From Paludisphaera borealis (GTDB lineage: Bacteria > Planctomycetota > Planctomycetia > Isosphaerales > Isosphaeraceae), in assembly GCF_001956985.1 (NCBI RefSeq), contig NZ_CP019082.1, positions 434,001-498,000 of the forward strand: a stretch of DNA of 64,000 nt. The letters are read 5' to 3'. The translations under genes were made by a program, and so were the position numbers. Below, one piece after another: positions 1 through 64,000 of this stretch (the first letter of the stretch is position 1; each line of letters starts with the position of its first letter). The notes below the pieces were generated by a model, which saw only the letters and a program-made list of their open reading frames with translations, had not been told where the DNA came from and did no database searches.

Positions 1-395
1 CGCAACGAGGAGACGCGAGCGGGTCCGTGCGACGACATCCATATGGCGTGGCCCTCGGCTGGGATTTCCGAGTGATCGCGTGGACCGGAGGGGGGCCGGT
101 CGTCGGGCTTCTCTAGGCTCTTTCTTCGGGGCGCATCATCTCATTCGCGGTTTCATCATAGGCGGAAGTCGCCGTCAATGCTACTTTTCGTTTTCACGCA
201 ACCTCATTCGTGACAAAATTTCAGGACAAGTCCCCGAACGACGGAGCCACTGCGCCGATAATCCCAATCTTCAGAGGAGGTCGCCGTCGCCTTCGTATCG
301 GCCTGGGGGCTGTCCACGAACCAATCGTCATGTCCCGGTTTGGGGCTCCCGACCTCATGATAATGGGCTCCGGGTCGTGTCGCGAGCGGCCACCC
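1..395. other. Intergenic leader, no gene recognised
   Basis: Open frames here overlap each other in several frames, and none gives a recognisable domain, signal peptide or convincing ribosome site. I see no tRNA or rRNA. The stretch runs into two inverted repeats (396-475 and 551-644) and the 3' end of the cupin gene at 690. Confidence 0.5.
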
Positions 396-475
396 AATAC
401 AAGCCCGACGCGCCAGCGAGGGAGTGTTTTCGAATCGCCGAGGCGATCCCCTCGCTGGCGCGTCGGGCTTGTATT
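396..475. repeat. Dispersed inverted repeat, family A (complete pair)
   Basis: Two 27-bp arms (396-422 and 449-475) are perfect reverse complements around a 26-nt loop. The core is AAGCCCGACGCGCCAGCGAG. Related copies occur at 8231-8257 (half), 19143-19223 (pair), 19451-19470 (half) and 20166-20193 (half), all between genes. The dyad and the recurrence suggest a REP/MITE-like element. Confidence 0.85.
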
Positions 476-550
476 CCGCTCCTCGATCGTCCCGCAGTTG
501 GTCCCACGAGCGATTTTCAGAGAAAGTCCAATTGTCGGTACGAAGAAACT

Positions 551-644
551 CACCACGGAGGACCCGGAGAATATGGAGGGGGAGCGATTCATGTGCAACC
601 GTTTCCGAATCCTTCTCTGGTTCAGCTCCGTATTCTCCGTGGTG
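551..644. repeat. Dispersed inverted repeat, family B (imperfect pair)
   Basis: The left end CACCACGGAG (551-560) is mirrored by CTCCGTGGTG (635-644), and GGAGAATA-type sequence continues inward on both sides with gaps. A better-preserved copy lies at 18017-18144 and a half copy at 20219-20245. It sits beyond the 3' end of the minus-strand cupin gene. Confidence 0.7.
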
Positions 645-689
645 TACGGGGGTGCTTTTTCGACTTGGATGGTGTTTGTGGCCGCCCCC

Positions 690-1112
690 TTACTCCGTCT
701 TCGGCTCGGGGACGGCGATGAGCTTGGCGTCTCGCGGGTGCAAGACCAGGGCGAGGACGCGGGTCTTTCCCTTCGCGGCCGGGTTCTTCGACACCCGATG
801 CAAGCTCCCCGTCGGCTCGTAGAACGTCTCGCCCACTTTGAGCACCTTGGCGGGCTGGTCGTCGACGCCCCACTCGTACTCGCCCTCCAAGACGTACCCG
901 AACGCCGGGCCGGGGTGGCGGTGGGGCGAGCCCGCCTGGCCGGGCTCAAGGTTCACCTCCACGACGGTCGCCTTGGTCGCGTTGCCGTCCAGCTTCTCGA
1001 CGATGTTCCTCTCGGCGATGAGGGTTACTTTCCCGTCCTCGTGGTAGACCGCGGCCATCCCGCCAGCCCCGACGCCGATGCCAGCCGCGAGGGTCAACAA
1101 AGTCCGGATCAT
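690..1112 (-). CDS. Membrane-anchored cupin-domain protein
   Basis: A 140-residue protein with a hydrophobic, Gly/Ala-rich N-terminus (residues 3-20) that acts as a signal peptide or anchor. A single cupin fold follows, with the metal-ligand type motif SPHRHPGPAFGYVLEGEYEW (about residues 62-81) and a second half GETFYEPTGSLHRV. It probably acts outside the cytoplasmic membrane. The start is supported by a GAGGAGG ribosome site 7 bases before the ATG. It is transcribed away from the porin gene. Small extracytoplasmic cupins of this type are common, but the substrate is unknown. Confidence 0.8.
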   Translation of the reverse strand: MIRTLLTLAAGIGVGAGGMAAVYHEDGKVTLIAERNIVEKLDGNATKATVVEVNLEPGQAGSPHRHPGPAFGYVLEGEYEWGVDDQPAKVLKVGETFYEPTGSLHRVSKNPAAKGKTRVLALVLHPRDAKLIAVPEPKTE

Positions 1113-1234
1113 GGCCTTTCCTCCTCACAAGATTGAAGATGCCGTACCCGCCGTTCAGCGACAAGGACGACGGGGCGGCCCGTTCCGTGACAAGGTGGTC
1201 GGTTTTCGAAGAATCCGCCGTAAGGCGCGGATTT

Positions 1235-1302
1235 GTAGCCGGCCTCTGTGAGGCCGGTCCGGTCTCACGGCAGCCGTCCCGGGGTCCATAGACCCCGGCT
1301 AC
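1235..1302. repeat. Composite double hairpin in divergent intergenic region (family D)
   Basis: Two perfect 8-bp hairpins follow each other: CCGGCCTC-TGT-GAGGCCGG (1239-1257) and CCGGGGTC-CATA-GACCCCGG (1279-1298). Outer arms GTAGCCGG (1235-1242) and CCGGCTAC (1295-1302) enclose both. It lies between the divergent cupin (start 1112) and porin (start 1493) genes, so it could be a mobile repeat or a regulatory structure. I see no clear promoter in the rest of 1113-1492. Confidence 0.7.
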
Positions 1303-1492
1303 CATCCGGACTCGGTCCCACGCCCAGCTAGCGATTTCCGTTCATCACTCGGAAACCGATTCCGGGCGATCAGGATAATCGGGGTGATTCGCTTAAGCTG
1401 CAAGGATTGCGCGGCCGATACAGGTGTGGTGCGGGTTCTCCATATCGCAGGAATTGCGCGGCCACGCGCTGTTTGGATATTCGGGGCGTTTC

Positions 1493-3265
1493 ATGCTGAG
1501 AGACGAAGGGCCGCGCCGGCGCGCCCATTGGGCCATCGCGGCGGTCTTGACCTGTTGTGCGACGACTTCCGCGTGGGGGCAGGCGCCTGCTCCCACGCCC
1601 GCGCCGCAACCCGCCGCGACGGTGTCTCACGAGCCGACGGTTGAGGAGCGGCTGCGCGCCCTCGAAGAGACCAACAAGGCTCTCATCGAGCAGAATCGCC
1701 AGCTCTCCGGTCAGCTCGGCCGGATGAGCGAGCAGTACGGCAAGGTCAACCAGCAGCTTCAGTCGCTTTCCAGGGAGCTGGACGGGTCGGTTGTGCGAGC
1801 CCGTCAGGATCCTTCGGTCCAGCCGCCGCGCAGCGACCGCTCCGACGAAGGGGGCGCGGGGGCGCGCGACAACCCGGCCGAGCCTTCCGGCGGGGGAGGC
1901 GGCCCGGCGCAAAGCCTCGACGTGAGAGGCGGCGACGGCACCTTTCAGCCGCCGCGCAGCGACCGCTCCGACGAGGGAGGCGCGGGGGCGCGCGACAACC
2001 CGGCCGAGTCGTCGCGTACGACGCCGTTCAAAGGGCCGGGCAAGATCCCGTTGAAGGTCAACTTCGGCCCCGGCATCGAATTCGAGACCGATAACGGTGA
2101 GTACCAGTTCCAGATCCACAACCAGACGCAGGTTGAGGGACGGTTTTACAACCAGTCGGCTCAATCGCCGGGCGCCGGCGGTTTCGACGTGCCTCGCGAG
2201 CGGTTCATCATCGCCGGCCGGCTCTCCAAGCCGATCGAGTACGACGCTTCGCTCGAATCGGCGTACGGCACCGTCAACCTCCTCAACGCCTTCGTCAACT
2301 GGCACTACGACGACCGCCTGATGGTCAAGTTCGGCCGGTTCAAGGTCCCTTATCTCTACGAGTACTACGCGATCTCCAACACCGACCTCCTGCAGCCCGA
2401 GCGGTCGCTCTTCGGCGCCAACTTCGGCCTCAATCGAGGAGTCGGCGCGCAGATCTGGGGACAGTTGTTCAAGAAGAGCGTCGACTACGCGGTCGGCATC
2501 TTCGACGGTCCGCGCAACCAGCAGCTCGACTTCAACGCCGGCAAGGACGTGATCGCCTATTTCGACGCCCGGCCGTTCCAGGAGAACGCCGCGCTTCCGG
2601 CCCTGAAATACTTCAACATCGGCGGCTCGGCCGACTTCGGCAGTCAGAACAACGCCGTGTACCCGACCGCCCTGCGGACCTCGGTCAGCGGCACCAACAA
2701 CCCCGGCGCCTTCAGCGCCGCGCCGTCGTTCTTCCAGTGGAACAACAACGTGATCGAGAGCGGCGAGCGGGCCATGTGGTCGTTGCACACGGCGTACTAT
2801 TATAAGCAGTTGAGCGTGATCGGCGAATGGCAGGGGGCCTTCGCCGACTACGCCCTCACGAACGTCGTCGGCGCGAAGAACGTCCGCGTGCCGCTGAACG
2901 GCTTCTACGTCGCCGCCGGCTACTTCCTGACCGGCGAGACGGTCAACCGCCGGTCGCAGGTCCGCCCCAACAAGCCGTTCGACCTCCGCAAGAAGTCGTT
3001 CGGCCTCGGCGCCTGGGAACTCCAAGGCCGCTACAGCCTGCTGACCATGGGCGACGAGGTTTTCACCGGCGGCCTCGCCGACCCCAACATCTGGACCAAC
3101 CGCGTCCAGTCGTTCGACCTGGGCCTGAACTGGTACATGAACGAGTACCTCAAGATCTATCTCGACTGGCAGCACTCCGAGTTCGGCGCCCCGGTCCTCT
3201 ACGCCCCCGGCAAGCTCCAGAGCAGCAGCGACCTGTTCTGGGTCCGCGGCCAGATCTACTTCTGA
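1493..3265 (+). CDS. OprP/OprO-type outer-membrane porin with coiled-coil N-terminus
   Basis: A 590-residue outer-membrane channel protein. I start it at the ATG at 1493 because this gives an Arg-rich n-region and hydrophobic core ending in SAWGQA, a plausible signal peptide; an upstream ATG at 1424 adds 23 unlikely residues. Residues about 45-95 form a heptad-rich coiled coil (RLRALEETNKALIEQNRQL). A low-complexity linker with a duplicated block follows. From about residue 185 onward the sequence matches phosphate-selective porin O/P beta-barrels: aromatic-rich strands, WGQLFKKSVDYAVGIFDGPR, and a C-terminal FWVRGQIYF ending in Phe. The transported solute cannot be inferred. The gene is isolated and ends at a large inverted repeat. 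Confidence 0.88.
   Translation: MLRDEGPRRRAHWAIAAVLTCCATTSAWGQAPAPTPAPQPAATVSHEPTVEERLRALEETNKALIEQNRQLSGQLGRMSEQYGKVNQQLQSLSRELDGSVVRARQDPSVQPPRSDRSDEGGAGARDNPAEPSGGGGGPAQSLDVRGGDGTFQPPRSDRSDEGGAGARDNPAESSRTTPFKGPGKIPLKVNFGPGIEFETDNGEYQFQIHNQTQVEGRFYNQSAQSPGAGGFDVPRERFIIAGRLSKPIEYDASLESAYGTVNLLNAFVNWHYDDRLMVKFGRFKVPYLYEYYAISNTDLLQPERSLFGANFGLNRGVGAQIWGQLFKKSVDYAVGIFDGPRNQQLDFNAGKDVIAYFDARPFQENAALPALKYFNIGGSADFGSQNNAVYPTALRTSVSGTNNPGAFSAAPSFFQWNNNVIESGERAMWSLHTAYYYKQLSVIGEWQGAFADYALTNVVGAKNVRVPLNGFYVAAGYFLTGETVNRRSQVRPNKPFDLRKKSFGLGAWELQGRYSLLTMGDEVFTGGLADPNIWTNRVQSFDLGLNWYMNEYLKIYLDWQHSEFGAPVLYAPGKLQSSSDLFWVRGQIYF
1820..2008 (+). repeat. In-frame 63-bp duplication inside the porin gene
   Basis: The 63-bp segments 1820-1882 and 1946-2008 are almost identical. 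Both encode QPPRSDRSDEGGAGARDNPAE, 42 codons apart. They form the linker between the coiled coil and the barrel. A recent duplication or slippage is likely. Confidence 0.85.
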
Positions 3266-3325
3266 GAGTCTGTCTCGTAGCGGGAGCCTCGCCCTCCCGT
3301 TATACGCGCATGTGGGACAGACTCT
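3265..3325. terminator. Nested inverted repeat after the porin gene
   Basis: Outer arms AGAGTCTGTC (3265-3274) and GACAGACTCT (3316-3325) enclose an inner hairpin CGGGAG-CCTCGCC-CTCCCG (3281-3299). It begins at the last base of the porin stop codon and ends before the convergent Mop gene. It could act as a bidirectional terminator, though there is no U-tract. Confidence 0.6.
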
Positions 3326-3368
3326 GAGACGCTCTGAAGGCGGGATCGTCGAGGCGGCCGGGCCGGCC

Positions 3369-3572
3369 TCACGACTTGTCGATCATGACCTCGGTCGACT
3401 TGATGACCGCGTTGACGACGTCGCCGGCCTTCAGGTTCATGGCTTCGGCGGAACCGCGCGTGATCGCGGCGACCAGTTCCACGTCGCCCACGGTCATGAC
3501 CACCTCGGCCATGACGTTCCCCAGTTTCACGGACTTGACGGTCGCGGGGAGTTGGTTTCGCGCGCTGAGCAT
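3369..3572 (-). CDS. Molybdopterin/molybdate-binding Mop-TOBE protein
   Basis: A 67-residue single TOBE-domain protein of the molbindin (Mop) family, which stores or buffers molybdate in the cytoplasm. The start MLSARNQLPATVKSVKLG is the classic Mop N-terminus, so I use the ATG at 3572 rather than a start 19 codons upstream; AAAGGG sits 8 bases before it. The core VMAEVVMTVGDVELVAAIT and GDVVNAVIKSTEVMI is the second half of the fold. It is convergent with the porin and not clearly linked to molybdenum enzymes in this window. Confidence 0.85.
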   Translation of the reverse strand: MLSARNQLPATVKSVKLGNVMAEVVMTVGDVELVAAITRGSAEAMNLKAGDVVNAVIKSTEVMIDKS

Positions 3573-3781
3573 GGCGGCCCTTTCGATTCGAGAAAGACGT
3601 GGTCGTGTTTCGAATCCTCGGACGGCCATGATAATCCGGCGAACCCGCGCCGCACACCCGCCCGACGACGATTCCGACGCCCCGATTGCTACTTCGCGCG
3701 CACACCCTCAGAATGGACGGCCGTGGCGAGCGGGGCCGAATCGTGCATCGGCCCGGCGCTCCGAAGATTATCGAGATTGAT

Positions 3782-4585
3782 ATGAACACGTTGGCGCTCA
3801 GGAAGTTCCGCGAAAAGCTCGCCGCCGGTCGGGCGGCGTACGGGCTGTGGGTGACGCTCGAATCACCGAGCGTCACCGAGATGGCGGTCGCGCTCGGGCT
3901 CGACTGGGTCGTGATCGACGCCGAGCACGGCTGTCTCGACTGGGCCGACGTCGTCGCGCATCTGCGGGTCGCGGTCCGCAGCGAGACCGTGGCGCTGGTG
4001 CGGGTGGCCGAGCTGGACCGAGGCCTCATCAAGCGGACGCTCGACCTCGGCGCCGACGGCGTGGTCGTCCCCTGGGTCGAGACCGAGGAGCAACTCCGCA
4101 GGGCCGTCTCCTTCGCCCATTATCCTCCCGAGGGGTGCCGAGGTATTGGCGCCGAGCGGGCCACGGGATGGGGCGAGTGCATGGCCGAGCACACGGCCGA
4201 GGCGAACGCCAACGTCCTGGTCGTGCCGATCATCGAGACCATCCGCACGGCCGACGACATCGACCGGATGACCCAGGTCGATGGCGTCGACGTCTTCTTC
4301 TTCGGCCCGGCCGACTTCTCCTCGACCGCCGGCTTTCGAGGCCAGTGGGAGGGCCCCGGGGTCGCCCGGCGGATTCTCGATTTGAAAGACGCCGTACGCA
4401 ACGCGGGCAAACATTGCGGGGTCGTGGCGGCCGGCGACCCGAATCTCGCCGAGCGCCTCGAACAAGGCTTCTTGATGCTCGGCCTTGGCCTCGACGGCGG
4501 CCTCTTGCTTCGCTCGCTGCATGCGTCTCTGGCCGCAGTCGGCCGAGACCGAAAGATCCGATCCGGCTTCCGAATCGAGGAGTAG
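3782..4585 (+). CDS. HpcH/HpaI-family aldolase (2-keto-3-deoxy acid aldolase-like)
   Basis: A 267-residue class II aldolase of the HpcH/HpaI family, which cleaves 2-keto-3-deoxy sugar acids or related 4-hydroxy-2-oxo acids to pyruvate plus an aldehyde. Family signatures are visible: YGLWVTLESP near the start, WVVIDAEHGCLDW (metal/base region), LDLGADGVVVPWVET, and FFGPADFSSTAGFRGQW. Length is typical. I use the ATG at 3782; upstream in-frame starts add a non-conserved tail. It is the first gene of a five-gene operon, 3 bases before the cupin gene. An alpha-L-rhamnosidase lies downstream, so a deoxy-rhamnonate aldolase (RhmA/YfaU) is possible but not shown. Confidence 0.85.
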   Translation: MNTLALRKFREKLAAGRAAYGLWVTLESPSVTEMAVALGLDWVVIDAEHGCLDWADVVAHLRVAVRSETVALVRVAELDRGLIKRTLDLGADGVVVPWVETEEQLRRAVSFAHYPPEGCRGIGAERATGWGECMAEHTAEANANVLVVPIIETIRTADDIDRMTQVDGVDVFFFGPADFSSTAGFRGQWEGPGVARRILDLKDAVRNAGKHCGVVAAGDPNLAERLEQGFLMLGLGLDGGLLLRSLHASLAAVGRDRKIRSGFRIEE

Positions 4586-4588
4586 ACG

Positions 4589-5449
4589 ATGTCCAGTCCG
4601 CCGCTTGCCCGCCCTCCCGAGTCGATGCGGCCCGATCGCATGGAGGTCATGACGCCGATCGGCGCCGGCGCGTTCCTCGACGTCGAACCCGGCGTGCGGC
4701 TCGAATGCCTGGTGGGCGCTCACAACGGCACCCGGGGCCTGACCACCGGCCTTGTGACGATCGCCCCTTCGACGGCCCTCTCCTACCACACGCACACGTT
4801 CGCCGAGTCGATCACGCTGCTCAAGGGGCGGGCGATCGCGGCCGTCGAGGGCCGCGAGTACGTCCTCGAACCGCTCGACAACGTCGTCATCCCACGCGGC
4901 CCGGCGCATCAAGTCAGGAACCTGTCGGACACCGAACCGGCGATCCTCCACGTCGCGCTGGCTAGCGACGCGCCGACGCGCACGATCGTCGATGATACGT
5001 TCCCGCGCATCGCGATGCCGGACGAAGCCAACGGCCTCGCCGGCGCCGAGCGGTTCAACCGGTTCCGGACGGCCGAGCGGTTCGCGGCGGGGCCGAACAC
5101 GGCGTTCATCGACTTCTTCAACGAGACGCTCATGCCGGGCCTGGAGATGAGCGGCGGCTACGGCCTGTTCCTCCCCGGCGGCCGGCTCCCGGCCCACGTC
5201 CACGACTTCGACGAGTCGATCTCGATCATCGACGGCGACGCCTTGTGCATCGTCGAGGGCCGCCGGCACCCGATGCGCGACGCGACCGCCTTGCAGCCGC
5301 GCGGGCGGGTTCATTACTTCATCAATGAATCCGATGAGCCGATGGCCATGATCTGGGTCTACGCCGGGCCGTCGCCGATCCGGATCGTGGTCGACGAGAG
5401 CTGCGCGACCGTTGAAGGCAACCCCTGGCGCGAAGGAGCCACCCGATGA
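4589..5449 (+). CDS. Double-cupin protein
   Basis: A 286-residue protein with two cupin domains (about 25-130 and 165-275). The first has STALSYHTHTFAESITLLKG and the second GGRLPAHVHDFDESISIIDG, each supplying His/Glu metal ligands. No signal peptide is seen, so it is cytoplasmic. Bicupins in sugar-acid operons are often isomerases or dioxygenases, but no specific function can be assigned. It starts 3 bases after the aldolase stop and its own stop overlaps the next ATG (ATGA), so translational coupling is likely. Confidence 0.8.
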   Translation: MSSPPLARPPESMRPDRMEVMTPIGAGAFLDVEPGVRLECLVGAHNGTRGLTTGLVTIAPSTALSYHTHTFAESITLLKGRAIAAVEGREYVLEPLDNVVIPRGPAHQVRNLSDTEPAILHVALASDAPTRTIVDDTFPRIAMPDEANGLAGAERFNRFRTAERFAAGPNTAFIDFFNETLMPGLEMSGGYGLFLPGGRLPAHVHDFDESISIIDGDALCIVEGRRHPMRDATALQPRGRVHYFINESDEPMAMIWVYAGPSPIRIVVDESCATVEGNPWREGATR

Positions 5450-6501
5450 GCCAGACGCCGAAGCGGTTCCGGGTGGCCTTCACCGGCGACTTCTTCGCGG
5501 CCGACGGGTCGACGAAATATCCCGACGTCGGCCTGTCGATCTTCGACGGCCGCGACGACGTCGAATGGGTCAAACTCGCCGAGCATCGGACGCCGATCGG
5601 CGCTGACCAGATCGCCGACGCCGGCGCGCAAGGCGTCGTCGTCTTGACGCCCGCCGTGACGGCCGAGACCGTATCTCAGAGCCGCGATTTGCTGGCGATC
5701 GGCCGGTTCGGCGTCGGCTACGACGCGGTGGACGTGGCCGCCTGCACCGCCGCCGACGTCGCTGTCTTCATCACGGCGGGCGCGGTCGATCGGTCGGTCG
5801 CCGAGGCGACGGTCGGCTGGATGATCGGCCTCTGCCACAACGTCCGCATCAAGGACGACCTGGTCCGCACCGGGAGATGGGACGAGCGGTCGAAGTATAT
5901 GGGGCGCGACCTGCGCGATCGGACCTTCGGCGCGATCGGCTTCGGGGGGATCGGCCGGGCGACCGTCGGCTTGCTGCGAGGGTTCGGCATGAAGCCGCCG
6001 CTCGTCTTCGACCCGTTCCTCGACGCCCGCGCGGCCGACGAGTTGGGTGTCCGATCCGTCGGCCTCGACGAGCTGCTGGCCGAGGCCGACTTCGTTTCCA
6101 TCCATTGCCCACTCACCGACAAGACCCGCGGTCTGATCGGCGCCCGCGAGATCGGGCTGATGAAGCCCGACGCCTACCTGATCAACACGGCGCGGGGCGG
6201 CATCGTCGACGAGGACGCTCTGTACGACGCCCTGGCGGCGGGGCGGATCGCCGGCGCGGCCCTCGATTGCTTCGCGGAGGAGCCGGTCGTCCGGCCGCAT
6301 CGGTTCGGCACGCTCGACAACGTGCTGCTGGCGCCGCACTGCATCGCCTGGACCGACGAGTTGTTCCGCGACATCGGCCGCGCGGCCTGTCAGGGGATGC
6401 TCGACCTCGCGCTCGGCCGGACGCCGCGCGGGGTGGTCAACCCCGAGGTCTTCGACCGCCCTGGATTCCAGGAAAAATGGGCCCGACTGCGATGTCGATA
6501 A
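5446..6501 (+). CDS. D-isomer-specific 2-hydroxyacid dehydrogenase
   Basis: A 351-residue NAD-dependent oxidoreductase. The Rossmann glycine motif is TFGAIGFGGIGRATVGLL (about residues 163-180). The substrate/cofactor region is YLINTARGGIVDEDALYDAL with the conserved Arg. The usual catalytic Glu/His region appears as DCFAEEPV and LLAPHCIAWT. It would reduce a 2-keto acid or oxidise a 2-hydroxy acid in the cytoplasm. It overlaps the cupin stop by 4 bases. Closest general type is a phosphoglycerate dehydrogenase/C-terminal-binding-protein-like enzyme; the substrate is unknown. Confidence 0.87.
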   Translation: MSQTPKRFRVAFTGDFFAADGSTKYPDVGLSIFDGRDDVEWVKLAEHRTPIGADQIADAGAQGVVVLTPAVTAETVSQSRDLLAIGRFGVGYDAVDVAACTAADVAVFITAGAVDRSVAEATVGWMIGLCHNVRIKDDLVRTGRWDERSKYMGRDLRDRTFGAIGFGGIGRATVGLLRGFGMKPPLVFDPFLDARAADELGVRSVGLDELLAEADFVSIHCPLTDKTRGLIGAREIGLMKPDAYLINTARGGIVDEDALYDALAAGRIAGAALDCFAEEPVVRPHRFGTLDNVLLAPHCIAWTDELFRDIGRAACQGMLDLALGRTPRGVVNPEVFDRPGFQEKWARLRCR

Positions 6502-6532
6502 GGTGGTGGCGCGAGGGCGAGGAGCCGAATTG

Positions 6533-7312
6533 ATGAGTCGCAGGCTGGAAGGACAGACCGCGTGGATCAGCGGGGCCGCGTCGGGCATCGGCGAGGGCGT
6601 GGCCCGACTGTTCGCCGCCGAGGGGGCGAACGTCGCGCTTGTGGACGTTGATATCGAAAGGGCCGAGGCCGTGCGCCTGGCGATCACCGAGGCCCGCGCC
6701 CTCTTCATCCCCACCGACGTATCATCCGAGGCCGCCGTCCGCGATTCGATCGCAGCGACGGTCGCCGCGTTCGGCGGTTTGAACATCGTCGTCAACTGCG
6801 CGGGGCTCGTTCATATTGGGCCGTTGCACGAATACGACGAGGCCGATTGGGACCGGCTGATGGGCGTCAATCTTAAGAGTATATTTTTCTCCGTGAAGCA
6901 TGGGATTCCGTATCTGCGTCGCAACGCCCGCAGCTACGTGGTGAACGTCGGGTCGATCAGCAGCTTTGTCGGCCAGGCGGCGACGCCCGCTTACACGGCC
7001 TCGAAGTCGGCCGTGCTGGGGCTGAGCCGGTCGATCGCGCTGGATTACGCTTCGATCGGCCTCCGGTGCAATTGTGTGTGCCCTGGGATCACCGATACGC
7101 CGATGCTCCGCCATCACCTCGGCAAGACCGGCGACCCCGAGGCCGCCCTTGCAAACCGCCTCCGTCGCGTTCCCTTGAAGGTGGCGCTGGCTCCGGACGA
7201 AGTTGCCCGGTCGGTGCTTTACCTGAGCTGTGAAGACTCGGCCGGTGTCACGGGGACGTCGCTGGTGGTCGACGGCGGCTATCTCGCCGCCGCCGAGTGG
7301 AACGCCGAATAA
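6533..7312 (+). CDS. SDR-family oxidoreductase
   Basis: A 259-residue classical short-chain dehydrogenase: TGxxxGIG-type motif appearing as SGAASGIGEG (about residues 13-22), NAG-type motif NCAGLVHIGP, catalytic Ser in VGSISS, YTASK (Tyr-x-x-x-Lys), and C-terminal VTGTSLVVDGGYL. I start it at 6533, where GAGGAG precedes by about 8 bases, rather than at 6503. The gene lies 31 bases after the hydroxyacid dehydrogenase and is probably in the same operon. It likely oxidises a sugar or polyol; an L-rhamnose or L-fucose dehydrogenase role is speculative. Confidence 0.87.
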   Translation: MSRRLEGQTAWISGAASGIGEGVARLFAAEGANVALVDVDIERAEAVRLAITEARALFIPTDVSSEAAVRDSIAATVAAFGGLNIVVNCAGLVHIGPLHEYDEADWDRLMGVNLKSIFFSVKHGIPYLRRNARSYVVNVGSISSFVGQAATPAYTASKSAVLGLSRSIALDYASIGLRCNCVCPGITDTPMLRHHLGKTGDPEAALANRLRRVPLKVALAPDEVARSVLYLSCEDSAGVTGTSLVVDGGYLAAAEWNAE

Positions 7313-7335
7313 CGATTGGTCCGGGAGGATTCGCG

Positions 7336-8181
7336 ATGTCGCTGAAGCTGGCCTGTGCGGACTTCACGTTCCCGCTGCTCGAACACGACAAGGTGCTCGA
7401 CTTGATCGCGCTGCTCGATTTCCAGGGAGTCGATATCGGCCTGTTCGAAGGTCGTTCGCACCTCTGGCCATCGAAGGTTTTCGAGGACGTGCGCGGGTCG
7501 GCCCGGGAACTCGTCGGCAAGCTCCGCGATCGTGGTCTCGAAGCGGCCGACGCCTTTCTCCAGACCGCGCCCGACTTCGTCTCGCTCGCCCCCAACCACC
7601 CCGACCCGGCCAGGCGCCGGCAGGCGCGCGACTGGTTCGCCCGGACCGTCGAGTTCGCGACCGAGTGCGGCGCGCGGCACGTCTCGGCGCTGCCGGGCGT
7701 CTACTTCGAAGAGGAGCCGGAATCGGAGTCTTGGAAACGATGCTGCGACGAGCTGGCCTGGCGATGCGAGTCCGCCCGGGCGCAGGGCGTCACGTTCGGG
7801 GTCGAGGCGCACGTCGGGTCGATCGTCCCGACTCCCGCCGCCGCCGCCGAATTGGTGCGGTCGGTTCCCGGCCTGACGCTGACGCTCGACTACACCCACT
7901 TCACCCGCGACGGCCGCCCCGATTCCGAGATCGAACCTCTCGTCGCCGTCGCCAGCCATTTTCACGCCCGCTGCGCCCGGCCCGGACGGCTTCAAACGTC
8001 GTTCAAGGACAACGCGATCGACTACGGCCGCGTGCTCGACGTCATGAAGCAAGTCGGCTACGCCGGCTTCGTCGGCGTGGAATACGTCTGGATCGACTGG
8101 GAGCACTGCAACGAAGTCGATAACCTGTCCGAAACCATCCTCTTGCGCGATTATATTCGCAATCAAGAGAAGCTGATGTAA
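7336..8181 (+). CDS. Sugar phosphate isomerase/epimerase (AP endonuclease 2-like TIM barrel)
   Basis: A 281-residue xylose-isomerase-like TIM barrel protein. Metal-ligand type segments include FGVEAHVGSIVPTP, LTLDYTHFTRDG, FHARCARPGRLQTS and FVGVEYVWIDW, matching the Glu/Asp/His/Glu pattern of this family. Start at 7336 is chosen from GGGAGGA 7 bases upstream. It is the last gene of the catabolic operon beginning at 3782, before the secreted rhamnosidase. Such proteins isomerise or epimerise free or phosphorylated sugars or keto sugars; the exact substrate is not deducible. Confidence 0.82.
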   Translation: MSLKLACADFTFPLLEHDKVLDLIALLDFQGVDIGLFEGRSHLWPSKVFEDVRGSARELVGKLRDRGLEAADAFLQTAPDFVSLAPNHPDPARRRQARDWFARTVEFATECGARHVSALPGVYFEEEPESESWKRCCDELAWRCESARAQGVTFGVEAHVGSIVPTPAAAAELVRSVPGLTLTLDYTHFTRDGRPDSEIEPLVAVASHFHARCARPGRLQTSFKDNAIDYGRVLDVMKQVGYAGFVGVEYVWIDWEHCNEVDNLSETILLRDYIRNQEKLM

Positions 8182-8200
8182 CCCCCTGCTCCGCCCAGCC

Positions 8201-8285
8201 GCACACTCCCGCCGAGGCCCTTGCGGGGAATTCACTCGCTTGCGCTTCGGGCTTGTACCGACCATCAGCACACTCCCGCCGAGGC
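8201..8285. repeat. Family A half-element flanked by an 18-bp direct repeat
   Basis: GCACACTCCCGCCGAGGC occurs at 8201-8218 and again at 8268-8285. Between the copies lies a 49-bp segment carrying one family A arm (8231-8257). The right copy ends 7 bases before the rhamnosidase ATG and would supply its upstream region. The arrangement looks like a small insertion with target duplication. Confidence 0.75.
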
Positions 8286-8292
8286 TTCTCCC

Positions 8293-11200
8293 ATGCACCG
8301 TCGTCTCGCCCTCGCCGTCGGTTTCGTTCTGGCGACCGCCGCCCCGTCCCTCGCCGCTCCGGCTTCACTCCGCGTGGAGGACCTGCGGTGTGAATACCTG
8401 ATCGACCCCCTGGGCATCGACGCCCGCGCCCCTCGGCTGAGCTGGAGGTCGACGGCCGTCAAGGACGCCGCGCGCGGGCTGAGCCAGTCCGCGTATCAAA
8501 TCCGCGTGGCTCGCTCGCAAGCGGCTCTCAGCGAGGGCGAGGACACGCTCTGGGACACCGGCAAGACGGCCTCGGATCAGTCGCTGCACGTCTCTTACGC
8601 CGGCAAGCCGCTCGGGTCGCACGACGCTTGCTGGTGGTCGGTCCGGATCTGGGACCGGGATGGGAACGCCTCCGATTGGAGCAAGCCCGGGCGATGGACG
8701 ATGGGGTTGCTCGACCCCAAGGACTGGACCGGGAAGTGGATCGGCCACGACGGCGGCGACACGACCGAGAGCCCGACCGCGATGTTGGAGGGCGCCTCGT
8801 GGATCTGGTATCCGGCCGGCAATCCCTCCATCGGCGCGCCGATCGGCGGGCGATTCTTCCGCAAGAAGGTCAACCTGCCCGAAGGGCGTCGCATCGTCAA
8901 GGCGACGCTGACGATGACCGCCGACGACTCGTTCGGCGTCTTCGTCAACGGTAAGCTCGGCGGCCAGGGGGCGAGCTGGGCGTCGGTCAAGGCGCTTGAC
9001 CTGACCCCCCTGCTCCGGCCGGGCGCCAACACGCTGGCCGTGACCGCCGTCAACGCCGAGTCGACCACGGTCACCCCGGACAAGAACCCCGCGGGCCTGA
9101 TCGGCCTCCTGAAGGTCGAGTTCGAGAGCGGCGAGCCGCTGCTCGCGCCGACCGACGCGAGCTGGCGAGCCGGCGACGAGCACATCATCGGCTGGGAGCG
9201 GGAGGACTTCGACGACTCCAAATGGGCGGCCGCGCGCGAGTCGGGCAAGCTCGGATCGGCCCCATGGGGAATGGTCGGCGGCTCGGAACATCGCCGGCTG
9301 CCGGCCCGGATGCTGCGTCGCGAGTTCGACGCTTCGAAGCAGGTTCGCCGGGCGACCGCCTCGGTCTGCGGACTTGGATTCTTCGATCTTCATGTGAACG
9401 GAAGACTTGTCAGTGACCAGCTCATGAACCCCGCGCTGACTGGCTACGACCGCCGGGCCTGCTACGTCACGTTCGACCTGAGCGATCAAGTCAAACAGGG
9501 CCGGAACGCACTGGGCGTGGTGCTTGGCAACGGCCGTTACTTCGCCCCGCGCGTCAACGATCCCGTGCCGATGCACAGCTACGGCTACCCCAAGCTGCTC
9601 CTCCAGCTTCGCGTGGAGTACGCCGACGGCTCGGTCGAGAACGTCGTCAGCGACGAGAATTGGAAGCTGACCACCGACGGCCCGATCCGCTCGGACAACG
9701 AATTCGACGGCGAGGAATACGACGCCCGTCGCGAGATGCCCGGCTGGTCGAGTCCCGGCTTCGACGATTCCAAATGGCGCAAAGCCGACCTCGTCGCGGC
9801 GCCGGGCGGGACCCTCGAAGCCCAGATGATCGAGCCGATCCGGATCACCGAGGTCCTCAAGCCGGTCGCTCTCACGAACCCGAAGCCGGGCGTTTTTCTG
9901 GTCGACTTCGGCCAGGCGTTCTACGGGATGGTCTGCCTCAAGGTCGCCGGCCCGGCCGGTCGGTCGGTTCGGTTGCACACGTCGTTCAACGTGACCCCCG
10001 ACGGCCTGCTGAACGCCGCCAACGATCGGAGCGCCTACAACACCGACGTCTACACGCTGAAAGGCGAAGGGGACGAGACCTGGAGCCCCCGGTTCAAGGG
10101 CAACGCCACCCGGTTCGTGCAGGTCGAGGGCTATCCGGGCACGCCGGACGCCTCGAACTTCGAAGGGCTGGTCACTCACACCGATATGGAGCCGACCGGG
10201 CGGTTCGCCTGCTCGAACCCGCTGATCAACCGGATCTACCTCAACGCCCGCTGGGGCACGCGGATGCAGAATCGGAGCGTGCCGATGGAGCCCGACCGCG
10301 ACGAGCGGATGCCCTGGTCGGGCCACCCGGCCAAGACGTCCGAGAGCGAAGGCTACGCCTTCAACGTCGCGCGCTTCTATGATCACTTCCTTCACAACTA
10401 CCGCGCCCACCAGGCGGAAGACGGCAGCCTCCAGGAGATCCTCCCGCCGTACTGGACGTTCAACTCCAAGGACATCGTCTGGCCCAGCGTCGTCACGGTG
10501 ATCCCCGATTGGCATTACAACTTCTACGGCGATCTGAAGATCCTGGCCGACAACTACGATTGCATCAGGCGCTGGGTTCTCTTTCATGAGAAGGCGTACC
10601 AGAAGCCGGACGGCACGATCGATTATTGCAACTACGGCGACTGGGTCGACGGCTCGTGGATCAAGGGGGCCGTCGACAAGCGGGTCACCTCGCGGCCCTT
10701 GATCTCGTCGGCCTATTACTACAACAACTGCCGGATCGTCGCCCGCGCCGCGCGGCTGCTGGGGAAGGCCGACGACGCCAGGCGGTTCGACGCGATGGCC
10801 GAGAAGGCGAAGGCCGGCTTCAACGCGCGGTTCTTCAACCCGAAGTCGAATAAGTACGAGAGCGAGACGCAGGCGTCGTACGTCTTCCCGCTCGCATTTG
10901 GGCTGGTCTCCGAGGCGAACCGGGCGGCGGTCGTCGCCAACCTCGTCGACGAGATCATGGTGAAGAACCACGGTCACACGTCGGTGGGCCTGGTCGGGAT
11001 GCAGTGGTTCATGCAGGTTTTGACCAACGCGGGGCGGGCCGACGTGGCCTATACCGTGGCGACCCAGACGACGCGGCCGAGCTGGGGCTACATGGTTTCC
11101 AAGGGCGCCACGACGAGCTGGGAGCGGTGGGACACCGACACCCAGGACGGCGGCATGAACGGCGAGAGCCAGAAGATCCTCTCCGGCAACCTCGAAGCCT

Positions 11201-11577
11201 GGCTCTATCAGACGCTCGGGGGGATCAACTACGACCCGGAGCGCCCCGGCTTCAAGCACATCATCCTCCGCCCTTGGCCGGTCGGCGACCTGACGTTCGT
11301 CCGGGCCGAGCACACGTCGCGGTACGGCCGGATCGACAGCGAATGGAAGCTCGCCGACGGGGCGTTCGCGTGGACCGTCACGGTCCCGCCGAACACGACG
11401 GCGACCGTTTATGTGCCGTCGACCGACGCGGCGGCCGTGACCGAAGGCGGCAAGCCCGCCGGCCAGGCCGAAGGGGTGAAATTCGAGCGAGCCGAGCCCG
11501 GCTTCGCGGTCTACTCCGTCGGCTCGGGGACGTACGCCTTCCGCTCGCCCGCATGGAAGCCGGCCGCCTCGCGATGA
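8293..11577 (+). CDS. Secreted alpha-L-rhamnosidase, GH78
   Basis: A 1094-residue exported enzyme that removes terminal alpha-L-rhamnose from polysaccharides or glycosides. Residues 1-22 are a signal peptide (LALAVGFVLATAAPSLA). Then come an N-terminal Ig-like domain (VEDLRCEYLIDPLGIDARAP, typical for bacterial rhamnosidases), beta-sandwich/CBM-like domains (about 165-560), and an (alpha/alpha)6 barrel. Barrel motifs include PDRDERMPWSG with the catalytic-acid region, NYGDWVDGSW and GATTSWERWDTDTQDGG. A C-terminal beta-sandwich begins about residue 985. Start at 8293 gives the signal peptide. It follows the catabolic operon by 111 bases and may supply its sugar. Confidence 0.92.
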   Translation: MHRRLALAVGFVLATAAPSLAAPASLRVEDLRCEYLIDPLGIDARAPRLSWRSTAVKDAARGLSQSAYQIRVARSQAALSEGEDTLWDTGKTASDQSLHVSYAGKPLGSHDACWWSVRIWDRDGNASDWSKPGRWTMGLLDPKDWTGKWIGHDGGDTTESPTAMLEGASWIWYPAGNPSIGAPIGGRFFRKKVNLPEGRRIVKATLTMTADDSFGVFVNGKLGGQGASWASVKALDLTPLLRPGANTLAVTAVNAESTTVTPDKNPAGLIGLLKVEFESGEPLLAPTDASWRAGDEHIIGWEREDFDDSKWAAARESGKLGSAPWGMVGGSEHRRLPARMLRREFDASKQVRRATASVCGLGFFDLHVNGRLVSDQLMNPALTGYDRRACYVTFDLSDQVKQGRNALGVVLGNGRYFAPRVNDPVPMHSYGYPKLLLQLRVEYADGSVENVVSDENWKLTTDGPIRSDNEFDGEEYDARREMPGWSSPGFDDSKWRKADLVAAPGGTLEAQMIEPIRITEVLKPVALTNPKPGVFLVDFGQAFYGMVCLKVAGPAGRSVRLHTSFNVTPDGLLNAANDRSAYNTDVYTLKGEGDETWSPRFKGNATRFVQVEGYPGTPDASNFEGLVTHTDMEPTGRFACSNPLINRIYLNARWGTRMQNRSVPMEPDRDERMPWSGHPAKTSESEGYAFNVARFYDHFLHNYRAHQAEDGSLQEILPPYWTFNSKDIVWPSVVTVIPDWHYNFYGDLKILADNYDCIRRWVLFHEKAYQKPDGTIDYCNYGDWVDGSWIKGAVDKRVTSRPLISSAYYYNNCRIVARAARLLGKADDARRFDAMAEKAKAGFNARFFNPKSNKYESETQASYVFPLAFGLVSEANRAAVVANLVDEIMVKNHGHTSVGLVGMQWFMQVLTNAGRADVAYTVATQTTRPSWGYMVSKGATTSWERWDTDTQDGGMNGESQKILSGNLEAWLYQTLGGINYDPERPGFKHIILRPWPVGDLTFVRAEHTSRYGRIDSEWKLADGAFAWTVTVPPNTTATVYVPSTDAAAVTEGGKPAGQAEGVKFERAEPGFAVYSVGSGTYAFRSPAWKPAASR

Positions 11578-11621
11578 CCGCGCTGGTGCATGGGGATGGC
11601 GGTACGTGTTCAAACGATGAA

Positions 11622-11656
11622 CGACCGCGCCGCGTCGAGGAGACGCGGCGCGGTCG
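11622..11656. terminator. Perfect 15-bp stem hairpin between convergent genes
   Basis: CGACCGCGCCGCGTC (11622-11636) and GACGCGGCGCGGTCG (11642-11656) flank a 5-nt loop. It lies between the rhamnosidase stop and the convergent lipoprotein gene. It probably serves as a bidirectional terminator; a U-tract is absent. Confidence 0.7.
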
Positions 11657-11706
11657 GCGATCAGGTCGACATTTCAGGCGAGGCCGGTGGGGGATCGACG
11701 CGGGCG

Positions 11707-11922
11707 TTATTTCTTGGCCGGCGCGCCCGCCTTGGCTCCACCCTTGCTCGTGGCATCCTTCATGTTTTTTTCCATGCCTTTCATCATGTCCTCGAACCCG
11801 GCGGGGCGACCGTCCGGGGTCGGGGTCGTATTTGCGGGCGGCGTCGAAGGGCTGCCGTCATCACAGCCAGCGAACGTGAGGACCAGTAACGCGGCGCCAA
11901 GCCATCCAGCAATCGGCTTCAT
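11707..11922 (-). CDS. Small lipoprotein
   Basis: A 71-residue predicted lipoprotein. The start at 11922 has AGGAG about 10 bases upstream and gives a short signal peptide with the lipobox LTFAGC (Cys about residue 19). The mature part is short, rich in Pro/Thr/Gly/Lys (FEDMMKGMEKNMKDATSKGG), and has no recognised domain. It lies about 130 bases downstream of a DUF1559 gene on the same strand; small lipoproteins often accompany DUF1559 genes in planctomycetes. Confidence 0.75.
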   Translation of the reverse strand: MKPIAGWLGAALLVLTFAGCDDGSPSTPPANTTPTPDGRPAGFEDMMKGMEKNMKDATSKGGAKAGAPAKK

Positions 11923-12053
11923 CTCGAGGAAACTCCTAAGACTTATCAGGGGGTGAATCAGCAGGAAGTCGCGAAGTAAGAAGGGAATCGTGGGTGCCTT
12001 ACTGATGTGGAAGCATTCCCACGATCCCCTGATCGCAACAAGGAACTGAGTTA

Positions 12054-13136
12054 TCAATAGGCGTCGGAGCTGATCACTTCGCCGCCGGCGCGGGTGCCGA
12101 TGCCCCAGAACGTCGGGAGGTTGATCGAATCCTTGAGAAACCGAACCGACCCGTCAGCCATGGCCATGTTGACGCCGCCCGGATGATTGCTGGACGGCGG
12201 GGCCGAGCCCAGCGGGCCGGTGAAGGTCAGCCAACCTCCCTGGTCCACCGAGTTGTTGCAGGACACGCTGTTCGGGGCGCCGACGTGGGTGTAGGCGTTC
12301 ACGGCGATGTGGTAAGGGTAACCCGCGAACCAGGTGTAACCGTTGGCGTCGGAGCGGGTGGATGCGGTCGTGGGCGGAAGGGCGTTGCAGGCGGCGAGGA
12401 GCTGCTGGACGCCGGCGGCGCCGGTGCCCGCGGCGGGACCGGCCGCCGTGAAGATGGCGCGCTTGGCGTCCTTGTCGGCCTTGGTGATCGACGGGCTGCC
12501 GACGAGGCCGATCAGCCGTTCGCTGAACAGCGCGGTGTTCGATGTTCCGTCCCGGATCGACTCGATCCCGACAGGTCCAAGATTGGGGTCGGTCTTAAAC
12601 CCGTTGGGGACGATCGTCCCGCTGTAGGCCCCATCCGAGGCCGCGCTGGCGAGCTGGCCGGGGCCGCCGTAATTGCCCACGTAGCTGGTCCCCCCGTTGG
12701 GGTCCGCCGGCATCTTCTTGACGCCGTCGGAGGGACACAGGAAGCCCGCGATCTTGAGCTGGCAAACCGTGTTGTTCCCCTGCTGGTACGTGTTTCCACC
12801 GGCGTTGCCGAAGATCCCCAGCGAGAAGTTGAACGAGCTGAACGCGGGCTGCTGCTCAATGAAGGGCAGAAGGCCGAGCCCCCAACCGTAGCTCCAGCCC
12901 CAGCTCTGGTCCTGAGCCGTCGGGGCCAGGCTCTGCATCGGCAGCACTTCGTTTGAGGAAATGTAGTTGTGGACGGCCAACCCGAGCTGCTTCAGGTTGT
13001 TCGTGCACTGGGCGCGGCGGGCGGCCTCGCGGGCAGACTGCACGGCGGGCAGGAGCAAGGCGATCAAAACCGCAATGATGGCGATGACCACGAGCAATTC
13101 GATGAGCGTGAATCCGCGAACTGATCTCGAACGCAT
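12054..13136 (-). CDS. DUF1559 protein with prepilin-type N-terminal methylation motif
   Basis: A 360-residue pseudopilin-like protein, a family strongly expanded in Planctomycetes. The start at 13136 places the prepilin peptidase site G-FTLIELLVVIAIIAVLI right after a short basic leader (MRSRSVRG). The conserved post-helix segment AQCTNNLKQLGLAVHNY and the C-terminal H-to-DG motif (SNHPGGVNMAMADGSVRFL) are intact. It is likely membrane-anchored, facing the periplasm, and processed by a type IV prepilin peptidase. The molecular role of DUF1559 proteins is not established. The lipoprotein gene follows. Confidence 0.92.
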   Translation of the reverse strand: MRSRSVRGFTLIELLVVIAIIAVLIALLLPAVQSAREAARRAQCTNNLKQLGLAVHNYISSNEVLPMQSLAPTAQDQSWGWSYGWGLGLLPFIEQQPAFSSFNFSLGIFGNAGGNTYQQGNNTVCQLKIAGFLCPSDGVKKMPADPNGGTSYVGNYGGPGQLASAASDGAYSGTIVPNGFKTDPNLGPVGIESIRDGTSNTALFSERLIGLVGSPSITKADKDAKRAIFTAAGPAAGTGAAGVQQLLAACNALPPTTASTRSDANGYTWFAGYPYHIAVNAYTHVGAPNSVSCNNSVDQGGWLTFTGPLGSAPPSSNHPGGVNMAMADGSVRFLKDSINLPTFWGIGTRAGGEVISSDAY

Positions 13137-13862
13137 GAACAAGGCTCCCGATGAGAATGCAGGATACAAGGGAAGTACGGACAGGAGAGCGCGCACCGCG
13201 ACCAAGCGGGTCGCGACGCCGTCGGGGAGATCGTCCTGAACGACGAAATCCGCACGGCTCACCCCAGGGAAGAGACGACGAGCGAGCTAAGGAGGAGCAA
13301 CTGGAAGCAGGAGGCCTCGACGTCAGCGTCGGGGCGGCGAGCCAGAATCGCAACTCGATGGGAAGATCGGTGCGATCACAAGGGAGGACGGCGAAACGAT
13401 TCTCAGACGCCGAGGCATCGACGACTCCTTTTCACGGATGCAAAGGACCCAAGCGCAAGCGGGCCGACATCGAAACGTGCTTTAGGAAATACACCGCTTA
13501 TGGGAAGAAAACAAAAAGCTGTGAGAGTGGATTGATGCAAGAACCGTGGTCCTGGCGAATCGAATGGGATCGAGGCGTTGCAGCCGGAGCGGCTTCGACT
13601 CACTCAGTGGAGAAGTCGTAAGCAGGGCGTGCCCGGAAAGCAGGCTGTCTTGAAGCTCGGTTTCAGTCCTCCCTTCCTGAAATCGTGGTTTTTACGGTGT
13701 TTACAAGGGCTTGGCGTTCCAACGCCGAAGTGCTTAGTGCAAGTTCCGTTCCAGCGGCTCAAATCTTTGGACTCTCGGATCAAAAACCGCGCGCGCCTGC
13801 CTCGTTGCAAGGCTGCCTGCAACGTCGGCGCGGTCGGGGCGGCGAGGCTTACGAGCGGGCCG
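13137..13862. other. 726-bp intergenic region, no gene recognised
   Basis: The region upstream of the DUF1559 gene and downstream of the glycosidase gene holds only short frames on both strands that lack domains or ribosome sites. I see no tRNA or clear inverted repeat. The DUF1559 promoter should lie in its first part. Confidence 0.5.
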
Positions 13863-16808
13863 TCACGGCTTCTGCGTCAGCCGCGCGGCGAGGTCGCGGT
13901 CGAATCGGGGAGGGGTGAGCCGGAGGATGCCGGACGCGGGTTGGACCTGATCGGTCTGGACGACGACGCCCTGGAAGGTGTCCCACCATTCGACCCGCCA
14001 GTCGGCTTGCGAGGTCGTCGGGACGTGGAGCGTCAGCTTCTCCTGGGGCTCGGGCGACTTACCGTCGAAGTCGGCGCGCCAGGTGCTCTGGCGGTTGTGG
14101 ACCCAGAGGATCATCCGGCCGACGGCGGCGAGGCCGAGGGCGTCGACCTCGGGGTGACGGCTCGATCGGTAAGACGGGAGGGTCAGCTTGCGGATTTGCA
14201 GCCAGTCGCCGTCGGCGTTGGCGAGGGTCAGCTCGTGGCGGCCGGCGGGGACGTCGATCGGGATCGCCTCGTCGTAGTCGCTCACCCAGACCTTCCACGG
14301 CTCAAGCAGCCGCGACTTTTTCCAGGGGCCCTTGCCGGGCTCGCCGGTCGCCAACGGCCGGTCGAGCACCTCGTGGCCGTCGAGGGCGACCCGCAGTCGG
14401 CCGCCCGAGCAGACCTCGCCGAGGTGGACGAGGACCTTGCCCGCCTGGGGCATGTCGAGCGTCCAGACGACTTCGCTGAACACCTCGTTGGCGTTGCCGC
14501 GTTTGGGGCTGCCGAGAGTCACGGCGACGGGCCCTTCCTTCACCGTGCCGTCATGGAGCGCGGTGTATCGGTTCGACGCGGTCTTGCCCCAGCTTTGCGA
14601 GCCGGCGAGGGTCACGTCGCGGAAGGTCTCGGTCCGGCTGGGATCGCCCACGATTTCGATCCTCTCGATGGGGCGGAACGGGGTGTTCGCCCAGTCGATC
14701 GTGGCGGCGAAGGCCTGGACGGGCGTGAGGACGTGATAGACGTTCTTAGGATGGACGTAGCCGTCCCACCACCAGAGCATCGCCGTCCCCGCGCTCCCGG
14801 AGGCGAGCGCGGCCCACGCGCCGTTGTGCATGTTCAGTCCGTTCCCTTTCGGGTCCCACTTCTCGTCGCCGGCCTGCCAGTCGATGCCGAACTCGGCCAG
14901 CAGGTAGGGCTTGCCGAACGCGAGGTTGGCGTGCGTCTCGCGCTGGATCTGCGCGGTGAAGTCGGCGGTGGCGCCGGCCGTGCCGTACATGTGGGTCATC
15001 GAGAGGTCGATGTTGCGATCCTTCCAGATCGCCGGCGAGCCGTAGCTGGTGCTCACGAGGTGGCGGTTGGGATCGTGCTGCTTGAGGTACGCGGCCATCT
15101 CGGCCGTCCAGGCTTCGACGGCCGGCGTCGGCTGGACCTCGTTCCAGAACTCCCAGGCGAAGACCTGCGGCGAACACCCCCAGCGGGCGATGATGTACCG
15201 CAAGCGCTGCTTGTACAGCTTCCGCGCCTCCGCGTTCGTCCAGAAGTCGTCGGGCGAGGCGCACGGGCCGCCGTTCTTGGCGTTGTAGGGGTTGCTGACC
15301 CAGCTCCCTTCGTTGAAGAAGCCGCCGTCCTTGAACTCGCCGTAGGTGCCGATGCAGAACATCAGCCGGACGCCGTTCCGCTCGGCCAGGTGGACGACCT
15401 CGTCAAGCCGCCAGGCGTTGTCGAGCGCGTAGCGGCCGAGGCCCTGATAACTGCCGGTCCCGCCCTTGGGCGTCGGCGCGGGCATCCATTCGAGACCCTT
15501 CTCGTTGAACGCGAGCCAGAGCCGCGCCCAGTTGCCGCCGGCCTTGCCGAGCCCCGCGAACCAGGCGGCGTAGTCGGCCATCGGGGCTTTGCCGCCTCCC
15601 CAGCAGACGTTCTCGCCGATCGCGAAATACGACGCGCCGTCGTCGAACGCGAAGTAGCGCGGCGACTTCGCCGCGACCCGGACGAAGCCTGGTGTCTTCG
15701 AGGCGTCGACGATGAAGGCCAGCGGCTTGGCACGCACCTCGCCGGAACGGTCCTTGACCTTGATCGTGATCTGGTGCGGGCCGGCGACGGTCGGCGTGTA
15801 CCGGACGCGGAAGCCCGACGCGCCGGCGACCTTCAGCGACTCGCCCCCTCGACCCGCTTCGAGCTGGAACGGAGTCTGGAAGTAGCCGGGGACGTTCACG
15901 ATCTTCCCGGCCGGCGTGGCGACCTCGCCGTCGACGGCGATCTGGTCGGGGTCGAACGGGTTGTCGTACCGGGCCTCGATCTCGGCGTCGACCGTGATCG
16001 ACGCGAAGGCTTCGAGCCTGTCCCGGTCGATCCGCGCGTTCTTCAACGCCAGCGGCCGATCGTCGACGAGCGAGACGCCGGCCAGCGCGCCTTGCTTCAC
16101 CTCGTCGTCGAGTCGGCCGGCGGCTTCGGCCCGCAGCGACAGGGCGAATCGGATCGGCTTGCGGGCCAAGTGCTCGCCGCCGCCGGCCGTCGCCAGCAGG
16201 CCGAACGCGGGGGTGTTCCACTTGCGATCGTCTTGAAGCTGAAGCCCCATGTCGCGAGGGACGACGCGCAGGCCGCCGACGCCCGGAAGGCCGAAGCCCA
16301 GCCACTCGGGATCGCCGCTCCAGAGGATGTGATTCTTATCGTTCAGCTCGGCCGGCAAGATCCCGCGCGAGGTGGTCGGGCCGCCGACGAGATACGACGT
16401 CTTGCCGGCGTGCGACGCGGTCGCCAGCGAGCCTTGGAGCAAGACCGTTTCCAGCTCGACGTCCTGGTCGGGGATCACCTCGTACTGCACGTCGACGAGG
16501 TCGCCGTCACGGGTGACGCGCTCGATCAACTGGGCGGTCAGGTTTTCGCCCCGCAGCGGCATCGTGTAGGTCGTCGTCCGGCCAGCCTTGTGGACGCGGA
16601 CCGTCGCGGGGTCGACGGCCCGCTGATCGGCGAGGTTGCCGGTCCAGCCGGGTTTGACCAGGGTCACGGCCACGTCGCTGAGATAGATCGCATCGCCTAC
16701 GCGGACCTCCGCGAGCGTCCCCCGGGCGTCGATTTGTAGGGCGAGCTGGGCCGGGGCGGACGTCGACCCGAGGGCCGCAAATAGGGCCAGGGCGAATGCG
16801 ATTCTCAT
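13863..16808 (-). CDS. Secreted DUF5060/GH5-like glycoside hydrolase
   Basis: A 981-residue exported protein. Signal peptide about residues 1-20 (RIAFALALFAALGSTSAPA). The N-terminal third is beta-rich. A DUF5060-like Ig segment (about 285-370, RYDNPFDPDQIAVDGEV) precedes a TIM barrel (about 380-680). The barrel carries the clan GH-A pair: acid/base Glu in AWEFWNEVQPTP and nucleophile Glu in KPYLLAEFGIDW. A beta-sandwich, CBM-like C-terminus follows (GQS-type jelly roll around VTLAGSQSWGK and IPIDVPAGRHELTL). It likely cleaves a beta-linked polysaccharide (mannan- or glucan-like); the specificity is unknown. It begins 17 bases after the agmatine deiminase stop on the same strand. Confidence 0.82.
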   Translation of the reverse strand: MRIAFALALFAALGSTSAPAQLALQIDARGTLAEVRVGDAIYLSDVAVTLVKPGWTGNLADQRAVDPATVRVHKAGRTTTYTMPLRGENLTAQLIERVTRDGDLVDVQYEVIPDQDVELETVLLQGSLATASHAGKTSYLVGGPTTSRGILPAELNDKNHILWSGDPEWLGFGLPGVGGLRVVPRDMGLQLQDDRKWNTPAFGLLATAGGGEHLARKPIRFALSLRAEAAGRLDDEVKQGALAGVSLVDDRPLALKNARIDRDRLEAFASITVDAEIEARYDNPFDPDQIAVDGEVATPAGKIVNVPGYFQTPFQLEAGRGGESLKVAGASGFRVRYTPTVAGPHQITIKVKDRSGEVRAKPLAFIVDASKTPGFVRVAAKSPRYFAFDDGASYFAIGENVCWGGGKAPMADYAAWFAGLGKAGGNWARLWLAFNEKGLEWMPAPTPKGGTGSYQGLGRYALDNAWRLDEVVHLAERNGVRLMFCIGTYGEFKDGGFFNEGSWVSNPYNAKNGGPCASPDDFWTNAEARKLYKQRLRYIIARWGCSPQVFAWEFWNEVQPTPAVEAWTAEMAAYLKQHDPNRHLVSTSYGSPAIWKDRNIDLSMTHMYGTAGATADFTAQIQRETHANLAFGKPYLLAEFGIDWQAGDEKWDPKGNGLNMHNGAWAALASGSAGTAMLWWWDGYVHPKNVYHVLTPVQAFAATIDWANTPFRPIERIEIVGDPSRTETFRDVTLAGSQSWGKTASNRYTALHDGTVKEGPVAVTLGSPKRGNANEVFSEVVWTLDMPQAGKVLVHLGEVCSGGRLRVALDGHEVLDRPLATGEPGKGPWKKSRLLEPWKVWVSDYDEAIPIDVPAGRHELTLANADGDWLQIRKLTLPSYRSSRHPEVDALGLAAVGRMILWVHNRQSTWRADFDGKSPEPQEKLTLHVPTTSQADWRVEWWDTFQGVVVQTDQVQPASGILRLTPPRFDRDLAARLTQKP

Positions 16809-16825
16809 GTGATCAGCCTTTCAGT

Positions 16826-17947
16826 TCACGATGCGGGCGGGCCTCCGCTTGGCGCGGCCGGCTGCTGCTGGGAGAGGCAGTGGAGCGTGCCGAGGCCGAG
16901 GACGAGGTCGACGCAGTGGACGCCGACGACCTCGCGGTCGGGGAAGAGTTCGGCCAGGATGTTGAGGGCGAGGCGGTCGGCCGGATCGTTGAAGGTGGGG
17001 ACGATCACGACCCCGTTGGCGATGTAGAAATTTGCATAGCTGGCGGGGAGCCGCTCGCCTTCGAAGATCACCGGCGCGGGCATCGGCAGCGCGACGACGC
17101 GGAGCGGCTGGCCGTCCTGGTCGCGCGCTTCCTTGAGCCGGCGGAGGTTGTCTTCGAGCGGTTCGTGGTTGGGGTCGGCGGCGTCGGGCTCGACGACCGT
17201 GACGACGGTCTTCGCGTCGACGAACCGCGCCAGGTCGTCGACGTGCCCGTGGGTGTCGTCGCCGTTGATCCCGCGCCCCAGCCAGATCACGTTGGTCACG
17301 CCGAGATTGTCGGCGAACACGCGCTCGATCCCCTCGCGGCCGAGGCCCGGGTTGCGGGCCTGAACGTCGCTCAGGAGGCATTCCTCGGTCGTCAGCAGGG
17401 TTCCCTTGCCGTTGACGTCGATCGCGCCCCCTTCGAGCACGACCCGCCGCGGCACGGTGTTGATCTCGGCGCGGGGGGCCCAGCAAGTCAAGCCGAGCTT
17501 CTTGGCGATCCGTCGGGGGAGATGCTTGTCTTTCAGGTAATTGTCGTACTTCGCCCAGGCGTTGAACTTCCAGTCGACCAGCGCGACCGGTCCGATCGAC
17601 TCGCCGTCGGTTTCGGCTTCCTTCACGTCGCCGTCGCGGACGACGAACGTCGGGCCCGAATCGCGGAGCCAGACGCGGTCGGTGTCGGCCCGCAGGAACT
17701 GCACGCGGGTGAGGTTCGCACCGGCCTGGTCGAGGATGCTCGCCGCCCGCCGCCTCGTGTCGCGGTCGCCGACGACGATCGCGACGTTCTCATGCGCGCT
17801 CAGGATGCGGACGATCTCGGCGTAGACCCACGGGATCGGCGCGAACTTGCCGGGCCAGTCCTCGCGATGATGAGGCCAGGCGATCCAGGTCGCGTCGTGG
17901 GGTTCCCACTCGGCGGGCATGCGGAAACCAAGCTGTGCGGGCGTCAT
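16826..17947 (-). CDS. aguA: Agmatine deiminase
   Basis: A 373-residue peptidylarginine-deiminase-type enzyme that converts agmatine to N-carbamoylputrescine and ammonia. Visible motifs: MPAEWEPHDATWIAWPHH at the N-terminus, WLRDSGPTFV, LEGGAIDVNGKGTLLTTEECLL, GDDTHGHVDDLARF (catalytic His/Asp region) and the C-terminal catalytic Cys in LHCLSQQQP. Length matches the family. It is one of two agmatine-pathway genes here: the amidase gene lies 232 bases upstream on the same strand, separated by a family B repeat. Confidence 0.93.
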   Translation of the reverse strand: MTPAQLGFRMPAEWEPHDATWIAWPHHREDWPGKFAPIPWVYAEIVRILSAHENVAIVVGDRDTRRRAASILDQAGANLTRVQFLRADTDRVWLRDSGPTFVVRDGDVKEAETDGESIGPVALVDWKFNAWAKYDNYLKDKHLPRRIAKKLGLTCWAPRAEINTVPRRVVLEGGAIDVNGKGTLLTTEECLLSDVQARNPGLGREGIERVFADNLGVTNVIWLGRGINGDDTHGHVDDLARFVDAKTVVTVVEPDAADPNHEPLEDNLRRLKEARDQDGQPLRVVALPMPAPVIFEGERLPASYANFYIANGVVIVPTFNDPADRLALNILAELFPDREVVGVHCVDLVLGLGTLHCLSQQQPAAPSGGPPAS

Positions 17948-18016
17948 GGGGGGCGTCCGTTTCGAGTGTTGGGGGCGTCCAGGAACTCAGCCCAATCGTC
18001 GATCGCGAAGAATGTC

Positions 18017-18144
18017 CACCACGGAGGACTCGGAGGAAATACAGGAGGAAGAAAGGTCGGCTTGTCTCTCGACCGCGATGTCGTTCAAACGATCATGATC
18101 GATGGAATCGTCTTCCTCCGTGTTCTCCTGAGTCCTCCGTGGTG
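18017..18144. repeat. Dispersed inverted repeat, family B (best pair)
   Basis: A 15-bp perfect outer arm CACCACGGAGGACTC (18017-18031) pairs with GAGTCCTCCGTGGTG (18130-18144). The arms continue inward imperfectly (GGAGGAAATACAGGAGGAAG against its near complement). The element fills most of the gap between the aguB-like and aguA genes. Confidence 0.8.
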
Positions 18145-18179
18145 AGTTTCCTTGATCCGACGTTTCGTCGTTCGATGTC

Positions 18180-19073
18180 TCAGCCGCCGTCGAGGAACCG
18201 CTGGGTGATCGGCGCGTAGGCGTCGATCCGACGGTCGCGGAGGAACGGCCAGTTCCGCCGCGTTTCCTCCTGGAGCCGGGGGTCGCACGTCGCGGTGATG
18301 ATTTCCTCGCGGTCGCGGCTCCCCTTGGCGAGGATACGGCCGAACGGGTCGGCGAGGAACGAGCCCCCCCAGAATTCGATGCCGCCGTCGGCCGGCCCTT
18401 CATGGCCGATCCGGTTGACCGCGGCGACGAACACGCCGTTGGCGATCGCGTGGGCGCGCTGCATGGTCTCCCAGGCGCTCGCCTGAGCCTCGCCGAACTC
18501 GGCCTTCTCGCTGGGGTGCCAGCCGATGGCCGTGGGGTAGAAGAGGACCTCCGACCCTTGCAAGGCCGTCAGCCGGGCGGCTTCGGGATACCACTGGTCC
18601 CAGCAGACGAGCGTGCCGACGCGGGCGTGGGCGGTCTCGAAGCTCTTGAAGCCGAGGTCGCCGGGCGTGAAGTAGTACTTCTCGTAATAAAGCGGGTCGT
18701 CGGGGATGTGCATCTTGCGATACTTGCCGACGAGCGAGCCGTCGGGGTTCAGCACGACGGCCGTGTTGTGGTAGACGCCGGCCGTCCGCCGCTCGAAGAT
18801 CGAGCCGACGATCACCATCTTCGTCTCGCGGGCGACCTCCGCCAGCGCCTCGGTCGTCGGCCCGGGGATCGGCTCGGCCAGGTCGAACGTGGCGGCGTCC
18901 TCGGTCTGACAGAAATACTGCGTCAGGAACAGCTCCGGCAGACACGCCACCTGCGCGCCGCCTTTCGCCGCGTCGCGAAGCATCGCGGTCGCCCGGCGCA
19001 GGTTGTCGCCGGCGTCGGTCGAACACCGCATCTGGATCAAAGCAACGCGGAACGGCGGGCGGTTCGCCCTCAT
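18180..19073 (-). CDS. aguB: N-carbamoylputrescine amidase (nitrilase superfamily)
   Basis: A 297-residue carbon-nitrogen hydrolase with the Glu-Lys-Cys triad: Glu in ACLPELFLTQYF, Lys in YRKMHIPDDP, Cys in TLVCWDQWYPEAARL. The segments PLYYEKYYFTPGD and WDQWYPEAAR are characteristic of N-carbamoylputrescine amidases, which yield putrescine, CO2 and ammonia. The adjacent agmatine deiminase gene supports this assignment. Together they convert agmatine to putrescine in the cytoplasm. Confidence 0.93.
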   Translation of the reverse strand: MRANRPPFRVALIQMRCSTDAGDNLRRATAMLRDAAKGGAQVACLPELFLTQYFCQTEDAATFDLAEPIPGPTTEALAEVARETKMVIVGSIFERRTAGVYHNTAVVLNPDGSLVGKYRKMHIPDDPLYYEKYYFTPGDLGFKSFETAHARVGTLVCWDQWYPEAARLTALQGSEVLFYPTAIGWHPSEKAEFGEAQASAWETMQRAHAIANGVFVAAVNRIGHEGPADGGIEFWGGSFLADPFGRILAKGSRDREEIITATCDPRLQEETRRNWPFLRDRRIDAYAPITQRFLDGG

Positions 19074-19142
19074 TGTGTCGAGCCTCGTTTCGAGTCGGTG
19101 GTCAGTCAGGTCTTCTCATGTTAGCAGGTCGTCAAGCCCCCC

Positions 19143-19223
19143 ATACAAGCCCGAAGCCCCAGCGAGTGAATCGACTTCGAATGGCCGACCGGAAATTCAC
19201 TCGCTGGCGCTTCGGGCTCGTAT
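19143..19223. repeat. Dispersed inverted repeat, family A (complete pair)
   Basis: 28-bp arms 19143-19170 and 19196-19223 match as reverse complements with two mismatches, around a 25-nt loop. The core is CCCGAAGC..CAGCGAGTGAA, a variant of the 396-475 element. Confidence 0.85.
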
Positions 19224-19331
19224 CCGGGCATGCCCTGGCGGGACTATTTTCATGGAAACCGCCATGACGCCTTCGGGACGCCCGGCCTCACGAAAATGGG
19301 GGCTTTTCGCCTGGCGTCACGACCAGGTCCG

Positions 19332-19418
19332 GTAGGGGCGCCCCTTGTGGGCACCCGGTTCGTTGTCACGCCGACCGCTCACGCTCGGCGATCGGGCACC
19401 CACAAGGGGCGCCCCTAC
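19332..19418. repeat. Dispersed inverted repeat, family C
   Basis: Arms 19332-19357 and 19393-19418 are 26 bp with two mismatches, core GTAGGGGCGCCCCTTGTGGG. A related perfect 27-bp pair lies at 44351-44436. Confidence 0.85.
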
Positions 19419-19450
19419 GGCAAAACACGGACCGGAATTTTCATGCCAAC

Positions 19451-19470
19451 CCGACGCGCCAGCGAGTGAA
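19451..19470. repeat. Family A half-element
   Basis: CCGACGCGCCAGCGAGTGAA is one family A arm with no partner nearby. It joins the two complete repeats just upstream to form a repeat cluster in 19143-19470. Confidence 0.7.
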
Positions 19471-19518
19471 TTCCCGCACGATCATGCTCGCGGCGGGGGG
19501 GGCGAGCCAGTCTGCCAT

Positions 19519-20049
19519 TTAGTCAAACTCGCGCCATCCCGCGGAGCTGCTATCGGATGCGACGCCATCGAGCATGCCCCATTGATGCCTGATCAAGAAC
19601 GAATAACCGTCGCTGGACGAGAAGTAAAAGTGTTCTCCTCGCAGCAGCCAGGGCAGTTGGTCTCTGGTGGTGACTTTAGACACCGTCTCCGGGTATCGGC
19701 CGGTCGCTTGCCTGTGTCGCTTAAGTGCGGGCCGGAGTCGGTCGCAGAAGCTCTTGGCCTGCCCCATGTCGTAACCATTGACGAGCGAGCCGATCGGCAG
19801 TGAGACGAGGCTGCTCCCCGCGACGAGCCCGAGGATGACGGCTCGCCTCGCGAACCGCCGAAGGGCCGGTGCTTCTACCGCCAGCCGGGCGACGAGATAG
19901 GTGAGAAAGCCGATCCCAACCGAGATCACCGCGAGCCCCAAGGCGAAGATCATGGCGATGATCTGGCCGAACGAACCACGCCCCACGACCAACAGCACGA
20001 TATTGATCACACATGAGGCCGCGAGCGCGATTGCCAACCGTCTGGACAT
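19519..20049 (-). CDS. Hypothetical membrane protein
   Basis: A 176-residue protein I do not recognise. The N-terminal half has three hydrophobic segments (about 5-23, 28-55 and 70-90). The C-terminal half is soluble, with RPALKRHRQATGRYPETVSK and FYFSSSDGYSFLI, which resembles the small globular tails of planctomycete membrane proteins of unknown role. It is bordered by repeat clusters on both sides and lies next to the IS110 element, so it is in accessory DNA. Confidence 0.6.
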   Translation of the reverse strand: MSRRLAIALAASCVINIVLLVVGRGSFGQIIAMIFALGLAVISVGIGFLTYLVARLAVEAPALRRFARRAVILGLVAGSSLVSLPIGSLVNGYDMGQAKSFCDRLRPALKRHRQATGRYPETVSKVTTRDQLPWLLRGEHFYFSSSDGYSFLIRHQWGMLDGVASDSSSAGWREFD

Positions 20050-20165
20050 GGTCCGTCGCCTCTTGAGACTGAATTCAACGGTTAAAACCGTGAACTCTGA
20101 TTCTACCAGGCCGATGCGCGAGGCGGCGCCGGCGGCCGTTCCAGGCGAGACGCAGGGTTTGGAGA

Positions 20166-20245
20166 GGAATTCACTCGCTGGCGCTTCGGGCTTCCTTCGG
20201 AGCCTTCGGGACGACTTCCCACGGTGGACACAGAGAACACGGAGG
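20166..20245. repeat. Adjacent family A and family B half-elements
   Basis: A family A arm (20166-20193, TTCACTCGCTGGCGCTTCGG core) is followed by a family B-like arm (20219-20245, GGACACAGAGAACACGGAGG core). Neither has a partner nearby. They lie about 150 bases left of the probable IS110 left end. Confidence 0.7.
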
Positions 20246-20394
20246 GGGATCGACCGGAAAGACCGATCAAAGCGACGAATCGGTAGTAAATTAAACTGGA
20301 GGATTCTCGTAGTCCGTCCGCGTCTTTGACAATTCGTCCGACCGTGTGATGAGCGGCGGCCCCTCGCGAAGATCGATCCGCCGTCATCAAAGAC

Positions 20395-20738
20395 CGCGCG
20401 AAGGAACCTAATCGGCCGGGCTCGCCGCGTGAGGCCGAGTGCAGCGAAAAGCGCGCGAAGGAACGGTCATGAGCCTTTGGCTCAACCCGTCCCATGAAAA
20501 TGGGGTCGGGTTGGGTTATGCTGCGGATGTCCGGCCCTGGGCGAGAGGCCGTCATTGGCTTTGGTGTCGCGAACCCGCGAAGGAACTTGGTCCCGGCCTC
20601 GGCTCGACTTCATGTCGAACCCCGTCCTGTCGCCCCCCGGAAGCGGGGGAGCACGTAGAAGAAACTGCTTTACGCCCCGAGGTCGTCCCACCGGCTCGGA
20701 CTGCTTCGTTTCCGACCACTCGAGTTGGAGGGGACGTC
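20395..20738 (+). ncRNA. Putative bridge RNA / structured leader of the IS110 transposase
   Basis: CGCGCGAAGGAAC occurs at 20395-20407 and 20452-20464, and its 11-base core again at 20576-20586. Between and after these are strong hairpins: TGAGCC-TTT-GGCTCA (20470-20484), a two-tier stem AACCCG/CGGGTT over CCCAT-GAAA-ATGGG (20484-20512), TCGAC-TTCAT-GTCGA (20604-20618) and CCCCCG-GAAG-CGGGGG (20634-20649). IS110-family elements encode a bridge RNA next to the transposase that specifies donor and target DNA. Its exact limits and guide loops cannot be assigned here. Confidence 0.45.
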
Positions 20739-21887
20739 ATGGACATCGTTCACGATCGCTGCGCCGGGCTCGACGTCCACAAGAAGACCGTCGTCGCCTG
20801 CGTCCGCCACATCAACCCCGACGGCTCGGTCGCCTCGGTGGTCCACACCTTCGGCACGATGACCGCCGACCTGCTGGCCCTGGCCGACTGGCTCGACGCC
20901 CACGGCGTCCGCGAGGTCGCCATGGAGAGCACGGGCGTCTACTGGAAGCCGATCTTCCACATCCTGGAAGGGCGATTCGACGTGATGCTGGTCAACGCCG
21001 GGCGGCTCAAGCAGGTCCCCGGCCGCAAGACCGACGTCAAGGACGCCGAGTGGATCGCCCAGTTGCTCCAGCACGGCCTGCTGTCGCCCAGCTTCATCCC
21101 CAAGCCGGAGATCCGCGAGCTTCGCGACCTGACCCGGCAGCGCACCGAGTTGGTCCGCGACCGCGCCGCGGTGGCCAATCGCCTCCAGAAGACGCTGGAG
21201 GACGCCAACGTCAAGCTGGGGTCGGTGGCCAGCGACGTCCTGGGGGCCTCGGGGCGCGCCATGATCCGGGCGATCATCGACGGCCAGGACGACCCGGAGA
21301 AGCTGGCCGATCTGGCCAAGCAGCGGCTCCGGGGCAAGATCCCCGAGCTGAGGCGGGCGCTGTTGGGCCGGGTCACCGACCACCACCGCTTCGTGCTCCG
21401 GCTGCTGACGGATCAGATCGACGCGTTGGAACGCCTGATCGAGCGGCTGGACGAGCGGATCGACGAGGCCATGAGGCCGTTCGACGAGGCGGCGGGCCGG
21501 CTCCAGGGGATCCCCGGAGTGGGGGATCGGGCGGCGGAGGTGATCGTGGGGGAGATCGGGCCGGACGTGGAGTCGTTCCCGACCGCGGGCCACCTCTGCT
21601 CCTGGGCGGGGCTGTGCCCGGGCAACGACCAAAGCGCCGGCAAACGCCGCAGCGGCAAGACGACCAAGGGGAGTCCGTGGCTGCGTTCGCTCCTGGTGCA
21701 GTCGGCGTGGTCGGCCAGCCACGCCAAGAACACCGCCTTCAGCATCTGCTACCGTCGATGGGTCCCACGACTCGGGAAAAAGAAGGCTCTGATCGCCGTG
21801 GCGCACAAGATCCTGGTGGTGATCTGGCACCTGCTCAAGAACGGGGCCGACTACCGCGAACGCCAACTACCAGCCCCCGCAGCCTGA
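20739..21887 (+). CDS. IS110-family transposase (DEDD recombinase)
   Basis: A 382-residue complete transposase. The N-terminal RuvC-like domain shows the DEDD residues: Asp in CAGLDVHKKTVVA, Glu in AMESTGVYW, and the Asp pair in GRKTDVKDAEWIAQLL. A coiled-coil middle (RLIERLDERIDEAM) leads to the Tnp_20 domain, with GIPGVGDRAAEVIVGEIG and the catalytic-Ser region GNDQSAGKRRSGKTTKGSPW. I choose the ATG at 20739, which has GGAGGGG about 5 bases upstream; a longer frame runs into the leader RNA region. No frameshift or internal stop, so it may be active. Confidence 0.93.
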   Translation: MDIVHDRCAGLDVHKKTVVACVRHINPDGSVASVVHTFGTMTADLLALADWLDAHGVREVAMESTGVYWKPIFHILEGRFDVMLVNAGRLKQVPGRKTDVKDAEWIAQLLQHGLLSPSFIPKPEIRELRDLTRQRTELVRDRAAVANRLQKTLEDANVKLGSVASDVLGASGRAMIRAIIDGQDDPEKLADLAKQRLRGKIPELRRALLGRVTDHHRFVLRLLTDQIDALERLIERLDERIDEAMRPFDEAAGRLQGIPGVGDRAAEVIVGEIGPDVESFPTAGHLCSWAGLCPGNDQSAGKRRSGKTTKGSPWLRSLLVQSAWSASHAKNTAFSICYRRWVPRLGKKKALIAVAHKILVVIWHLLKNGADYRERQLPAPAA

Positions 21888-22041
21888 CACATGGCCCGGA
21901 AGATTTTCAGAAGAAGCCAATCGGCCGGGGCGGGTCGCGGCGAGTTGAATTGGGGGGCGACTGCCGGTAGGCTTGCAAGCCAGAGACGGTCCGGCGCGGA
22001 CCGGCCGCCGATCGACGACGCCTTGGCAAGGATTTTGACTC

Positions 22042-22506
22042 ATGGGAGCTGAAGAACGTCTGGCCGCCCTCAACCTCGAACTTCCCCCCGCCCCCAAGCC
22101 GGTGGCCACGTACGTCACGGCGCTGCGCGTCGGCGACCTGCTGTACGTCTCGGGCCACGGGCCGTTGAAGTCGGACGGCAGCCTGATCAAGGGGAAGGTC
22201 GGCGCCGACGCCGATATCGAACTGGGGATCGCCGCGGCGCGGCAGACCGGGCTGGCGATCCTGGCGACCCTCAAGGCCCACCTCGGCTCGCTCGACAAGG
22301 TCGTCCGGGTGGTCAAGAGCCTCGGCATGGTCAACTGCACGCCCGAGTTCGGCGACCAGCCCAAGGTGATCAACGGCTATTCCGACCTGATGCGGGACGT
22401 CTTCGGCGACGACGCCGGCATCGGCACCCGAAGCGCCGTGGGCATGGGGTCGCTGCCCGGCGGGATCGCCGTCGAGATCGAGGCCACGTTCCAGGTCAAA
22501 GACTGA
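22042..22506 (+). CDS. RidA/YjgF-family protein
   Basis: A 154-residue member of the RidA family, enamine/imine deaminases that detoxify reactive intermediates. It belongs to the longer subgroup beginning EERLAALNLELPPAPKPVATYVTA, with GDLLYVSGHGP, a central AARQTGLAILATLKAHLGSLDKVVRVVK, and C-terminal GTRSAVGMGSLPGGIAVEIEATF. The canonical RidA Arg-Cys signature is not obvious, as is common in this subgroup. It is 18 bases upstream of an SDR gene and heads a three-gene operon. Confidence 0.88.
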   Translation: MGAEERLAALNLELPPAPKPVATYVTALRVGDLLYVSGHGPLKSDGSLIKGKVGADADIELGIAAARQTGLAILATLKAHLGSLDKVVRVVKSLGMVNCTPEFGDQPKVINGYSDLMRDVFGDDAGIGTRSAVGMGSLPGGIAVEIEATFQVKD

Positions 22507-22524
22507 AATCAGGAGGTCTTTCGC

Positions 22525-23349
22525 ATGCCGCCGGGAGCCCGACTCGACGACCAGAGATGCCTGATCATCGGCGGGACCAGCGGCATCGGGCTCGCCACGG
22601 CCCGGCGGTTCCTTGAAGAAGGGGCGCGCGTGGTGGTCTGCGGACGCTCGGCCCAGGGCTGTGAGGCCGCGATCCCGCCCCTCGAACTGTTCGGCCCCCA
22701 AAACGTCCACGCGATCACCGCCGACGCCGCCGATCCCGACGCCGTCGACTACCTGTTCCAGAGGACGATCGACCTGCTCGAAGGTCGCATCGACGTCGTC
22801 TTCCACGTCGCCGGGATCAGCGGGCGACGGTTCGGCGACGGCCCGCTCCACGAATGCAGCGTCGAGGGCTGGGACGCCGTCCTCGGCGCCAACGCCAGAT
22901 CGACGTTCCTCACCAACCGCGCCGCCGTTCGGCAAATGCTCGCCCAGGAGCCCGACGCGCACGGCCTGCGGGGGACGGTTCTGAACATGGGCTCCGTGCT
23001 CGGTTGGTCGCCGTCTCCGGACTTGTTTGGTACTTATGCGTACGCCGCGAGCAAGGGGGCGATCGAGGCGATGACGACGGCGGCGGCGGCCCGGTACGCC
23101 CGAGACAAGATCCGGTTCAACCTGATCGCCCCAGGCCTGATCGACACCCCGATGGCCGCCCGGGCGTGCGGCGACCCGGCGATCCTGGCCTATCTGGCCG
23201 CCAAGCAGCCGATGGCCGGCGGCCCGGGATCGGCCGAGGACTGCGCCGAGGCCGCCCTTTACCTGTGCGAGCCGGCTTCGCGATTCTTGACCGGGGTCGT
23301 CCTGAACGTCGACGGCGGCTGGTGCGTCTCCGAGGGGAAGAGTCCATGA
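22525..23349 (+). CDS. SDR-family oxidoreductase
   Basis: A 274-residue classical short-chain dehydrogenase: GGTSGIGLATARRF (cofactor motif), HVAGISGRR in place of NNAG, catalytic Ser in MGSVLGW, YAASKGAIEAM, and LTGVVLNVDGGW. AGGAGG precedes the ATG by 7 bases. It overlaps the next gene by 4 bases (ATGA). The substrate is unknown; the RidA and SIS-domain neighbours point to amino-sugar or keto-sugar metabolism, but weakly. Confidence 0.87.
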   Translation: MPPGARLDDQRCLIIGGTSGIGLATARRFLEEGARVVVCGRSAQGCEAAIPPLELFGPQNVHAITADAADPDAVDYLFQRTIDLLEGRIDVVFHVAGISGRRFGDGPLHECSVEGWDAVLGANARSTFLTNRAAVRQMLAQEPDAHGLRGTVLNMGSVLGWSPSPDLFGTYAYAASKGAIEAMTTAAAARYARDKIRFNLIAPGLIDTPMAARACGDPAILAYLAAKQPMAGGPGSAEDCAEAALYLCEPASRFLTGVVLNVDGGWCVSEGKSP

Positions 23350-24122
23350 CCGAAGACGTTTGCTCTCAGTATCTTAAGGCGGCCCGCGCGGCCCTCGACG
23401 CAATCGAGGCCACGCAGCTTGCGGCGGTCCGCGAGGCGGCGAAGCGGTTCGCGACGACGATCCTCGCCGGCCGTCTGGTCCACGTGTTCGGCACCGGGCA
23501 CTCCCGGATGGCCGTCGAGGAGATGTTCCCGAGGTACGGCTCGTTCCCCGGCTTCCACCCGATCGTCGAGCTGTCGATGAGCTTCCACAACCCGGTCGTC
23601 GGCGCCAACGGCCAGCGCCAGGCGATGTTCCTGGAGAACGTGCAGGGGTTCGGTCCGGTCCTCTGGCGGAACTTCGCCACGAGCCCCGACGACGCCCTGC
23701 TGGCGATCAGCAGCAGCGGCTGCAACGCGGTGACGATCGACGTGGCGGCCGAGGCCAAGCGGCTGGGCATGTACGTGGTGGCCTTGACCTCGAAGGCCAA
23801 CGCCGACGTATCGACCTCGAAGCACGAGTCGGGGGTGAAGCTCTACGAGCTGGCCGACCTCGTCGTCGACCAGCAGGCCCCGCCCGGCGATTCGGTCGTC
23901 TGGATCGACGGCCTGAAAACGCCGGTGGCGCCGCTGTCGAGCGTCACCGGCTGCACCCTGATCAACCTCATGAAAGCCGAGACCGCCCGCCTCCTGACCG
24001 AAGCCGGCCAGCCCCCAAAAGTGCTGACCTCCGCCTGCCACCTCGGCCCCGAACCCGCCCGCCGACTCTTCGAGGAAACCTACGACGACTACCGCCGGCG
24101 GATCGGAGTCCTTTATAAATAA
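23346..24122 (+). CDS. SIS-domain sugar isomerase-like protein
   Basis: A 258-residue protein with one SIS phosphosugar-binding domain. Seen motifs: LVHVFGTGHSRMAVEEMFPRYG (phosphosugar loop), LLAISSSGCNAVTIDVAAEA (SSSG loop) and VVALTSKANA. It resembles the sugar-isomerase-domain proteins encoded near amino-sugar or sugar catabolic genes. It starts inside the SDR stop codon, so the two are translationally coupled. The reaction is not known; an isomerase or regulator role on a phosphorylated sugar is likely. Confidence 0.85.
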   Translation: MTEDVCSQYLKAARAALDAIEATQLAAVREAAKRFATTILAGRLVHVFGTGHSRMAVEEMFPRYGSFPGFHPIVELSMSFHNPVVGANGQRQAMFLENVQGFGPVLWRNFATSPDDALLAISSSGCNAVTIDVAAEAKRLGMYVVALTSKANADVSTSKHESGVKLYELADLVVDQQAPPGDSVVWIDGLKTPVAPLSSVTGCTLINLMKAETARLLTEAGQPPKVLTSACHLGPEPARRLFEETYDDYRRRIGVLYK

Positions 24123-24138
24123 GCAAAAACGAATGCAA

Positions 24139-25068
24139 TCACGGCTTGGCCGGCTCGAAGACCTTCACGTCCGGGTGCATCGTGTAGAGCCGGTCGCCCT
24201 GGGGCGTGGGGACGAGCACGGCGCTCGAGCAGTTGCCGTCGATGATCGGGTTCTTGGCGTACTTCTCCCAGTGGATCAGATCCTTCGAGCGGGCGACGTT
24301 GGTCGTCCAGTTGCGGACTTTCGGGTCGGCCAGCGCATGATAGAAAATGTAGTAGTGCCCCCCCCGGCGCACGACCTGGTTGGCGGCCACCATGGCGCGG
24401 TCGAAGGGTTCGGGGCCCAGCTCGATGATCGGTTCGTCCTTGACGTTTGTCCAGGTTTTGAGGTCGCGGCTGGTCGCCAGCCAGATGCCGGCGTCGCGGC
24501 GCTCGTAGAACAGGTGCCAGACGCCGTTCTCGAACCAGGCGGTCGGGGTGCCGTAGGGGCCCGGGGGGATCGGCGAGCCGTCGACCTTGCGGACGTCGAG
24601 CGAGCCGAAGTCGGTCCAGTGGACGCCGTCGGGCGAGCTGAGGCGATGGGCGATGTCCCCCTTGCCCTCGGCGAACATCTGGTACGTCCCGTTCTGCCGG
24701 ACCACGCAGACGTCCTCGACCCACGACCCCTTGAAGACCGGGTTGGCGGCGTCGCGGGTCCAGTGGACGCCGTCGCGCGACGTGGCGCGGCCCAGCGACA
24801 TCGTCTCCGGCTTGTCGCCGTTGTATCCGGTGTACCAGAGGTTGTACGTCCCCGAGTCGTCGATCAGGATGAACCCGCGCTCCCGGATCTTGCGGTCCCA
24901 GGTGTCGGCTCCGGTCCCCTGAAACACCGGGTTGCCGGCGATCGGCTTCCAGGCCGTGAAGCTCCAGGGCTCCTCGTCCCCCCAGGCCCCGGTCGACCCG
25001 AGAATCCCGGCCGCGAACAGAAAAACGGCGTTGCGAATCAGACTGCGGACGGCTGTCATCATGCTCAA
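24139..25068 (-). CDS. Secreted GH43/GH117-like five-bladed beta-propeller hydrolase
   Basis: A 309-residue exported protein with a signal peptide (about residues 1-30, ending GSTGAWGDEE). Repeated propeller blades are visible through the motifs SRDGVHWTRDAANPVFKG, SPDGVHWTDFG, TSRDLKTWTNVKDEPI and SKDLIHWEKYAKNPII, together with GTYNLWYTGYNGDKP and HYYIFYHAL. These are typical of the GH43/GH32/GH117/GH130 propeller clan. Family assignment within the clan is uncertain, as is the substrate. It converges with the SIS gene, 16 bases apart. Confidence 0.75.
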   Translation of the reverse strand: MSMMTAVRSLIRNAVFLFAAGILGSTGAWGDEEPWSFTAWKPIAGNPVFQGTGADTWDRKIRERGFILIDDSGTYNLWYTGYNGDKPETMSLGRATSRDGVHWTRDAANPVFKGSWVEDVCVVRQNGTYQMFAEGKGDIAHRLSSPDGVHWTDFGSLDVRKVDGSPIPPGPYGTPTAWFENGVWHLFYERRDAGIWLATSRDLKTWTNVKDEPIIELGPEPFDRAMVAANQVVRRGGHYYIFYHALADPKVRNWTTNVARSKDLIHWEKYAKNPIIDGNCSSAVLVPTPQGDRLYTMHPDVKVFEPAKP

Positions 25069-25143
25069 GGCTCCAAATCGCCCCAGTTAATCTTGCGTCG
25101 TCGAGGCTCGGTCGGTAGTCTATTTCATATCCCGAAACCAATC

Positions 25144-25216
25144 GGGGCGGTAGCTCAATTGGGAGAGCGCAGCGTTCGCAATGCTGAGGTTGAGGGTTCG
25201 ATCCCCTTCCGCTCCA
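25144..25216 (+). tRNA. tRNA-Ala(CGC)
   Basis: A 73-base cloverleaf: acceptor GGGGCGG/CCGCTCC containing the G3-U70 pair that specifies alanine, D arm GCTC/GAGC, anticodon arm CAGCG-TTCGCAA-TGCTG giving anticodon CGC, T arm GAGGG-TTCGATC-CCCTT, discriminator A. The CCA end is not encoded. Confidence 0.95.
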
Positions 25217-25618
25217 CTAGTCGTAAACTCCGACGAATCCTCGACTTAGGATGCCCGCCGATGCACGGCGGAGCGGCCGATAGGCTCCAGGTGATCCGGC
25301 AATCTACCGGATTTGGAGGCTTGGCCCGTGTCCACCCCCACGCTTCGGACCCCCTCTTACCGGCATCTCAAGCTCTCCGGCTGAGGAGAGTCCGGGCGAG
25401 TACCACGGGCTCTTGGCCGAGTGGCCTTCCAGCGTCCGTCGATTCCCGGCTTCCGGGACCGAGTTCGGATCTCGCCGGCCGACGCCGTCGGTCCCGTCGT
25501 GCAATCTCCATTGCGCCCCATGCAAAAAGCAATGCAATAGACAACCCTTCGAGTCCGGCGTTGATGGTGTCGGTTCGCAAGTCGTTTCAGGTTAACAGTC
25601 TACGCGATTGGAGTGGGG
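25217..25618 (+). other. Non-coding stretch with three small hairpins
   Basis: No gene is recognised. Hairpins CCGCCG-ATGCA-CGGCGG (25255-25271), ATCCGG-CAATCTA-CCGGAT (25294-25312) and CTCTCC-GGCTGA-GGAGAG (25373-25390) follow each other between the tRNA and a sigma-54-type promoter. A small RNA or tRNA processing/termination structure is possible. Confidence 0.35.
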
Positions 25619-25637
25619 CTGGCACGGGCTCTGCTTA
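25619..25637 (+). promoter_or_regulatory. Sigma-54 (RpoN) type promoter before the receiver-TPR gene
   Basis: CTGGCACGGGCTCTGCTTA keeps GG-N10-GC spacing (GG at 25621-25622, GC at 25633-25634) and a full TGGCACG -24 element; the -12 element is CTGC instead of TTGC. It is about 175 bases before the ATG at 25811 on the same strand. Confidence 0.65.
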
Positions 25638-25810
25638 CTGATCCATGACGGACGACCCGGGCAAGCGAGCGCTTGACCTCCTCTTGGAATTCGACGCGGC
25701 TCGGCCTGCCAGGACGAGAGTCGAGGTGAGCCGCCCCAAGCCTCAATTCTTGGTCGCCTCGCCTGGTCATCAACTGCGATCGCACGGAATACCATCCAGC
25801 CGGTGTAACC

Positions 25811-26602
25811 ATGCAACTTCACGAAACTACAACCCACCGGGCGGCCCGAGCCAGCCGCGTCTTGGTCGTCGACGACGAGCGGAACATCCGCCTGGTCTTC
25901 CGGACGGCTCTCGAGTCCGTCGGCCTGCACATTGAAGAGGCGGCGGACGGGGCCGCGGCCCTGGAGCGATTGGAGCATTCGTCGTTCCACGTCGTCTTGC
26001 TGGACCTCCAGATGCCCGGCGTGGGCGGGATGGACGTGCTCCGGCGCATCCGCGAGAAGGGCGATGACACCCCCGTGGTCGTCGTCACCGCCCACGGCAC
26101 GATTCCCGACGCCGTGGCGGCGATGAAGCTGGGGGCCGTCGACTTCGTCCAGAAGCCCGTAACCCCGGTCGTGTTAAAGACGGTGGTCTCGGAGGTGATC
26201 GATCGCCACGCCCTGGACGCCTCACGGCCCGCGCCCGACACTCGCCGTGAGGCGCAGCCCGTCGTCATCACCCTGGGGCCGCCCGCGGTCGACCTCGCGC
26301 CGGTCAAGCTTGCGCTGAATCGCCGCGACTTTGACCTGGCTTCCACGCTGTTGGATCGCGTGCTGGACATCGCCCCGGAATCGGTGGAGGCACTCAACCT
26401 GATGGGCGTCCTGCTGGAGAGCCGTGGCCAAGACCACGCGGCCTACTACGCCTACAAGAAGGCGCTCGCGGCCGACCCGCATTACCGACCTGCGTGCGAC
26501 AACATGCGTCGCTACTGCTTGCGTTTCGGCCTCGACGCCGACAGCCCGCAGATCAACCCCGCCGTTGGGTGGGAGGCCCGGCCTGGGCCGTCGCCCTCCT
26601 GA
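25811..26602 (+). CDS. Response regulator with receiver and TPR-like C-terminus
   Basis: A 263-residue protein. Residues about 15-135 form a receiver domain: RVLVVDDERNIR (acidic pocket), phospho-acceptor Asp in VVLLDLQMPG, Thr in VVVTAHG, Lys in FVQKPVTP. A short linker leads to a TPR-type segment (about 165-240: LNRRDFDLASTLLDRVLDIAPESVEALNLMGVLLESRGQDHAAYYAYKKAL). There is no DNA-binding domain, so it probably works through protein contacts. A paralogue with the same layout lies at 30326-31012. It precedes the AlgB-like gene by 179 bases and has its own sigma-54-type promoter. Confidence 0.88.
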   Translation: MQLHETTTHRAARASRVLVVDDERNIRLVFRTALESVGLHIEEAADGAAALERLEHSSFHVVLLDLQMPGVGGMDVLRRIREKGDDTPVVVVTAHGTIPDAVAAMKLGAVDFVQKPVTPVVLKTVVSEVIDRHALDASRPAPDTRREAQPVVITLGPPAVDLAPVKLALNRRDFDLASTLLDRVLDIAPESVEALNLMGVLLESRGQDHAAYYAYKKALAADPHYRPACDNMRRYCLRFGLDADSPQINPAVGWEARPGPSPS

Positions 26603-26781
26603 CTCCGCGCTCGGCCTCTCGGCCGACGGTCGGGGCTCGACGCCGCGTGACGATCCGGTAAACTGATTCCGCCGGGTCGACGAGTTGCGCCACGAGGCGG
26701 TCTTGCGCCTCTTTCGAGAAGTCTCGGTCGAAACGGCAGGGCCGCCGCCCCCGGACTCACCGAGAATGTGACGCTGTAGTA

Positions 26782-28119
26782 ATGAAAATATTAGTCGTCG
26801 ACGACGAGCCGAACATTCGGCGAACTTTGCGCGTCGCCCTGGAGACGATGGGCCACGAGGTCCAGGAGGCGGCCTCGGCGTCGACGGCTCTGAGCGAGGT
26901 CGAAAGACAGCCCTGCGACGTCGCGCTCGTCGACCTCCGTCTCGGCGGCGAGTCGGGGCTCGAACTCCTGGAATCCCTGCGGGCGCAATCGCCTCGTCTG
27001 GCGGTGGTCCTCATCACGGCGCACGCCTCGATCGACACCGCCGTCGAAGCCATCCGACGCGGGGCGCTCGATTATCTTCCCAAGCCCTTCACCCCCGCCC
27101 AGGTGCGCGCCGTCCTGGAGCGAGTCGACCAGGTTCGCGGGCTGCGGGATCGGGTCGCGGACCTTGAGCAGCAGGTCCGGGATATCGTTCCCGAGGTCGA
27201 GCTGGAGAGCTCCGACCCGCAGATGCAGCAGGTGATGGAGCTGACCCGGCTGGTGGCGTCGGCCGACGCGGCCGTCTTGATCCGGGGTGAGAACGGCACC
27301 GGCAAGGGGGTCCTGGCCCGCGCGCTGCACGCCTGGAGCAAGCGAGCCGGCGGGCCGTTCGTCACGGTGAACTGCCCCAGCCTCAGCTCCGATTTGCTGG
27401 AAAGCGATCTGTTCGGGCATGTCAAGGGAGCCTTCACCGGGGCCGTGCGAGACGCGGCCGGCAAGGTGGCCGCCGCCGAAGGCGGAACGTTGTTTCTGGA
27501 CGAGATCGGCGAATTGCCGCCAGCCCTCCAACCCAAGTTGCTGCGGTTCCTCCAGGAGAAGAGGTACGAACGCGTCGGCGAAGCCAAGACTCGGATCGCC
27601 GACGTCCGGCTGGTGGCGGCGACCAACCGAGACCTCGAATCCGCCGTCGCCTCGGGTGATTTCCGCGAAGACCTCCTCTACCGGCTCAACGTCGTCGAGC
27701 TGACCCTGCCCCCCTTGCGTCGCCGCAGCGACATCCGAACGTTGGCCGAACACCTGCTTGCGTTCTTCTCACGCCAGTCGGGCGGTCGCCTGAAAGGCTT
27801 TACGCCGGAGGCGCATGATCGGCTCGCCCGCTACGCCTGGCCCGGCAACCTGCGCGAGCTGAGAAACGCCGTCGAGAGGGCCACGATACTGGCGGCGGGC
27901 CCGCTCGTCGGCCTCGCCGATCTCCCCGACCGGATCGGCCAGATGCAGACCGACGCCTCGCGATCGATCGAGATCGGCCAGTCCGCCACTCTCGAGCAAG
28001 TAGAGTTCGAGCACATCCGCCGCGTGCTGGTCGCCGCTCCAAACCTCGAAGCGGCCGCGCGCATACTCGGGATCGACCCGAGCACCCTCTACCGCAAGCG
28101 GAAACAGTACGGGCTGTGA
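26782..28119 (+). CDS. AlgB-like sigma-54-dependent response regulator
   Basis: A 445-residue NtrC-class activator. Receiver domain about 1-120 (ILVVDDEPNIRR, phospho-acceptor Asp in VALVDLRLGGESG, Lys in YLPKPFTP). AAA+ domain about 150-385: Walker A RGENGTGKGVLA, the GAFTGA loop that contacts sigma-54, Walker B TLFLDEIGELP, and an Arg-finger region FREDLLYRLNV. A Fis-type HTH ends the protein (LEAAARILGIDPSTLYRKRKQY). The GENGTGKG variant and overall sequence resemble AlgB of pseudomonads, and a KinB-like kinase follows. It is the likely activator of the three sigma-54-type promoters nearby. Confidence 0.9.
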   Translation: MKILVVDDEPNIRRTLRVALETMGHEVQEAASASTALSEVERQPCDVALVDLRLGGESGLELLESLRAQSPRLAVVLITAHASIDTAVEAIRRGALDYLPKPFTPAQVRAVLERVDQVRGLRDRVADLEQQVRDIVPEVELESSDPQMQQVMELTRLVASADAAVLIRGENGTGKGVLARALHAWSKRAGGPFVTVNCPSLSSDLLESDLFGHVKGAFTGAVRDAAGKVAAAEGGTLFLDEIGELPPALQPKLLRFLQEKRYERVGEAKTRIADVRLVAATNRDLESAVASGDFREDLLYRLNVVELTLPPLRRRSDIRTLAEHLLAFFSRQSGGRLKGFTPEAHDRLARYAWPGNLRELRNAVERATILAAGPLVGLADLPDRIGQMQTDASRSIEIGQSATLEQVEFEHIRRVLVAAPNLEAAARILGIDPSTLYRKRKQYGL

Positions 28120-28192
28120 CAACCGCCCTTCACGTTGCAAGGGCTACCGGGCGTTCTGCACGATAAGGCCTCCGACCCTCTCGGCTCCGAGG

Positions 28193-28210
28193 TTCGCAAG
28201 GTTTTGCGAA
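28193..28210 (+). other. Hairpin in the AlgB-KinB intergenic region
   Basis: TTCGCAA-GGTT-TTGCGAA forms a 7-bp stem with a 4-nt loop, 74 bases after the AlgB-like stop and 41 bases upstream of the sigma-54-type promoter. It may be a weak terminator or an activator-binding dyad. Confidence 0.4.
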
Positions 28211-28250
28211 ACCCCTGTTCGGTTATCGACTTAACGTTGATTCTTGGACT

Positions 28251-28268
28251 GGGCACGTCACTTGCTTT
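28251..28268 (+). promoter_or_regulatory. Sigma-54 (RpoN) type promoter before the kinase-kdp operon
   Basis: GGGCACGTCACTTGCTTT has GG (28252-28253), N10, GC (28264-28265), six of seven bases of TGGCACG and a perfect TTGC with a following T run. It is about 205 bases before the kinase ATG and 131 bases after the stop of a sigma-54 activator gene. It probably drives the kinase, the second receiver-TPR gene and kdpFABC. Confidence 0.75.
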
Positions 28269-28472
28269 ACCTCGTCGCATGAACTGCGCGACGACCTGAG
28301 TTTCGATGGATCCGCCTTGAGACTCTCTCGGCCTCGCAGATCCGGTCGCGTCCGGGGCCAAGGCGGTCCCTATCGACGCGGGGGCCGTCCGCGAGCATTT
28401 CAGGTTGGGCGACGCTACATTGCGCGTGACAACGGTGTCTCATGCCCAGCGATGGTTCCGAACGAGGCAATC

Positions 28473-30329
28473 ATGTTCAGAACGCTCCGGTCGAGGCTTC
28501 TCATCGGGATCGCGCCTCTACTCGCCATCATGGTGGCTTTGGGAGTGTGGGCCATCGTCATGTTCACCCGCCTCGGCGGAAACATCGACGTCATCCTGCG
28601 CGAGAATTACAAGAGCGTCCGGGCCGCTCAGGACATGAAGGACGCCCTGGAACGCATGGATTCGGCCGCCCTGTTCGCCATCGGCGGTCGGGACGATCGG
28701 GCTCGTAAGCAATACGACGAGTTCCGGCCCGTCTTCGAGACCAACCTGAACATCGAACAGAACAACATCACCCTGCCCGGCGAGCAGGTGATGGCCGACG
28801 AACTGACGAGACTCTACAGCGATTACCACAGGCTGAGCGACCGGTTCTACACCCTGCCTTCCGGCTCGCCCGAGCGATCCGAATTGTATTTCAGTGAACT
28901 GCTGCCGACGTTCGATGCGATCAAGCAGCAGGCCGACGCGGTGCTGGACCTCAATCAACGGAACATGGAAACCGAGAACGACCGCGCCCGCGACGCCGCG
29001 ACCGTCTCGGTCCGGCTCATGATCCTGGCCCTCCTCGGGTCGGCGGCGGTTGCCACGGTGATCGCCTTGGTCCTGAGCCGGTCGATCCTCGTGCCGATTC
29101 TCGCGGTGACGGACGCGGCTCGGGCCCTGGGCAAAGGGGACTACGACCAGGTGGTGCCGGCCACGACGCGCGACGAGCTGGGCGAGCTGGCCGTCGCCTT
29201 CAACGCGACCGCCCGCCGCCTGCGCGAGTATCAGCAGGCCGGGACGGCCAGGCTCGTGCGTGCGCAACAGACGGCGCAGGCGACGATCGACACGTTCCCC
29301 GACCCGGTGGTGGTCGTCGATCCCGTGGGCTCCGTCGAAAGGGCCAACCCGGCCGCCCGGCGGATTCTCGGCGTCTCGTCATCGGAGGCGGACGCCCCCT
29401 GGATTCCCCTGCCCCAGCTCCAGACGCCGCTGGCCGAAGTGCTCGCCGGCCGCGGCGATTACCTGCCTTCCGGCGTCGAACAGGCCATCTGCCTTCGAGA
29501 CGACGGCCAGGAACGGTTTTACCTTCCCCGGGTCCTGGGGATGCGCGACGACGATGGGCCGCTGGGAGCCGCCGTGGTGCTCCAGGACGTGACCAAGTTC
29601 CGCCTGCTCGATCAGCTCAAGAGCGACATGGTTTCCACCGTCAGCCACGAGTTGAAGACCCCGCTGACCAGCATCCAGATGGTCGTTCATCTCTTGCTGG
29701 AGGAGGCCGTCGGTCCGCTCTCCACGAAGCAGATCGAGCTGCTGATGGCGGCGCGTCAGGATTCGGACCGCCTCCTCGCGATGCTCAACGACCTCCTCGA
29801 CCTGGCTCGAATCGAACAGGGCGGCGTCAAGCTCGACCTCAAGCCTGTCACGTCCAAGGATCTCGTGGACCAGGCCGTCGAGCGGTATGAGGCCAGGGCG
29901 CAAGATGCGGGCGTCGCTCTTGAGAGCCATGTCGCGCCCGAACGGGCCGCGGTCCTGGTCGATCGGGAGCGGATCGATCACGTTTTCGACAATCTGATCG
30001 GCAATGCGCTGGCCCACACCGGCCGAGGCGGCTCGGTCCGCGTGTCGGCCGAGGCCGATGACGGCTCCGTCCGATTCGCGGTGACGGACACGGGCGAGGG
30101 CATCCCGGCCGAGCACTTGCCGAGGATCTTCGAGCGGTTCTACCGGGTGCCGGGTTCCCGGGTCAGCGGCGGAGCCGGGCTGGGCCTGGCCATCGCCCGC
30201 GAGATCGTCACGGCCCACGGCGGTCACATCGAGGCGAGCAGCGAACTGGGTCAAGGCAGCGCCTTCACCGTCCTTCTCCCCTCCGCCCCGCGAGAAAACG
30301 GAACACCCAGCGCGGAGGTCGACATATGA
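28473..30329 (+). CDS. KinB-like sensor histidine kinase
   Basis: A 618-residue membrane kinase. I start at 28473 (MFRTLRSRLLIGIAPLLAIM), with CGAGG 5 bases upstream, over longer starts. TM1 about 9-31; a periplasmic helical sensor about 32-180 (LRENYKSVRAAQDMKDALERMD, like the KinB sensor domain); TM2 about 185-208; HAMP about 209-262; PAS about 270-375 (TFPDPVVVVDPVGSVERANPAARR); HisKA with phospho-acceptor His in VSHELKTPLTSIQM; and ATPase motifs DNLIGNALAHT, DTGEGIPAEHLPRIFERFYR and GAGLGLAIAREI. The AlgB-like regulator upstream is its probable partner. Its stop overlaps the next ATG. Confidence 0.92.
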   Translation: MFRTLRSRLLIGIAPLLAIMVALGVWAIVMFTRLGGNIDVILRENYKSVRAAQDMKDALERMDSAALFAIGGRDDRARKQYDEFRPVFETNLNIEQNNITLPGEQVMADELTRLYSDYHRLSDRFYTLPSGSPERSELYFSELLPTFDAIKQQADAVLDLNQRNMETENDRARDAATVSVRLMILALLGSAAVATVIALVLSRSILVPILAVTDAARALGKGDYDQVVPATTRDELGELAVAFNATARRLREYQQAGTARLVRAQQTAQATIDTFPDPVVVVDPVGSVERANPAARRILGVSSSEADAPWIPLPQLQTPLAEVLAGRGDYLPSGVEQAICLRDDGQERFYLPRVLGMRDDDGPLGAAVVLQDVTKFRLLDQLKSDMVSTVSHELKTPLTSIQMVVHLLLEEAVGPLSTKQIELLMAARQDSDRLLAMLNDLLDLARIEQGGVKLDLKPVTSKDLVDQAVERYEARAQDAGVALESHVAPERAAVLVDRERIDHVFDNLIGNALAHTGRGGSVRVSAEADDGSVRFAVTDTGEGIPAEHLPRIFERFYRVPGSRVSGGAGLGLAIAREIVTAHGGHIEASSELGQGSAFTVLLPSAPRENGTPSAEVDI

Positions 30330-31012
30330 GTGATTCGCGTCGCATCCTGATCGTCGAGGACGAGCCCAACGTAAGGCTCGTCTTCTGCACGGCGCTTCTC
30401 TCGAACGACTACACCCTCTCCACGGCCGCGGATGGGGAGTCCGCCCTGCGCTGGCTGAAGCAAGAGCCGGCCGACGTGGTCCTGCTCGACCTCCATATGC
30501 CCGGGATGGGCGGGATGGGATTCCTCCGGCGCCTCCGCGAGGCGGGGATCGACGTCCCCGTGGTGATCGTGAGCGCCCACGACCAGGTCCCTAACGTCGT
30601 CCAGGCGATGCGCCTGGGGGCCATCGACTTCGTGCCCAAGCCCGTCACGCCCGAGGCCCTCCGTCGAATCGTCGCCGAGGTCCTCTCGCGAACCGCCAAG
30701 CTCGCGCCGCCCGCCAAGCCCGAGCCGAAAGCCGCTCCGGCCTCGGCCTCGGGCGCGACGGCCGATGCGTTGACGCGGGCCAAGGCGGCCTTCAATCGTC
30801 GGGCGTTCGGTGATGCCGAGGCGGCCCTGCGGCAGGCGATCGGAGGAGTCTCCCGCTGCGCCGAGGGGCATTACCTGCTCGGTGTTCTGCACGAGTTGCG
30901 AGGCGAGCGGCACGCCGCCTATTCGGCCTACAGAGCCGCCGTCCAGGCCGACCCGGAGTTCGAGCCGGCCACGTTCCACCTGATGAAGTACTTCGACGAC
31001 AAGTTGATGTAA
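30326..31012 (+). CDS. Response regulator with receiver and TPR-like C-terminus (second copy)
   Basis: A 228-residue paralogue of the protein at 25811-26602. The receiver (about 5-120) has ILIVEDEPNVRL, phospho-acceptor Asp in VVLLDLHMPGMGG, and FVPKPVTPEAL. An Ala/Pro linker (KLAPPAKPEPKAAP) leads to a TPR-like end (AKAAFNRRAFGDAEAALRQAIGG, HYLLGVLHELRGERHAAYSAYRAAV). There is no DNA-binding domain. It overlaps the kinase stop by 4 bases, so it is probably a direct phosphotransfer partner, and it is followed by kdp. Confidence 0.9.
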   Translation: MSDSRRILIVEDEPNVRLVFCTALLSNDYTLSTAADGESALRWLKQEPADVVLLDLHMPGMGGMGFLRRLREAGIDVPVVIVSAHDQVPNVVQAMRLGAIDFVPKPVTPEALRRIVAEVLSRTAKLAPPAKPEPKAAPASASGATADALTRAKAAFNRRAFGDAEAALRQAIGGVSRCAEGHYLLGVLHELRGERHAAYSAYRAAVQADPEFEPATFHLMKYFDDKLM

Positions 31013-31095
31013 CGGGGGCGGTCGACCGCCCTGTTCCTGACCCTGGCCGCCTCCCTGATGGGACTCGGCCGAATTCCGCGAGGAGGTGGACCGTG

Positions 31096-31176
31096 ATGGC
31101 CTTCGCCACGTTAGCCCTGGGCATGGCCCTGTTCGCTCTGTTTTTCGGACTCGTCTCCGGCTGCGACCGACTTTGA
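31096..31176 (+). CDS. Small membrane protein upstream of kdpF
   Basis: A 26-residue open frame, MAFATLALGMALFALFFGL followed by VSGCDRL. It is one hydrophobic helix ending in a Cys-Asp-Arg-Leu tail, with AGGAGG about 9 bases before the ATG. Similar tiny proteins ending in CDRL/CERL occur just upstream of kdpF in other bacteria, to my recollection. It lies 83 bases after the receiver-TPR gene and 108 bases before kdpF. Function unknown; a Kdp accessory peptide is likely. Confidence 0.65.
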   Translation: MAFATLALGMALFALFFGLVSGCDRL

Positions 31177-31284
31177 ACCGAGGCGTTCCCTCGTCCCTGA
31201 CGACCTCTCGTTATTTCTTGGAGATACGTGCATGAATCGCACGCTCCCGCCCTGCTCTCAAGGCGCCTTGCCGGAGGATCGACC

Positions 31285-31365
31285 GTGCTCTACTTGACCG
31301 CCGTGCTCACCGTGCTGGCTCTGATTTACCTGGTCTACGCCATGATCCGCCCCGAACGTTTCTGA
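31285..31365 (+). CDS. kdpF: K+-transporting ATPase subunit KdpF
   Basis: A 26-residue single-helix peptide starting at GTG: LYLTAVLTVLALIYLVYAM then IRPERF. The ending Y-x-x-IRPERF is the KdpF signature. GGAGG lies 7 bases upstream. KdpF stabilises the KdpABC complex in the membrane. It is followed after 79 bases by kdpA. Confidence 0.9.
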   Translation: MLYLTAVLTVLALIYLVYAMIRPERF

Positions 31366-31444
31366 ACCGTCGCGAGGAAGCCCCGCCCGGACGGTCCCAC
31401 CTCGGATTCTTCTTCGCAGACACCTATTGTTTGGAGACCCTTAC

Positions 31445-33202
31445 GTGCCATCGACGTTGTCCTGGCTACACCCATTCTGGGCGTTCGCCCTGCCCATCGC
31501 CATGTCGTTCCCGCTCGGCTGGCTCATGTGGCGGTCGCTCGACGTGCCCGAGGATCGCGCGGGGCGCGGCCTCGACGCCCTGCCGATGTTCCTGCGCCGC
31601 CTGATCGATCGCCGCCCGCCCGCGAAGATGGACTGGAGGCGGTACGCCTTCGCGATGCTCGCCTTCAACGTGGCGCTGTTCGTCCTGTCGTTCGCGCTGC
31701 TCTATTTCCAGGACAAGATCCCGCTGTTGAACCCCGACGGCAAGGGGCCGCTGACGACCCTGGGATACAAGGACGCGGCGGGCGTCCAGCACGACGGCGC
31801 CGACACGGCGGTGATCTTCAACACCGTCTGCTCGTTCGTCACCAATACGAACCTCCAGCACTACTCGGGCGAGCAGAACCTGTCCTACTTCAGCCAGCTT
31901 GCCGCGATCGTCTGGCTGATGTTCGTCACCCCGGCCGCCGGTCTCTGCGTGATGCTGGCCACGCTCCGGGGGCTGCGGGGCGACAAGGACATGGGCGACT
32001 TCTACGTCGACTTGATGCGCGGGCTTCTCTTCGTGATCATCCCCTACTGTCTCCTCGTGGCGGTGCTCCTGGTCGGGATGGGCGTGCCGATGACCTTCGA
32101 GAAGGCGGCGACGGCGGCCACGATCGACGGCGCGGCGACGAAGATGGAGACGCAGACCATTGCGCGAGGCCCGGTGGCGGCGCTGGTGGCGATCAAGCAG
32201 GCCGGGACCAACGGCGGCGGCTTTTTCGGCCCGAACTCGGCCCACCCGTTCGAGAACCCGTCGCCCTGGAGCAACATGTTGGCCCTGGTTTCGATCATCG
32301 TCCTGCCGATGTCCTCGATCGTGATGGCCGGGCTGATGCTCAAGAACAGGAAGCATGCGATGGTCATCTACGGCGTGATGCTGGCGTTCCTGGCCGCCGG
32401 CGCCTTGATCGCCATTCGCGCCGAGGTCGAGCCGAGCGCAGCGACCAGGGGCCTGCCGGTGGTCCAGGGACCGAACATGGAGGGCAAGGAGGTGCGGCTC
32501 GGCCCCGTGGCCGCCGCGACATGGTCCGCCATCACGACGGCGACTTCCAACGGCTCGGTCAACAGCATGCACGACAGCCTCAACCCGATCGCCGGCGCCG
32601 TGCCCATGAGCTTGATGATGCTCAACGTCGTCTTCAGCGGGATCGGCGCCGGGTTCGAAAACATGCTCATGTACATCGTCGTCGCGGTCTTCATCGCCGG
32701 CCTGATGGTGGGCCGAACGCCGGAGTACCTCGGCAAGAAGGTCGAGGCGAAGGAGGTCAAGCTGGCGATGCTGGCGATCCTGATCCATCCGCTCCTGATC
32801 TGCGCCGGAGCGGCCCTGTTCGCGGCGACGGACTGGGGGGCGAAGACGACGGCCAACCCCGGATCGCACGGGTTCAGCGAGATCCTTTACGAGTTCACCT
32901 CGGCGGCGGCCAACAACGGCTCGGGGTTCGAGGGCCTTGCGGACAACAACCCGGCCTGGAACATCGCGACGGGGGTCGTCCTGCTGCTGGGCCGGTTCCC
33001 GGCGCTGATCCTGCCGCTGGCCGTCGCGGGTTTCCTCTCGACGAAGAAGCGCGTCCCGCAAACCACGGGCACGCTGCGAACCGACAACCTGACGTTCGCC
33101 GGGATGCTGCTGGGGACGGTGCTCCTCGTCGGCGCCCTGTCGTTCATGCCCGCGGTCGTCCTCGGCCCGATCGCCGACCACCTCTCCGCATTGAAGCACT
33201 GA
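31445..33202 (+). CDS. kdpA: K+-transporting ATPase channel subunit KdpA
   Basis: A 585-residue polytopic subunit that forms the K+ filter and channel. Four filter repeats are visible: VCSFVTNTNLQHYSGEQ, AGTNGGGFFGPNSAHP, TATSNGSVNSMHDSLNP and TSAAANNGSGFEGL. I use the GTG at 31445, preceded by GGAGA, rather than the in-frame TTG at 31427. Length is typical. It sits between kdpF and a long inverted repeat before kdpB. Confidence 0.96.
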   Translation: MPSTLSWLHPFWAFALPIAMSFPLGWLMWRSLDVPEDRAGRGLDALPMFLRRLIDRRPPAKMDWRRYAFAMLAFNVALFVLSFALLYFQDKIPLLNPDGKGPLTTLGYKDAAGVQHDGADTAVIFNTVCSFVTNTNLQHYSGEQNLSYFSQLAAIVWLMFVTPAAGLCVMLATLRGLRGDKDMGDFYVDLMRGLLFVIIPYCLLVAVLLVGMGVPMTFEKAATAATIDGAATKMETQTIARGPVAALVAIKQAGTNGGGFFGPNSAHPFENPSPWSNMLALVSIIVLPMSSIVMAGLMLKNRKHAMVIYGVMLAFLAAGALIAIRAEVEPSAATRGLPVVQGPNMEGKEVRLGPVAAATWSAITTATSNGSVNSMHDSLNPIAGAVPMSLMMLNVVFSGIGAGFENMLMYIVVAVFIAGLMVGRTPEYLGKKVEAKEVKLAMLAILIHPLLICAGAALFAATDWGAKTTANPGSHGFSEILYEFTSAAANNGSGFEGLADNNPAWNIATGVVLLLGRFPALILPLAVAGFLSTKKRVPQTTGTLRTDNLTFAGMLLGTVLLVGALSFMPAVVLGPIADHLSALKH

Positions 33203-33223
33203 GCCGTCCAGGCGCCTGAAAGT

Positions 33224-33348
33224 CGCTTGGCCCTCAGCTCCGGCCGGGCCCCGAGCCCGTCCGGGGCGGACGTCGAGCCAAGGAGAGTGGCGAAGCGTTC
33301 GTCCGGGCCCTCGGAGGAGGGTGCCCGGCCGGAGTTGAGAGCCAAGCG
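33224..33348 (+). other. Long inverted repeat between kdpA and kdpB
   Basis: Arms 33224-33249 and 33323-33348 are 26 bp, reverse complementary with two mismatches (core CTCCGGCCGGGC). Further pairing inside (CCGAGCCCG against CGGGCCCTCGG) extends the stem. It fills most of the 204-base kdpA-kdpB gap. It could be an mRNA structure that sets subunit ratio, or a dispersed repeat. Confidence 0.7.
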
Positions 33349-33406
33349 GCGATGAGCATTGCGGCGCTCGATCCAAGACAATACTCACGAAGGGGAAGTG
33401 AATACG

Positions 33407-35545
33407 ATGAGCCTCGACACCGAGGTCGGAGCGCCCGCTCGGGACGCCTCCGGAGCCCAGGCATTCAGACTCCAGCGCCGTAGTACGAGGAAGCTCCGCC
33501 TCTTCGAGCCGGCCCTCGTGCGGATGGCGACCGTCCAGTCCTTCAAGATGCTCGACCCGAGGGAAATGGCCCGCAACCCGGTCATGTTCCTGGTCGAGGT
33601 CGGCACCGTGCTCACGGCGATCGTGACCGTCCAGTCGATCGTCCAGCACGCGGCGATCGGGCTGATCGTCTACCAGGGGGTGCTGGCGGCCCTCCTGTTG
33701 CTGACGGTCTTGTTCGCCAACTTCGCCTCGGCCCTGGCCGAGGCGCGGGGCAAGGCCCAGGCCGACAGCCTGCGGGCGACCCGCGCCGACACGCCCGCCT
33801 TCCGCCTGCACGACCTGAAAAGCGCCTCCGGCGAGATCGTCCCCTCGACGACGCTTCGCGCCGGCGATTACGTGGTCATCGAGGCCGGGCAGGTCATACC
33901 GACCGACGGCGAGGTCGTCGAGGGGGTCGCGTCGGTCGACGAGAGCGCCATCACCGGCGAGAGCGCGCCGGTGATCCGCGAGGCCGGCGGCGACCACTCG
34001 GGCGTCACCGGCGGCACCCGCGTCCTGTCCGACCGGATCGTCGTCCAGGTGACGGCCGAACCCGGGCAGAGCTTCCTGGACAAGATGATCGCCCTGGTCG
34101 AGGGCGCCGCTCGGCAGAAGACCCCCAACGAGATCGCGCTCACGATCGTCCTGGCCGCGTTCTCGTTGATCTTCCTGATCGTCACGGCCTCGCTCTACCC
34201 GATGGCCCGCTACTTCGGCCTCACGTTGGACATCGCGACTCTGATCGCGCTTCTGGTCTGCCTGATCCCGACCACCATCGGCGCGCTGCTGGCGGCGATC
34301 GGCATCGCGGGCATGGACCGGGCCCTGGCGGCGAACATCATCGCCAAGAGCGGCAAGGCGGTCGAGGTGGCCGGCGACATCGACACCCTGCTCCTGGACA
34401 AGACCGGCACGATCACCATCGGCAACCGCCGAGCCACGCAGTTCTTCCCACTGAACGGCACTTCGCCCAACGACATCGCCCGGGTGTCCGGCCTGGCCTC
34501 GATGGCCGACTCCACGCCCGAGGGGAAGAGCATCCTCGACCTCGCCCGCCAGCAGTCGGCCGTCGACGGCCGCCCACCGGACGACGCGACCTTCATCGAA
34601 TTCACCGCCCACACCCGCATGAGCGGCGTGGACCTTCCCGACGGGCCGAGGCTCCGCAAGGGCGCCCCGAACACCATCGCCAAGTACGTCCAGGACCAAG
34701 GCGGCGGCATCCCCGACGGGTATCAGCGGACCGTCGACGCGATCGCCTCCGGCGGCGCGACCCCGCTCGCCGTGGCCGAGGACGACCGGATCGTCGGCGT
34801 GATCAAGCTGGAGGACATCCTCAAGCCCGGCATCTCCGAGCGGTTCGCCCGGCTCCGCCAGATGGGACTGCGCGTGGTGATGGTCACCGGCGACAATCCG
34901 CTCACGGCCACCGCGATCGCCGCCGAGGCCGGCGTCGACGACTTCATCGCCCAGGCCACGCCCGAGGCCAAGCTCGCCTATATCCGCAAGGAGCAGGAGG
35001 GGGGCAAGCTCGTGGCCATGATGGGCGACGGCACCAACGACGCCCCCGCGCTCGCCCAGGCCGACATCGGCGTGGCGATGAACTCGGGCACGCAGGCCGC
35101 CAAGGAGGCCGGCAACATGGTCGACCTCGACAGCGACCCGACCAAGCTCATCGAGGTCGTCGAGATCGGCAAGCAGCTCCTGATGACCCGGGGCGCATTG
35201 ACCACGTTCTCGATCGCCAACGACCTGGCCAAGTACTTCGCGGTCATCCCCGCGATGTTCATCGTCACCTTGCCCGAGTTGAAGGTCCTCGACGTGATGG
35301 GTCTGGCGACGAACGGCGGCGCGTACTCGGCGATCCTGGCGGCGGTGATCTTCAACGCGATCATCATCCCGCTGCTGATCCCGATCGCGCTGAAGGGGGT
35401 CAAGTACCGCCCCGTCGGCGCCGGCGCCCTGCTGCGGCGGAACCTGTTGGTTTACGGCCTGGGCGGCGTGATCGCGCCGTTCATCGGCATCAAGCTCATC
35501 GACGTCGCGATCGACCCGCTCCTGGCGTTGGTCGGCATCATTTGA
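33407..35545 (+). CDS. kdpB: K+-transporting P-type ATPase subunit KdpB
   Basis: A 712-residue P-type ATPase that energises KdpA. Motifs: actuator loop ITGESAPV, phosphorylation site [13 protein letters not shown], nucleotide-binding [11 protein letters not shown], hinge [10 protein letters not shown] and [12 protein letters not shown]. Hydrophobic helices flank these in the usual order. I use the ATG at 33407, with AGGGGAAG about 9 bases upstream; an in-frame start 16 codons earlier is less likely. kdpC follows after 42 bases. Confidence 0.97.
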
Positions 35546-35587
35546 AACCGGCGAACAGCCCCCTCCTTTCAGAAGGACCAGACTGAG

Positions 35588-37090
35588 ATGATCCGCGAGA
35601 CCGTCAACGCCCTCCTGGCCTGCGTCGTGACCTTCGCCCTCTGCGCCATCGCCTACCCGGCGGCGGTCTACGGGCTCGGGCACACGCTGTTCCCCAAGCA
35701 GGCCCGGGGGAGCCTCATCGAGCGCGACGGCAAGATCGTCGGCTCGGAGTTGATCGCCCAGCCGTTCGCCTCGGATAAATATTTCTCGCCCCGCCCCTCG
35801 GCGGCCGGCGCCACCGGCTATGCCGCTGACGCGGCCAGCGGCTCGAACCTGGCGACGACCAACCCCGCCCTGCGCGACCGGATCGCGTTGGATGCGGCCC
35901 GGCAGATCGCTTCCCGGACCGGTGACGCCGAACTGAAAACGAGCCTCGAACGCCTCGACGCCCTGCAAGCCGAGCTGAAGGCCAAGAAGGAGATCAAGGA
36001 GCCGTCCCAGGACGACGCCGACGCCGTCGTCAAGCTGGAAGGGGAGGTTCCCACGGCTCAAGCCAAGGTCCTCGATCGTTCGTCAGGCTTGGGCGAGTCG
36101 GACGAATTCCGGGTTCCGATCGACCTCGTGACCACCTCCGGAGCGGGGCTCGATCCGCACATCAGCCCCGAGGCCGCGCGCTACCAGGCACCCCGCGTGG
36201 CCGCCGCGCGCGGCCTTACTCCCGAACGCGTCGAGGCGCTGATCGAGGCGGACACGGATCGATCGGGCGAGTTCATCGGCGCGCCGTCGCGAGTCAACGT
36301 CCTCCTCCTGAATCTGGACCTGGACCGAGAGGCTCCGGGGCCGAAGCCTCCGGCCGTGACGCCGACCGCGACTCCCTCGGTCGCAGCTCCGCCGGCCCCC
36401 GTCGCCGAGGCCGTATCGGCAATCACGGCTTCCCTGAACGCGCTATCGAGCCGCGTCGACACGTTGCAGGAACGCGTCGGAGCAGCACCCGACGCGAATG
36501 CGGCGACCGAGGTTAAGGACCTGCGGGCGCGCGTCGACAGGATCACCGACGATCTCAGTCCCACCGCCGAGTCGGTCCGACGCATGGACGAATTGGTCAA
36601 GCGCGTCGCGACCCTGGGCCGGGACCTCGATGCCGTGCGATCCGAGGCGAAGCTGGCCAGGGGAGGAGATCCGTCGGCCGAGTCCGACAAGAAGATCCAG
36701 GCGATCAGGATGGAGGTCCAATCGCTGAAGGGCTCGTTCATGCGTCTGGAGGCGGCCTCGCGCGACGCCAAAGCGCAACCGCCCGGCCTCGACCCGGCCG
36801 TCAAGCTGTTCCAGAGTAAGCAGTACGCCGAGTCGGCCCGGGCCTTCCGCGCTCTCACCCTGTCCCACCCCGACGACGCCCGCGTCTGGTACTTCGCGGC
36901 GCTGGCGCAGGGGCTCTCCACCAGCCAGTGGCAGGGAGCCGAGGTCCTGGAGTTGGTCCACAAGGGCGGAGAGCGGGAACAGGCCGGCACTCCGTCGTCC
37001 GAAACCATCGACAAGGCGTTCGCCGGGCTGACCGGGGAGACCGGCCGGGACTGGCTGGCGTACTACCGCCAGCTCGTCGTGAGGCGGTGA
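35588..37090 (+). CDS. kdpC: KdpC subunit with internal and C-terminal extensions
   Basis: A 500-residue protein, against about 190 for ordinary KdpC. The KdpC part is clear: one N-terminal helix (TVNALLACVVTFALCAIAYP), GSELIAQPF, YFSPRPSAA, then SGAGLDPHISPEAARYQAPR and PSRVNVLLLNLDLD near residue 240. About 50 charged residues are inserted in it (about 115-165, LKTSLERLDALQAELKAKKE). After residue 245 come a Pro/Ala linker, a long coiled coil (about 275-395) and a TPR-like end (LFQSKQYAESARAFRALTLS, residues about 405-430 on). The frame is open throughout with no stop, so this is a true fusion. The added part would lie on the same side of the membrane as the KdpC soluble domain. Confidence 0.93.
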   Translation: MIRETVNALLACVVTFALCAIAYPAAVYGLGHTLFPKQARGSLIERDGKIVGSELIAQPFASDKYFSPRPSAAGATGYAADAASGSNLATTNPALRDRIALDAARQIASRTGDAELKTSLERLDALQAELKAKKEIKEPSQDDADAVVKLEGEVPTAQAKVLDRSSGLGESDEFRVPIDLVTTSGAGLDPHISPEAARYQAPRVAAARGLTPERVEALIEADTDRSGEFIGAPSRVNVLLLNLDLDREAPGPKPPAVTPTATPSVAAPPAPVAEAVSAITASLNALSSRVDTLQERVGAAPDANAATEVKDLRARVDRITDDLSPTAESVRRMDELVKRVATLGRDLDAVRSEAKLARGGDPSAESDKKIQAIRMEVQSLKGSFMRLEAASRDAKAQPPGLDPAVKLFQSKQYAESARAFRALTLSHPDDARVWYFAALAQGLSTSQWQGAEVLELVHKGGEREQAGTPSSETIDKAFAGLTGETGRDWLAYYRQLVVRR

Positions 37091-37145
37091 GACGTTCAGG
37101 CGCTTCGAGCCCGTTGACTCGGCCTACAGATAGGACCAGCCCGCC

Positions 37146-38279
37146 ATGCCCAAGACCGACGCGGCCCGGCCCAGCCCCGAGCAGTTCCTCAATCTCATTC
37201 GCCGCCAGGAGCGGGGCCGGCTGAAGGTCTACCTCGGCTCCAACGCGGGTGTGGGCAAGACCTACTCCATGCTTCGCGAGGGGCAGCGGCTCAAGAAGCA
37301 GGGAGTGGACGTCGCGATCGGCATCGTCGAGACCCACGGCCGCGCCGAGACCGCCGAGCAGCTCGGCGACCTGGAGGTCATTCCTCCCCGTCAGATCGAG
37401 TACCGGGGCGTGACTCTTAAAGAAATGGACCTCGACGCGATCCTGTCCCGCCGCCCGACCATCTGCCTGGTCGACGAGCTGGCCCATACGAACGCGCCGG
37501 GCAGCCGTCACCCCAAGAGGCATCAGGACGTCGAGGATTTGCTCCGCGCCGGCATTCATGTGATCACTACGGTGAACGTCCAGCACTTGGAGAGCCTCTA
37601 CGACAACGTCGAGCGGATCACGGGCATGAAGGTCAAAGAACGACTGCCCGACTCCGTGATCGGCGAGGCGGATCAGATCGTCAACGTCGACCTGTCAGTC
37701 GAGGACCTGCTGGAGCGAATGAAGGCTGGCAAGGTCTACCCGCCCGAGCGGGCCGAGCGGGCGATGGAGAACTTCTTCACCCCCGCCAACCTGACGCGCC
37801 TGAGGGAGATCACGCTGACGGAGGTGGCCCACCTGATCGACCGGCGCGGCCGCCGGGCCGAGGCCGACCGGGGCCCGTCCTCGGCCGCGGAGCGCGTGAT
37901 GGTGGGCCTCTCCAGCCGCAGTCCCAACGCCCCCGCCCTGCTCCGCAAGGCGGCTCGCCTGGCCGACCGACTCAACTCCCCCTGGTACGCCGTCTACATC
38001 CAGACCCCGGCTGAGGACCTGACGAAGACCGACGCCGCGACGCACCGCATCTTGACCAAGAATCTGGAGCTGGCCCACCAGCTCGGCGGCATCCCGATGA
38101 CGTTCAAGGGCGGGGACGTGCCGAGCACCATCCTGGCCTTCGCCAGGGAGTACGACATCCGCGTTGTCGTCATGGGCAAGAGCCACCAACCCTGGAGGCG
38201 ACGCCTCTTCGGCGGTTCGATCTTGGAACGCCTCATCCGCGACTCTTCCGGCCTGGACGTGCTGATCGTCGACGTCTGA
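37146..38279 (+). CDS. KdpD sensor module without kinase domain (KdpD-N plus USP)
   Basis: A 377-residue protein matching only the cytoplasmic front part of KdpD. KdpD domain about 10-225: Walker A LGSNAGVGKTYSML, VETHGRAETAEQL, LVDELAHTNAPGSRHPKR, DVEDLLRAGIHVITTVNVQH. A universal-stress-protein domain spans about 240-377 (VGLSSRSPNAPALLRKAARLA, VVMGKSHQPWRR). The four-helix membrane domain, GAF and histidine kinase of full KdpD are absent, and no KdpE follows. It may bind c-di-AMP or ATP and signal through another kinase. It lies 55 bases after kdpC in the same operon. Confidence 0.9.
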   Translation: MPKTDAARPSPEQFLNLIRRQERGRLKVYLGSNAGVGKTYSMLREGQRLKKQGVDVAIGIVETHGRAETAEQLGDLEVIPPRQIEYRGVTLKEMDLDAILSRRPTICLVDELAHTNAPGSRHPKRHQDVEDLLRAGIHVITTVNVQHLESLYDNVERITGMKVKERLPDSVIGEADQIVNVDLSVEDLLERMKAGKVYPPERAERAMENFFTPANLTRLREITLTEVAHLIDRRGRRAEADRGPSSAAERVMVGLSSRSPNAPALLRKAARLADRLNSPWYAVYIQTPAEDLTKTDAATHRILTKNLELAHQLGGIPMTFKGGDVPSTILAFAREYDIRVVVMGKSHQPWRRRLFGGSILERLIRDSSGLDVLIVDV

Positions 38280-38371
38280 GCGAGGATCTCGGGCGTTTCG
38301 CCGTTTCGATCGTGCAGGATCCACGGAACCGAGGTTCCTCCTCCGTTCTCGTGAATCGCCGCAACATGATA

Positions 38372-38390
38372 TAGGCATGTTTCTTGCGGT
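38372..38390 (+). promoter_or_regulatory. Sigma-54 (RpoN) type promoter before the glycosyltransferase genes
   Basis: TAGGCATGTTTCTTGCGGT has GG (38374-38375), N10, GC (38386-38387) and a perfect TTGC; the -24 element is AGGCATG against TGGCACG. It is 146 bases before the ATG at 38536. Confidence 0.6.
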
Positions 38391-38535
38391 CTTCTCCTCG
38401 AAAAGGAACGCGGCGTGCTTTCTCAGAGTCGTGAAGCCCGCGGCGGAGAAACCGAAGCCGCGCGTTTCTCGCCGTCACGTCCGAGGCGGGACGAAGCGGG
38501 CCGGATGAACAGTCTTGCGCGACCCAGGAGAGACG

Positions 38536-39957
38536 ATGCACGTCGACGACCTTTATTTCGTGATTCCCACCTACCGCCTCCGAGACGTCGGAGAGACGGT
38601 GCAGCAGTATGACGAGCACTTTTGGCGGAACGGCCACTCGCCGACCCTGATCGTGTTCGACGATTCCAGCCCGGCGGCGCAGGAGAAGTACTACCCACTG
38701 CTCGAACAGACCGCCACCCACAACGACCTGTACTACGTCGGACCCAAGGAGAAGGAGCAGCTCGTCGGTTACCTGAGCACCCGCCTCCGCGACAAGAGGC
38801 TGGACGGCCTGGTCAAGAACCTGTTCCGCCCGAGCTATGGGGGGAACCGCAACTACACGCTCATGTACACCCTCGGCGGCCTGATGATCTCGTCCGACGA
38901 TGACATGAGGCCCTACGCGCTGATGGAGCACAGCCTGGAGTCGCTGGGCGAGGGCGAGGTCAGCCGGGGGCGCCTGCACCCCGCCGGCCACAACGGCTAC
39001 AGCCGCAAATCGTTCGACATCGTCGGCTCGTTCCTGGACGTCCTGGGCAAGCGTGCGGACGAGGTCCCGGCCAACTTCGAGAAGGGGGAAGTCCTGCTCG
39101 ACACCGCGATGGAGTTGGAGACGAACGTCTCGAAGGGCCTGGCGCGGGAGAACTCCCTGGTGCTCGAACGGGGCGTCGTGACGCCCGACACCATCATCAA
39201 GATGGCCCAGACGTTCCGCTCCGGGACCAACGACATCGACGCGATCGACTTTGCCGAGATGTTCCTCGAGAACGAGGACCAGCTCGACCCCGACGAGCTG
39301 CACGCGCTCTACGTGCTCGTCAATTTCCGCCCGGTCGTCACCAACAAGAACTGGAGGATGGACTGCGGGGTGGCCGGATACGACAACACCTTCGGGCTGC
39401 CCCCGTTTTTCCCTACGCGTCTCCGGTTCGAGGACTACATCTACCGGCTGTGGATCCAGCAGAACGGCGTGGCCGCGGCCCACGTCGACGCCGCGCAGGA
39501 CCACTCGAAATCCAGCTACATGCGGAATCCGGTGGCCGCCGAGATCTTCAACGAAGAGGTCTCGAACCTGCTCAAGAGCAAGATCAAGGACTCGGTCTCG
39601 CGCGTGGACGATCTTGGCATCGCGTTCGACTACGAGGGCGAAGTCACGGCCGAAGACGCCGCCGCGATCCTGGACAAGGTGCGGGCCATGTATTCCCGGA
39701 CCGTCGAGGCGACCGGGAGGGCCACTCGCCCCGAGCGCCGCGACGCCCTGCGCCTGTTCGCGGCCAACCTCCAGAAGGCGTTCTACGGGTTCGAGCCCGA
39801 CTTTTTCCATCAGAACCTGCTGCGCGTGGTCGACGACGTGGTGACGACGATCAAGGGCTCGATCGAGCTTTGGCCGACCCTGGTCGAGATCGCCTATTTG
39901 CAGAAGGACCGCCGGGGCCTTCCTCAAATCAAGGTGAACAATCGGCGCGTGGGCTGA
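38536..39957 (+). CDS. Glycosyltransferase-like protein (GT-A fold type)
   Basis: A 473-residue cytoplasmic protein. The N-terminus DDLYFVIPTYRLRDVGETV and TLIVFDDSSP resemble the nucleotide-sugar site of GT2-type enzymes. LMISSDDDMRP (about residue 120) provides a DxD-type metal site. NRNYTLMYTLG and FEDYIYRLWIQQ are also GT-A-like (acceptor/ED motif region). The C-terminal 120 residues are helical. Start at 38536 is set by AGGAGAG 5 bases upstream. It heads a group with a GT4 gene and a GDE-type glucosidase, after a sigma-54-type promoter. Donor and acceptor are unknown. Confidence 0.75.
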   Translation: MHVDDLYFVIPTYRLRDVGETVQQYDEHFWRNGHSPTLIVFDDSSPAAQEKYYPLLEQTATHNDLYYVGPKEKEQLVGYLSTRLRDKRLDGLVKNLFRPSYGGNRNYTLMYTLGGLMISSDDDMRPYALMEHSLESLGEGEVSRGRLHPAGHNGYSRKSFDIVGSFLDVLGKRADEVPANFEKGEVLLDTAMELETNVSKGLARENSLVLERGVVTPDTIIKMAQTFRSGTNDIDAIDFAEMFLENEDQLDPDELHALYVLVNFRPVVTNKNWRMDCGVAGYDNTFGLPPFFPTRLRFEDYIYRLWIQQNGVAAAHVDAAQDHSKSSYMRNPVAAEIFNEEVSNLLKSKIKDSVSRVDDLGIAFDYEGEVTAEDAAAILDKVRAMYSRTVEATGRATRPERRDALRLFAANLQKAFYGFEPDFFHQNLLRVVDDVVTTIKGSIELWPTLVEIAYLQKDRRGLPQIKVNNRRVG

Positions 39958-39991
39958 GCCCGCGCAGTCCGCCCTACGTGGAGTCCAGTTC

Positions 39992-41140
39992 ATGCGGATC
40001 GCTCAGGTGGCCCCGCTTTTCGAGTGCGTCCCGCCGAAACTGTACGGCGGGACGGAGCGGGTCGTTTCGTACCTTACCGAGGAACTCGTGCGACAGGGCC
40101 ACGAGGTCACTCTATTCGCCAGCGGCGATTCGGAGACTTCCGCCCGATTGGTCCCGGGCTGCCGCCGGGCGCTCTGGCAAGAGGCTGGTTGCCTGGAGAC
40201 GCTCCCGCATCACGTCCGACTCGTGGAGATGGTCGCCGCCGAAGCCCATCGGTTTGATTTGATCCATTTCCACATCGACTACGTCCATTTCCCCGTCGTG
40301 GGGCGGCTGCCGTGCCCCACCGTCACCACGCTCCACGGCCGGCTTCACCCGCCCGACCAGGAGGGGCTGTTCGAGACCTGTTCCGAGGTCCCGCTCGTAT
40401 CGATATCAGACGACCAGCGGAGGCCGATCCCTTCGGCCAACTGGCAGGCGACGGTCCACCACGGGCTGCCCCTCGACTTGCACACCTTCCGCGACGCGCC
40501 CGGGTCGTATCTGGCGTTCCTGGGCCGAGTGTCACCGGAGAAGGGCCTGGACAGGGCGATCGAGATCGCCCGGCGGGCCGGGATGCCGTTGCGGGTCGCG
40601 GCCAGAATTTATCCGGAGGAGCGGCCGTACTACGAGCGCGTGATCGAGCCCTTGCTGCGGGCGTCGCCCTGGGTCGAGTTCGTCGGCGAGGTCGGCGGCG
40701 CGGCGAAGGACGACTTTCTCGGGAACGCCCACGCCCTCCTGTTCCCGATCGAATGGGACGAGCCGTTCGGGCTTGTGATGATCGAGTCCATGGCGTGCGG
40801 CACCCCGGTGATCGCGTTCCGTCGCGGGTCGGTCCCGGAAGTGATGGTCCATGGCGTGACCGGATTCGTGGTGGAGGACGTCGCCGAGGCCGAGGAGGCT
40901 CTCGGCAGAGTGCCGACGCTGAGCCGATGGGCCTGTCGAAGGACGTTCGTCGAGCGATTCGGCGCCGCCCGGATGGCGATGGATTACCTGGCGGTGTATC
41001 GCAGGCTGGTCGGCGGCGGATCACGTCCGATCGCCCGAGGCGCGGGCCGGGCTTTCATCGCCGAGCCGCTCGCCCCGATCCGTCGCCACGGCCGGCTGCT
41101 GGGGCCCGTCGCCGCCGTTCAGTCGCCAGGAGGGGCTTGA
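39992..41140 (+). CDS. Glycosyltransferase family 4 protein
   Basis: A 382-residue GT-B enzyme. N-terminal MRIAQVAPLFECVPPKLYGGTERVV gives the acceptor-side loop. The C-terminal donor domain has YLAFLGRVSPEKGLDRAIEIA, LLFPIEWDEPFGLVMIESMACGTPVIAF (the EPFGL-x-x-IE retaining motif) and GVTGFVVEDVAEA. It is of typical length. It starts 34 bases after the GT-A-like gene. It probably transfers glucose or mannose from a nucleotide sugar; the product is not deducible. Confidence 0.92.
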   Translation: MRIAQVAPLFECVPPKLYGGTERVVSYLTEELVRQGHEVTLFASGDSETSARLVPGCRRALWQEAGCLETLPHHVRLVEMVAAEAHRFDLIHFHIDYVHFPVVGRLPCPTVTTLHGRLHPPDQEGLFETCSEVPLVSISDDQRRPIPSANWQATVHHGLPLDLHTFRDAPGSYLAFLGRVSPEKGLDRAIEIARRAGMPLRVAARIYPEERPYYERVIEPLLRASPWVEFVGEVGGAAKDDFLGNAHALLFPIEWDEPFGLVMIESMACGTPVIAFRRGSVPEVMVHGVTGFVVEDVAEAEEALGRVPTLSRWACRRTFVERFGAARMAMDYLAVYRRLVGGGSRPIARGAGRAFIAEPLAPIRRHGRLLGPVAAVQSPGGA

Positions 41141-41141
41141 C

Positions 41142-43331
41142 GTGGCCGAACACGACCCGACGGACCCGGCCCCCCCTTCCCCGGCGGGCGACCCGCACCA
41201 TGTGCTGGCCGCCACCGGGGCGACCGACGATCGCACCCGGGTCCTCAAGCACAACGACGCCTTCGCCGTGTTCGACCACCTCGGCAACATAAGGCCCGGC
41301 GGCCTCGGCGAGCAGGGCCTCTACCACGATGGCACCAGGCACCTGTCCTGCCTGATCCTCGACCTGGATGGACAGCCGCCCTTCTACCTCGGGTCCACCA
41401 TCCGGGACGAGAACGACCAGCTCTCGGTAGCCCTGACGAACCCGGACCGGCTCCGCGACGGCCGCATCGAGGCCCCGCTCGGGACGCTGCACCTGGCCGT
41501 GCGGACCTTCCTCCGGGAGAAGGCCTGCCACTGGCAACTCCGGATCAGGAACCACGGCCCGGCTCCGGTCGACGCGTCGATCCTGCTGCGCTTCCGCGCC
41601 GACTTCGCGGACATCTTCGAGGTCCGCGGGATGAGACGCGAGGCCCGCGGCCGCGACCTGCCTCCGGAGGTCTCGGCCGATCGCGTGGTGCTGGGCTACG
41701 TCGGTCTCGACGGACGAACCCGCCGGACGCTGCTCCGATTCGCCCCGAACCCGGACCGGCTGACTGAGGACCGGGCCCGATTCGAGCGCTCGGTCGGCCC
41801 CCACGAGGAGGTCGCGATCGAGCTGGCGATCGCCTGCCGGGGCGAGGGAGAGGACGCCGAGCCCCCCTGGTTCGCAGAGGCCCGGGCCACGGTTGAGGCG
41901 GCCTCCGAGCGGCTCAAGGCCGGTTCCTGCCGCGTGCGGGCGTCGGACGGGCGGTTCGACGCATGGATCCGGCGGGCCGAGTCGGACGTGCACATGATGA
42001 CCTCCGACCTGCCGACCGGCCCGTATCCCTACGCCGGGGTCCCGTGGTTCAACACGCCGTTCGGCCGCGACGGGATCATTACCGCCCTGCAATGTCTCTG
42101 GCTCCGGCCGGATCTGGCCCGCGGCGTGCTCGGCTACCTGGCCGCCACGCAGGCCGTCGATGAGGACCCGGGGCAAGACGCCGAGCCCGGCAAGATCCTC
42201 CACGAGACTCGCAACGGCGAGATGGCGACGCTCGGGGAGATGCCGTTCGGCCGGTACTACGGGAGCGTCGATGCGACCCCACTGTTCGTCCTGCTGGCGG
42301 GGGCCTATTACGAGCGAACCGCCGACCGGGCGTTCGCCGCCGCGATCCAGCCGAACGTCGAGGCCGCCCTTTCGTGGATCGATCGCTACGGGGATCGCGA
42401 CGGCGACGGATTCGTCGAGTACGAGCGACGCACGGCCGACGGCCTGATTCATCAAGGTTGGAAGGACTCGGACGACGCCGTGTCGCACGCCGACGGGACG
42501 CCGGCGATCGGCCCCATCGCCCTGTGCGAGGTCCAGGCGTACGTCTACGCCGCCCTCCGGGCCGGGGCCGTCCTGGCGCGGGCCCTCGGGACGCCCGACC
42601 GGGCGGCCGAGCTGGATATCCGGGCGGACCGGCTCCGCGAGCGTTTCGAGGCGGCGTTCTGGTGCGACGACCTCGGAACGTACGCCCTGGCCCTGGACGG
42701 AGACAAGCGGCCCTGCCGGATCAGGTCGTCCAACGCCGGCCATTGCCTGTTTGGCGGCATCGCCTCGCCCGAACAGGCCGCGCGGCTGGCTCGCGGGCTG
42801 ACCTCGCCGGACTCCTTCTCCGGTTGGGGCGTCCGGACGCTGGCCGTGACCGAGGCTCGGTACAACCCCATGTCGTACCACAACGGGACCGTCTGGCCGC
42901 ACGACAACTCCCTGATCGCCTACGGAGCCGCGAGGTATGGGCTGCAAGAGATCGCCGTGCAGGTGATGGAAGGGATCTTCGCCGCCGGGACCTACTTCGA
43001 CCTGAACCGGATGCCGGAATTGTTCTGCGGGTTCGACCGGATTCAGGGCGAAGGCCCGATTCCGTATCCGGTGGCGTGCGCCCCGCAAGCCTGGGCGGCG
43101 GGCTCGGTGTTCCTGCTCTTGCAGGCGTGCCTGGGCCTCGGGGTCAGCGGCGTCGAGCGTCAGGTCTGGTTCCACCGGCCGCAACTCCCCTCCTTCCTGC
43201 CCGAGGTGCGGATCACGGATCTGTCCGTCGCGGGATCCACCGTGGACCTCCTGCTCGTCCGCCACGGAGACGACGTCGGCGTGAACGTCCTCCGCCGAAC
43301 CGGAGACGTCTCCGTGGTCGTAGCCAAGTGA
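41142..43331 (+). CDS. Amylo-alpha-1,6-glucosidase / glycogen-debranching-like protein
   Basis: A 729-residue protein starting at GTG with CCAGGAGGGGC just upstream. The N-terminal domain (about 20-290) is the bacterial GDE N-terminal type (HNDAFAVFDHLGNIRPGGLGEQGLYHDGTRHLS). The (alpha/alpha)6 barrel (about 290-700) has PWFNTPFGRDGIITALQCLW, HETRNGEMATLGEMPFGRYYGSVDATPLFV (read in two parts), GWKDSDDAVSHADG and YHNGTVWPHDNSLIAYG. Such enzymes trim alpha-glucans or related glucosides. It follows the GT4 gene by 1 base, so the three genes form one operon for making and trimming a glucan or glucosyl solute. Confidence 0.87.
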   Translation: MAEHDPTDPAPPSPAGDPHHVLAATGATDDRTRVLKHNDAFAVFDHLGNIRPGGLGEQGLYHDGTRHLSCLILDLDGQPPFYLGSTIRDENDQLSVALTNPDRLRDGRIEAPLGTLHLAVRTFLREKACHWQLRIRNHGPAPVDASILLRFRADFADIFEVRGMRREARGRDLPPEVSADRVVLGYVGLDGRTRRTLLRFAPNPDRLTEDRARFERSVGPHEEVAIELAIACRGEGEDAEPPWFAEARATVEAASERLKAGSCRVRASDGRFDAWIRRAESDVHMMTSDLPTGPYPYAGVPWFNTPFGRDGIITALQCLWLRPDLARGVLGYLAATQAVDEDPGQDAEPGKILHETRNGEMATLGEMPFGRYYGSVDATPLFVLLAGAYYERTADRAFAAAIQPNVEAALSWIDRYGDRDGDGFVEYERRTADGLIHQGWKDSDDAVSHADGTPAIGPIALCEVQAYVYAALRAGAVLARALGTPDRAAELDIRADRLRERFEAAFWCDDLGTYALALDGDKRPCRIRSSNAGHCLFGGIASPEQAARLARGLTSPDSFSGWGVRTLAVTEARYNPMSYHNGTVWPHDNSLIAYGAARYGLQEIAVQVMEGIFAAGTYFDLNRMPELFCGFDRIQGEGPIPYPVACAPQAWAAGSVFLLLQACLGLGVSGVERQVWFHRPQLPSFLPEVRITDLSVAGSTVDLLLVRHGDDVGVNVLRRTGDVSVVVAK

Positions 43332-43414
43332 AGCGACCTGAGCCCGACCACCCCGGCGTGTTCGGGAGCTGCCGCGCGGTTTCCGCGCGCCTCAATCAAA
43401 TGCTCGCCGACGCC

Positions 43415-43468
43415 TTGACAACTCGACGCCGCCAGGGCATGATCGATCGAGTTGAGACTGAATCTCAA
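43415..43468 (+). promoter_or_regulatory. Sigma-70-type promoter with Fur-like dyad
   Basis: TTGACA (43415-43420), 17-bp spacer, CATGAT (43438-43443), then the dyad TTGAGA-CTGAA-TCTCAA (43452-43468), which resembles GAGAAT-type Fur boxes and would cover the start site. A hairpin CAATCGC-AACC-GCGATTG (43466-43483) follows. The ATG of the TPR gene is at 43542. Confidence 0.5.
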
Positions 43469-43541
43469 TCGCAACCGCGATTGGGAGACGGCGGCGTCGG
43501 GGGGCCGGGGCTGTCATCTTGAATCCACGGGAACGGCAACC

Positions 43542-44270
43542 ATGAGTCAGACCGGGAACATCCTGAATCGTTGCTTCGAGCTGGCGGGCGCGGGTCGGCT
43601 TGACGAGGCGGGGGATCTGGCGGAGAGCGCGCTGGCGGTGGAAGACGAGAACGGATCGCTCTGGCGGTTCGTCGGCCTGCTGCGTCATCAGGCGGGCGAC
43701 TTCGCGGGGGCGTGCGACGCGCTCGAGACGGCGCAGCTTCTGGTGCCGCTCGACCCGGCGACGAACTGCGCCCTGGCCGAGTGTCTGGCGCGGACGGGCT
43801 GCCGGGGGCTGGCCAGCGAGATCTACCGCACCCTGGCGATCAGCGACCGCACTCCGGAGCGGCTGCTTCCGGCCGTCGCCGCGGGGCTGGGATATCTTGG
43901 TGAATACACCACCGCGCTTGAGGTCTGCGTCGACCTCACGCGCCGCCAGCCCGAGTTTCCCGAGGCTCATTTCGGCGTGGCGTTCTACCTTCGGCGGTTG
44001 GGGAAGCCCCCCTCGGCCGCCCTGCCCTTCATCGCCCGGGCGCACGAGCTGGCCCCCGACGTGGCGCTCTACCGGATCTCGCTGGCGACGCTCCTGGACC
44101 ACGCGGGACGCCGCGAGGAAGCCTACGACCTGCTTCGCGACGTCGACCTCGACAGCGTCTCGTGCCAGTGCTGCCTGCGGAGGATGACCACGATCTTCCT
44201 GGCCGCCGGTGACGCGAACCGAGGTGAAACCTGCCGTCGCAAGGCCGTCGACGGCTGCGGCGAATGCTGA
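43542..44270 (+). CDS. TPR-repeat protein with Cys-rich C-terminus
   Basis: A 242-residue cytoplasmic protein of helical repeats: LNRCFELAGAGRLDEAGDLAESAL, FVGLLRHQAGDFAGACDALETAQ (about 40-62), PEAHFGVAFYLRRLGKPPSAALPF and YRISLATLLDHAGRREEAYDLL. The end is Cys-rich (SVSCQCCLRRMTTIF, ETCRRKAVDGCGEC), which could bind metal. I start at 43542 because the longer frame reads through the promoter-dyad. It stands alone before a repeat element. A Fur-like box upstream hints at iron regulation, but the function is unknown. Confidence 0.75.
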   Translation: MSQTGNILNRCFELAGAGRLDEAGDLAESALAVEDENGSLWRFVGLLRHQAGDFAGACDALETAQLLVPLDPATNCALAECLARTGCRGLASEIYRTLAISDRTPERLLPAVAAGLGYLGEYTTALEVCVDLTRRQPEFPEAHFGVAFYLRRLGKPPSAALPFIARAHELAPDVALYRISLATLLDHAGRREEAYDLLRDVDLDSVSCQCCLRRMTTIFLAAGDANRGETCRRKAVDGCGEC

Positions 44271-44293
44271 TCCGGCGTCCTCCAAGACCCATC

Positions 44294-44464
44294 TAGAGCG
44301 GTTCACCTTTGAGTCGCGCACAGCCGGGGTATCCGGAAGACCGCATTACTGTAGGGGCGTCCCTTGTGGGCGCCCGAATTGCGGGGATCGCCGCAGTCGC
44401 CGACGCCGATCGGGCGCCCACAAGGGACGCCCCTACGTGTGCAACCCAAACGCAAACCGCTCTA
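44294..44464. repeat. Family C composite element with terminal inverted repeats (MITE-like)
   Basis: Outer 10-bp inverted ends TAGAGCGGTT (44294-44303) and AACCGCTCTA (44455-44464) enclose a perfect 27-bp inverted pair (44351-44377 and 44410-44436, core GTAGGGGCGTCCCTTGTGGG). The whole is 171 bp and encodes nothing. Its right end supplies the TAG stop of the nsrR-like gene. Confidence 0.8.
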
Positions 44465-44926
44465 AACGGCCTTGAGCTCGTCGTTGTGAAGCAATGAGGC
44501 GTCCAGCAGCGGAAGCAGGTCGGCCTTTCGCTTGACGAACTGGTCGAGCGTGTATTCGTCGAGGACGGCCAGGAACGCCTGCTGCGCGCGCTGAATCGCC
44601 CCTTTCAGGCCGCACGCCGGCGCGATCGGGCACGTGTTCGTCTCGAGGTCGAAACACTCGACGAGATGGAAGTGCGGCTCCGTTTGACGGATCAGCCAGC
44701 CGACGTTGATCTCCGACGGCTTCTTCGACAGCCGCATCCCGCCCCCTCGACCGCGCTGGGCCGTCACGACGCCCAGCTCGGTCAGGCTCTGGACCACCCG
44801 CACCAGGTGGTGCCGAGATATCCCGTACGCTCGGCTGATCTCGTCGACCGAGACCAGCCTCTCCGGCCGGCATCCCAGGTACAGCACCGTGCGCATCGCA
44901 TAGTCGGAGAACTGCGTAAGTTGCAT
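44462..44926 (-). CDS. nsrR: Rrf2-family regulator, NsrR type
   Basis: A 154-residue winged-helix repressor. N-terminal MQLTQFSDYAMRTVLYLG and the recognition region EISRAYGISRHHLVRVVQSL, then the wing GRGGGMRLSK, are standard Rrf2. The cluster segment VECFDLETNTCPIAPACGLK has three Cys spaced as in NsrR, which holds an NO-sensitive Fe-S cluster. It is divergent from a cupin gene, with a 10-1-10 dyad between them (45001-45021). The stop lies in the terminal repeat of a MITE-like element, so the C-terminus may have been altered by insertion. Confidence 0.88.
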   Translation of the reverse strand: MQLTQFSDYAMRTVLYLGCRPERLVSVDEISRAYGISRHHLVRVVQSLTELGVVTAQRGRGGGMRLSKKPSEINVGWLIRQTEPHFHLVECFDLETNTCPIAPACGLKGAIQRAQQAFLAVLDEYTLDQFVKRKADLLPLLDASLLHNDELKAV

Positions 44927-44975
44927 GTCTGCTCCATCCCCGGACTCGTCCTACCGAAGAAATGCCGTCGCCCGA

Positions 44976-45021
44976 TTGACTGGGCGGCCTCTGATCTATA
45001 ATATGCATTCAGTATGCAAAT
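44976..45021. promoter_or_regulatory. NsrR/Rrf2-type operator with overlapping promoter
   Basis: ATATGCATTC-A-GTATGCAAAT (45001-45021) is an inverted repeat with 8 of 10 matching positions and 1-bp centre, close to the NsrR consensus of ATGCATT-type half sites. TATAAT (44997-45002) with TTGACT (44976-44981) forms a plus-strand promoter with a short 15-bp spacer, overlapping the operator. It lies 75 bases upstream of the nsrR-like start and 248 bases upstream of the cupin ATG. Confidence 0.65.
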
Positions 45022-45269
45022 TAAAATCCTGGCTCGCAAGCTTCCACAATCTCGCGGCCCTGCTGTGACGCGTGGGGGAGAGTCGAGCGCGACGCTATGA
45101 CGACATCATAATGTTCGCGAGTCCTAGCTGCGCGGACAACTGATGCTATTTGAAGTCGCCGGGACGGGTAATGCCGACGTCCGCGCGTCCTCCTCGGGGC
45201 GTTTGTGGTCCCTTGAGCGTCGTCCGGGGCGAGTCGTTTTCCTCCGTGTTCGCAAAGAGAGGCTTCCCG

Positions 45270-45611
45270 ATGTCCGAGCATGCACCTTCGTTCGCCGACG
45301 TGATCGACGTCCTTCCTCGCGAGCTTCTGACCGAGGGGCATCGCGTGGATACACTCGTCAAGACGCCCACATTCGAGGTCAAGCGACTGTTGCTCTCGAA
45401 GGGGAAGGAGATCCCCACGCACCAGGCCCCTGGCGAGATCACGGTGCAGTGCGTGGCGGGTCGCATCGCCTTCACCGCCGGAGGGGAGACTCACGACCTC
45501 GAAGCCGGACGGATGCTCTACCTCCGCGCCCGAGAGCCCCATTCGCTGGTCGGACTCGAGCACTCGGTGGTGCTGGTGACGAAGCTCGCGGGGGCGCCGG
45601 CCGGCTCGTGA
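45270..45611 (+). CDS. Small cupin-domain protein
   Basis: A 113-residue single cupin: ADVIDVLPRELLTEGHRVDT, GKEIPTHQAPGEITVQCVAG (first cupin motif), HDLEAGRMLYLRAREPHSL (second motif). It starts at 45270 with AAGAGAGG about 9 bases upstream. It is divergent from the nsrR-like gene, with a probable shared operator, so it may be induced by nitric oxide. Small cupins of this type lie next to NO-response regulators in other bacteria. Convergent with def, 12 bases apart. Confidence 0.8.
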   Translation: MSEHAPSFADVIDVLPRELLTEGHRVDTLVKTPTFEVKRLLLSKGKEIPTHQAPGEITVQCVAGRIAFTAGGETHDLEAGRMLYLRAREPHSLVGLEHSVVLVTKLAGAPAGS

Positions 45612-45623
45612 ACGATCGCCTGG

Positions 45624-46154
45624 TCAGCCGCGCGCGAACCGCTTCTGGTATTCGCGCTCGGTGGCCAGTTGGTCGCCGGCTTCAAGCCGATCGAGGAAGA
45701 CGATCCCGCGCAGGTGGTCGTCCTCGTGCTGAAAGATCCGGGCGACGAAATCGTGAAACTCGCGGACGACGTGATCGCCCCGGACGTCCTGATAGCGTGC
45801 CACGATCCGCTTGTGCCGGGCGACTTCGCCCCGCAGCCCCGGGATGCTCAGGCAGCCTTCCCATCCCTTGACCCGCTCGGTCGAGCGCTCCACGATCTCG
45901 GGATTGACGACCACGATCGGTTCCATTTCGACGGCGTCCGGATAGCGCGGGTTTGGTCGCGAGGCGACGATCATGATCTGGAGCGGTTGATAGACCTGCG
46001 GCGCGGCGAGGCCCACGCCGTCGGCGTCGCGCAGGGTCTCCAGCATGTCGTCGATCAGGCCTCGCACTTCGTCCGTCAGAGGGAACGGCACGGACGTGGC
46101 CGGCGCTCGCAGAATGGGATTGCCAAGGTGGGCGATCTGTCGGAGAACGGCCAT
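45624..46154 (-). CDS. def: Peptide deformylase
   Basis: A 176-residue metalloenzyme that removes the N-formyl group from new proteins. All three motifs are present: GVGLAAPQV, EGCLSIPGLRG (Cys metal ligand), and FQHEDDHLRGIVFLDRL (HExxH metal ligands and catalytic Glu). The ATG at 46154 gives the normal N-terminus AVLRQIAHLGNPILR; a 40-codon longer frame is not conserved-looking. No fmt gene is adjacent. Confidence 0.95.
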   Translation of the reverse strand: MAVLRQIAHLGNPILRAPATSVPFPLTDEVRGLIDDMLETLRDADGVGLAAPQVYQPLQIMIVASRPNPRYPDAVEMEPIVVVNPEIVERSTERVKGWEGCLSIPGLRGEVARHKRIVARYQDVRGDHVVREFHDFVARIFQHEDDHLRGIVFLDRLEAGDQLATEREYQKRFARG

Positions 46155-46282
46155 CGTCGCGAGGTCCTCGAATGGGGATGGAAGAACCGATTGCGGCTGG
46201 ATTGCAGTCGAGCTGGGGCGCGATGAGGGGTATTCGAGCGCCGAGGCGTTTGAAGCGAAGACGATGATGACCACTCCTCATC

Positions 46283-46318
46283 CGGCCTTCGGCCGCCTTC
46301 TCCCGCAAGAGGAGAAGG
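46283..46318. repeat. Tandem hairpin repeat of a widely dispersed type
   Basis: CGGCC-TTC-GGCCG (46283-46295) is followed at once by CCTTCTCC-CGCAAGA-GGAGAAGG (46296-46318). The phrase CTCATCCGGCCTTCGGCCGC then a CCTTCTCC stem resembles intergenic repeats known from many bacterial genomes. The rest of 46155-46520 shows no gene. Confidence 0.65.
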
Positions 46319-46520
46319 AATGCTGGCAACAGCTGATTTTGATAGTTGCCTGCAAACCAACAGAAAGCCGCCCTGACGCGATGTTTCTTTTGATGATCGG
46401 CCGTGGCGCCTTGAAAAACAAGGCGAGTCCAGGTCCTCGTCCCGTGCGTTCCGGCGCGGTATCCTCATCGTGCCCGTGAGTTCACCTCGCACGAAGGATC
46501 GAGGAAGCCGGAGATCGGTC

Positions 46521-48191
46521 ATGAGACATCGCGTCGCTTGTCGGCTGCTCGCCGCGGCCCTGCTGACGGTTTTGGGCGCTTCGGTCCACGCTGAGGAACC
46601 CAGGACAGCCTTGGGGGCGGCTTTGGGCCCCTGGATTCGCATCAATCAGATCGGCTACCTGCCCGACGATCCCAAAATCGCGGTGCTTTCCAGCGATCAG
46701 CCGCTGTCGGGCGACTTCTCCGTCGGGGATCTGAAGGCGTCGATCGGCGTCGATCAGGGGGCCTGGGGGCCGTTCGCTCATAACTACCGACTCGATTTCA
46801 CGGCCGTCCGGTCGCCGGGGCGGCATCGCATCCGGTTCGACAAGGTGGAGTCGCCCGCGTTTTCGATCGGGGGCGACGCCTATGCGAAGACGCCCGCCGC
46901 GCTCCTCGACTTCATGAGGCTCCAGCGGTGCGGCGAGAATCCCGTCACCGGCACGAAATGCCATCAGCAAGACGCGATCGACACGATGACGGGCGAAAAG
47001 GTCGATCTCGTCGGCGGCTGGCACGACGCGGCCGACCGACTCAAGCATATGATCACGACATCGTACTGCGTCGCCGCTCTCAAGCTGATCGAGGGGGACG
47101 GCGCCCAGGCCGAGGCTCGCCACGGCGCTCCCTTGATCAAGAAGCTGCACCCCAAGCCGGGCGTCATCTACGTTCAGATCGGCGACGACCGCGATCACCG
47201 GCCGCCGCAAACGCTCTGGGACGACGACAAGTCCGACTACGGCTGGGGGCCCGGAGGACCGAGGTCCGCCTGGCCGGCGACCGGAAAGCCCGAGGGACCG
47301 AAATATAAGAACCAGTCGACGGGCATGGCCAGCCTCGCGGGCCGCTGCTCGGCCGCGATGACGCTTTCGGGCGACCTCGACGCGGCCCGCTCGATGTACA
47401 AGCTCGCCCAGGATCACCCCGGCTGCGCGATGTCCGTTCCCGTCTTGGCGCCCCATTATTACGGCGAGAGCACGTTCTACGACGATCTGGAATGGGCCGC
47501 CGTCGAACTCTATCGCGCGAGCCGCGACCCGCGCTATCTGGCCGAGGCCGTCGCCTACGCCGACAAGGCCGGCGACAATGTCTGGATGGGCCGCGACGCC
47601 CACGGCCACTATGAGTTCTTCCCATACGTGAACCTCGCCCATTGGCGGCTTTACGAGCTGGTCGAGGCGCCCGTGCAAAAGCGGCTCGCCGAGTATTACC
47701 GGCTGGGGTTGGAGCGAATCCGCGAGCGAGCCTTGCGGAACCCGTACCGGATCGGCACGCCGCTGGTCTGGTGCTCGACCAACGACGTGATCGCCTTCGC
47801 CACGCAGGCGAGGCTTTACGAGCGGATGACCGGCGACGCCCAGTTTCGGTCGCTCGCCACCGAGGCCCGCGACTGGATCTTCGGCCGCAACCCGTGGGGC
47901 GTCTCGTTCGTCATCGGCACGCCCGCCGACGGCGCGGCGGCGACTCGGCCTCATCATATGTTCTTCAAGTTGGCCCATCACCTGCCCGTCGGCGGCCTGG
48001 TCGACGGACCGGTGACCAAGGCGATCAACGACGGCCTCAAGTTCTCCGCCTTCGAAGCCGATCCCCTGGCCCACTTCCAGTCGGACGCGGCCGTCTACCA
48101 CAATGAGTTCGCCGACTTCTCCACCAACGAGCCGATCATCGACGGCACCGTCTCGCTGCTCTTGCTCCTGGATCTGTGGGAAGGTTCGTGA
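46521..48191 (+). CDS. Secreted glycoside hydrolase family 9 protein
   Basis: A 556-residue exported enzyme. The ATG at 46521 (GGAG about 8 bases upstream) gives a signal peptide ending ASVHAEE. An N-terminal Ig-like cellulase domain (IRINQIGYLPDDPKIAVLSS, about 35-115) precedes the (alpha/alpha)6 barrel. GH9 motifs: GGWHDAADRLKHM (catalytic-base Asp pair) and, near the end, DFSTNEPIIDGTVSLLLLL (acid Glu). FGRNPWGVSFV is also typical. GH9 enzymes cleave beta-1,4-glucans or related polymers; the shortened catalytic loops leave specificity open. Confidence 0.9.
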   Translation: MRHRVACRLLAAALLTVLGASVHAEEPRTALGAALGPWIRINQIGYLPDDPKIAVLSSDQPLSGDFSVGDLKASIGVDQGAWGPFAHNYRLDFTAVRSPGRHRIRFDKVESPAFSIGGDAYAKTPAALLDFMRLQRCGENPVTGTKCHQQDAIDTMTGEKVDLVGGWHDAADRLKHMITTSYCVAALKLIEGDGAQAEARHGAPLIKKLHPKPGVIYVQIGDDRDHRPPQTLWDDDKSDYGWGPGGPRSAWPATGKPEGPKYKNQSTGMASLAGRCSAAMTLSGDLDAARSMYKLAQDHPGCAMSVPVLAPHYYGESTFYDDLEWAAVELYRASRDPRYLAEAVAYADKAGDNVWMGRDAHGHYEFFPYVNLAHWRLYELVEAPVQKRLAEYYRLGLERIRERALRNPYRIGTPLVWCSTNDVIAFATQARLYERMTGDAQFRSLATEARDWIFGRNPWGVSFVIGTPADGAAATRPHHMFFKLAHHLPVGGLVDGPVTKAINDGLKFSAFEADPLAHFQSDAAVYHNEFADFSTNEPIIDGTVSLLLLLDLWEGS

Positions 48192-48234
48192 TTTCCAGAG
48201 CCGGCTTCTCGTCCGTGACGGAGGCGTTCCGCCG

Positions 48235-49266
48235 ATGCGCATCGACAACGATCCCAAGCTCGATTTCGACGACGTCTTGATCCGACCCAAGCGGTCCGAG
48301 GCGCCGAGCCGGGCGTCGGTCGACCTGAAACGCCAGTACCGATTCCTCAACAGCGATGCGGTCTGGAGCGGCGTTCCGATCGTCGCCTCGAACATGGACA
48401 CCGTCGGCACGCTGGCCATGGCCGAGGCGCTCGGGCCGGAAATGCTGACTTGCTTGCACAAGTATTATTCCGAGGATCAGTTGATCCGCTTCTTCCGCGA
48501 CGAGGCTCGCTGCTCGAGCGCGTTCTTCACGCTGGGCCTCAAGGACGACGAGTTCGACAAGCTCCGCGCCGTGAAGGCGAAGGCCGACGTCCGCCTCGTG
48601 TGCATCGACGCGGCGAACGGGTACACCAAGTATTTCGTCGAGCACGTCAAGCGAATTCGCGGGGCCTTCCCCGAGCTGACGATCATGGCGGGGAACGTGG
48701 CGACGCCCGACATGGTTCAGGAGCTGTTCATCTCCGGCGCGGCCGACATCGTGAAGATCGGCATCGGGCCGGGGAGCGTCTGCACCACGCGGCGCACGAC
48801 CGGGGTGGGCTACCCGCAGCTCTCGGCGATCATCGAGTGCGCCGACGCCGCTCACGGGTTGCGCGGCCACGTCTGCGCCGACGGCGGCTGCCGGTTCCCC
48901 GGCGACGTCGTCAAGGCGTTCGCGGCCGGGGCCGATTTCGTGATGCTCGGCGGAATGCTCGCCGGTCATGACGAATGCGAGGGCGAGTGGGTCGAGGAAG
49001 ACGGCCGCCGCGTCGCGCTGACGTTCTACGGCATGTCGAGTCGCGAGGCCCTCGACAAGTACGCCGGGGGTCGCAAGGACTATCGAGCCTGCGAGGGCCG
49101 CGCGGTCTCGGTGCCGTACAAGGGGCCGGTCAAGGAGACGATCCAGGAGATCACCGGTGGCATCCGCAGCGCATGCGCGTACGTCGGCGCCACCCGGCTG
49201 AAAGACCTCACCAAGTGCACGACGTTCGTGATCTGCCAGCGGCCGCATGGAAGCATGTTCGCGTAA
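48235..49266 (+). CDS. guaC: GMP reductase
   Basis: A 343-residue enzyme that reduces GMP to IMP with NADPH in purine salvage. Characteristic sequence: LDFDDVLIRPKRS at the start, VASNMDTVG, NVATPDMVQELF, IGPGSVCTTRRTTGVGYPQ with the catalytic Cys, ADGGCRFPGDVVKAF, MLGGMLAGHDECEG and FYGMSSREALDKY. The short form lacking CBS domains and the GuaC-type phrase MLAGHDECEGE distinguish it from IMP dehydrogenase. Start at 48235 has GGAGG about 10 bases upstream. It is 43 bases after GH9 but functionally unrelated. Confidence 0.94.
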   Translation: MRIDNDPKLDFDDVLIRPKRSEAPSRASVDLKRQYRFLNSDAVWSGVPIVASNMDTVGTLAMAEALGPEMLTCLHKYYSEDQLIRFFRDEARCSSAFFTLGLKDDEFDKLRAVKAKADVRLVCIDAANGYTKYFVEHVKRIRGAFPELTIMAGNVATPDMVQELFISGAADIVKIGIGPGSVCTTRRTTGVGYPQLSAIIECADAAHGLRGHVCADGGCRFPGDVVKAFAAGADFVMLGGMLAGHDECEGEWVEEDGRRVALTFYGMSSREALDKYAGGRKDYRACEGRAVSVPYKGPVKETIQEITGGIRSACAYVGATRLKDLTKCTTFVICQRPHGSMFA

Positions 49267-49273
49267 AGCCTCG

Positions 49274-49960
49274 TTATGTCTCGACGACCAACCCGTCGCG
49301 CATCCGCACGACCCGCCCGGCGGCGGCGGCGACCTCGGCGCTGTGGGTGACGGTCACGAGCGTCAATCCTCGGCTCCGTCGCAGGTCTTCGAGGAGGCGA
49401 AGGATCTCGTCCTGATTGCGGCTGTCGAGATTACCCGTCGGTTCGTCGGCCAGCAGCACACTGGGCTCGTTGGCGAGGGCGCGGGCGATCGCGATCCGCT
49501 GACGTTCGCCGACTGAAAGTCGTGTCGGCCGATGGTTCCGCCGATGCGCCATGCCGACCTGTTTGATGAGTTCCTCGGCTCGGCTCGCGCGTTCACGGGG
49601 CGTCCAGGGGGTTTCGAACATCGGGATCTGGATGTTCTCGACGGCTGAGAGCGTCGTCAGCAGATGGAACGATTGGAAGACGAAGCCGATCTCGCGGGCG
49701 CGGTACTGGTCGCCGTCGAGCTTCGCCAGGGGCGTTCCGCGGAAGAAGACCTCGCCCTCGGTGGGGCGGTCGAGGCCGCCGAGCAGATGGAGCAGCGTCG
49801 TCTTGCCGCACCCGCTGGGGCCGACGACGGCCACCGACTCGCCGGCGGCCACCTGGAGCGAAACCCCGCGCAGGGCCGCGACCTCGCCGTCGGGGTAAAG
49901 CTTGCTCAGCCGCTCGCCGCGAAGGACGGGCGCGTCGGTGTGATCGTGTGGGTCACTCAT
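49274..49960 (-). CDS. ABC transporter ATP-binding protein (MacB/LolD type)
   Basis: A 228-residue ATPase: Walker A GPSGCGKTTLLHLLGGLD, Q-loop FVFQSFHLL, signature LSVGERQRIAIARAL, Walker B VLLADEPTGNLD, and H-loop VTVTHS. The GGLDRPTEGEVFFRG and TGNLDSRNQDEIL segments are typical of MacB/LolD-type subunits, which power extrusion or lipoprotein release by a FtsX-like permease. It overlaps the permease gene by 8 bases and ends the minus-strand lipid/polyketide cluster. Confidence 0.93.
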   Translation of the reverse strand: MSDPHDHTDAPVLRGERLSKLYPDGEVAALRGVSLQVAAGESVAVVGPSGCGKTTLLHLLGGLDRPTEGEVFFRGTPLAKLDGDQYRAREIGFVFQSFHLLTTLSAVENIQIPMFETPWTPRERASRAEELIKQVGMAHRRNHRPTRLSVGERQRIAIARALANEPSVLLADEPTGNLDSRNQDEILRLLEDLRRSRGLTLVTVTHSAEVAAAAGRVVRMRDGLVVET

Positions 49961-51077
49961 GGCGAAGCGCCTCGCTCGGGTCGAGGGCGGCGGCGCGGAC
50001 CGCCGGGTAGATGCCGCCGAGGACGCTCAGCACCAGGCCGAGCACCAGGCCGAACGCCAGGACCGGCGGCGGCACGCTGGGGTCGATGAACCCGCGCGCC
50101 GTGGGCGCCAGCATGAGGCAGCGCATTCCGACCAGGGCCAGTATCATCCCCATGATCGCTCCCAAAACGCCGAGGCACACCGCCTCGCCCAGAATCAACG
50201 ACAAGACCCGCCGCCGCTTCCAGCCCAGGGCGCGAAGGACGCCGATCTCTTGCGTGCGCTCGAACACCGTCATGATCATCGTGTTGAGCATCCCGACCGA
50301 TCCGAGCAGCACGGCCAGGGCCGTCGTGGCCCCGGCCATCACCCGGACGAGCCGAAGCTGAACGTCGCGCTCCACCTGGTCGCGGGCCGGCGTGGCCGCG
50401 ACGCCTGGTATCGCCGACTCGATCCGCTTCCGCAAGGCGGCGACGTCGTCCGCGGCCGACGAGCGAGCCTGGATCACGAACCCCGTAACCTGGCCTTCGC
50501 GCCCCATCATGTGTTGAAGCGTCGCCAGCGGCACGATCAGCGCGCCGCTCTCGAACAGGCTGTCGCTCTCGTAAACGCCGATCACCTGGTACGGCTCGCC
50601 CGCCACGTCGAGCGCGTCGCCGACCTTCTTGCCAAGGTTCAGGGCGAGCACCCGCCCGAGCAGGGCGACGTTCTTCTCGTCGGGTCGGAACGTCCGGCCT
50701 TCGAGGATGTGCGAGCCGCGAAAGAGCAGGCTGCCGCTTTCCCAGCCGTTGATCAGGGCGCTGGCGATGTTCGCTTGCTCGAAGCCGACGACGTCCATGA
50801 GCGAGGGGGCGACGGCGGCCACGCCCTCGATTTCGCGGATGCGGTCGCCGAGCTTCTGGTCGAGCGTGCTCGAAAGCTGGTTGGTGATCCCCGCGCGGAC
50901 CACCACCAGATCGATGCCCTTGCCGACGTACAGCGTCATGAACGCGCGCTCGAAGTTCCAGGAGACGCCGACCAGGTCGAGCACGGCGGCGATCGCCACG
51001 GCGAGGCCGGCGGCCGTGAGGATCGTGCGCGTGCGGCGCCGGAACAGGTTGCGGAGGATCAGGGTGGAGAAACGCAT
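49953..51077 (-). CDS. ABC transporter permease (FtsX/MacB type)
   Basis: A 374-residue membrane protein with the MacB layout: one N-terminal helix (TRTILTAAGLAVAIAAVLDL), a periplasmic MacB_PCD domain (about 45-240, VAAVAPSLMDVVGFEQ), and three C-terminal helices in an FtsX domain (LLGSVGMLNTMIMTVFERTQEIGVLRALGWKRR read in parts; final helix LAFGLVLGLVLSVLGGIYP). Ends ALDPSEALRHE, a conserved tail. It is the membrane partner of the ATPase that follows. No MacA-type adaptor is seen. Its position suggests export of the cluster product. Confidence 0.92.
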   Translation of the reverse strand: MRFSTLILRNLFRRRTRTILTAAGLAVAIAAVLDLVGVSWNFERAFMTLYVGKGIDLVVVRAGITNQLSSTLDQKLGDRIREIEGVAAVAPSLMDVVGFEQANIASALINGWESGSLLFRGSHILEGRTFRPDEKNVALLGRVLALNLGKKVGDALDVAGEPYQVIGVYESDSLFESGALIVPLATLQHMMGREGQVTGFVIQARSSAADDVAALRKRIESAIPGVAATPARDQVERDVQLRLVRVMAGATTALAVLLGSVGMLNTMIMTVFERTQEIGVLRALGWKRRRVLSLILGEAVCLGVLGAIMGMILALVGMRCLMLAPTARGFIDPSVPPPVLAFGLVLGLVLSVLGGIYPAVRAAALDPSEALRHE

Positions 51078-51106
51078 GAGATTCCGTGAATTCCAAAGCG
51101 GACGTG

Positions 51107-51991
51107 TCAGCCGGGGACGCGGCCGACGAGGACGTAGCCGAGCCCGCGCCAGACCTCGTGGTATTCGACGCCCGGCATCACCCGCTCGGCGATCGCTCGG
51201 ACGTCCAAATCGCGATAGCGCTCGACCATGTCGGTGAACGGGTCTCCCAGATGCATCAGCCGCGAGACGATCCAGCGGTCGAGCGCCGGGACGCCGAGCT
51301 TGTGGCCGATCATGCGGTCGGTGAGGTTCGGCATCTCGTCGGAGATCACGATCGTTCCGCCGGGACGGGTCGCGCGAACCATCTCGCGCAGCGAGCCCTC
51401 GGGGTCGTTGAAGTAATTGAAGGCGCCGATGCTCAGAACCGCATCGAACTGGGCGTTGTGAAGCGGCAGGTTCTCGGCCTCGCCCTGGATCAAGCGGACC
51501 GTCTTGCCTTGGGTTCGCGGCCTACACGCGGCGAGCTGCGTCCAGGAGACGTCGACGCCCACGACGTCCCAATCATTGGGCATCCACGGCAGATAAACGC
51601 CGTCGCCCACAGCCACGTCGAGCAGCTTCAAACCCGGCTGCGAGGGCAGGTGCCGGAGCACCTGGTTGCGCGCCCGCTTCTCGCCGCCGTTGCACCACCA
51701 GGTGAGCTTTTCCCAGAACCGGAACCGGGGCCAGAGCGGGCTGTCGTAGAAGTCCTGCGCGACGCGGTTGTTCTCGTCGCTCCACGCCTTGACGATCAAG
51801 ACGTCGTCGCGGATCGGATACGGCGTGCCGCATCCGACGCACGACAGGCCCGCGTCGGATGCCGCCAGATCGCCCGAGCACGACGGGCACCGAAACGCCC
51901 GCAGATCACCCGTCCAGGGACTCGCGGCCTGGGATTGCATCGAAGCCGTCGCCATGTTCACTGTCCTTTGTTTGTTGTCAGGTTCGTTCAT
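51107..51991 (-). CDS. Zinc-ribbon class I SAM-dependent methyltransferase (copy 1)
   Basis: A 294-residue protein. An N-terminal zinc ribbon (about 30-65) has CPSC and CVGC pairs. The methyltransferase domain shows LKLLDVAVGDGVYLP (SAM loop), DVVGVDVSWTQL (acidic loop), GEAENLPLHNAQFDAVLSIG and RATRPGGTIVISDEMP. The start at 51991 overlaps the upstream paralogue's stop (ATGA); an ATG at 51955 with AAAGGA upstream is an alternative. It is a paralogue of the next gene and probably methylates the cluster product or a precursor. Confidence 0.85.
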   Translation of the reverse strand: MNEPDNKQRTVNMATASMQSQAASPWTGDLRAFRCPSCSGDLAASDAGLSCVGCGTPYPIRDDVLIVKAWSDENNRVAQDFYDSPLWPRFRFWEKLTWWCNGGEKRARNQVLRHLPSQPGLKLLDVAVGDGVYLPWMPNDWDVVGVDVSWTQLAACRPRTQGKTVRLIQGEAENLPLHNAQFDAVLSIGAFNYFNDPEGSLREMVRATRPGGTIVISDEMPNLTDRMIGHKLGVPALDRWIVSRLMHLGDPFTDMVERYRDLDVRAIAERVMPGVEYHEVWRGLGYVLVGRVPG

Positions 51992-52821
51992 CCCGACGCC
52001 TCGATTCCTGGATGAACCAGGCAATAGCCGAGTCGGCTCCAGATGTTGCGGCTCGTCGCCGAGGGCCAGGTCGCCCTGGCCACGGCTTCCGGATCGACGT
52101 CGTACTGCAAGACCATCTCGACGAATTCGCGATCGAGCCCGAGCCCGCGGAGCCAGAACGCGTCGATCGCGGGAACGCCGATCAAGTGGCCGATCCCCGC
52201 GTGGTGCATGCCGGGCGTCTCGTCGGCCACGACCACCGGGCCGCCCGCCTTCGTGACGCGCCTCATCTCGCGGAGCGCGGCGGCGTGGTCGTTGAAGTAC
52301 GTGAAGCCGCCGATCGCGTAGCAGACGTCGAAAGTCTCGTCCGCGAACGGCAGATTCTCTCCCTCGGCCCACGCCAACCGGCCCTTCATGCGCGGATGCC
52401 GCTCCTGACAGGCGACGAGCTGCGTGCGCGCGACGTCGACCCCGTAAACGTCCCACGACTCAGGTAGATATGCGAGGTTGTCGCCGTCGCCGATGCCGAC
52501 CTCGAGCGCCCGTACCTCGGGACGGTCGATCGCCAGGACGTGCCGGAGGATCTGCAATCGCGCCCGCCGGGCGCCTCCCTGGAGCGTCAGGAACAGCCGT
52601 TCCCACTTGCGGAATCGAACCCAGCCGGAACCGTCGTAGAACGCCGCGTTGATCCGATTTCGCCCTACAAGCGGGCCGATCGCTTCCAGGATCTGGTCAC
52701 GCGTCGGATAGGAACGACCGCATGTGAGGCAAGCGTCCCGCCCCCGCAACGGTGCGCGACAGCCGAGGCAGACGGCGAGGTCGGCGAGCGTCGGTTCCGT
52801 TTCGGAGCGGGTCGCTGGCAT
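51988..52821 (-). CDS. Zinc-ribbon class I SAM-dependent methyltransferase (copy 2)
   Basis: A 277-residue paralogue of copy 1. Zinc ribbon about 18-40 (CLGCRAPL, CLTCGRSYPTRDQIL). SAM domain: VRALEVGIGDGDNLAYLP, DVYGVDVARTQLVACQER, GENLPFADETFDVCYAIGGF and MRRVTKAGGPVVVADETPG. The two copies match along their whole length, so they arose by tandem duplication. It is 30 bases after the SDR gene stop and couples to copy 1 by a 4-base overlap. Confidence 0.86.
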   Translation of the reverse strand: MPATRSETEPTLADLAVCLGCRAPLRGRDACLTCGRSYPTRDQILEAIGPLVGRNRINAAFYDGSGWVRFRKWERLFLTLQGGARRARLQILRHVLAIDRPEVRALEVGIGDGDNLAYLPESWDVYGVDVARTQLVACQERHPRMKGRLAWAEGENLPFADETFDVCYAIGGFTYFNDHAAALREMRRVTKAGGPVVVADETPGMHHAGIGHLIGVPAIDAFWLRGLGLDREFVEMVLQYDVDPEAVARATWPSATSRNIWSRLGYCLVHPGIEASG

Positions 52822-52851
52822 CGAGAAATCCTTGAGCGATGATCTCAGTGG

Positions 52852-53640
52852 TTAGAAGTCGACCGACAGGGCTTCGGGTCCCGCTTTCCGCATCATCCAG
52901 TCGAAGAGGAAGTCGGGCGTGACCTTGAGCACGGCCAGACCGATCCGCATCGAGAACGGGAAGACGCAGTTGCGAGGGCGCCGGAGGACCGCGCGGGCCA
53001 GGTGCTTGGCCGCGACCTCGGGCTCCAGCATGTCGATCTTCCGCTTGTAGGGGATGCCGGTGCTCATCGCCGTGCGGACGAAACCGGGGCAGACCGTCGT
53101 GATGGTGACGCCTCGCCGCGCCAGGCCGGGCCGCAGCGCTTCGAGGTAGGCGATCAGGGCGGCCTTCGACGCCGAGTACGAGATCATCCAGGGGAACCCG
53201 CGATAGCCCGCCAGGCTGGCGACTCCGACGAGATGCCCTCGGCCGCGGGCGATCATGCCCGGCAAGACGGCCTCGATCGATTCGGCCACGCCGAACAGGT
53301 TGACGTCGAAGGTTTTTCGAAGCGTGTCGAGGGCCAGGTCGGGCACGAGCGTCAGTCGGCCGAACCCCGCGCAGGCGACGAGGACGTCGATCGGCCCCAC
53401 GGCGGTTTCGACCGCCGCGATCGCCTCGCGAAGCGACTCGCGCTGACAGACGTCTCCGATCTGGATCGAGAACCTGGCGCCGAGCTTCCTCAACTCGTCG
53501 CCCAGCGACTCCAGGTTGGGGACGTCGACGTCGAGCAACCCGAGCGGGACGTTTTTCCGAGCCAGTTCCAGGGCGGTCGCGCGACCGATTCCGTTGGCCG
53601 CGCCGGTGATCAAAACGACGGGTGAAGTCGAAGCGGTCAT
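52852..53640 (-). CDS. SDR-family oxidoreductase
   Basis: A 262-residue classical short-chain dehydrogenase with TGAANGIGRATALEL, CAGFGRLTL, the catalytic Ser in VGVASLAGYRGFP and YSASKAALIAYLEALRPGL. The C-terminus is hydrophobic and basic (RIGLAVLKVTPDFLFDWMMRK), which suggests membrane association and lipid-like substrates, as in many acyl-chain SDRs. It overlaps the hydrolase gene by 4 bases and probably reduces or oxidises a cluster intermediate. Confidence 0.88.
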   Translation of the reverse strand: MTASTSPVVLITGAANGIGRATALELARKNVPLGLLDVDVPNLESLGDELRKLGARFSIQIGDVCQRESLREAIAAVETAVGPIDVLVACAGFGRLTLVPDLALDTLRKTFDVNLFGVAESIEAVLPGMIARGRGHLVGVASLAGYRGFPWMISYSASKAALIAYLEALRPGLARRGVTITTVCPGFVRTAMSTGIPYKRKIDMLEPEVAAKHLARAVLRRPRNCVFPFSMRIGLAVLKVTPDFLFDWMMRKAGPEALSVDF

Positions 53641-54491
53641 GAGCAGACCTCCTGCCGCTCGGCGGGCTGAAGGCTTTCGAGGTACGCGCGGACGGCGGCG
53701 TTGAAAGCCTCCGGGTTCTCTTCGGGGGCGCGGTGCTGGGCGTCAGGGATGCGCCGTCCCTGACATTGCGGCAGGTGTTGAACCAGGTAGTCGGCCGTCG
53801 ACAGGAACGGCGAGTTCTCGCCGTAGAGCGCCAGGCAGGGGACGGAGACCTGGGCGATCGACTCGGCCGAGAGGCCGTCGGCGAGCTTGGAATCGTGGCC
53901 GCAGGTCGTCCGCGCCAGCCGGAGCACGCGGTTGAGCCCCGGCAGGCCGACGGCCTGACGGAACGCGAGGAGCTTCTGATCGTCGAGATGGAGGACCTGG
54001 TCGAAGAAGCTGGTGAGGTCGTACCAGGTGTCGGCCGAGAGCGACACGCCGGCCTCCTCGGCCTCCTTGCGGAAGTTCTGCCAGTGCCCCCACCGGCTCA
54101 CGTCTTCCAGGTGGCGCAACGACGGGAAATAGGGGTCGGAGAGCACGATCGCCTCGACCCGATCGGGAGCGATCACGGCCGCGTGCGTGGCGATCACGGC
54201 GCCGAAGCTATGGCCGACCAGACGGGCCCGAGGGATCTCCAGCTCGTCGAGCAGGGCGAGCAGGTCGTGGGCGTGTTCGAGCGACGTGTAACCCGTCGCC
54301 GGCGCGTCGGTGTAGCCGTGGCCGCGCAGGTCGTAGGCCGTCACGCGGAAGCTTTCGGCCAGCATCGCGAAGGTCTTCGCCAGGAACCAGATCGACATGT
54401 CGCCGGTCAAGCCGTGGATCAGCACCACGTCGGGGCCGTCGCCTGCTTGCTGAACGTGGAAGGTCAGGCCGTTGGCTGTCATTCGAGGCAT
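53637..54491 (-). CDS. Alpha/beta hydrolase
   Basis: A 284-residue alpha/beta-fold hydrolase: oxyanion region VVLIHGLTGDMSIW, nucleophile elbow LVGHSFGAVIA (Ser), a probable acid in LALYGENSPF, and catalytic His in IPDAQHRAPEENPEAF. I use the first ATG (54491); a GTG 4 codons earlier is possible, and neither has a clear ribosome site. It lies between a free acyl carrier protein and an SDR, so a thioesterase or acyl-transfer role in the cluster is plausible. Confidence 0.87.
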   Translation of the reverse strand: MPRMTANGLTFHVQQAGDGPDVVLIHGLTGDMSIWFLAKTFAMLAESFRVTAYDLRGHGYTDAPATGYTSLEHAHDLLALLDELEIPRARLVGHSFGAVIATHAAVIAPDRVEAIVLSDPYFPSLRHLEDVSRWGHWQNFRKEAEEAGVSLSADTWYDLTSFFDQVLHLDDQKLLAFRQAVGLPGLNRVLRLARTTCGHDSKLADGLSAESIAQVSVPCLALYGENSPFLSTADYLVQHLPQCQGRRIPDAQHRAPEENPEAFNAAVRAYLESLQPAERQEVCS

Positions 54492-54540
54492 GAGCGTATC
54501 CACACACCAGAGAAGAAAGTGAATAACCGGTCGACTTGGT

Positions 54541-54825
54541 TTAAAGGTTCTGCTGAAGGAATACGACCAGCTCGCCGACCGTCAGGTCGCGTTCGGCGCG
54601 GCCGCCCAGCTCGGCCAGCAAGTCGTTGAACGGCAGGGGCCGGCCGTAGCGCTTTTGAAGCTCTTCGCCGAGGACCACCGCGTCGATCGACGCGAGGCCG
54701 AGATCGGCGAAGAACCGCGTCGCCGGCGTGATCGGGTCGACCGGCTCGACGCCCAGGCCGTCGCGGAACACTTGCCGCAAGTCGTCGAGGATTTCCATGT
54801 CGCTTTCGTTTGTGGCAGCATTCAT
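54541..54825 (-). CDS. Acyl carrier protein
   Basis: A 94-residue free carrier protein. The phosphopantetheine attachment site is the Ser in FADLGLASIDAVVLGEEL, here ASIDA rather than the usual DSLDx. Helical ACP pattern before and after (EILDDLRQVFRDGLG, DLTVGELVVFLQQ). An internal ATG at codon 10 is a possible alternative start. It lies 7 bases downstream of a synthase gene that itself ends in a phosphopantetheinyl transferase domain, which would activate it. Confidence 0.9.
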   Translation of the reverse strand: MNAATNESDMEILDDLRQVFRDGLGVEPVDPITPATRFFADLGLASIDAVVLGEELQKRYGRPLPFNDLLAELGGRAERDLTVGELVVFLQQNL

Positions 54826-54832
54826 GATGTGG

Positions 54833-57800
54833 TTATGCCTCCGCTCCCAGGGTCCACGCCCAGGCGTGGTCTTTCCTACGGTTCGTGTGGACGATCAGAT
54901 CGACCCGATCGCGGACGTGGACCAGCACGGTTCCGGCCTCGAAATCGACGCGCCGCGCCTCGACCCGGCTCGGTTCGGCGGTCGGCCCGATTCCGATCGA
55001 CTTGGCCGCCGCCTGCTTGGCCGCCGCGAGCCGGGCGGCCCATTCCAAGGCGTCGGACGGGGCGGGCTGCGCGAGCAACGTTCGCTCGTGAGGTGTGAAA
55101 GCCGAGGCCGCGAAGTCGTCGGACCGCTCGTCGATGGCGACGACGTCGACGCCCGGCCGCGCGTCGGGACCGTGAGCCGCCAGGGCCACGGCGACCCCCT
55201 CCGCGTGGGCGATCGAAACCGCCGGCGGATCGTCGAGGTCGGGCCGGGCCAGATCGGCGACTCGCGGTTGGCCGTCGGCGTCGTGAGTTATGACGAGGTC
55301 GGCCGGGAAGCGCGGCGGCCCCCCCTGCTCCAGCCAGATTCGTCGGACCGCCTCCTTGGCGGCGGTTCGTCCCCAGAGTCGGTGCGTGCGGCGAACGTCC
55401 GGGCCCCCCTGCGCCAGGGTTTCGGCCGACTCGTCGGGCCCTAGCTGAATCCGCTCCAGGACGTCGCGCCATACGGGCCGCGCCATGTCGATCGGCGGCG
55501 CGAGCCAGACGGCCGAGGCGACTCGCGGGGAGAGCCCCTCCAGCGGCAACGGCTCGCCGATCAGGACCGAGTCCGGCGCGCGAAAGACGTCGCGATACCG
55601 CGAGGGCCAGTAGAACCGCCAGTCCTGCCAGTCCTCGACCCGCAGCCAGACCCGGCCGTCGGGCCGGATCAACTCGGCGTCGACCTGCACGCGGTGCCGT
55701 TCGATCTCACGAATGTGGATGCGGCAGACGGTCGAGTCACCCACCTCGGGGCGTTCGCCGTGGATCGTCAGCCCTCCCATGCGGAGCGGGAAGATCACGT
55801 CGCCTTGCTCGAAGACGTCGAGCCCCCAGCAGCCGAGAAGCTGCGTGAAGCCGTCGAGCGCGACCGGGTCGGTGTGGAGCCGCGAGGGCGATCCCGGCCG
55901 AAGCAGGTGCTCCAGCGGACGGAGGGCGATCGTTCCGCTGATCCCTTCTTCGCCGACCGATCCCAGCTCGGTCAACGGCTGCATCGCGGGACCGTGGAAC
56001 AGCCATTGCTCGTCGTACAGACGCTCGGCGGTGAACTTGCTCGGCTTCGGGTCGCTCAGGAACAGGGGCTTCGGCGCGATGGGCGGAAGCGTCCGTTCGG
56101 CGAACCGCGCGACGCCCTCGAAGACGAGTCGGCCGTCGGTCCCATCAGCGGACGCCGAGCGCTTTCGGTGGCGGAGAGAGACGCGAATCCGGCGCGGGTC
56201 GTCGGGCTCGCATTCGCCGTGCATCGCCAGGACGGCGTCAGGGTCGTAACCGACCCACTTGTGCGCCTGGACGTCCTCCAGCCCCTCGAGCACGAGACCG
56301 ACGGGGGCGACGAGACTCCCTACTTGCGCCACCATCTCGGCCATCACGAAGAAGGGCAAAACCGCGAGCCCCTTCCGTTCCGGATCGAGGGCCGAGACGC
56401 GACGGCCGCCGAGGGTGTGATCGGCCGCGATCGGATCGTTGGATTCATCAAGCAGAAATTCCGTGCTGATCCATCGTCCCGGCTCCCCCGCGAGGATCGC
56501 GCCGGCCCATGGACCGGGCTCGGGGAAGGCGGGCGCGACTTCGGCTTCGGCCTGACATCCACCGTTCGCCGCCTGGAAATAGGCGGTCATCACCTCGTTC
56601 TGAGTCTTCAAGAACGCGTTCATTGTGCTCAGATAACCGAGCACCGCTTCATCGGCGACGGCCGCGCCGGCCTCGTTCGACATCGCGAAGCCGGCGAATT
56701 CCATCGGCGGAGGAGCCACGACGGCCGCGGCGGGGGCGTCGATCGTGAGCGTGGAATCCGCACGCGGATAGCGGACGTGGCCATTTCCATTGCCGTTGAG
56801 GAAACCGTGCGGTTCGGTGTCGAAGCTCAAACGCGGCGCGGCGAGGTCGGGTTGCTTCGGATTGAGACGTCCGTTGTATTCGCGCTTCAGCGGCTCGACG
56901 GCCTTCGTCGGTTCGGACGCTAGGTCGAGTCGTTGCGGACGTCGGCGGGCGTAAAGGTAGGTCGCGTCGAGGGGCAACCCCTGGGCGAACAGGGAGGCGA
57001 CGAGGTGGTTGAGCTGTTTCGTTCCTGAGCGTCGCGCCAGGTTCGCGGCGACGGCGAAGACCGGCTTGCCGCGCAGCACGTCGTCGACGTAGCCGCAGAG
57101 GTTGCCCCGGGCACCGACGTCGACGAACACGCGGAGGCCGTCGCGGTACATGGTCTCGATCGTCTCGCGGAACGCCACCGTCCGCGTCCATTGCGCGACG
57201 GCGAGTCGACGGATCGCGTCGGGTTCGTCGGGCATCCGCTCGGCGTTCGAGCAAGAATACACGCGCGTCTTCGGTCGATGGAAATCGAGGCTCGCGTAAA
57301 ATGCTTCGAGGGGGCCGAGGACGGCCGAAAAGGCCGGAGTGTGATAGGCGCGGGCGAACGGCAAATCCTCGCGCATCGCGCCCGCCGCGCACAGCTCGGC
57401 GACGACCCGTTCGGTCGCGTCGGGGGGACCGGCGAGCACCACTTGATGCGGGCAGTTGTCGATCGCCACGACGACCGATCCGCCGTGCGCGCGGCAGACC
57501 GCCTCGGCTTGCGCCCGGTCGACGCCGACGGCGGTCAATCGGGCCTGGGGGATCGTCCCCTCGGCTTCGAGCTTGCGGAAGATCGTGGCCAGACGGCTGA
57601 GCGCCGATTCCAGCGACCGTTCGGTTTCGAGCGTCCCCGCGGCGGCCAGGGCAGGAAGCTCGCCGCTGCTGTGGCCGACCACGGCGTCGGGCCGCAGCCC
57701 CAGCCGCGACAAGACCTGGAACATCCCCCACTGCGACGAGAGCACGGCCGTGACCGCCGTGTCGGTCGCCCAGAGCGCATCGGGCGAGGACGACGCGGCG

Positions 57801-59227
57801 CCGAAAAGATGTCGGCTCGGCGGCACGGCTTCTCCCGACTCGCGGGCGATCCGGTCCGCCGTGTCGAGCACCGCGCGCAACTCGGGGAAATGCGGGCAGA
57901 GGTCGGCCAGCATCCCGGGATACTGCGAGCCTTCGCCGGGGAAGAGGAAGGCGAGCGTACCGTCGCCCTGACGTCCCGGCGGGTCGTGCCAGAAGTAGAG
58001 CCCGCGAGCGTCACGCACCCGCTGGCACGAGTCGTTGCGGAGGCACGGCTCGATCGTCTCCAGATGCTTCATCAACTCGTCGAACGAGCCCGCGACGAGG
58101 CCGAGGCGAACCTTCCCGTCCTTCGGCTCGCGCCCCGTGTTAAGCGTGTGGGCGAGGTCTTTCAGGTTGATGCGGTCGCGACCTCGGCGTTGCAATTGTT
58201 CACGAAGCTCGCGGACCCGATCGGCCAGGGCGGATCGATCGTCGGCCGCGAGGAGGAAGGCTTCGCAATCCCAGTTCGGCAGCGCGCCCGGGGTTATCTG
58301 ATCAGCCGACGCGGCGTGTTCTTCGAGGACGGCGTGGGCGCAGAGGCCGTGAGGGCCGGAGGCATGGACGCCCGCGCGCCGCGGCGCATCGGGATCGCCG
58401 TGAATCCACGGACGTGGAGCGGTCAGGACCTCAAAGCCGTCGGAGATCGCCAGCGACTGCGGGCGGTCGTCGGATCGCGTCGGCGGTGAGAGGCGATGAT
58501 GCAGGGATAAGGCCGCCTTGATCAATCCGTCCATTCCGGCGGTGGAAGCCGCGCCCAGAACGCGAACGCCGGCGTCGGGCGGCGGAAAGACCGCGCGAAC
58601 CGCCCGCAGCTCGGCGGGGAGGCCGCGCGCCTCGATCAGTCCCACGGTCTCGGGCTTCGCTCGGGCGGTGCGGCAGGCGCGACGGATGGCTCGGACGCAG
58701 CGGGCCGCCGGCCCGCTCCCGTCGTCGCCGAAGCCGATTCCCTTGATGATCGCATAAACGCGGTCGCCGTCGCGTTTGGCGTCGCGCAGCCGTTTGAGGG
58801 CGACCGCTCCGACGCCCTCGTCAACGGTGACGCCGACGGCCACCGCGAGATCGGCGTGCCGCTCGATCAACTCGCGGCTCGCCAGATCGATCGCGGCCAT
58901 CGACGCAATGCCAACGTCGCGGAGCAAGCTCGCGCTCGTCCAGTTCATCTGGTCGACGTGATCCCGGATCGCGTCGTGATCGCAGCCGCCCCCTGATCCG
59001 ACGACCACCTCGACGCGGTCGCTGCTCAGGCGTCCCGGGTCGACGCCGGCGTCGGCCAAGGCGGAGTGGACGACGTCGCCGATCGGCAAGACGTCGGGCT
59101 TGGCTCGATCGCTGGTCGCGTCGCGATTGGCCAGGACGTCGGCCCAGAACGCGAACAGATCGACGGCGCCTGGAAAGCCGCAGCCCATGCCGACGATGGC
59201 GACGTCATAGGGCCGTCGTCGATTCAT
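54833..59227 (-). CDS. Multidomain synthase: inactive KS-like, AT, DH-like, 4'-phosphopantetheinyl transferase
   Basis: A 1464-residue protein. Residues about 1-310 are a shortened ketosynthase fold: YDVAIVGMGCGFPGAVDLF at the start, but the active-site Cys segment reads DVGIASMAAIDLASREL, and the His motifs read IEARGLPA and AASTAGMDG. It is therefore catalytically dead, like a chain-length factor. Acyltransferase about 425-740, nucleophile Ser in VVGHSSGELPAL (about 520). A Pro/Ala linker follows, then a hot-dog dehydratase-like region (about 930-1290, PIAADHTLGGRRVSALDPE). The end (about 1310-1464) is an Sfp-type transferase (PGVDVVAIDERSDDF, AAKQAAAKSIGIG). It overlaps the upstream synthase gene by 4 bases. 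Confidence 0.88.
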   Translation of the reverse strand: MNRRRPYDVAIVGMGCGFPGAVDLFAFWADVLANRDATSDRAKPDVLPIGDVVHSALADAGVDPGRLSSDRVEVVVGSGGGCDHDAIRDHVDQMNWTSASLLRDVGIASMAAIDLASRELIERHADLAVAVGVTVDEGVGAVALKRLRDAKRDGDRVYAIIKGIGFGDDGSGPAARCVRAIRRACRTARAKPETVGLIEARGLPAELRAVRAVFPPPDAGVRVLGAASTAGMDGLIKAALSLHHRLSPPTRSDDRPQSLAISDGFEVLTAPRPWIHGDPDAPRRAGVHASGPHGLCAHAVLEEHAASADQITPGALPNWDCEAFLLAADDRSALADRVRELREQLQRRGRDRINLKDLAHTLNTGREPKDGKVRLGLVAGSFDELMKHLETIEPCLRNDSCQRVRDARGLYFWHDPPGRQGDGTLAFLFPGEGSQYPGMLADLCPHFPELRAVLDTADRIARESGEAVPPSRHLFGAASSSPDALWATDTAVTAVLSSQWGMFQVLSRLGLRPDAVVGHSSGELPALAAAGTLETERSLESALSRLATIFRKLEAEGTIPQARLTAVGVDRAQAEAVCRAHGGSVVVAIDNCPHQVVLAGPPDATERVVAELCAAGAMREDLPFARAYHTPAFSAVLGPLEAFYASLDFHRPKTRVYSCSNAERMPDEPDAIRRLAVAQWTRTVAFRETIETMYRDGLRVFVDVGARGNLCGYVDDVLRGKPVFAVAANLARRSGTKQLNHLVASLFAQGLPLDATYLYARRRPQRLDLASEPTKAVEPLKREYNGRLNPKQPDLAAPRLSFDTEPHGFLNGNGNGHVRYPRADSTLTIDAPAAAVVAPPPMEFAGFAMSNEAGAAVADEAVLGYLSTMNAFLKTQNEVMTAYFQAANGGCQAEAEVAPAFPEPGPWAGAILAGEPGRWISTEFLLDESNDPIAADHTLGGRRVSALDPERKGLAVLPFFVMAEMVAQVGSLVAPVGLVLEGLEDVQAHKWVGYDPDAVLAMHGECEPDDPRRIRVSLRHRKRSASADGTDGRLVFEGVARFAERTLPPIAPKPLFLSDPKPSKFTAERLYDEQWLFHGPAMQPLTELGSVGEEGISGTIALRPLEHLLRPGSPSRLHTDPVALDGFTQLLGCWGLDVFEQGDVIFPLRMGGLTIHGERPEVGDSTVCRIHIREIERHRVQVDAELIRPDGRVWLRVEDWQDWRFYWPSRYRDVFRAPDSVLIGEPLPLEGLSPRVASAVWLAPPIDMARPVWRDVLERIQLGPDESAETLAQGGPDVRRTHRLWGRTAAKEAVRRIWLEQGGPPRFPADLVITHDADGQPRVADLARPDLDDPPAVSIAHAEGVAVALAAHGPDARPGVDVVAIDERSDDFAASAFTPHERTLLAQPAPSDALEWAARLAAAKQAAAKSIGIGPTAEPSRVEARRVDFEAGTVLVHVRDRVDLIVHTNRRKDHAWAWTLGAEA

Positions 59228-62200
59228 CGCAGGGCCTCCGCCCGGGGCGCGTTTCGCTTCATCGGGCCGTCAAGGCCGCCAAGATGGCTCGCGAGCACGA
59301 CCTCGACGTCTCCCTTGCGACCGCGCGTCAACTCGTCGAAGAGCGCGGCGACTCCCGCCTTGGGAGCGATCATCCCCAGGCCCCGGGCGTCGAGCACCGC
59401 TTCCAGGTCGGAGACCATGCCGACGCCCGACCACGGTCCCCAGTTCGCCGCGAGGACGCGGCCCGGCCACCGGCCGTCAAGCCAGACGGCCAGCTTGTTG
59501 AGCACGTCGTTGGCCGCCGCGTAATCGGTCTGACCCTTGTTGCCGAATCGACCGGCGATCGACGAGAAGAAGATCGCGAACCGAATGAGTTCCGGCCTGA
59601 CGAGCCGGACCAGGTTGAGCGCGCCGTCGACCTTTGGGCTGAAGACGCGATCGAACGACTCAATGGATTTATCGCGAGCCAGCTTGTCCTGGATCAACCC
59701 CGCGCCGTGGATCAGACCCACGGGGTCGCCGAAGCGACGTCGCCAGTCGGTCGCCAAGCGCTCGAGACCCGCCGTGTCGCGGACGTCGATCTGGGCGTAC
59801 TCGACGCGCGATCCCAGCGCCTGAAGCTCCGCGATGTTGGCGCGGGCCTCGCGCGCCTTTCGGAGCGCCTGGTAGGCCTGTTCGATCTTCGCGGGGCCGC
59901 TCTCTTGACCGGCTCGACGGAGCTTTTCGTGGAGTGCCGTCTTGAGGTGGGCCGGATGCGCGATCGCGTCGAGCCGAGGGTCGTCGACGTCGCCGGTCAG
60001 TGGCGACGTGCCGATCAGGAGCAGCGTGGGCCGCCATCGCCGGGCTAGCTCGGCCGCCGCCAGTGCGGTGATCCCTCTCGCCCCACCGGTGATCCAGATC
60101 GGCTCGCCCGGGCTCAGATGGAAGTCGTTCGGGACCGCGGGCAACGACTTTGAGACCGCCTTCAACCGAACCCGGCGGTCGCCAAGGTAGCCGACCTCCG
60201 ACCACTTGTCGTCGAACCAGAGTTCGGCGAGGAGTCGGCCGGCGATGCTGGCTGTCGCGAGGTTCGGGTCGAAGTCGACGACGCGGGCCCGGACGCGGGG
60301 CCACTCGCGAGCGAGCGTCTTCATCAGTCCGGCGACGGCGCCGTGGCCGGGGAAGAAATCGGCCGAGGTTCGCGCCGCGCTGGCGAATGCTCCTCCCATC
60401 GCGGTCGCCGAGATCAGGCAGGCGCCGCCGCGTCGCGAGGCCCGTTCGAGGTCGCCGGCCGCCGCCTTGGCCAGCACGAACAGGCCGCGCGCCTCGGACG
60501 TCATTCGATCCGTCCAGCCGGTCGGATCCAGTTCGAGACTTCTTCCCGAGCGCAGCGGTTGGGCGTGGACCAGGCCCGCGATCACGTCGCCTTGGCGGGC
60601 GTGGCGGTACGCGGCCTCGACCGACGCCGGCGACGACCAGTCGATCTCGGAGTCTCGACCCCCCAGGAAGGCGACCCGACATCCTTTCGCCCGGACCTGC
60701 TCGGCTAGCGCGGCCGACGTTCCGCGATCGTCTTCGACGATCATCACCGTGGAGCCGAGCGGTAGTCCGCTCTCGTCCTCGGCCATCGGCGCATCGACGG
60801 CTTCAAGCAGGAGCCTTCGGATTCCGTCGTGCGGCTCGGTCTCGGCCGACTTCATTCCCTCCTGGGTCGGCGCGGGAGCGACTGGGGGCGCGGGAGTCGG
60901 GGGAGCGGCGACGTCGGGCGCGTCGGTTCGGCCGAGCAACTTCTCGACCCGATCGACGATCGCGCCCAGAGTCGCGGCGCGGGTGAGGGCGTCCATACTT
61001 TCGGGATCGGAGGCCGACGCGAGACGAGGGAAGACGTCGCGCAATTTGCCGAGGATCTCGACGCGCTTGATCGAGTCGATGCCGAGGTCGGCCTCGATGT
61101 CGAGCCCGAGTTGAAGGACTTCCAGAGGATACCCCGTGCGGTCGCGAACGATCTCCAGAAGCTTGGCCGCGATGACATCCCGATTGGCCGGTTCGGACGT
61201 GGCGGCCGGGCTCGGCGCGATGGCGACTGGCGCGACCGGGGGAGCCGGCTCGGACGCGGACGGAGCGACCGACGGACGGCTTTCGACGACGGGCGGCGGT
61301 GTGAAGACCGGCGCGGGAGGAGCGGGAGTCGTCCTCGGCGCCGTGGTCGTCGGAGCGGCGGACTTGCCGGTCAAGTACGCCAGCATCGTCGCCTGCTGGA
61401 CTTCGAGGAACGTCCGCATCGTCTCCTGGAACGCGGCCATCACGCGCTCGGAGGCGCCCGACGGAGTCGGGGTCGACGGCGCGGGCGTGGCGGCCGCGGC
61501 TTGTTTGTGCGGCTTGCCGTTGACTGCGGGCGGAGGAGACGTTGTCTGGTTCATGTTCGCTTCGACCCGAGGTAGGGAGACGACAGGCTTGGGCGTGGTG
61601 GTTGAGGGTTTCGGCTGGATGTTCGCCTGGCCGAGCCGGCGCGGCTCGGGAGCGTTCAGCGGCCGGGCGCGGCTGCCGTTGACCATCCAGGTCGAAGGGC
61701 TGAGCGGCGGCGAGCCGTCGCCCGCCGGCAACGTCGCGAGGTCGAGCCGCGCATCGGATCGGCCCCGCGTGAGACGTTCCAGCTTCAAGGAGAGCCCGGC
61801 CGCCGCGAGCCGGGCGAGGGCGTGCAGCAAGCTGACCAGGCTCGATCGCCCCGGACCGCCGCCATCGCACGAAACCGCGACATGGGGGCGGTCGCCCAGG
61901 ATCGAATCGACCAGGCCCGAGAGGACCGAGCCGGGACCGACCTCGATGAAAACCCGCGTCCCTTGCTCGTGCATGGCCGCGATCATGTCGGAGAAACGAA
62001 CGGGTTCGACGACGTGATCGCCCAGGCGACCGGCGATCGCCTTCAAGTCGGTCGGGTGGGGCCTGGCGTCGAGGTTCGAGAACACCGGCCGCCCCGGCGC
62101 GGCGATCAGTCGATCGGCGGCGAGCCGGGTCAAGGGCTCGCGGGCGGCGTCCATCCGTTCCGTGTGAAAGGCGCAGGCCACGGGCAGGCGTCGGCCGCGA

Positions 62201-64000
62201 ACGTTTCGCCCTTGGGCGCGGTCGACGACGGCCTGGACCGACGCCTCCGAGCCGGCGACGACGGTTTGAAGCGGGCCGTTGAAGTTCACGGCCGCGACGT
62301 CTTTCAGGTCGCCGATCAAGGAACGGACGGTCTTCGCGTCGGCCGCGAGGGCGGCCATCGCGCCGGGGTTTCGGCCGGCGGCGTCGCGGAGCAATCGCCC
62401 TCGCGTCAGCGAAAGCTCGACCAGGCCGCGGACGTCGAGCGCGCCGGCCTCGTGCAGCGCGACGAGTTCGCCGTAGCTGTGACCGGCGACGACGTCGGCG
62501 GCGAGTCCCAGGCTTGCCAGCAGCCGCGAGAGCCCGAGGCTCGCCGCGCCGAGGGCCGGCTGAGCGATCTCGGTGGCTCGCAACGCGTCGGTCTGGGCGC
62601 GGCGGGCGTCGTCGTTGAAGGCGGGGGGCGGGAAGATCTTCGGGCCGATCGGCTCGCCGCCGAGGTCGCGGACGGCGGCGTCGAACTCGTCGAAGGCGCC
62701 GAGCACTTCCTCGAACGCGACCGCCAGGTCGCCGAGCATGCCGACCGCCTGAGAGCCCTGCCCCGGGAACACGAACGCGACATTGCCCCCCGCGTGCCGC
62801 GGACGCTCGGCGTAGCGGACGCCGCGCGGGTCGTCGAACGCGGCGTCCCCCTTGCGAATCGCCGACCGGGCGGTTTCCAGCTTTGTGGCCAGATCGTCGA
62901 GGCCGGTTGCGACGATCGCCAGCGTGGGGCCGTTGCCGTCGATGGGCTTCCGGCTCGCCAACGTGTGGGCGACGTCGCGGAGCGCGGGCCGCGCGCCGGC
63001 GTTCAGGCGATCGGCGAGTTGATCGAGGTCGCCAAGCAGCGACTCGCGATCGGCGGCCGACCAGACGAGCAACTCGGCGGGCCATTCGCGATCGGCGGCC
63101 CGAGTCGTCGGGATCGGATCTCGCTCATAGGCTTCCATGACGACGTGAAAATTCGTGCCGCCGAATCCGAACGCGCTGACGCCGGCGCGGCGCGGGCGTT
63201 CGAGCGAGGCGTGCAGCCAGGGGCGGGCCTCGGTGTTGAGACGAAGCGGGCCGTCGTGGAGATCGAGCTGGAGGTTCGGGGTCGTCACGCCGATCGTCGG
63301 CGGCAAGACCCGGTTGTGCAGCGCGAGCGTGGCGTGGATCAGTCCGGCCAGTCCCGCGGCGCACTTGGTGTGGCCGATCTGCGACTTGACGGAACCGACG
63401 GTGCACGAGCCTCGCTCGGCGCCCGCCTCGCGCATCAGCCGGCTCAGGGCGGCGATTTCGACGACGTCGCCGACGGCGGTCCCGGTGCCGTGGGCTTCAA
63501 CGTAGCCGACGGTCGCCGGATCGACGGCCGCCTCGGCGTAGGCGCGTTCGAGGGCTCGGGTCTGGCCTTCGATTCCGGGCGCGGTCAGACCCCGGCTGCG
63601 GCCGTCGCTGGAGGAGCCCACGCCCTGGATCACGGCGTAGATGCGGTCGCCGTCGCGCTCGGCGTCGGCCAGCCGCTTGAGAATCACCGCCGTCGCGCCC
63701 TCGCTGATCACGATGCCGTCGGCGGTCGCGTCGAACGGGCGGCAGCGGCCGCGCGGCGAGAACGCTTGCGTCTTGCTGAACGCCAGATACGTGAACGGAT
63801 TTTGAACCGTGTCGACGCCCCCCAGCACGACGACGTCGGCCGCCCTGCTCCGAAGCTCGCGGACCGCCAGGTTGAGCGCGGCGAGCGACGACCCGCAGGC
63901 GGCGTCGACCGTGTAGTTGGCCCCGCCGAGGTTCAGCCGGTTGGCGATCCGGCCGGCGGTGACGTTCAGGAGGAAGCCGGGGAACGAGTCCTCGGTCCAC
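59224..64000 (-). CDS. PfaA-like type I synthase KS-AT-ACP-KR, 5' end outside the window
   Basis: At least 1591 residues; the frame is open to the window edge, so the start is missing. Ketosynthase: active Cys in TVDAACGSSLAALNLA (codon 63895-63897), VEAHGTGTAVGD and SQIGHTKCAAGLAGL, all intact. Acyltransferase: VFPGQGSQAVGML and nucleophile Ser in VAGHSYGELVAL. After a Pro-rich linker comes one carrier domain, DLGIDSIKRVEILGKL (Ser codon 61072-61074), the wording seen in PUFA and secondary-lipid synthases. The C-terminus is a ketoreductase (PIWITGGARGITALAAAEL, FFSSIAGRFGNKGQTDYAAAND). It should build a long acyl or polyketide chain with the downstream proteins. Confidence 0.93.
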   Translation of the reverse strand, partial: WTEDSFPGFLLNVTAGRIANRLNLGGANYTVDAACGSSLAALNLAVRELRSRAADVVVLGGVDTVQNPFTYLAFSKTQAFSPRGRCRPFDATADGIVISEGATAVILKRLADAERDGDRIYAVIQGVGSSSDGRSRGLTAPGIEGQTRALERAYAEAAVDPATVGYVEAHGTGTAVGDVVEIAALSRLMREAGAERGSCTVGSVKSQIGHTKCAAGLAGLIHATLALHNRVLPPTIGVTTPNLQLDLHDGPLRLNTEARPWLHASLERPRRAGVSAFGFGGTNFHVVMEAYERDPIPTTRAADREWPAELLVWSAADRESLLGDLDQLADRLNAGARPALRDVAHTLASRKPIDGNGPTLAIVATGLDDLATKLETARSAIRKGDAAFDDPRGVRYAERPRHAGGNVAFVFPGQGSQAVGMLGDLAVAFEEVLGAFDEFDAAVRDLGGEPIGPKIFPPPAFNDDARRAQTDALRATEIAQPALGAASLGLSRLLASLGLAADVVAGHSYGELVALHEAGALDVRGLVELSLTRGRLLRDAAGRNPGAMAALAADAKTVRSLIGDLKDVAAVNFNGPLQTVVAGSEASVQAVVDRAQGRNVRGRRLPVACAFHTERMDAAREPLTRLAADRLIAAPGRPVFSNLDARPHPTDLKAIAGRLGDHVVEPVRFSDMIAAMHEQGTRVFIEVGPGSVLSGLVDSILGDRPHVAVSCDGGGPGRSSLVSLLHALARLAAAGLSLKLERLTRGRSDARLDLATLPAGDGSPPLSPSTWMVNGSRARPLNAPEPRRLGQANIQPKPSTTTPKPVVSLPRVEANMNQTTSPPPAVNGKPHKQAAAATPAPSTPTPSGASERVMAAFQETMRTFLEVQQATMLAYLTGKSAAPTTTAPRTTPAPPAPVFTPPPVVESRPSVAPSASEPAPPVAPVAIAPSPAATSEPANRDVIAAKLLEIVRDRTGYPLEVLQLGLDIEADLGIDSIKRVEILGKLRDVFPRLASASDPESMDALTRAATLGAIVDRVEKLLGRTDAPDVAAPPTPAPPVAPAPTQEGMKSAETEPHDGIRRLLLEAVDAPMAEDESGLPLGSTVMIVEDDRGTSAALAEQVRAKGCRVAFLGGRDSEIDWSSPASVEAAYRHARQGDVIAGLVHAQPLRSGRSLELDPTGWTDRMTSEARGLFVLAKAAAGDLERASRRGGACLISATAMGGAFASAARTSADFFPGHGAVAGLMKTLAREWPRVRARVVDFDPNLATASIAGRLLAELWFDDKWSEVGYLGDRRVRLKAVSKSLPAVPNDFHLSPGEPIWITGGARGITALAAAELARRWRPTLLLIGTSPLTGDVDDPRLDAIAHPAHLKTALHEKLRRAGQESGPAKIEQAYQALRKAREARANIAELQALGSRVEYAQIDVRDTAGLERLATDWRRRFGDPVGLIHGAGLIQDKLARDKSIESFDRVFSPKVDGALNLVRLVRPELIRFAIFFSSIAGRFGNKGQTDYAAANDVLNKLAVWLDGRWPGRVLAANWGPWSGVGMVSDLEAVLDARGLGMIAPKAGVAALFDELTRGRKGDVEVVLASHLGGLDGPMKRNAPRAEALR

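Follow-up and report, generated by a model that had tools for sequence, protein, structure and literature searches.

KdpC has been described as a periplasm-facing subunit with a single TM helix near the selectivity filter of KdpA, and its role has been called uncertain (PMC6255902). The same source reports no movement of KdpC when pump states are compared. CpoB has been reported to be a trimeric coiled coil with TPRs and to bind TolA and PBP1B (PMC7391070). In Deinococcus geothermalis, a short KdpD/Usp protein is described as a c-di-AMP-controlled serine kinase that acts on KdpB (PMC11018627). We searched the literature on KdpC with planctomycetes, extensions, TPR and fusions (including PMC10654040), and no tailed KdpC was found in the titles and the first parts of the abstracts. 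Judged by their titles, publications on Isosphaeraceae and potassium are mainly soil and plant community studies.

The stretch of DNA analysed here, called the window, covers 64,000 nucleotides of the Paludisphaera borealis genome. The published genome of strain PX4 is finished and has a chromosome of 7.498 Mb and plasmids of 111.833 and 42.519 kb (PMC5352709). The genome that we used comprises 7,651,896 bases in 3 contigs, and the window lies on the contig of 7,497,544 bases. The window kdpC is located directly 3′ of kdpA and kdpB; kdpABC is intact and is followed by a short kdpD. The features are as follows, with the evidence in brackets:

31427..33202, + strand: kdpA (Pfam KdpA, 1.5e-204)
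33359..35545, + strand: kdpB, with the TGES, DKTGT and GDGTNDAP motifs (Pfam; motifs)
35588..37090, + strand: kdpC, 500 aa, with an insert and a C-terminal tail (ORF; PF02669; curated KdpC cut-offs)
35588..35908, + strand: KdpC core, N-terminal part, residues 1-107, with the TM helix, YFSPRPSAA and SGSNLATTNP (Pfam KdpC stretch 7-107; alignment A3)
35909..36097, + strand: insert, residues ~108-170, a predicted antiparallel helical hairpin (absent from most relatives' KdpC; model)
36098..36337, + strand: KdpC core, C-terminal part, residues 171-250 (residues 175-250 aligned to solved KdpC by phmmer)
36338..36412, + strand: Pro/Ala/Thr-rich linker, residues 251-275 (pLDDT <50 at 247-269; sequence reading)
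36413..36772, + strand: coiled-coil stalk, residues 276-395 (helices 272-299, 303-358 and 364-394; periodicity against shuffles)
36773..37087, + strand: TPR-type C-terminal domain, residues 396-500 (fold model, profile, structure matches)
37146..38279, + strand: short kdpD, with KdpD and Usp domains (Pfam KdpD 1.9e-94, Usp 2e-12)

The kdpC gene is a single uninterrupted ORF of 500 codons that starts with ATG, with its ends exactly at 35588 and 37090, and an AAGGA stretch lies a few bases 5′ of the start codon. An earlier note on this DNA had claimed one frame for the whole protein; the claim holds, and a homologous in-frame fusion exists in a second genus. Pfam KdpC (PF02669) matched the protein in two stretches (8e-58; 195.6 bits against a cut-off of 24.1), and the whole 500-residue protein scored above the cut-offs of NF001454 (196 vs 178 bits) and TIGR00681 (168.7 vs 152.55 bits). 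It shares the TM helix, the conserved blocks and an operon with kdpA and kdpB with known KdpC (PF02669; TIGR00681; KdpFABC structures 5mrw, 6hra and 7bgy). However, compared with the solved KdpC chains of 187-208 residues, it has a 63-residue insert (~107-171) and 250 extra C-terminal residues. Against the PDB KdpC chains, phmmer aligned residues 15-112 and 175-250 and skipped the insert. A helix was predicted at residues 2-34 in the model of the 500-residue protein, and its orientation was taken from the description of E. coli KdpC. In this full-length model the KdpC core was unfolded (block pLDDT 34-51 at residues 21-90), and the geometry of the tail arm and the insert is not readable from it.

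The order kdpA-kdpB-kdpC was kept in four other loci (L060, L111, L112 and L115). No histidine kinase domain was found in the short KdpD (37146-38279), which scored 365.6 bits against NF038185, under the cut-off of 550 for that model. Because this neighbour is of the KdpD/Usp kind, the cytoplasmic control of the window's Kdp pump is probably of the usual type, and what is new would lie outside. P. borealis has a second KdpC, without insert and without tail, in a separate kdp operon (C1:4902589). A gene upstream of kdpA, at window positions 30326-31012, encodes a response-regulator receiver whose C-terminus is of the TPR kind; L060, L112 and L115 have comparable genes close to kdp. The five genomes of the same genus (G001-G005) have KdpCs only of other types, whose identity with the two halves of the window's KdpC core is 40-64%; this operon type was thus either lost there or gained by P. 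borealis.

We then considered the tail. The hydrophobic helical period of residues 276-395 was reached by 0 of 1000 shuffles. Residues 396-500 were predicted to form six helices (mean pLDDT 95.6), and a profile of 27 tail copies (A4) matched consensus TPR proteins at 2.1e-10 and 3.3e-9. Single tail copies mostly fall under the Pfam cut-offs: TPR_16 appeared at E ≤ 0.01 in 23 of 29 single rows, and the window's row scored 20.4 bits against a cut-off of 32.7. Most of the 50 structure matches shown for the TPR head were TPR proteins; their Z-scores of 8.6-10.1, over 65-98 residues, are modest for helical repeats, and the Foldseek E-values for the tail were weak (best 0.13 and 0.15). In the head alignment of 29 copies, 9 columns are invariant; over 27 rows of alignment A2, the invariant residues are D430, A431, R432, W434, Y435, A438, W448, E464, W489 and R494 in window numbering. 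The earlier note had described KdpC blocks split by a helical insert and followed by a linker, a coiled coil and a TPR-like end. This anatomy agrees with the KdpC cut-offs, the model and the TPR profile, and "TPR-like" was right because the fold is confident and the 27-copy profile matches consensus TPR proteins. The tail is unlikely to be translated on its own from an internal start codon, since residues 246-300 hold only GTG 257 and TTG 293 and no purine-rich stretch was seen upstream by eye.

The survey of KdpC lengths covered Planctomycetota and plasmids. A coil or coil/TPR tail was found in 4 of the 39 Isosphaeraceae KdpC genes with both halves, namely the window, L002/L060, L005 and L012. 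L060/L002 is a homologous fusion of 503 residues in a second genus, 52% identical and placed in the order kdpA-kdpB-kdpC-short kdpD. The KdpC of L012 has a coil-like tail without the TPR head. Two close KdpCs in the same operon type (L003 and L004) and a KdpC fragment in G044 have no tail. Elsewhere in the phylum, 34 KdpCs were read, of which none was tailed and none had more than 9 extra residues; they represent 34 of the 40 genomes with a match, the others being G000, G018, G080 and G210, whose KdpCs were read in another set, and G307 and G421, whose fragments were left out. In the 21 tailless kdpC genes with a KdpD motif found downstream (L031 was left out for an ambiguous match), kdpD starts 1-98 nt past the kdpC stop, so there is no space for a hidden tail remnant in those genes; the other tailless genes gave no KdpD motif. 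Viral contigs gave one KdpC relative. Of 72,556 plasmid records, 320 matched KdpC, and none of these matches covered 80% of the query. One further KdpC (L156, G033:C369) has about 90 extra C-terminal residues that are Pro/Ser-rich and unlike the coil/TPR tail by eye; G033 shows 10% contamination.

To find relatives of the tail, a profile of the tail head (29 copies) was searched in 118 genomes, 45 from Isosphaeraceae and 73 others. We obtained 36 strong matches (E ≤ 2.9e-30), spread over 22 of the 45 Isosphaeraceae genomes, and none in the 73 other genomes, where the best match was 1.3e-12. Three of the 36 sit on KdpC (G000, which is P. borealis, G006 and G033). Of the other 33, one in G039 was left out, and the 32 that were read are separate proteins in which a variable N-terminal part is followed by the coil and the head. 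P. borealis has no second strong copy of the module; its next match is at 9.1e-4.

A TM-like segment, defined as a 20-residue stretch with mean hydropathy ≥1.50, precedes the coil in 25 of 26 ORFs in one set of loci, the 26th being the KdpC fusion L060. The same holds for 25 of 26 standalone proteins in a second set, the exception being a frame-broken gene. The positive-inside bias of the standalone proteins is weak (K/R 62 before the TM segment and 47 after; more before in 11 of 25, one being without an upstream flank). These TM-like segments suggest that, as on KdpC, the module usually sits past a membrane anchor. At the sequence level, the tail is homologous to the part of the standalone proteins beyond the TM-like segment, with the topology of the latter predicted from hydropathy. 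The standalone proteins, for example those of Paludisphaera soli (L052) and Singulisphaera acidiphila (L058), have the coiled coil, the TPR-type head and the invariant residues in common with the window tail. They differ in that they have their own TM-like segment after the variable N-terminal part and are located away from kdp in the loci read. The N-terminal part has 44-362 residues, an upper limit because it was counted from the last stop codon (the ORF of L070 is 867, and L063 is cut by a contig end). A Pfam scan of ten standalone proteins revealed no other domain above cut-off, and one passes TPR_14. The earlier note had held that the fusion would be in doubt if relatives carried the tail as a separate gene. 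A separate module does exist at other loci, but the fusion stands, with its in-frame homologue in the same operon of another genus.

Eight standalone proteins form one clade (100/100; L055, L056, L059, L061, L065, L066, L067 and L070). Genes for an RND pump (ACR_tran), an HlyD adaptor or an OEP channel were near them in 8 of 8 loci, within the flanks fetched, and near the other standalone proteins in 1 of 16 loci (L044). These efflux families were named from 3 representatives and otherwise assigned by clustering. This exposes an uncharacterised Isosphaeraceae protein family, and in one of its branches all loci read have efflux-pump genes nearby. Five standalone genes (L047, L054, L058, L062 and L064) are beside RRM and NYN-domain genes. 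In G002, the standalone gene at L155 5448-6418 lies in two frames (matches 5448-6089 and 6119-6418), which indicates a frameshift or an assembly error.

Since KdpC faces the periplasm, its C-terminal extension should lie in the periplasm, as judged from the known topology of KdpC. A periplasmic coil with TPRs resembles CpoB (YbgF) as described in PMC7391070, where a coiled coil is likewise followed by a TPR domain, and we therefore prefer a docking arm as the reading of the tail. However, the window tail is fused to a pump subunit, and its operon is kdp instead of tol-pal. No CpoB model was among the Pfam and NCBIfam matches listed at E ≤ 0.1, where HMMER filters may drop weak matches, and CpoB was absent among the structure matches listed, which excludes nothing. 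We tentatively propose, giving it slightly less than an even chance, that the tail of KdpC is a periplasmic docking arm formed by the ectodomain of an Isosphaeraceae envelope scaffold; oligomerisation, docking and an effect on transport are what we infer from this architecture. The periplasmic domain of KdpC would bear the linker, the coiled-coil stalk and the TPR head of a scaffold family whose other members have a TM segment of their own as anchor. In KdpFABC, the stalk would stick out on the external side and offer the TPR head to a putative envelope partner for binding. Such binding would dock or cluster the pump at particular envelope sites. The tether that the earlier note had suggested would fit this proposal. 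The 63-residue hairpin would lengthen a KdpC helix, and it may brace the arm or add a contact.

The architecture, homology and distribution behind this proposal have been shown: an intact KdpC sequence, a tail homologous to separate proteins, predicted folds, a homologous fusion in a second genus, and an occurrence limited to this family in the genomes searched. It is far more doubtful that the Isosphaeraceae coil/TPR module is a general docking system, which would attach RND pumps through neighbouring genes and Kdp through fusion to a shared envelope scaffold. If this were true, the docking system would couple K+ uptake spatially or mechanically to the state of the cell envelope. A natural armed KdpC with known homologues and tailless close relatives also makes the role of KdpC testable through one part.

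The tail may also be a tolerated appendage left by a past fusion, which would hardly affect the pump and be lost time and again; we consider this unlikely, though it is the most serious rival of the docking arm. The patchy occurrence of the tail, present in only four of the 39 KdpCs, makes a dispensable appendage possible. On the core tree, built from 26 of 43 KdpC rows, the tail requires at least four changes, and a single clade of the four tailed cores was rejected (p-AU 4.3e-6). Together with the absence of the tail from L003 and L004, this is as expected of something dispensable and counts against the docking arm. The absence of the head in L012, the fast divergence of tail and insert, and the weak charge bias were set against the docking arm as well, the truncated form and the divergence being in line with an appendage. 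Identity between the window's KdpC and L060 was highest in the core (82% and 69% for its two parts) and lower in the head (47%), the insert (40%), the coil (36%) and the linker (28%), so the tail and the insert diverge faster than the KdpC core. However, all parts have stayed in frame in two genera whose tails are 39% identical, and pN was lower than pS in all parts of the two full fusions (coil 0.45/0.73, TPR domain 0.35/0.71), with synonymous sites near saturation. The family-invariant residues of the head are also intact in both full fusions. A neutral frame of 250 residues would be unlikely to persist at such divergence, which argues against a mere appendage.

We also examined the history of the fusion with a tail tree of 30 standalone and 4 fused rows, in which the strong matches in G019, G032, G039 and G043 were left out. 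Three fused tails group at 91/87. All four tails group only at 27/26, and their KdpC cores are not one clade. An old fusion with repeated loss is preferred here, with repeated fusion as a possible alternative. In P. soli and G002, the standalone gene is flanked by two conserved genes, which are about 156 kb apart in P. borealis, where no standalone was found. These positions do not establish a hand-over from a lost standalone gene, as G001, G004 and G005 have no strong copy of either form.

Another explanation is that the coil mainly oligomerises the pump: the tails of two or three KdpC subunits would join through their coils and so bring KdpFABC complexes into clusters, and the TPR head would serve as a cap instead of binding a partner. 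No part of the tail is longer than the coil, whose periodicity is strong, and L012 retains a coil-like tail without the head. However, across the standalone family conservation is highest in the TPR head, which favours the head as the binding part. We consider this explanation rather improbable, below the tolerated appendage. A sensing role, in which the TPR head would detect a periplasmic or envelope condition and relay it through KdpC to K+ entry at KdpA, is very improbable. It is compatible with the position and uncertain role of KdpC described in PMC6255902, and the KdpD/Usp kind of neighbour (PMC11018627) means that outside sensing could sit elsewhere. However, the immobility of KdpC reported in PMC6255902 speaks against gating via KdpC, and no ligand-binding family was found above cut-off in Pfam or NCBIfam. 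That kdpC was joined to an unrelated frame by an error of sequencing or assembly, such as the frameshift that the earlier note had considered, can be dismissed, because nothing was found in its favour and there are a homologous fusion with the same operon order in a second genus (L060/L002), two more tailed KdpCs (L005 and L012), a coding bias that continues through the tail (GC3 0.82 and 0.92) and a finished PX4 genome.

The insert has a history of its own. It sits between the helix after NPALRDRI and the VPIDLVTTS block, and was modelled as helices 93-111, 114-134 and 141-169 (block pLDDT 76-93). Its hydrophobic helical period was reached by 33 of 1000 shuffles. The insert was also found in L002 (63 residues), L003 (63) and L004 (44), and is missing in the KdpC of most relatives. 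In a tree built without the insert, the cores of the window and these three form one branch (92/87), so that the insert needs one change. Because L003 and L004 share the insert and are tailless, the insert and the tail are, on this comparison, separate innovations.

Other inserts were observed in the same loop. The KdpCs of G005, G033, G055, G117, G070 and G091 (L103, L104, L105, L106, L109 and L110, respectively) have an insert that is 122-160 residues long and, by eye, contains several Trp. These six KdpCs form one clade (SH-aLRT 99), and their insert is unrelated to that of the window by eye. The KdpC of G210 (L107) has a third kind of insert in the same region, with about 88-100 residues and partly Pro/Ala-rich. 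Different inserts in the same place suggest that the loop tolerates insertions, and it looks like an insertion hot spot of KdpC in planctomycetes.
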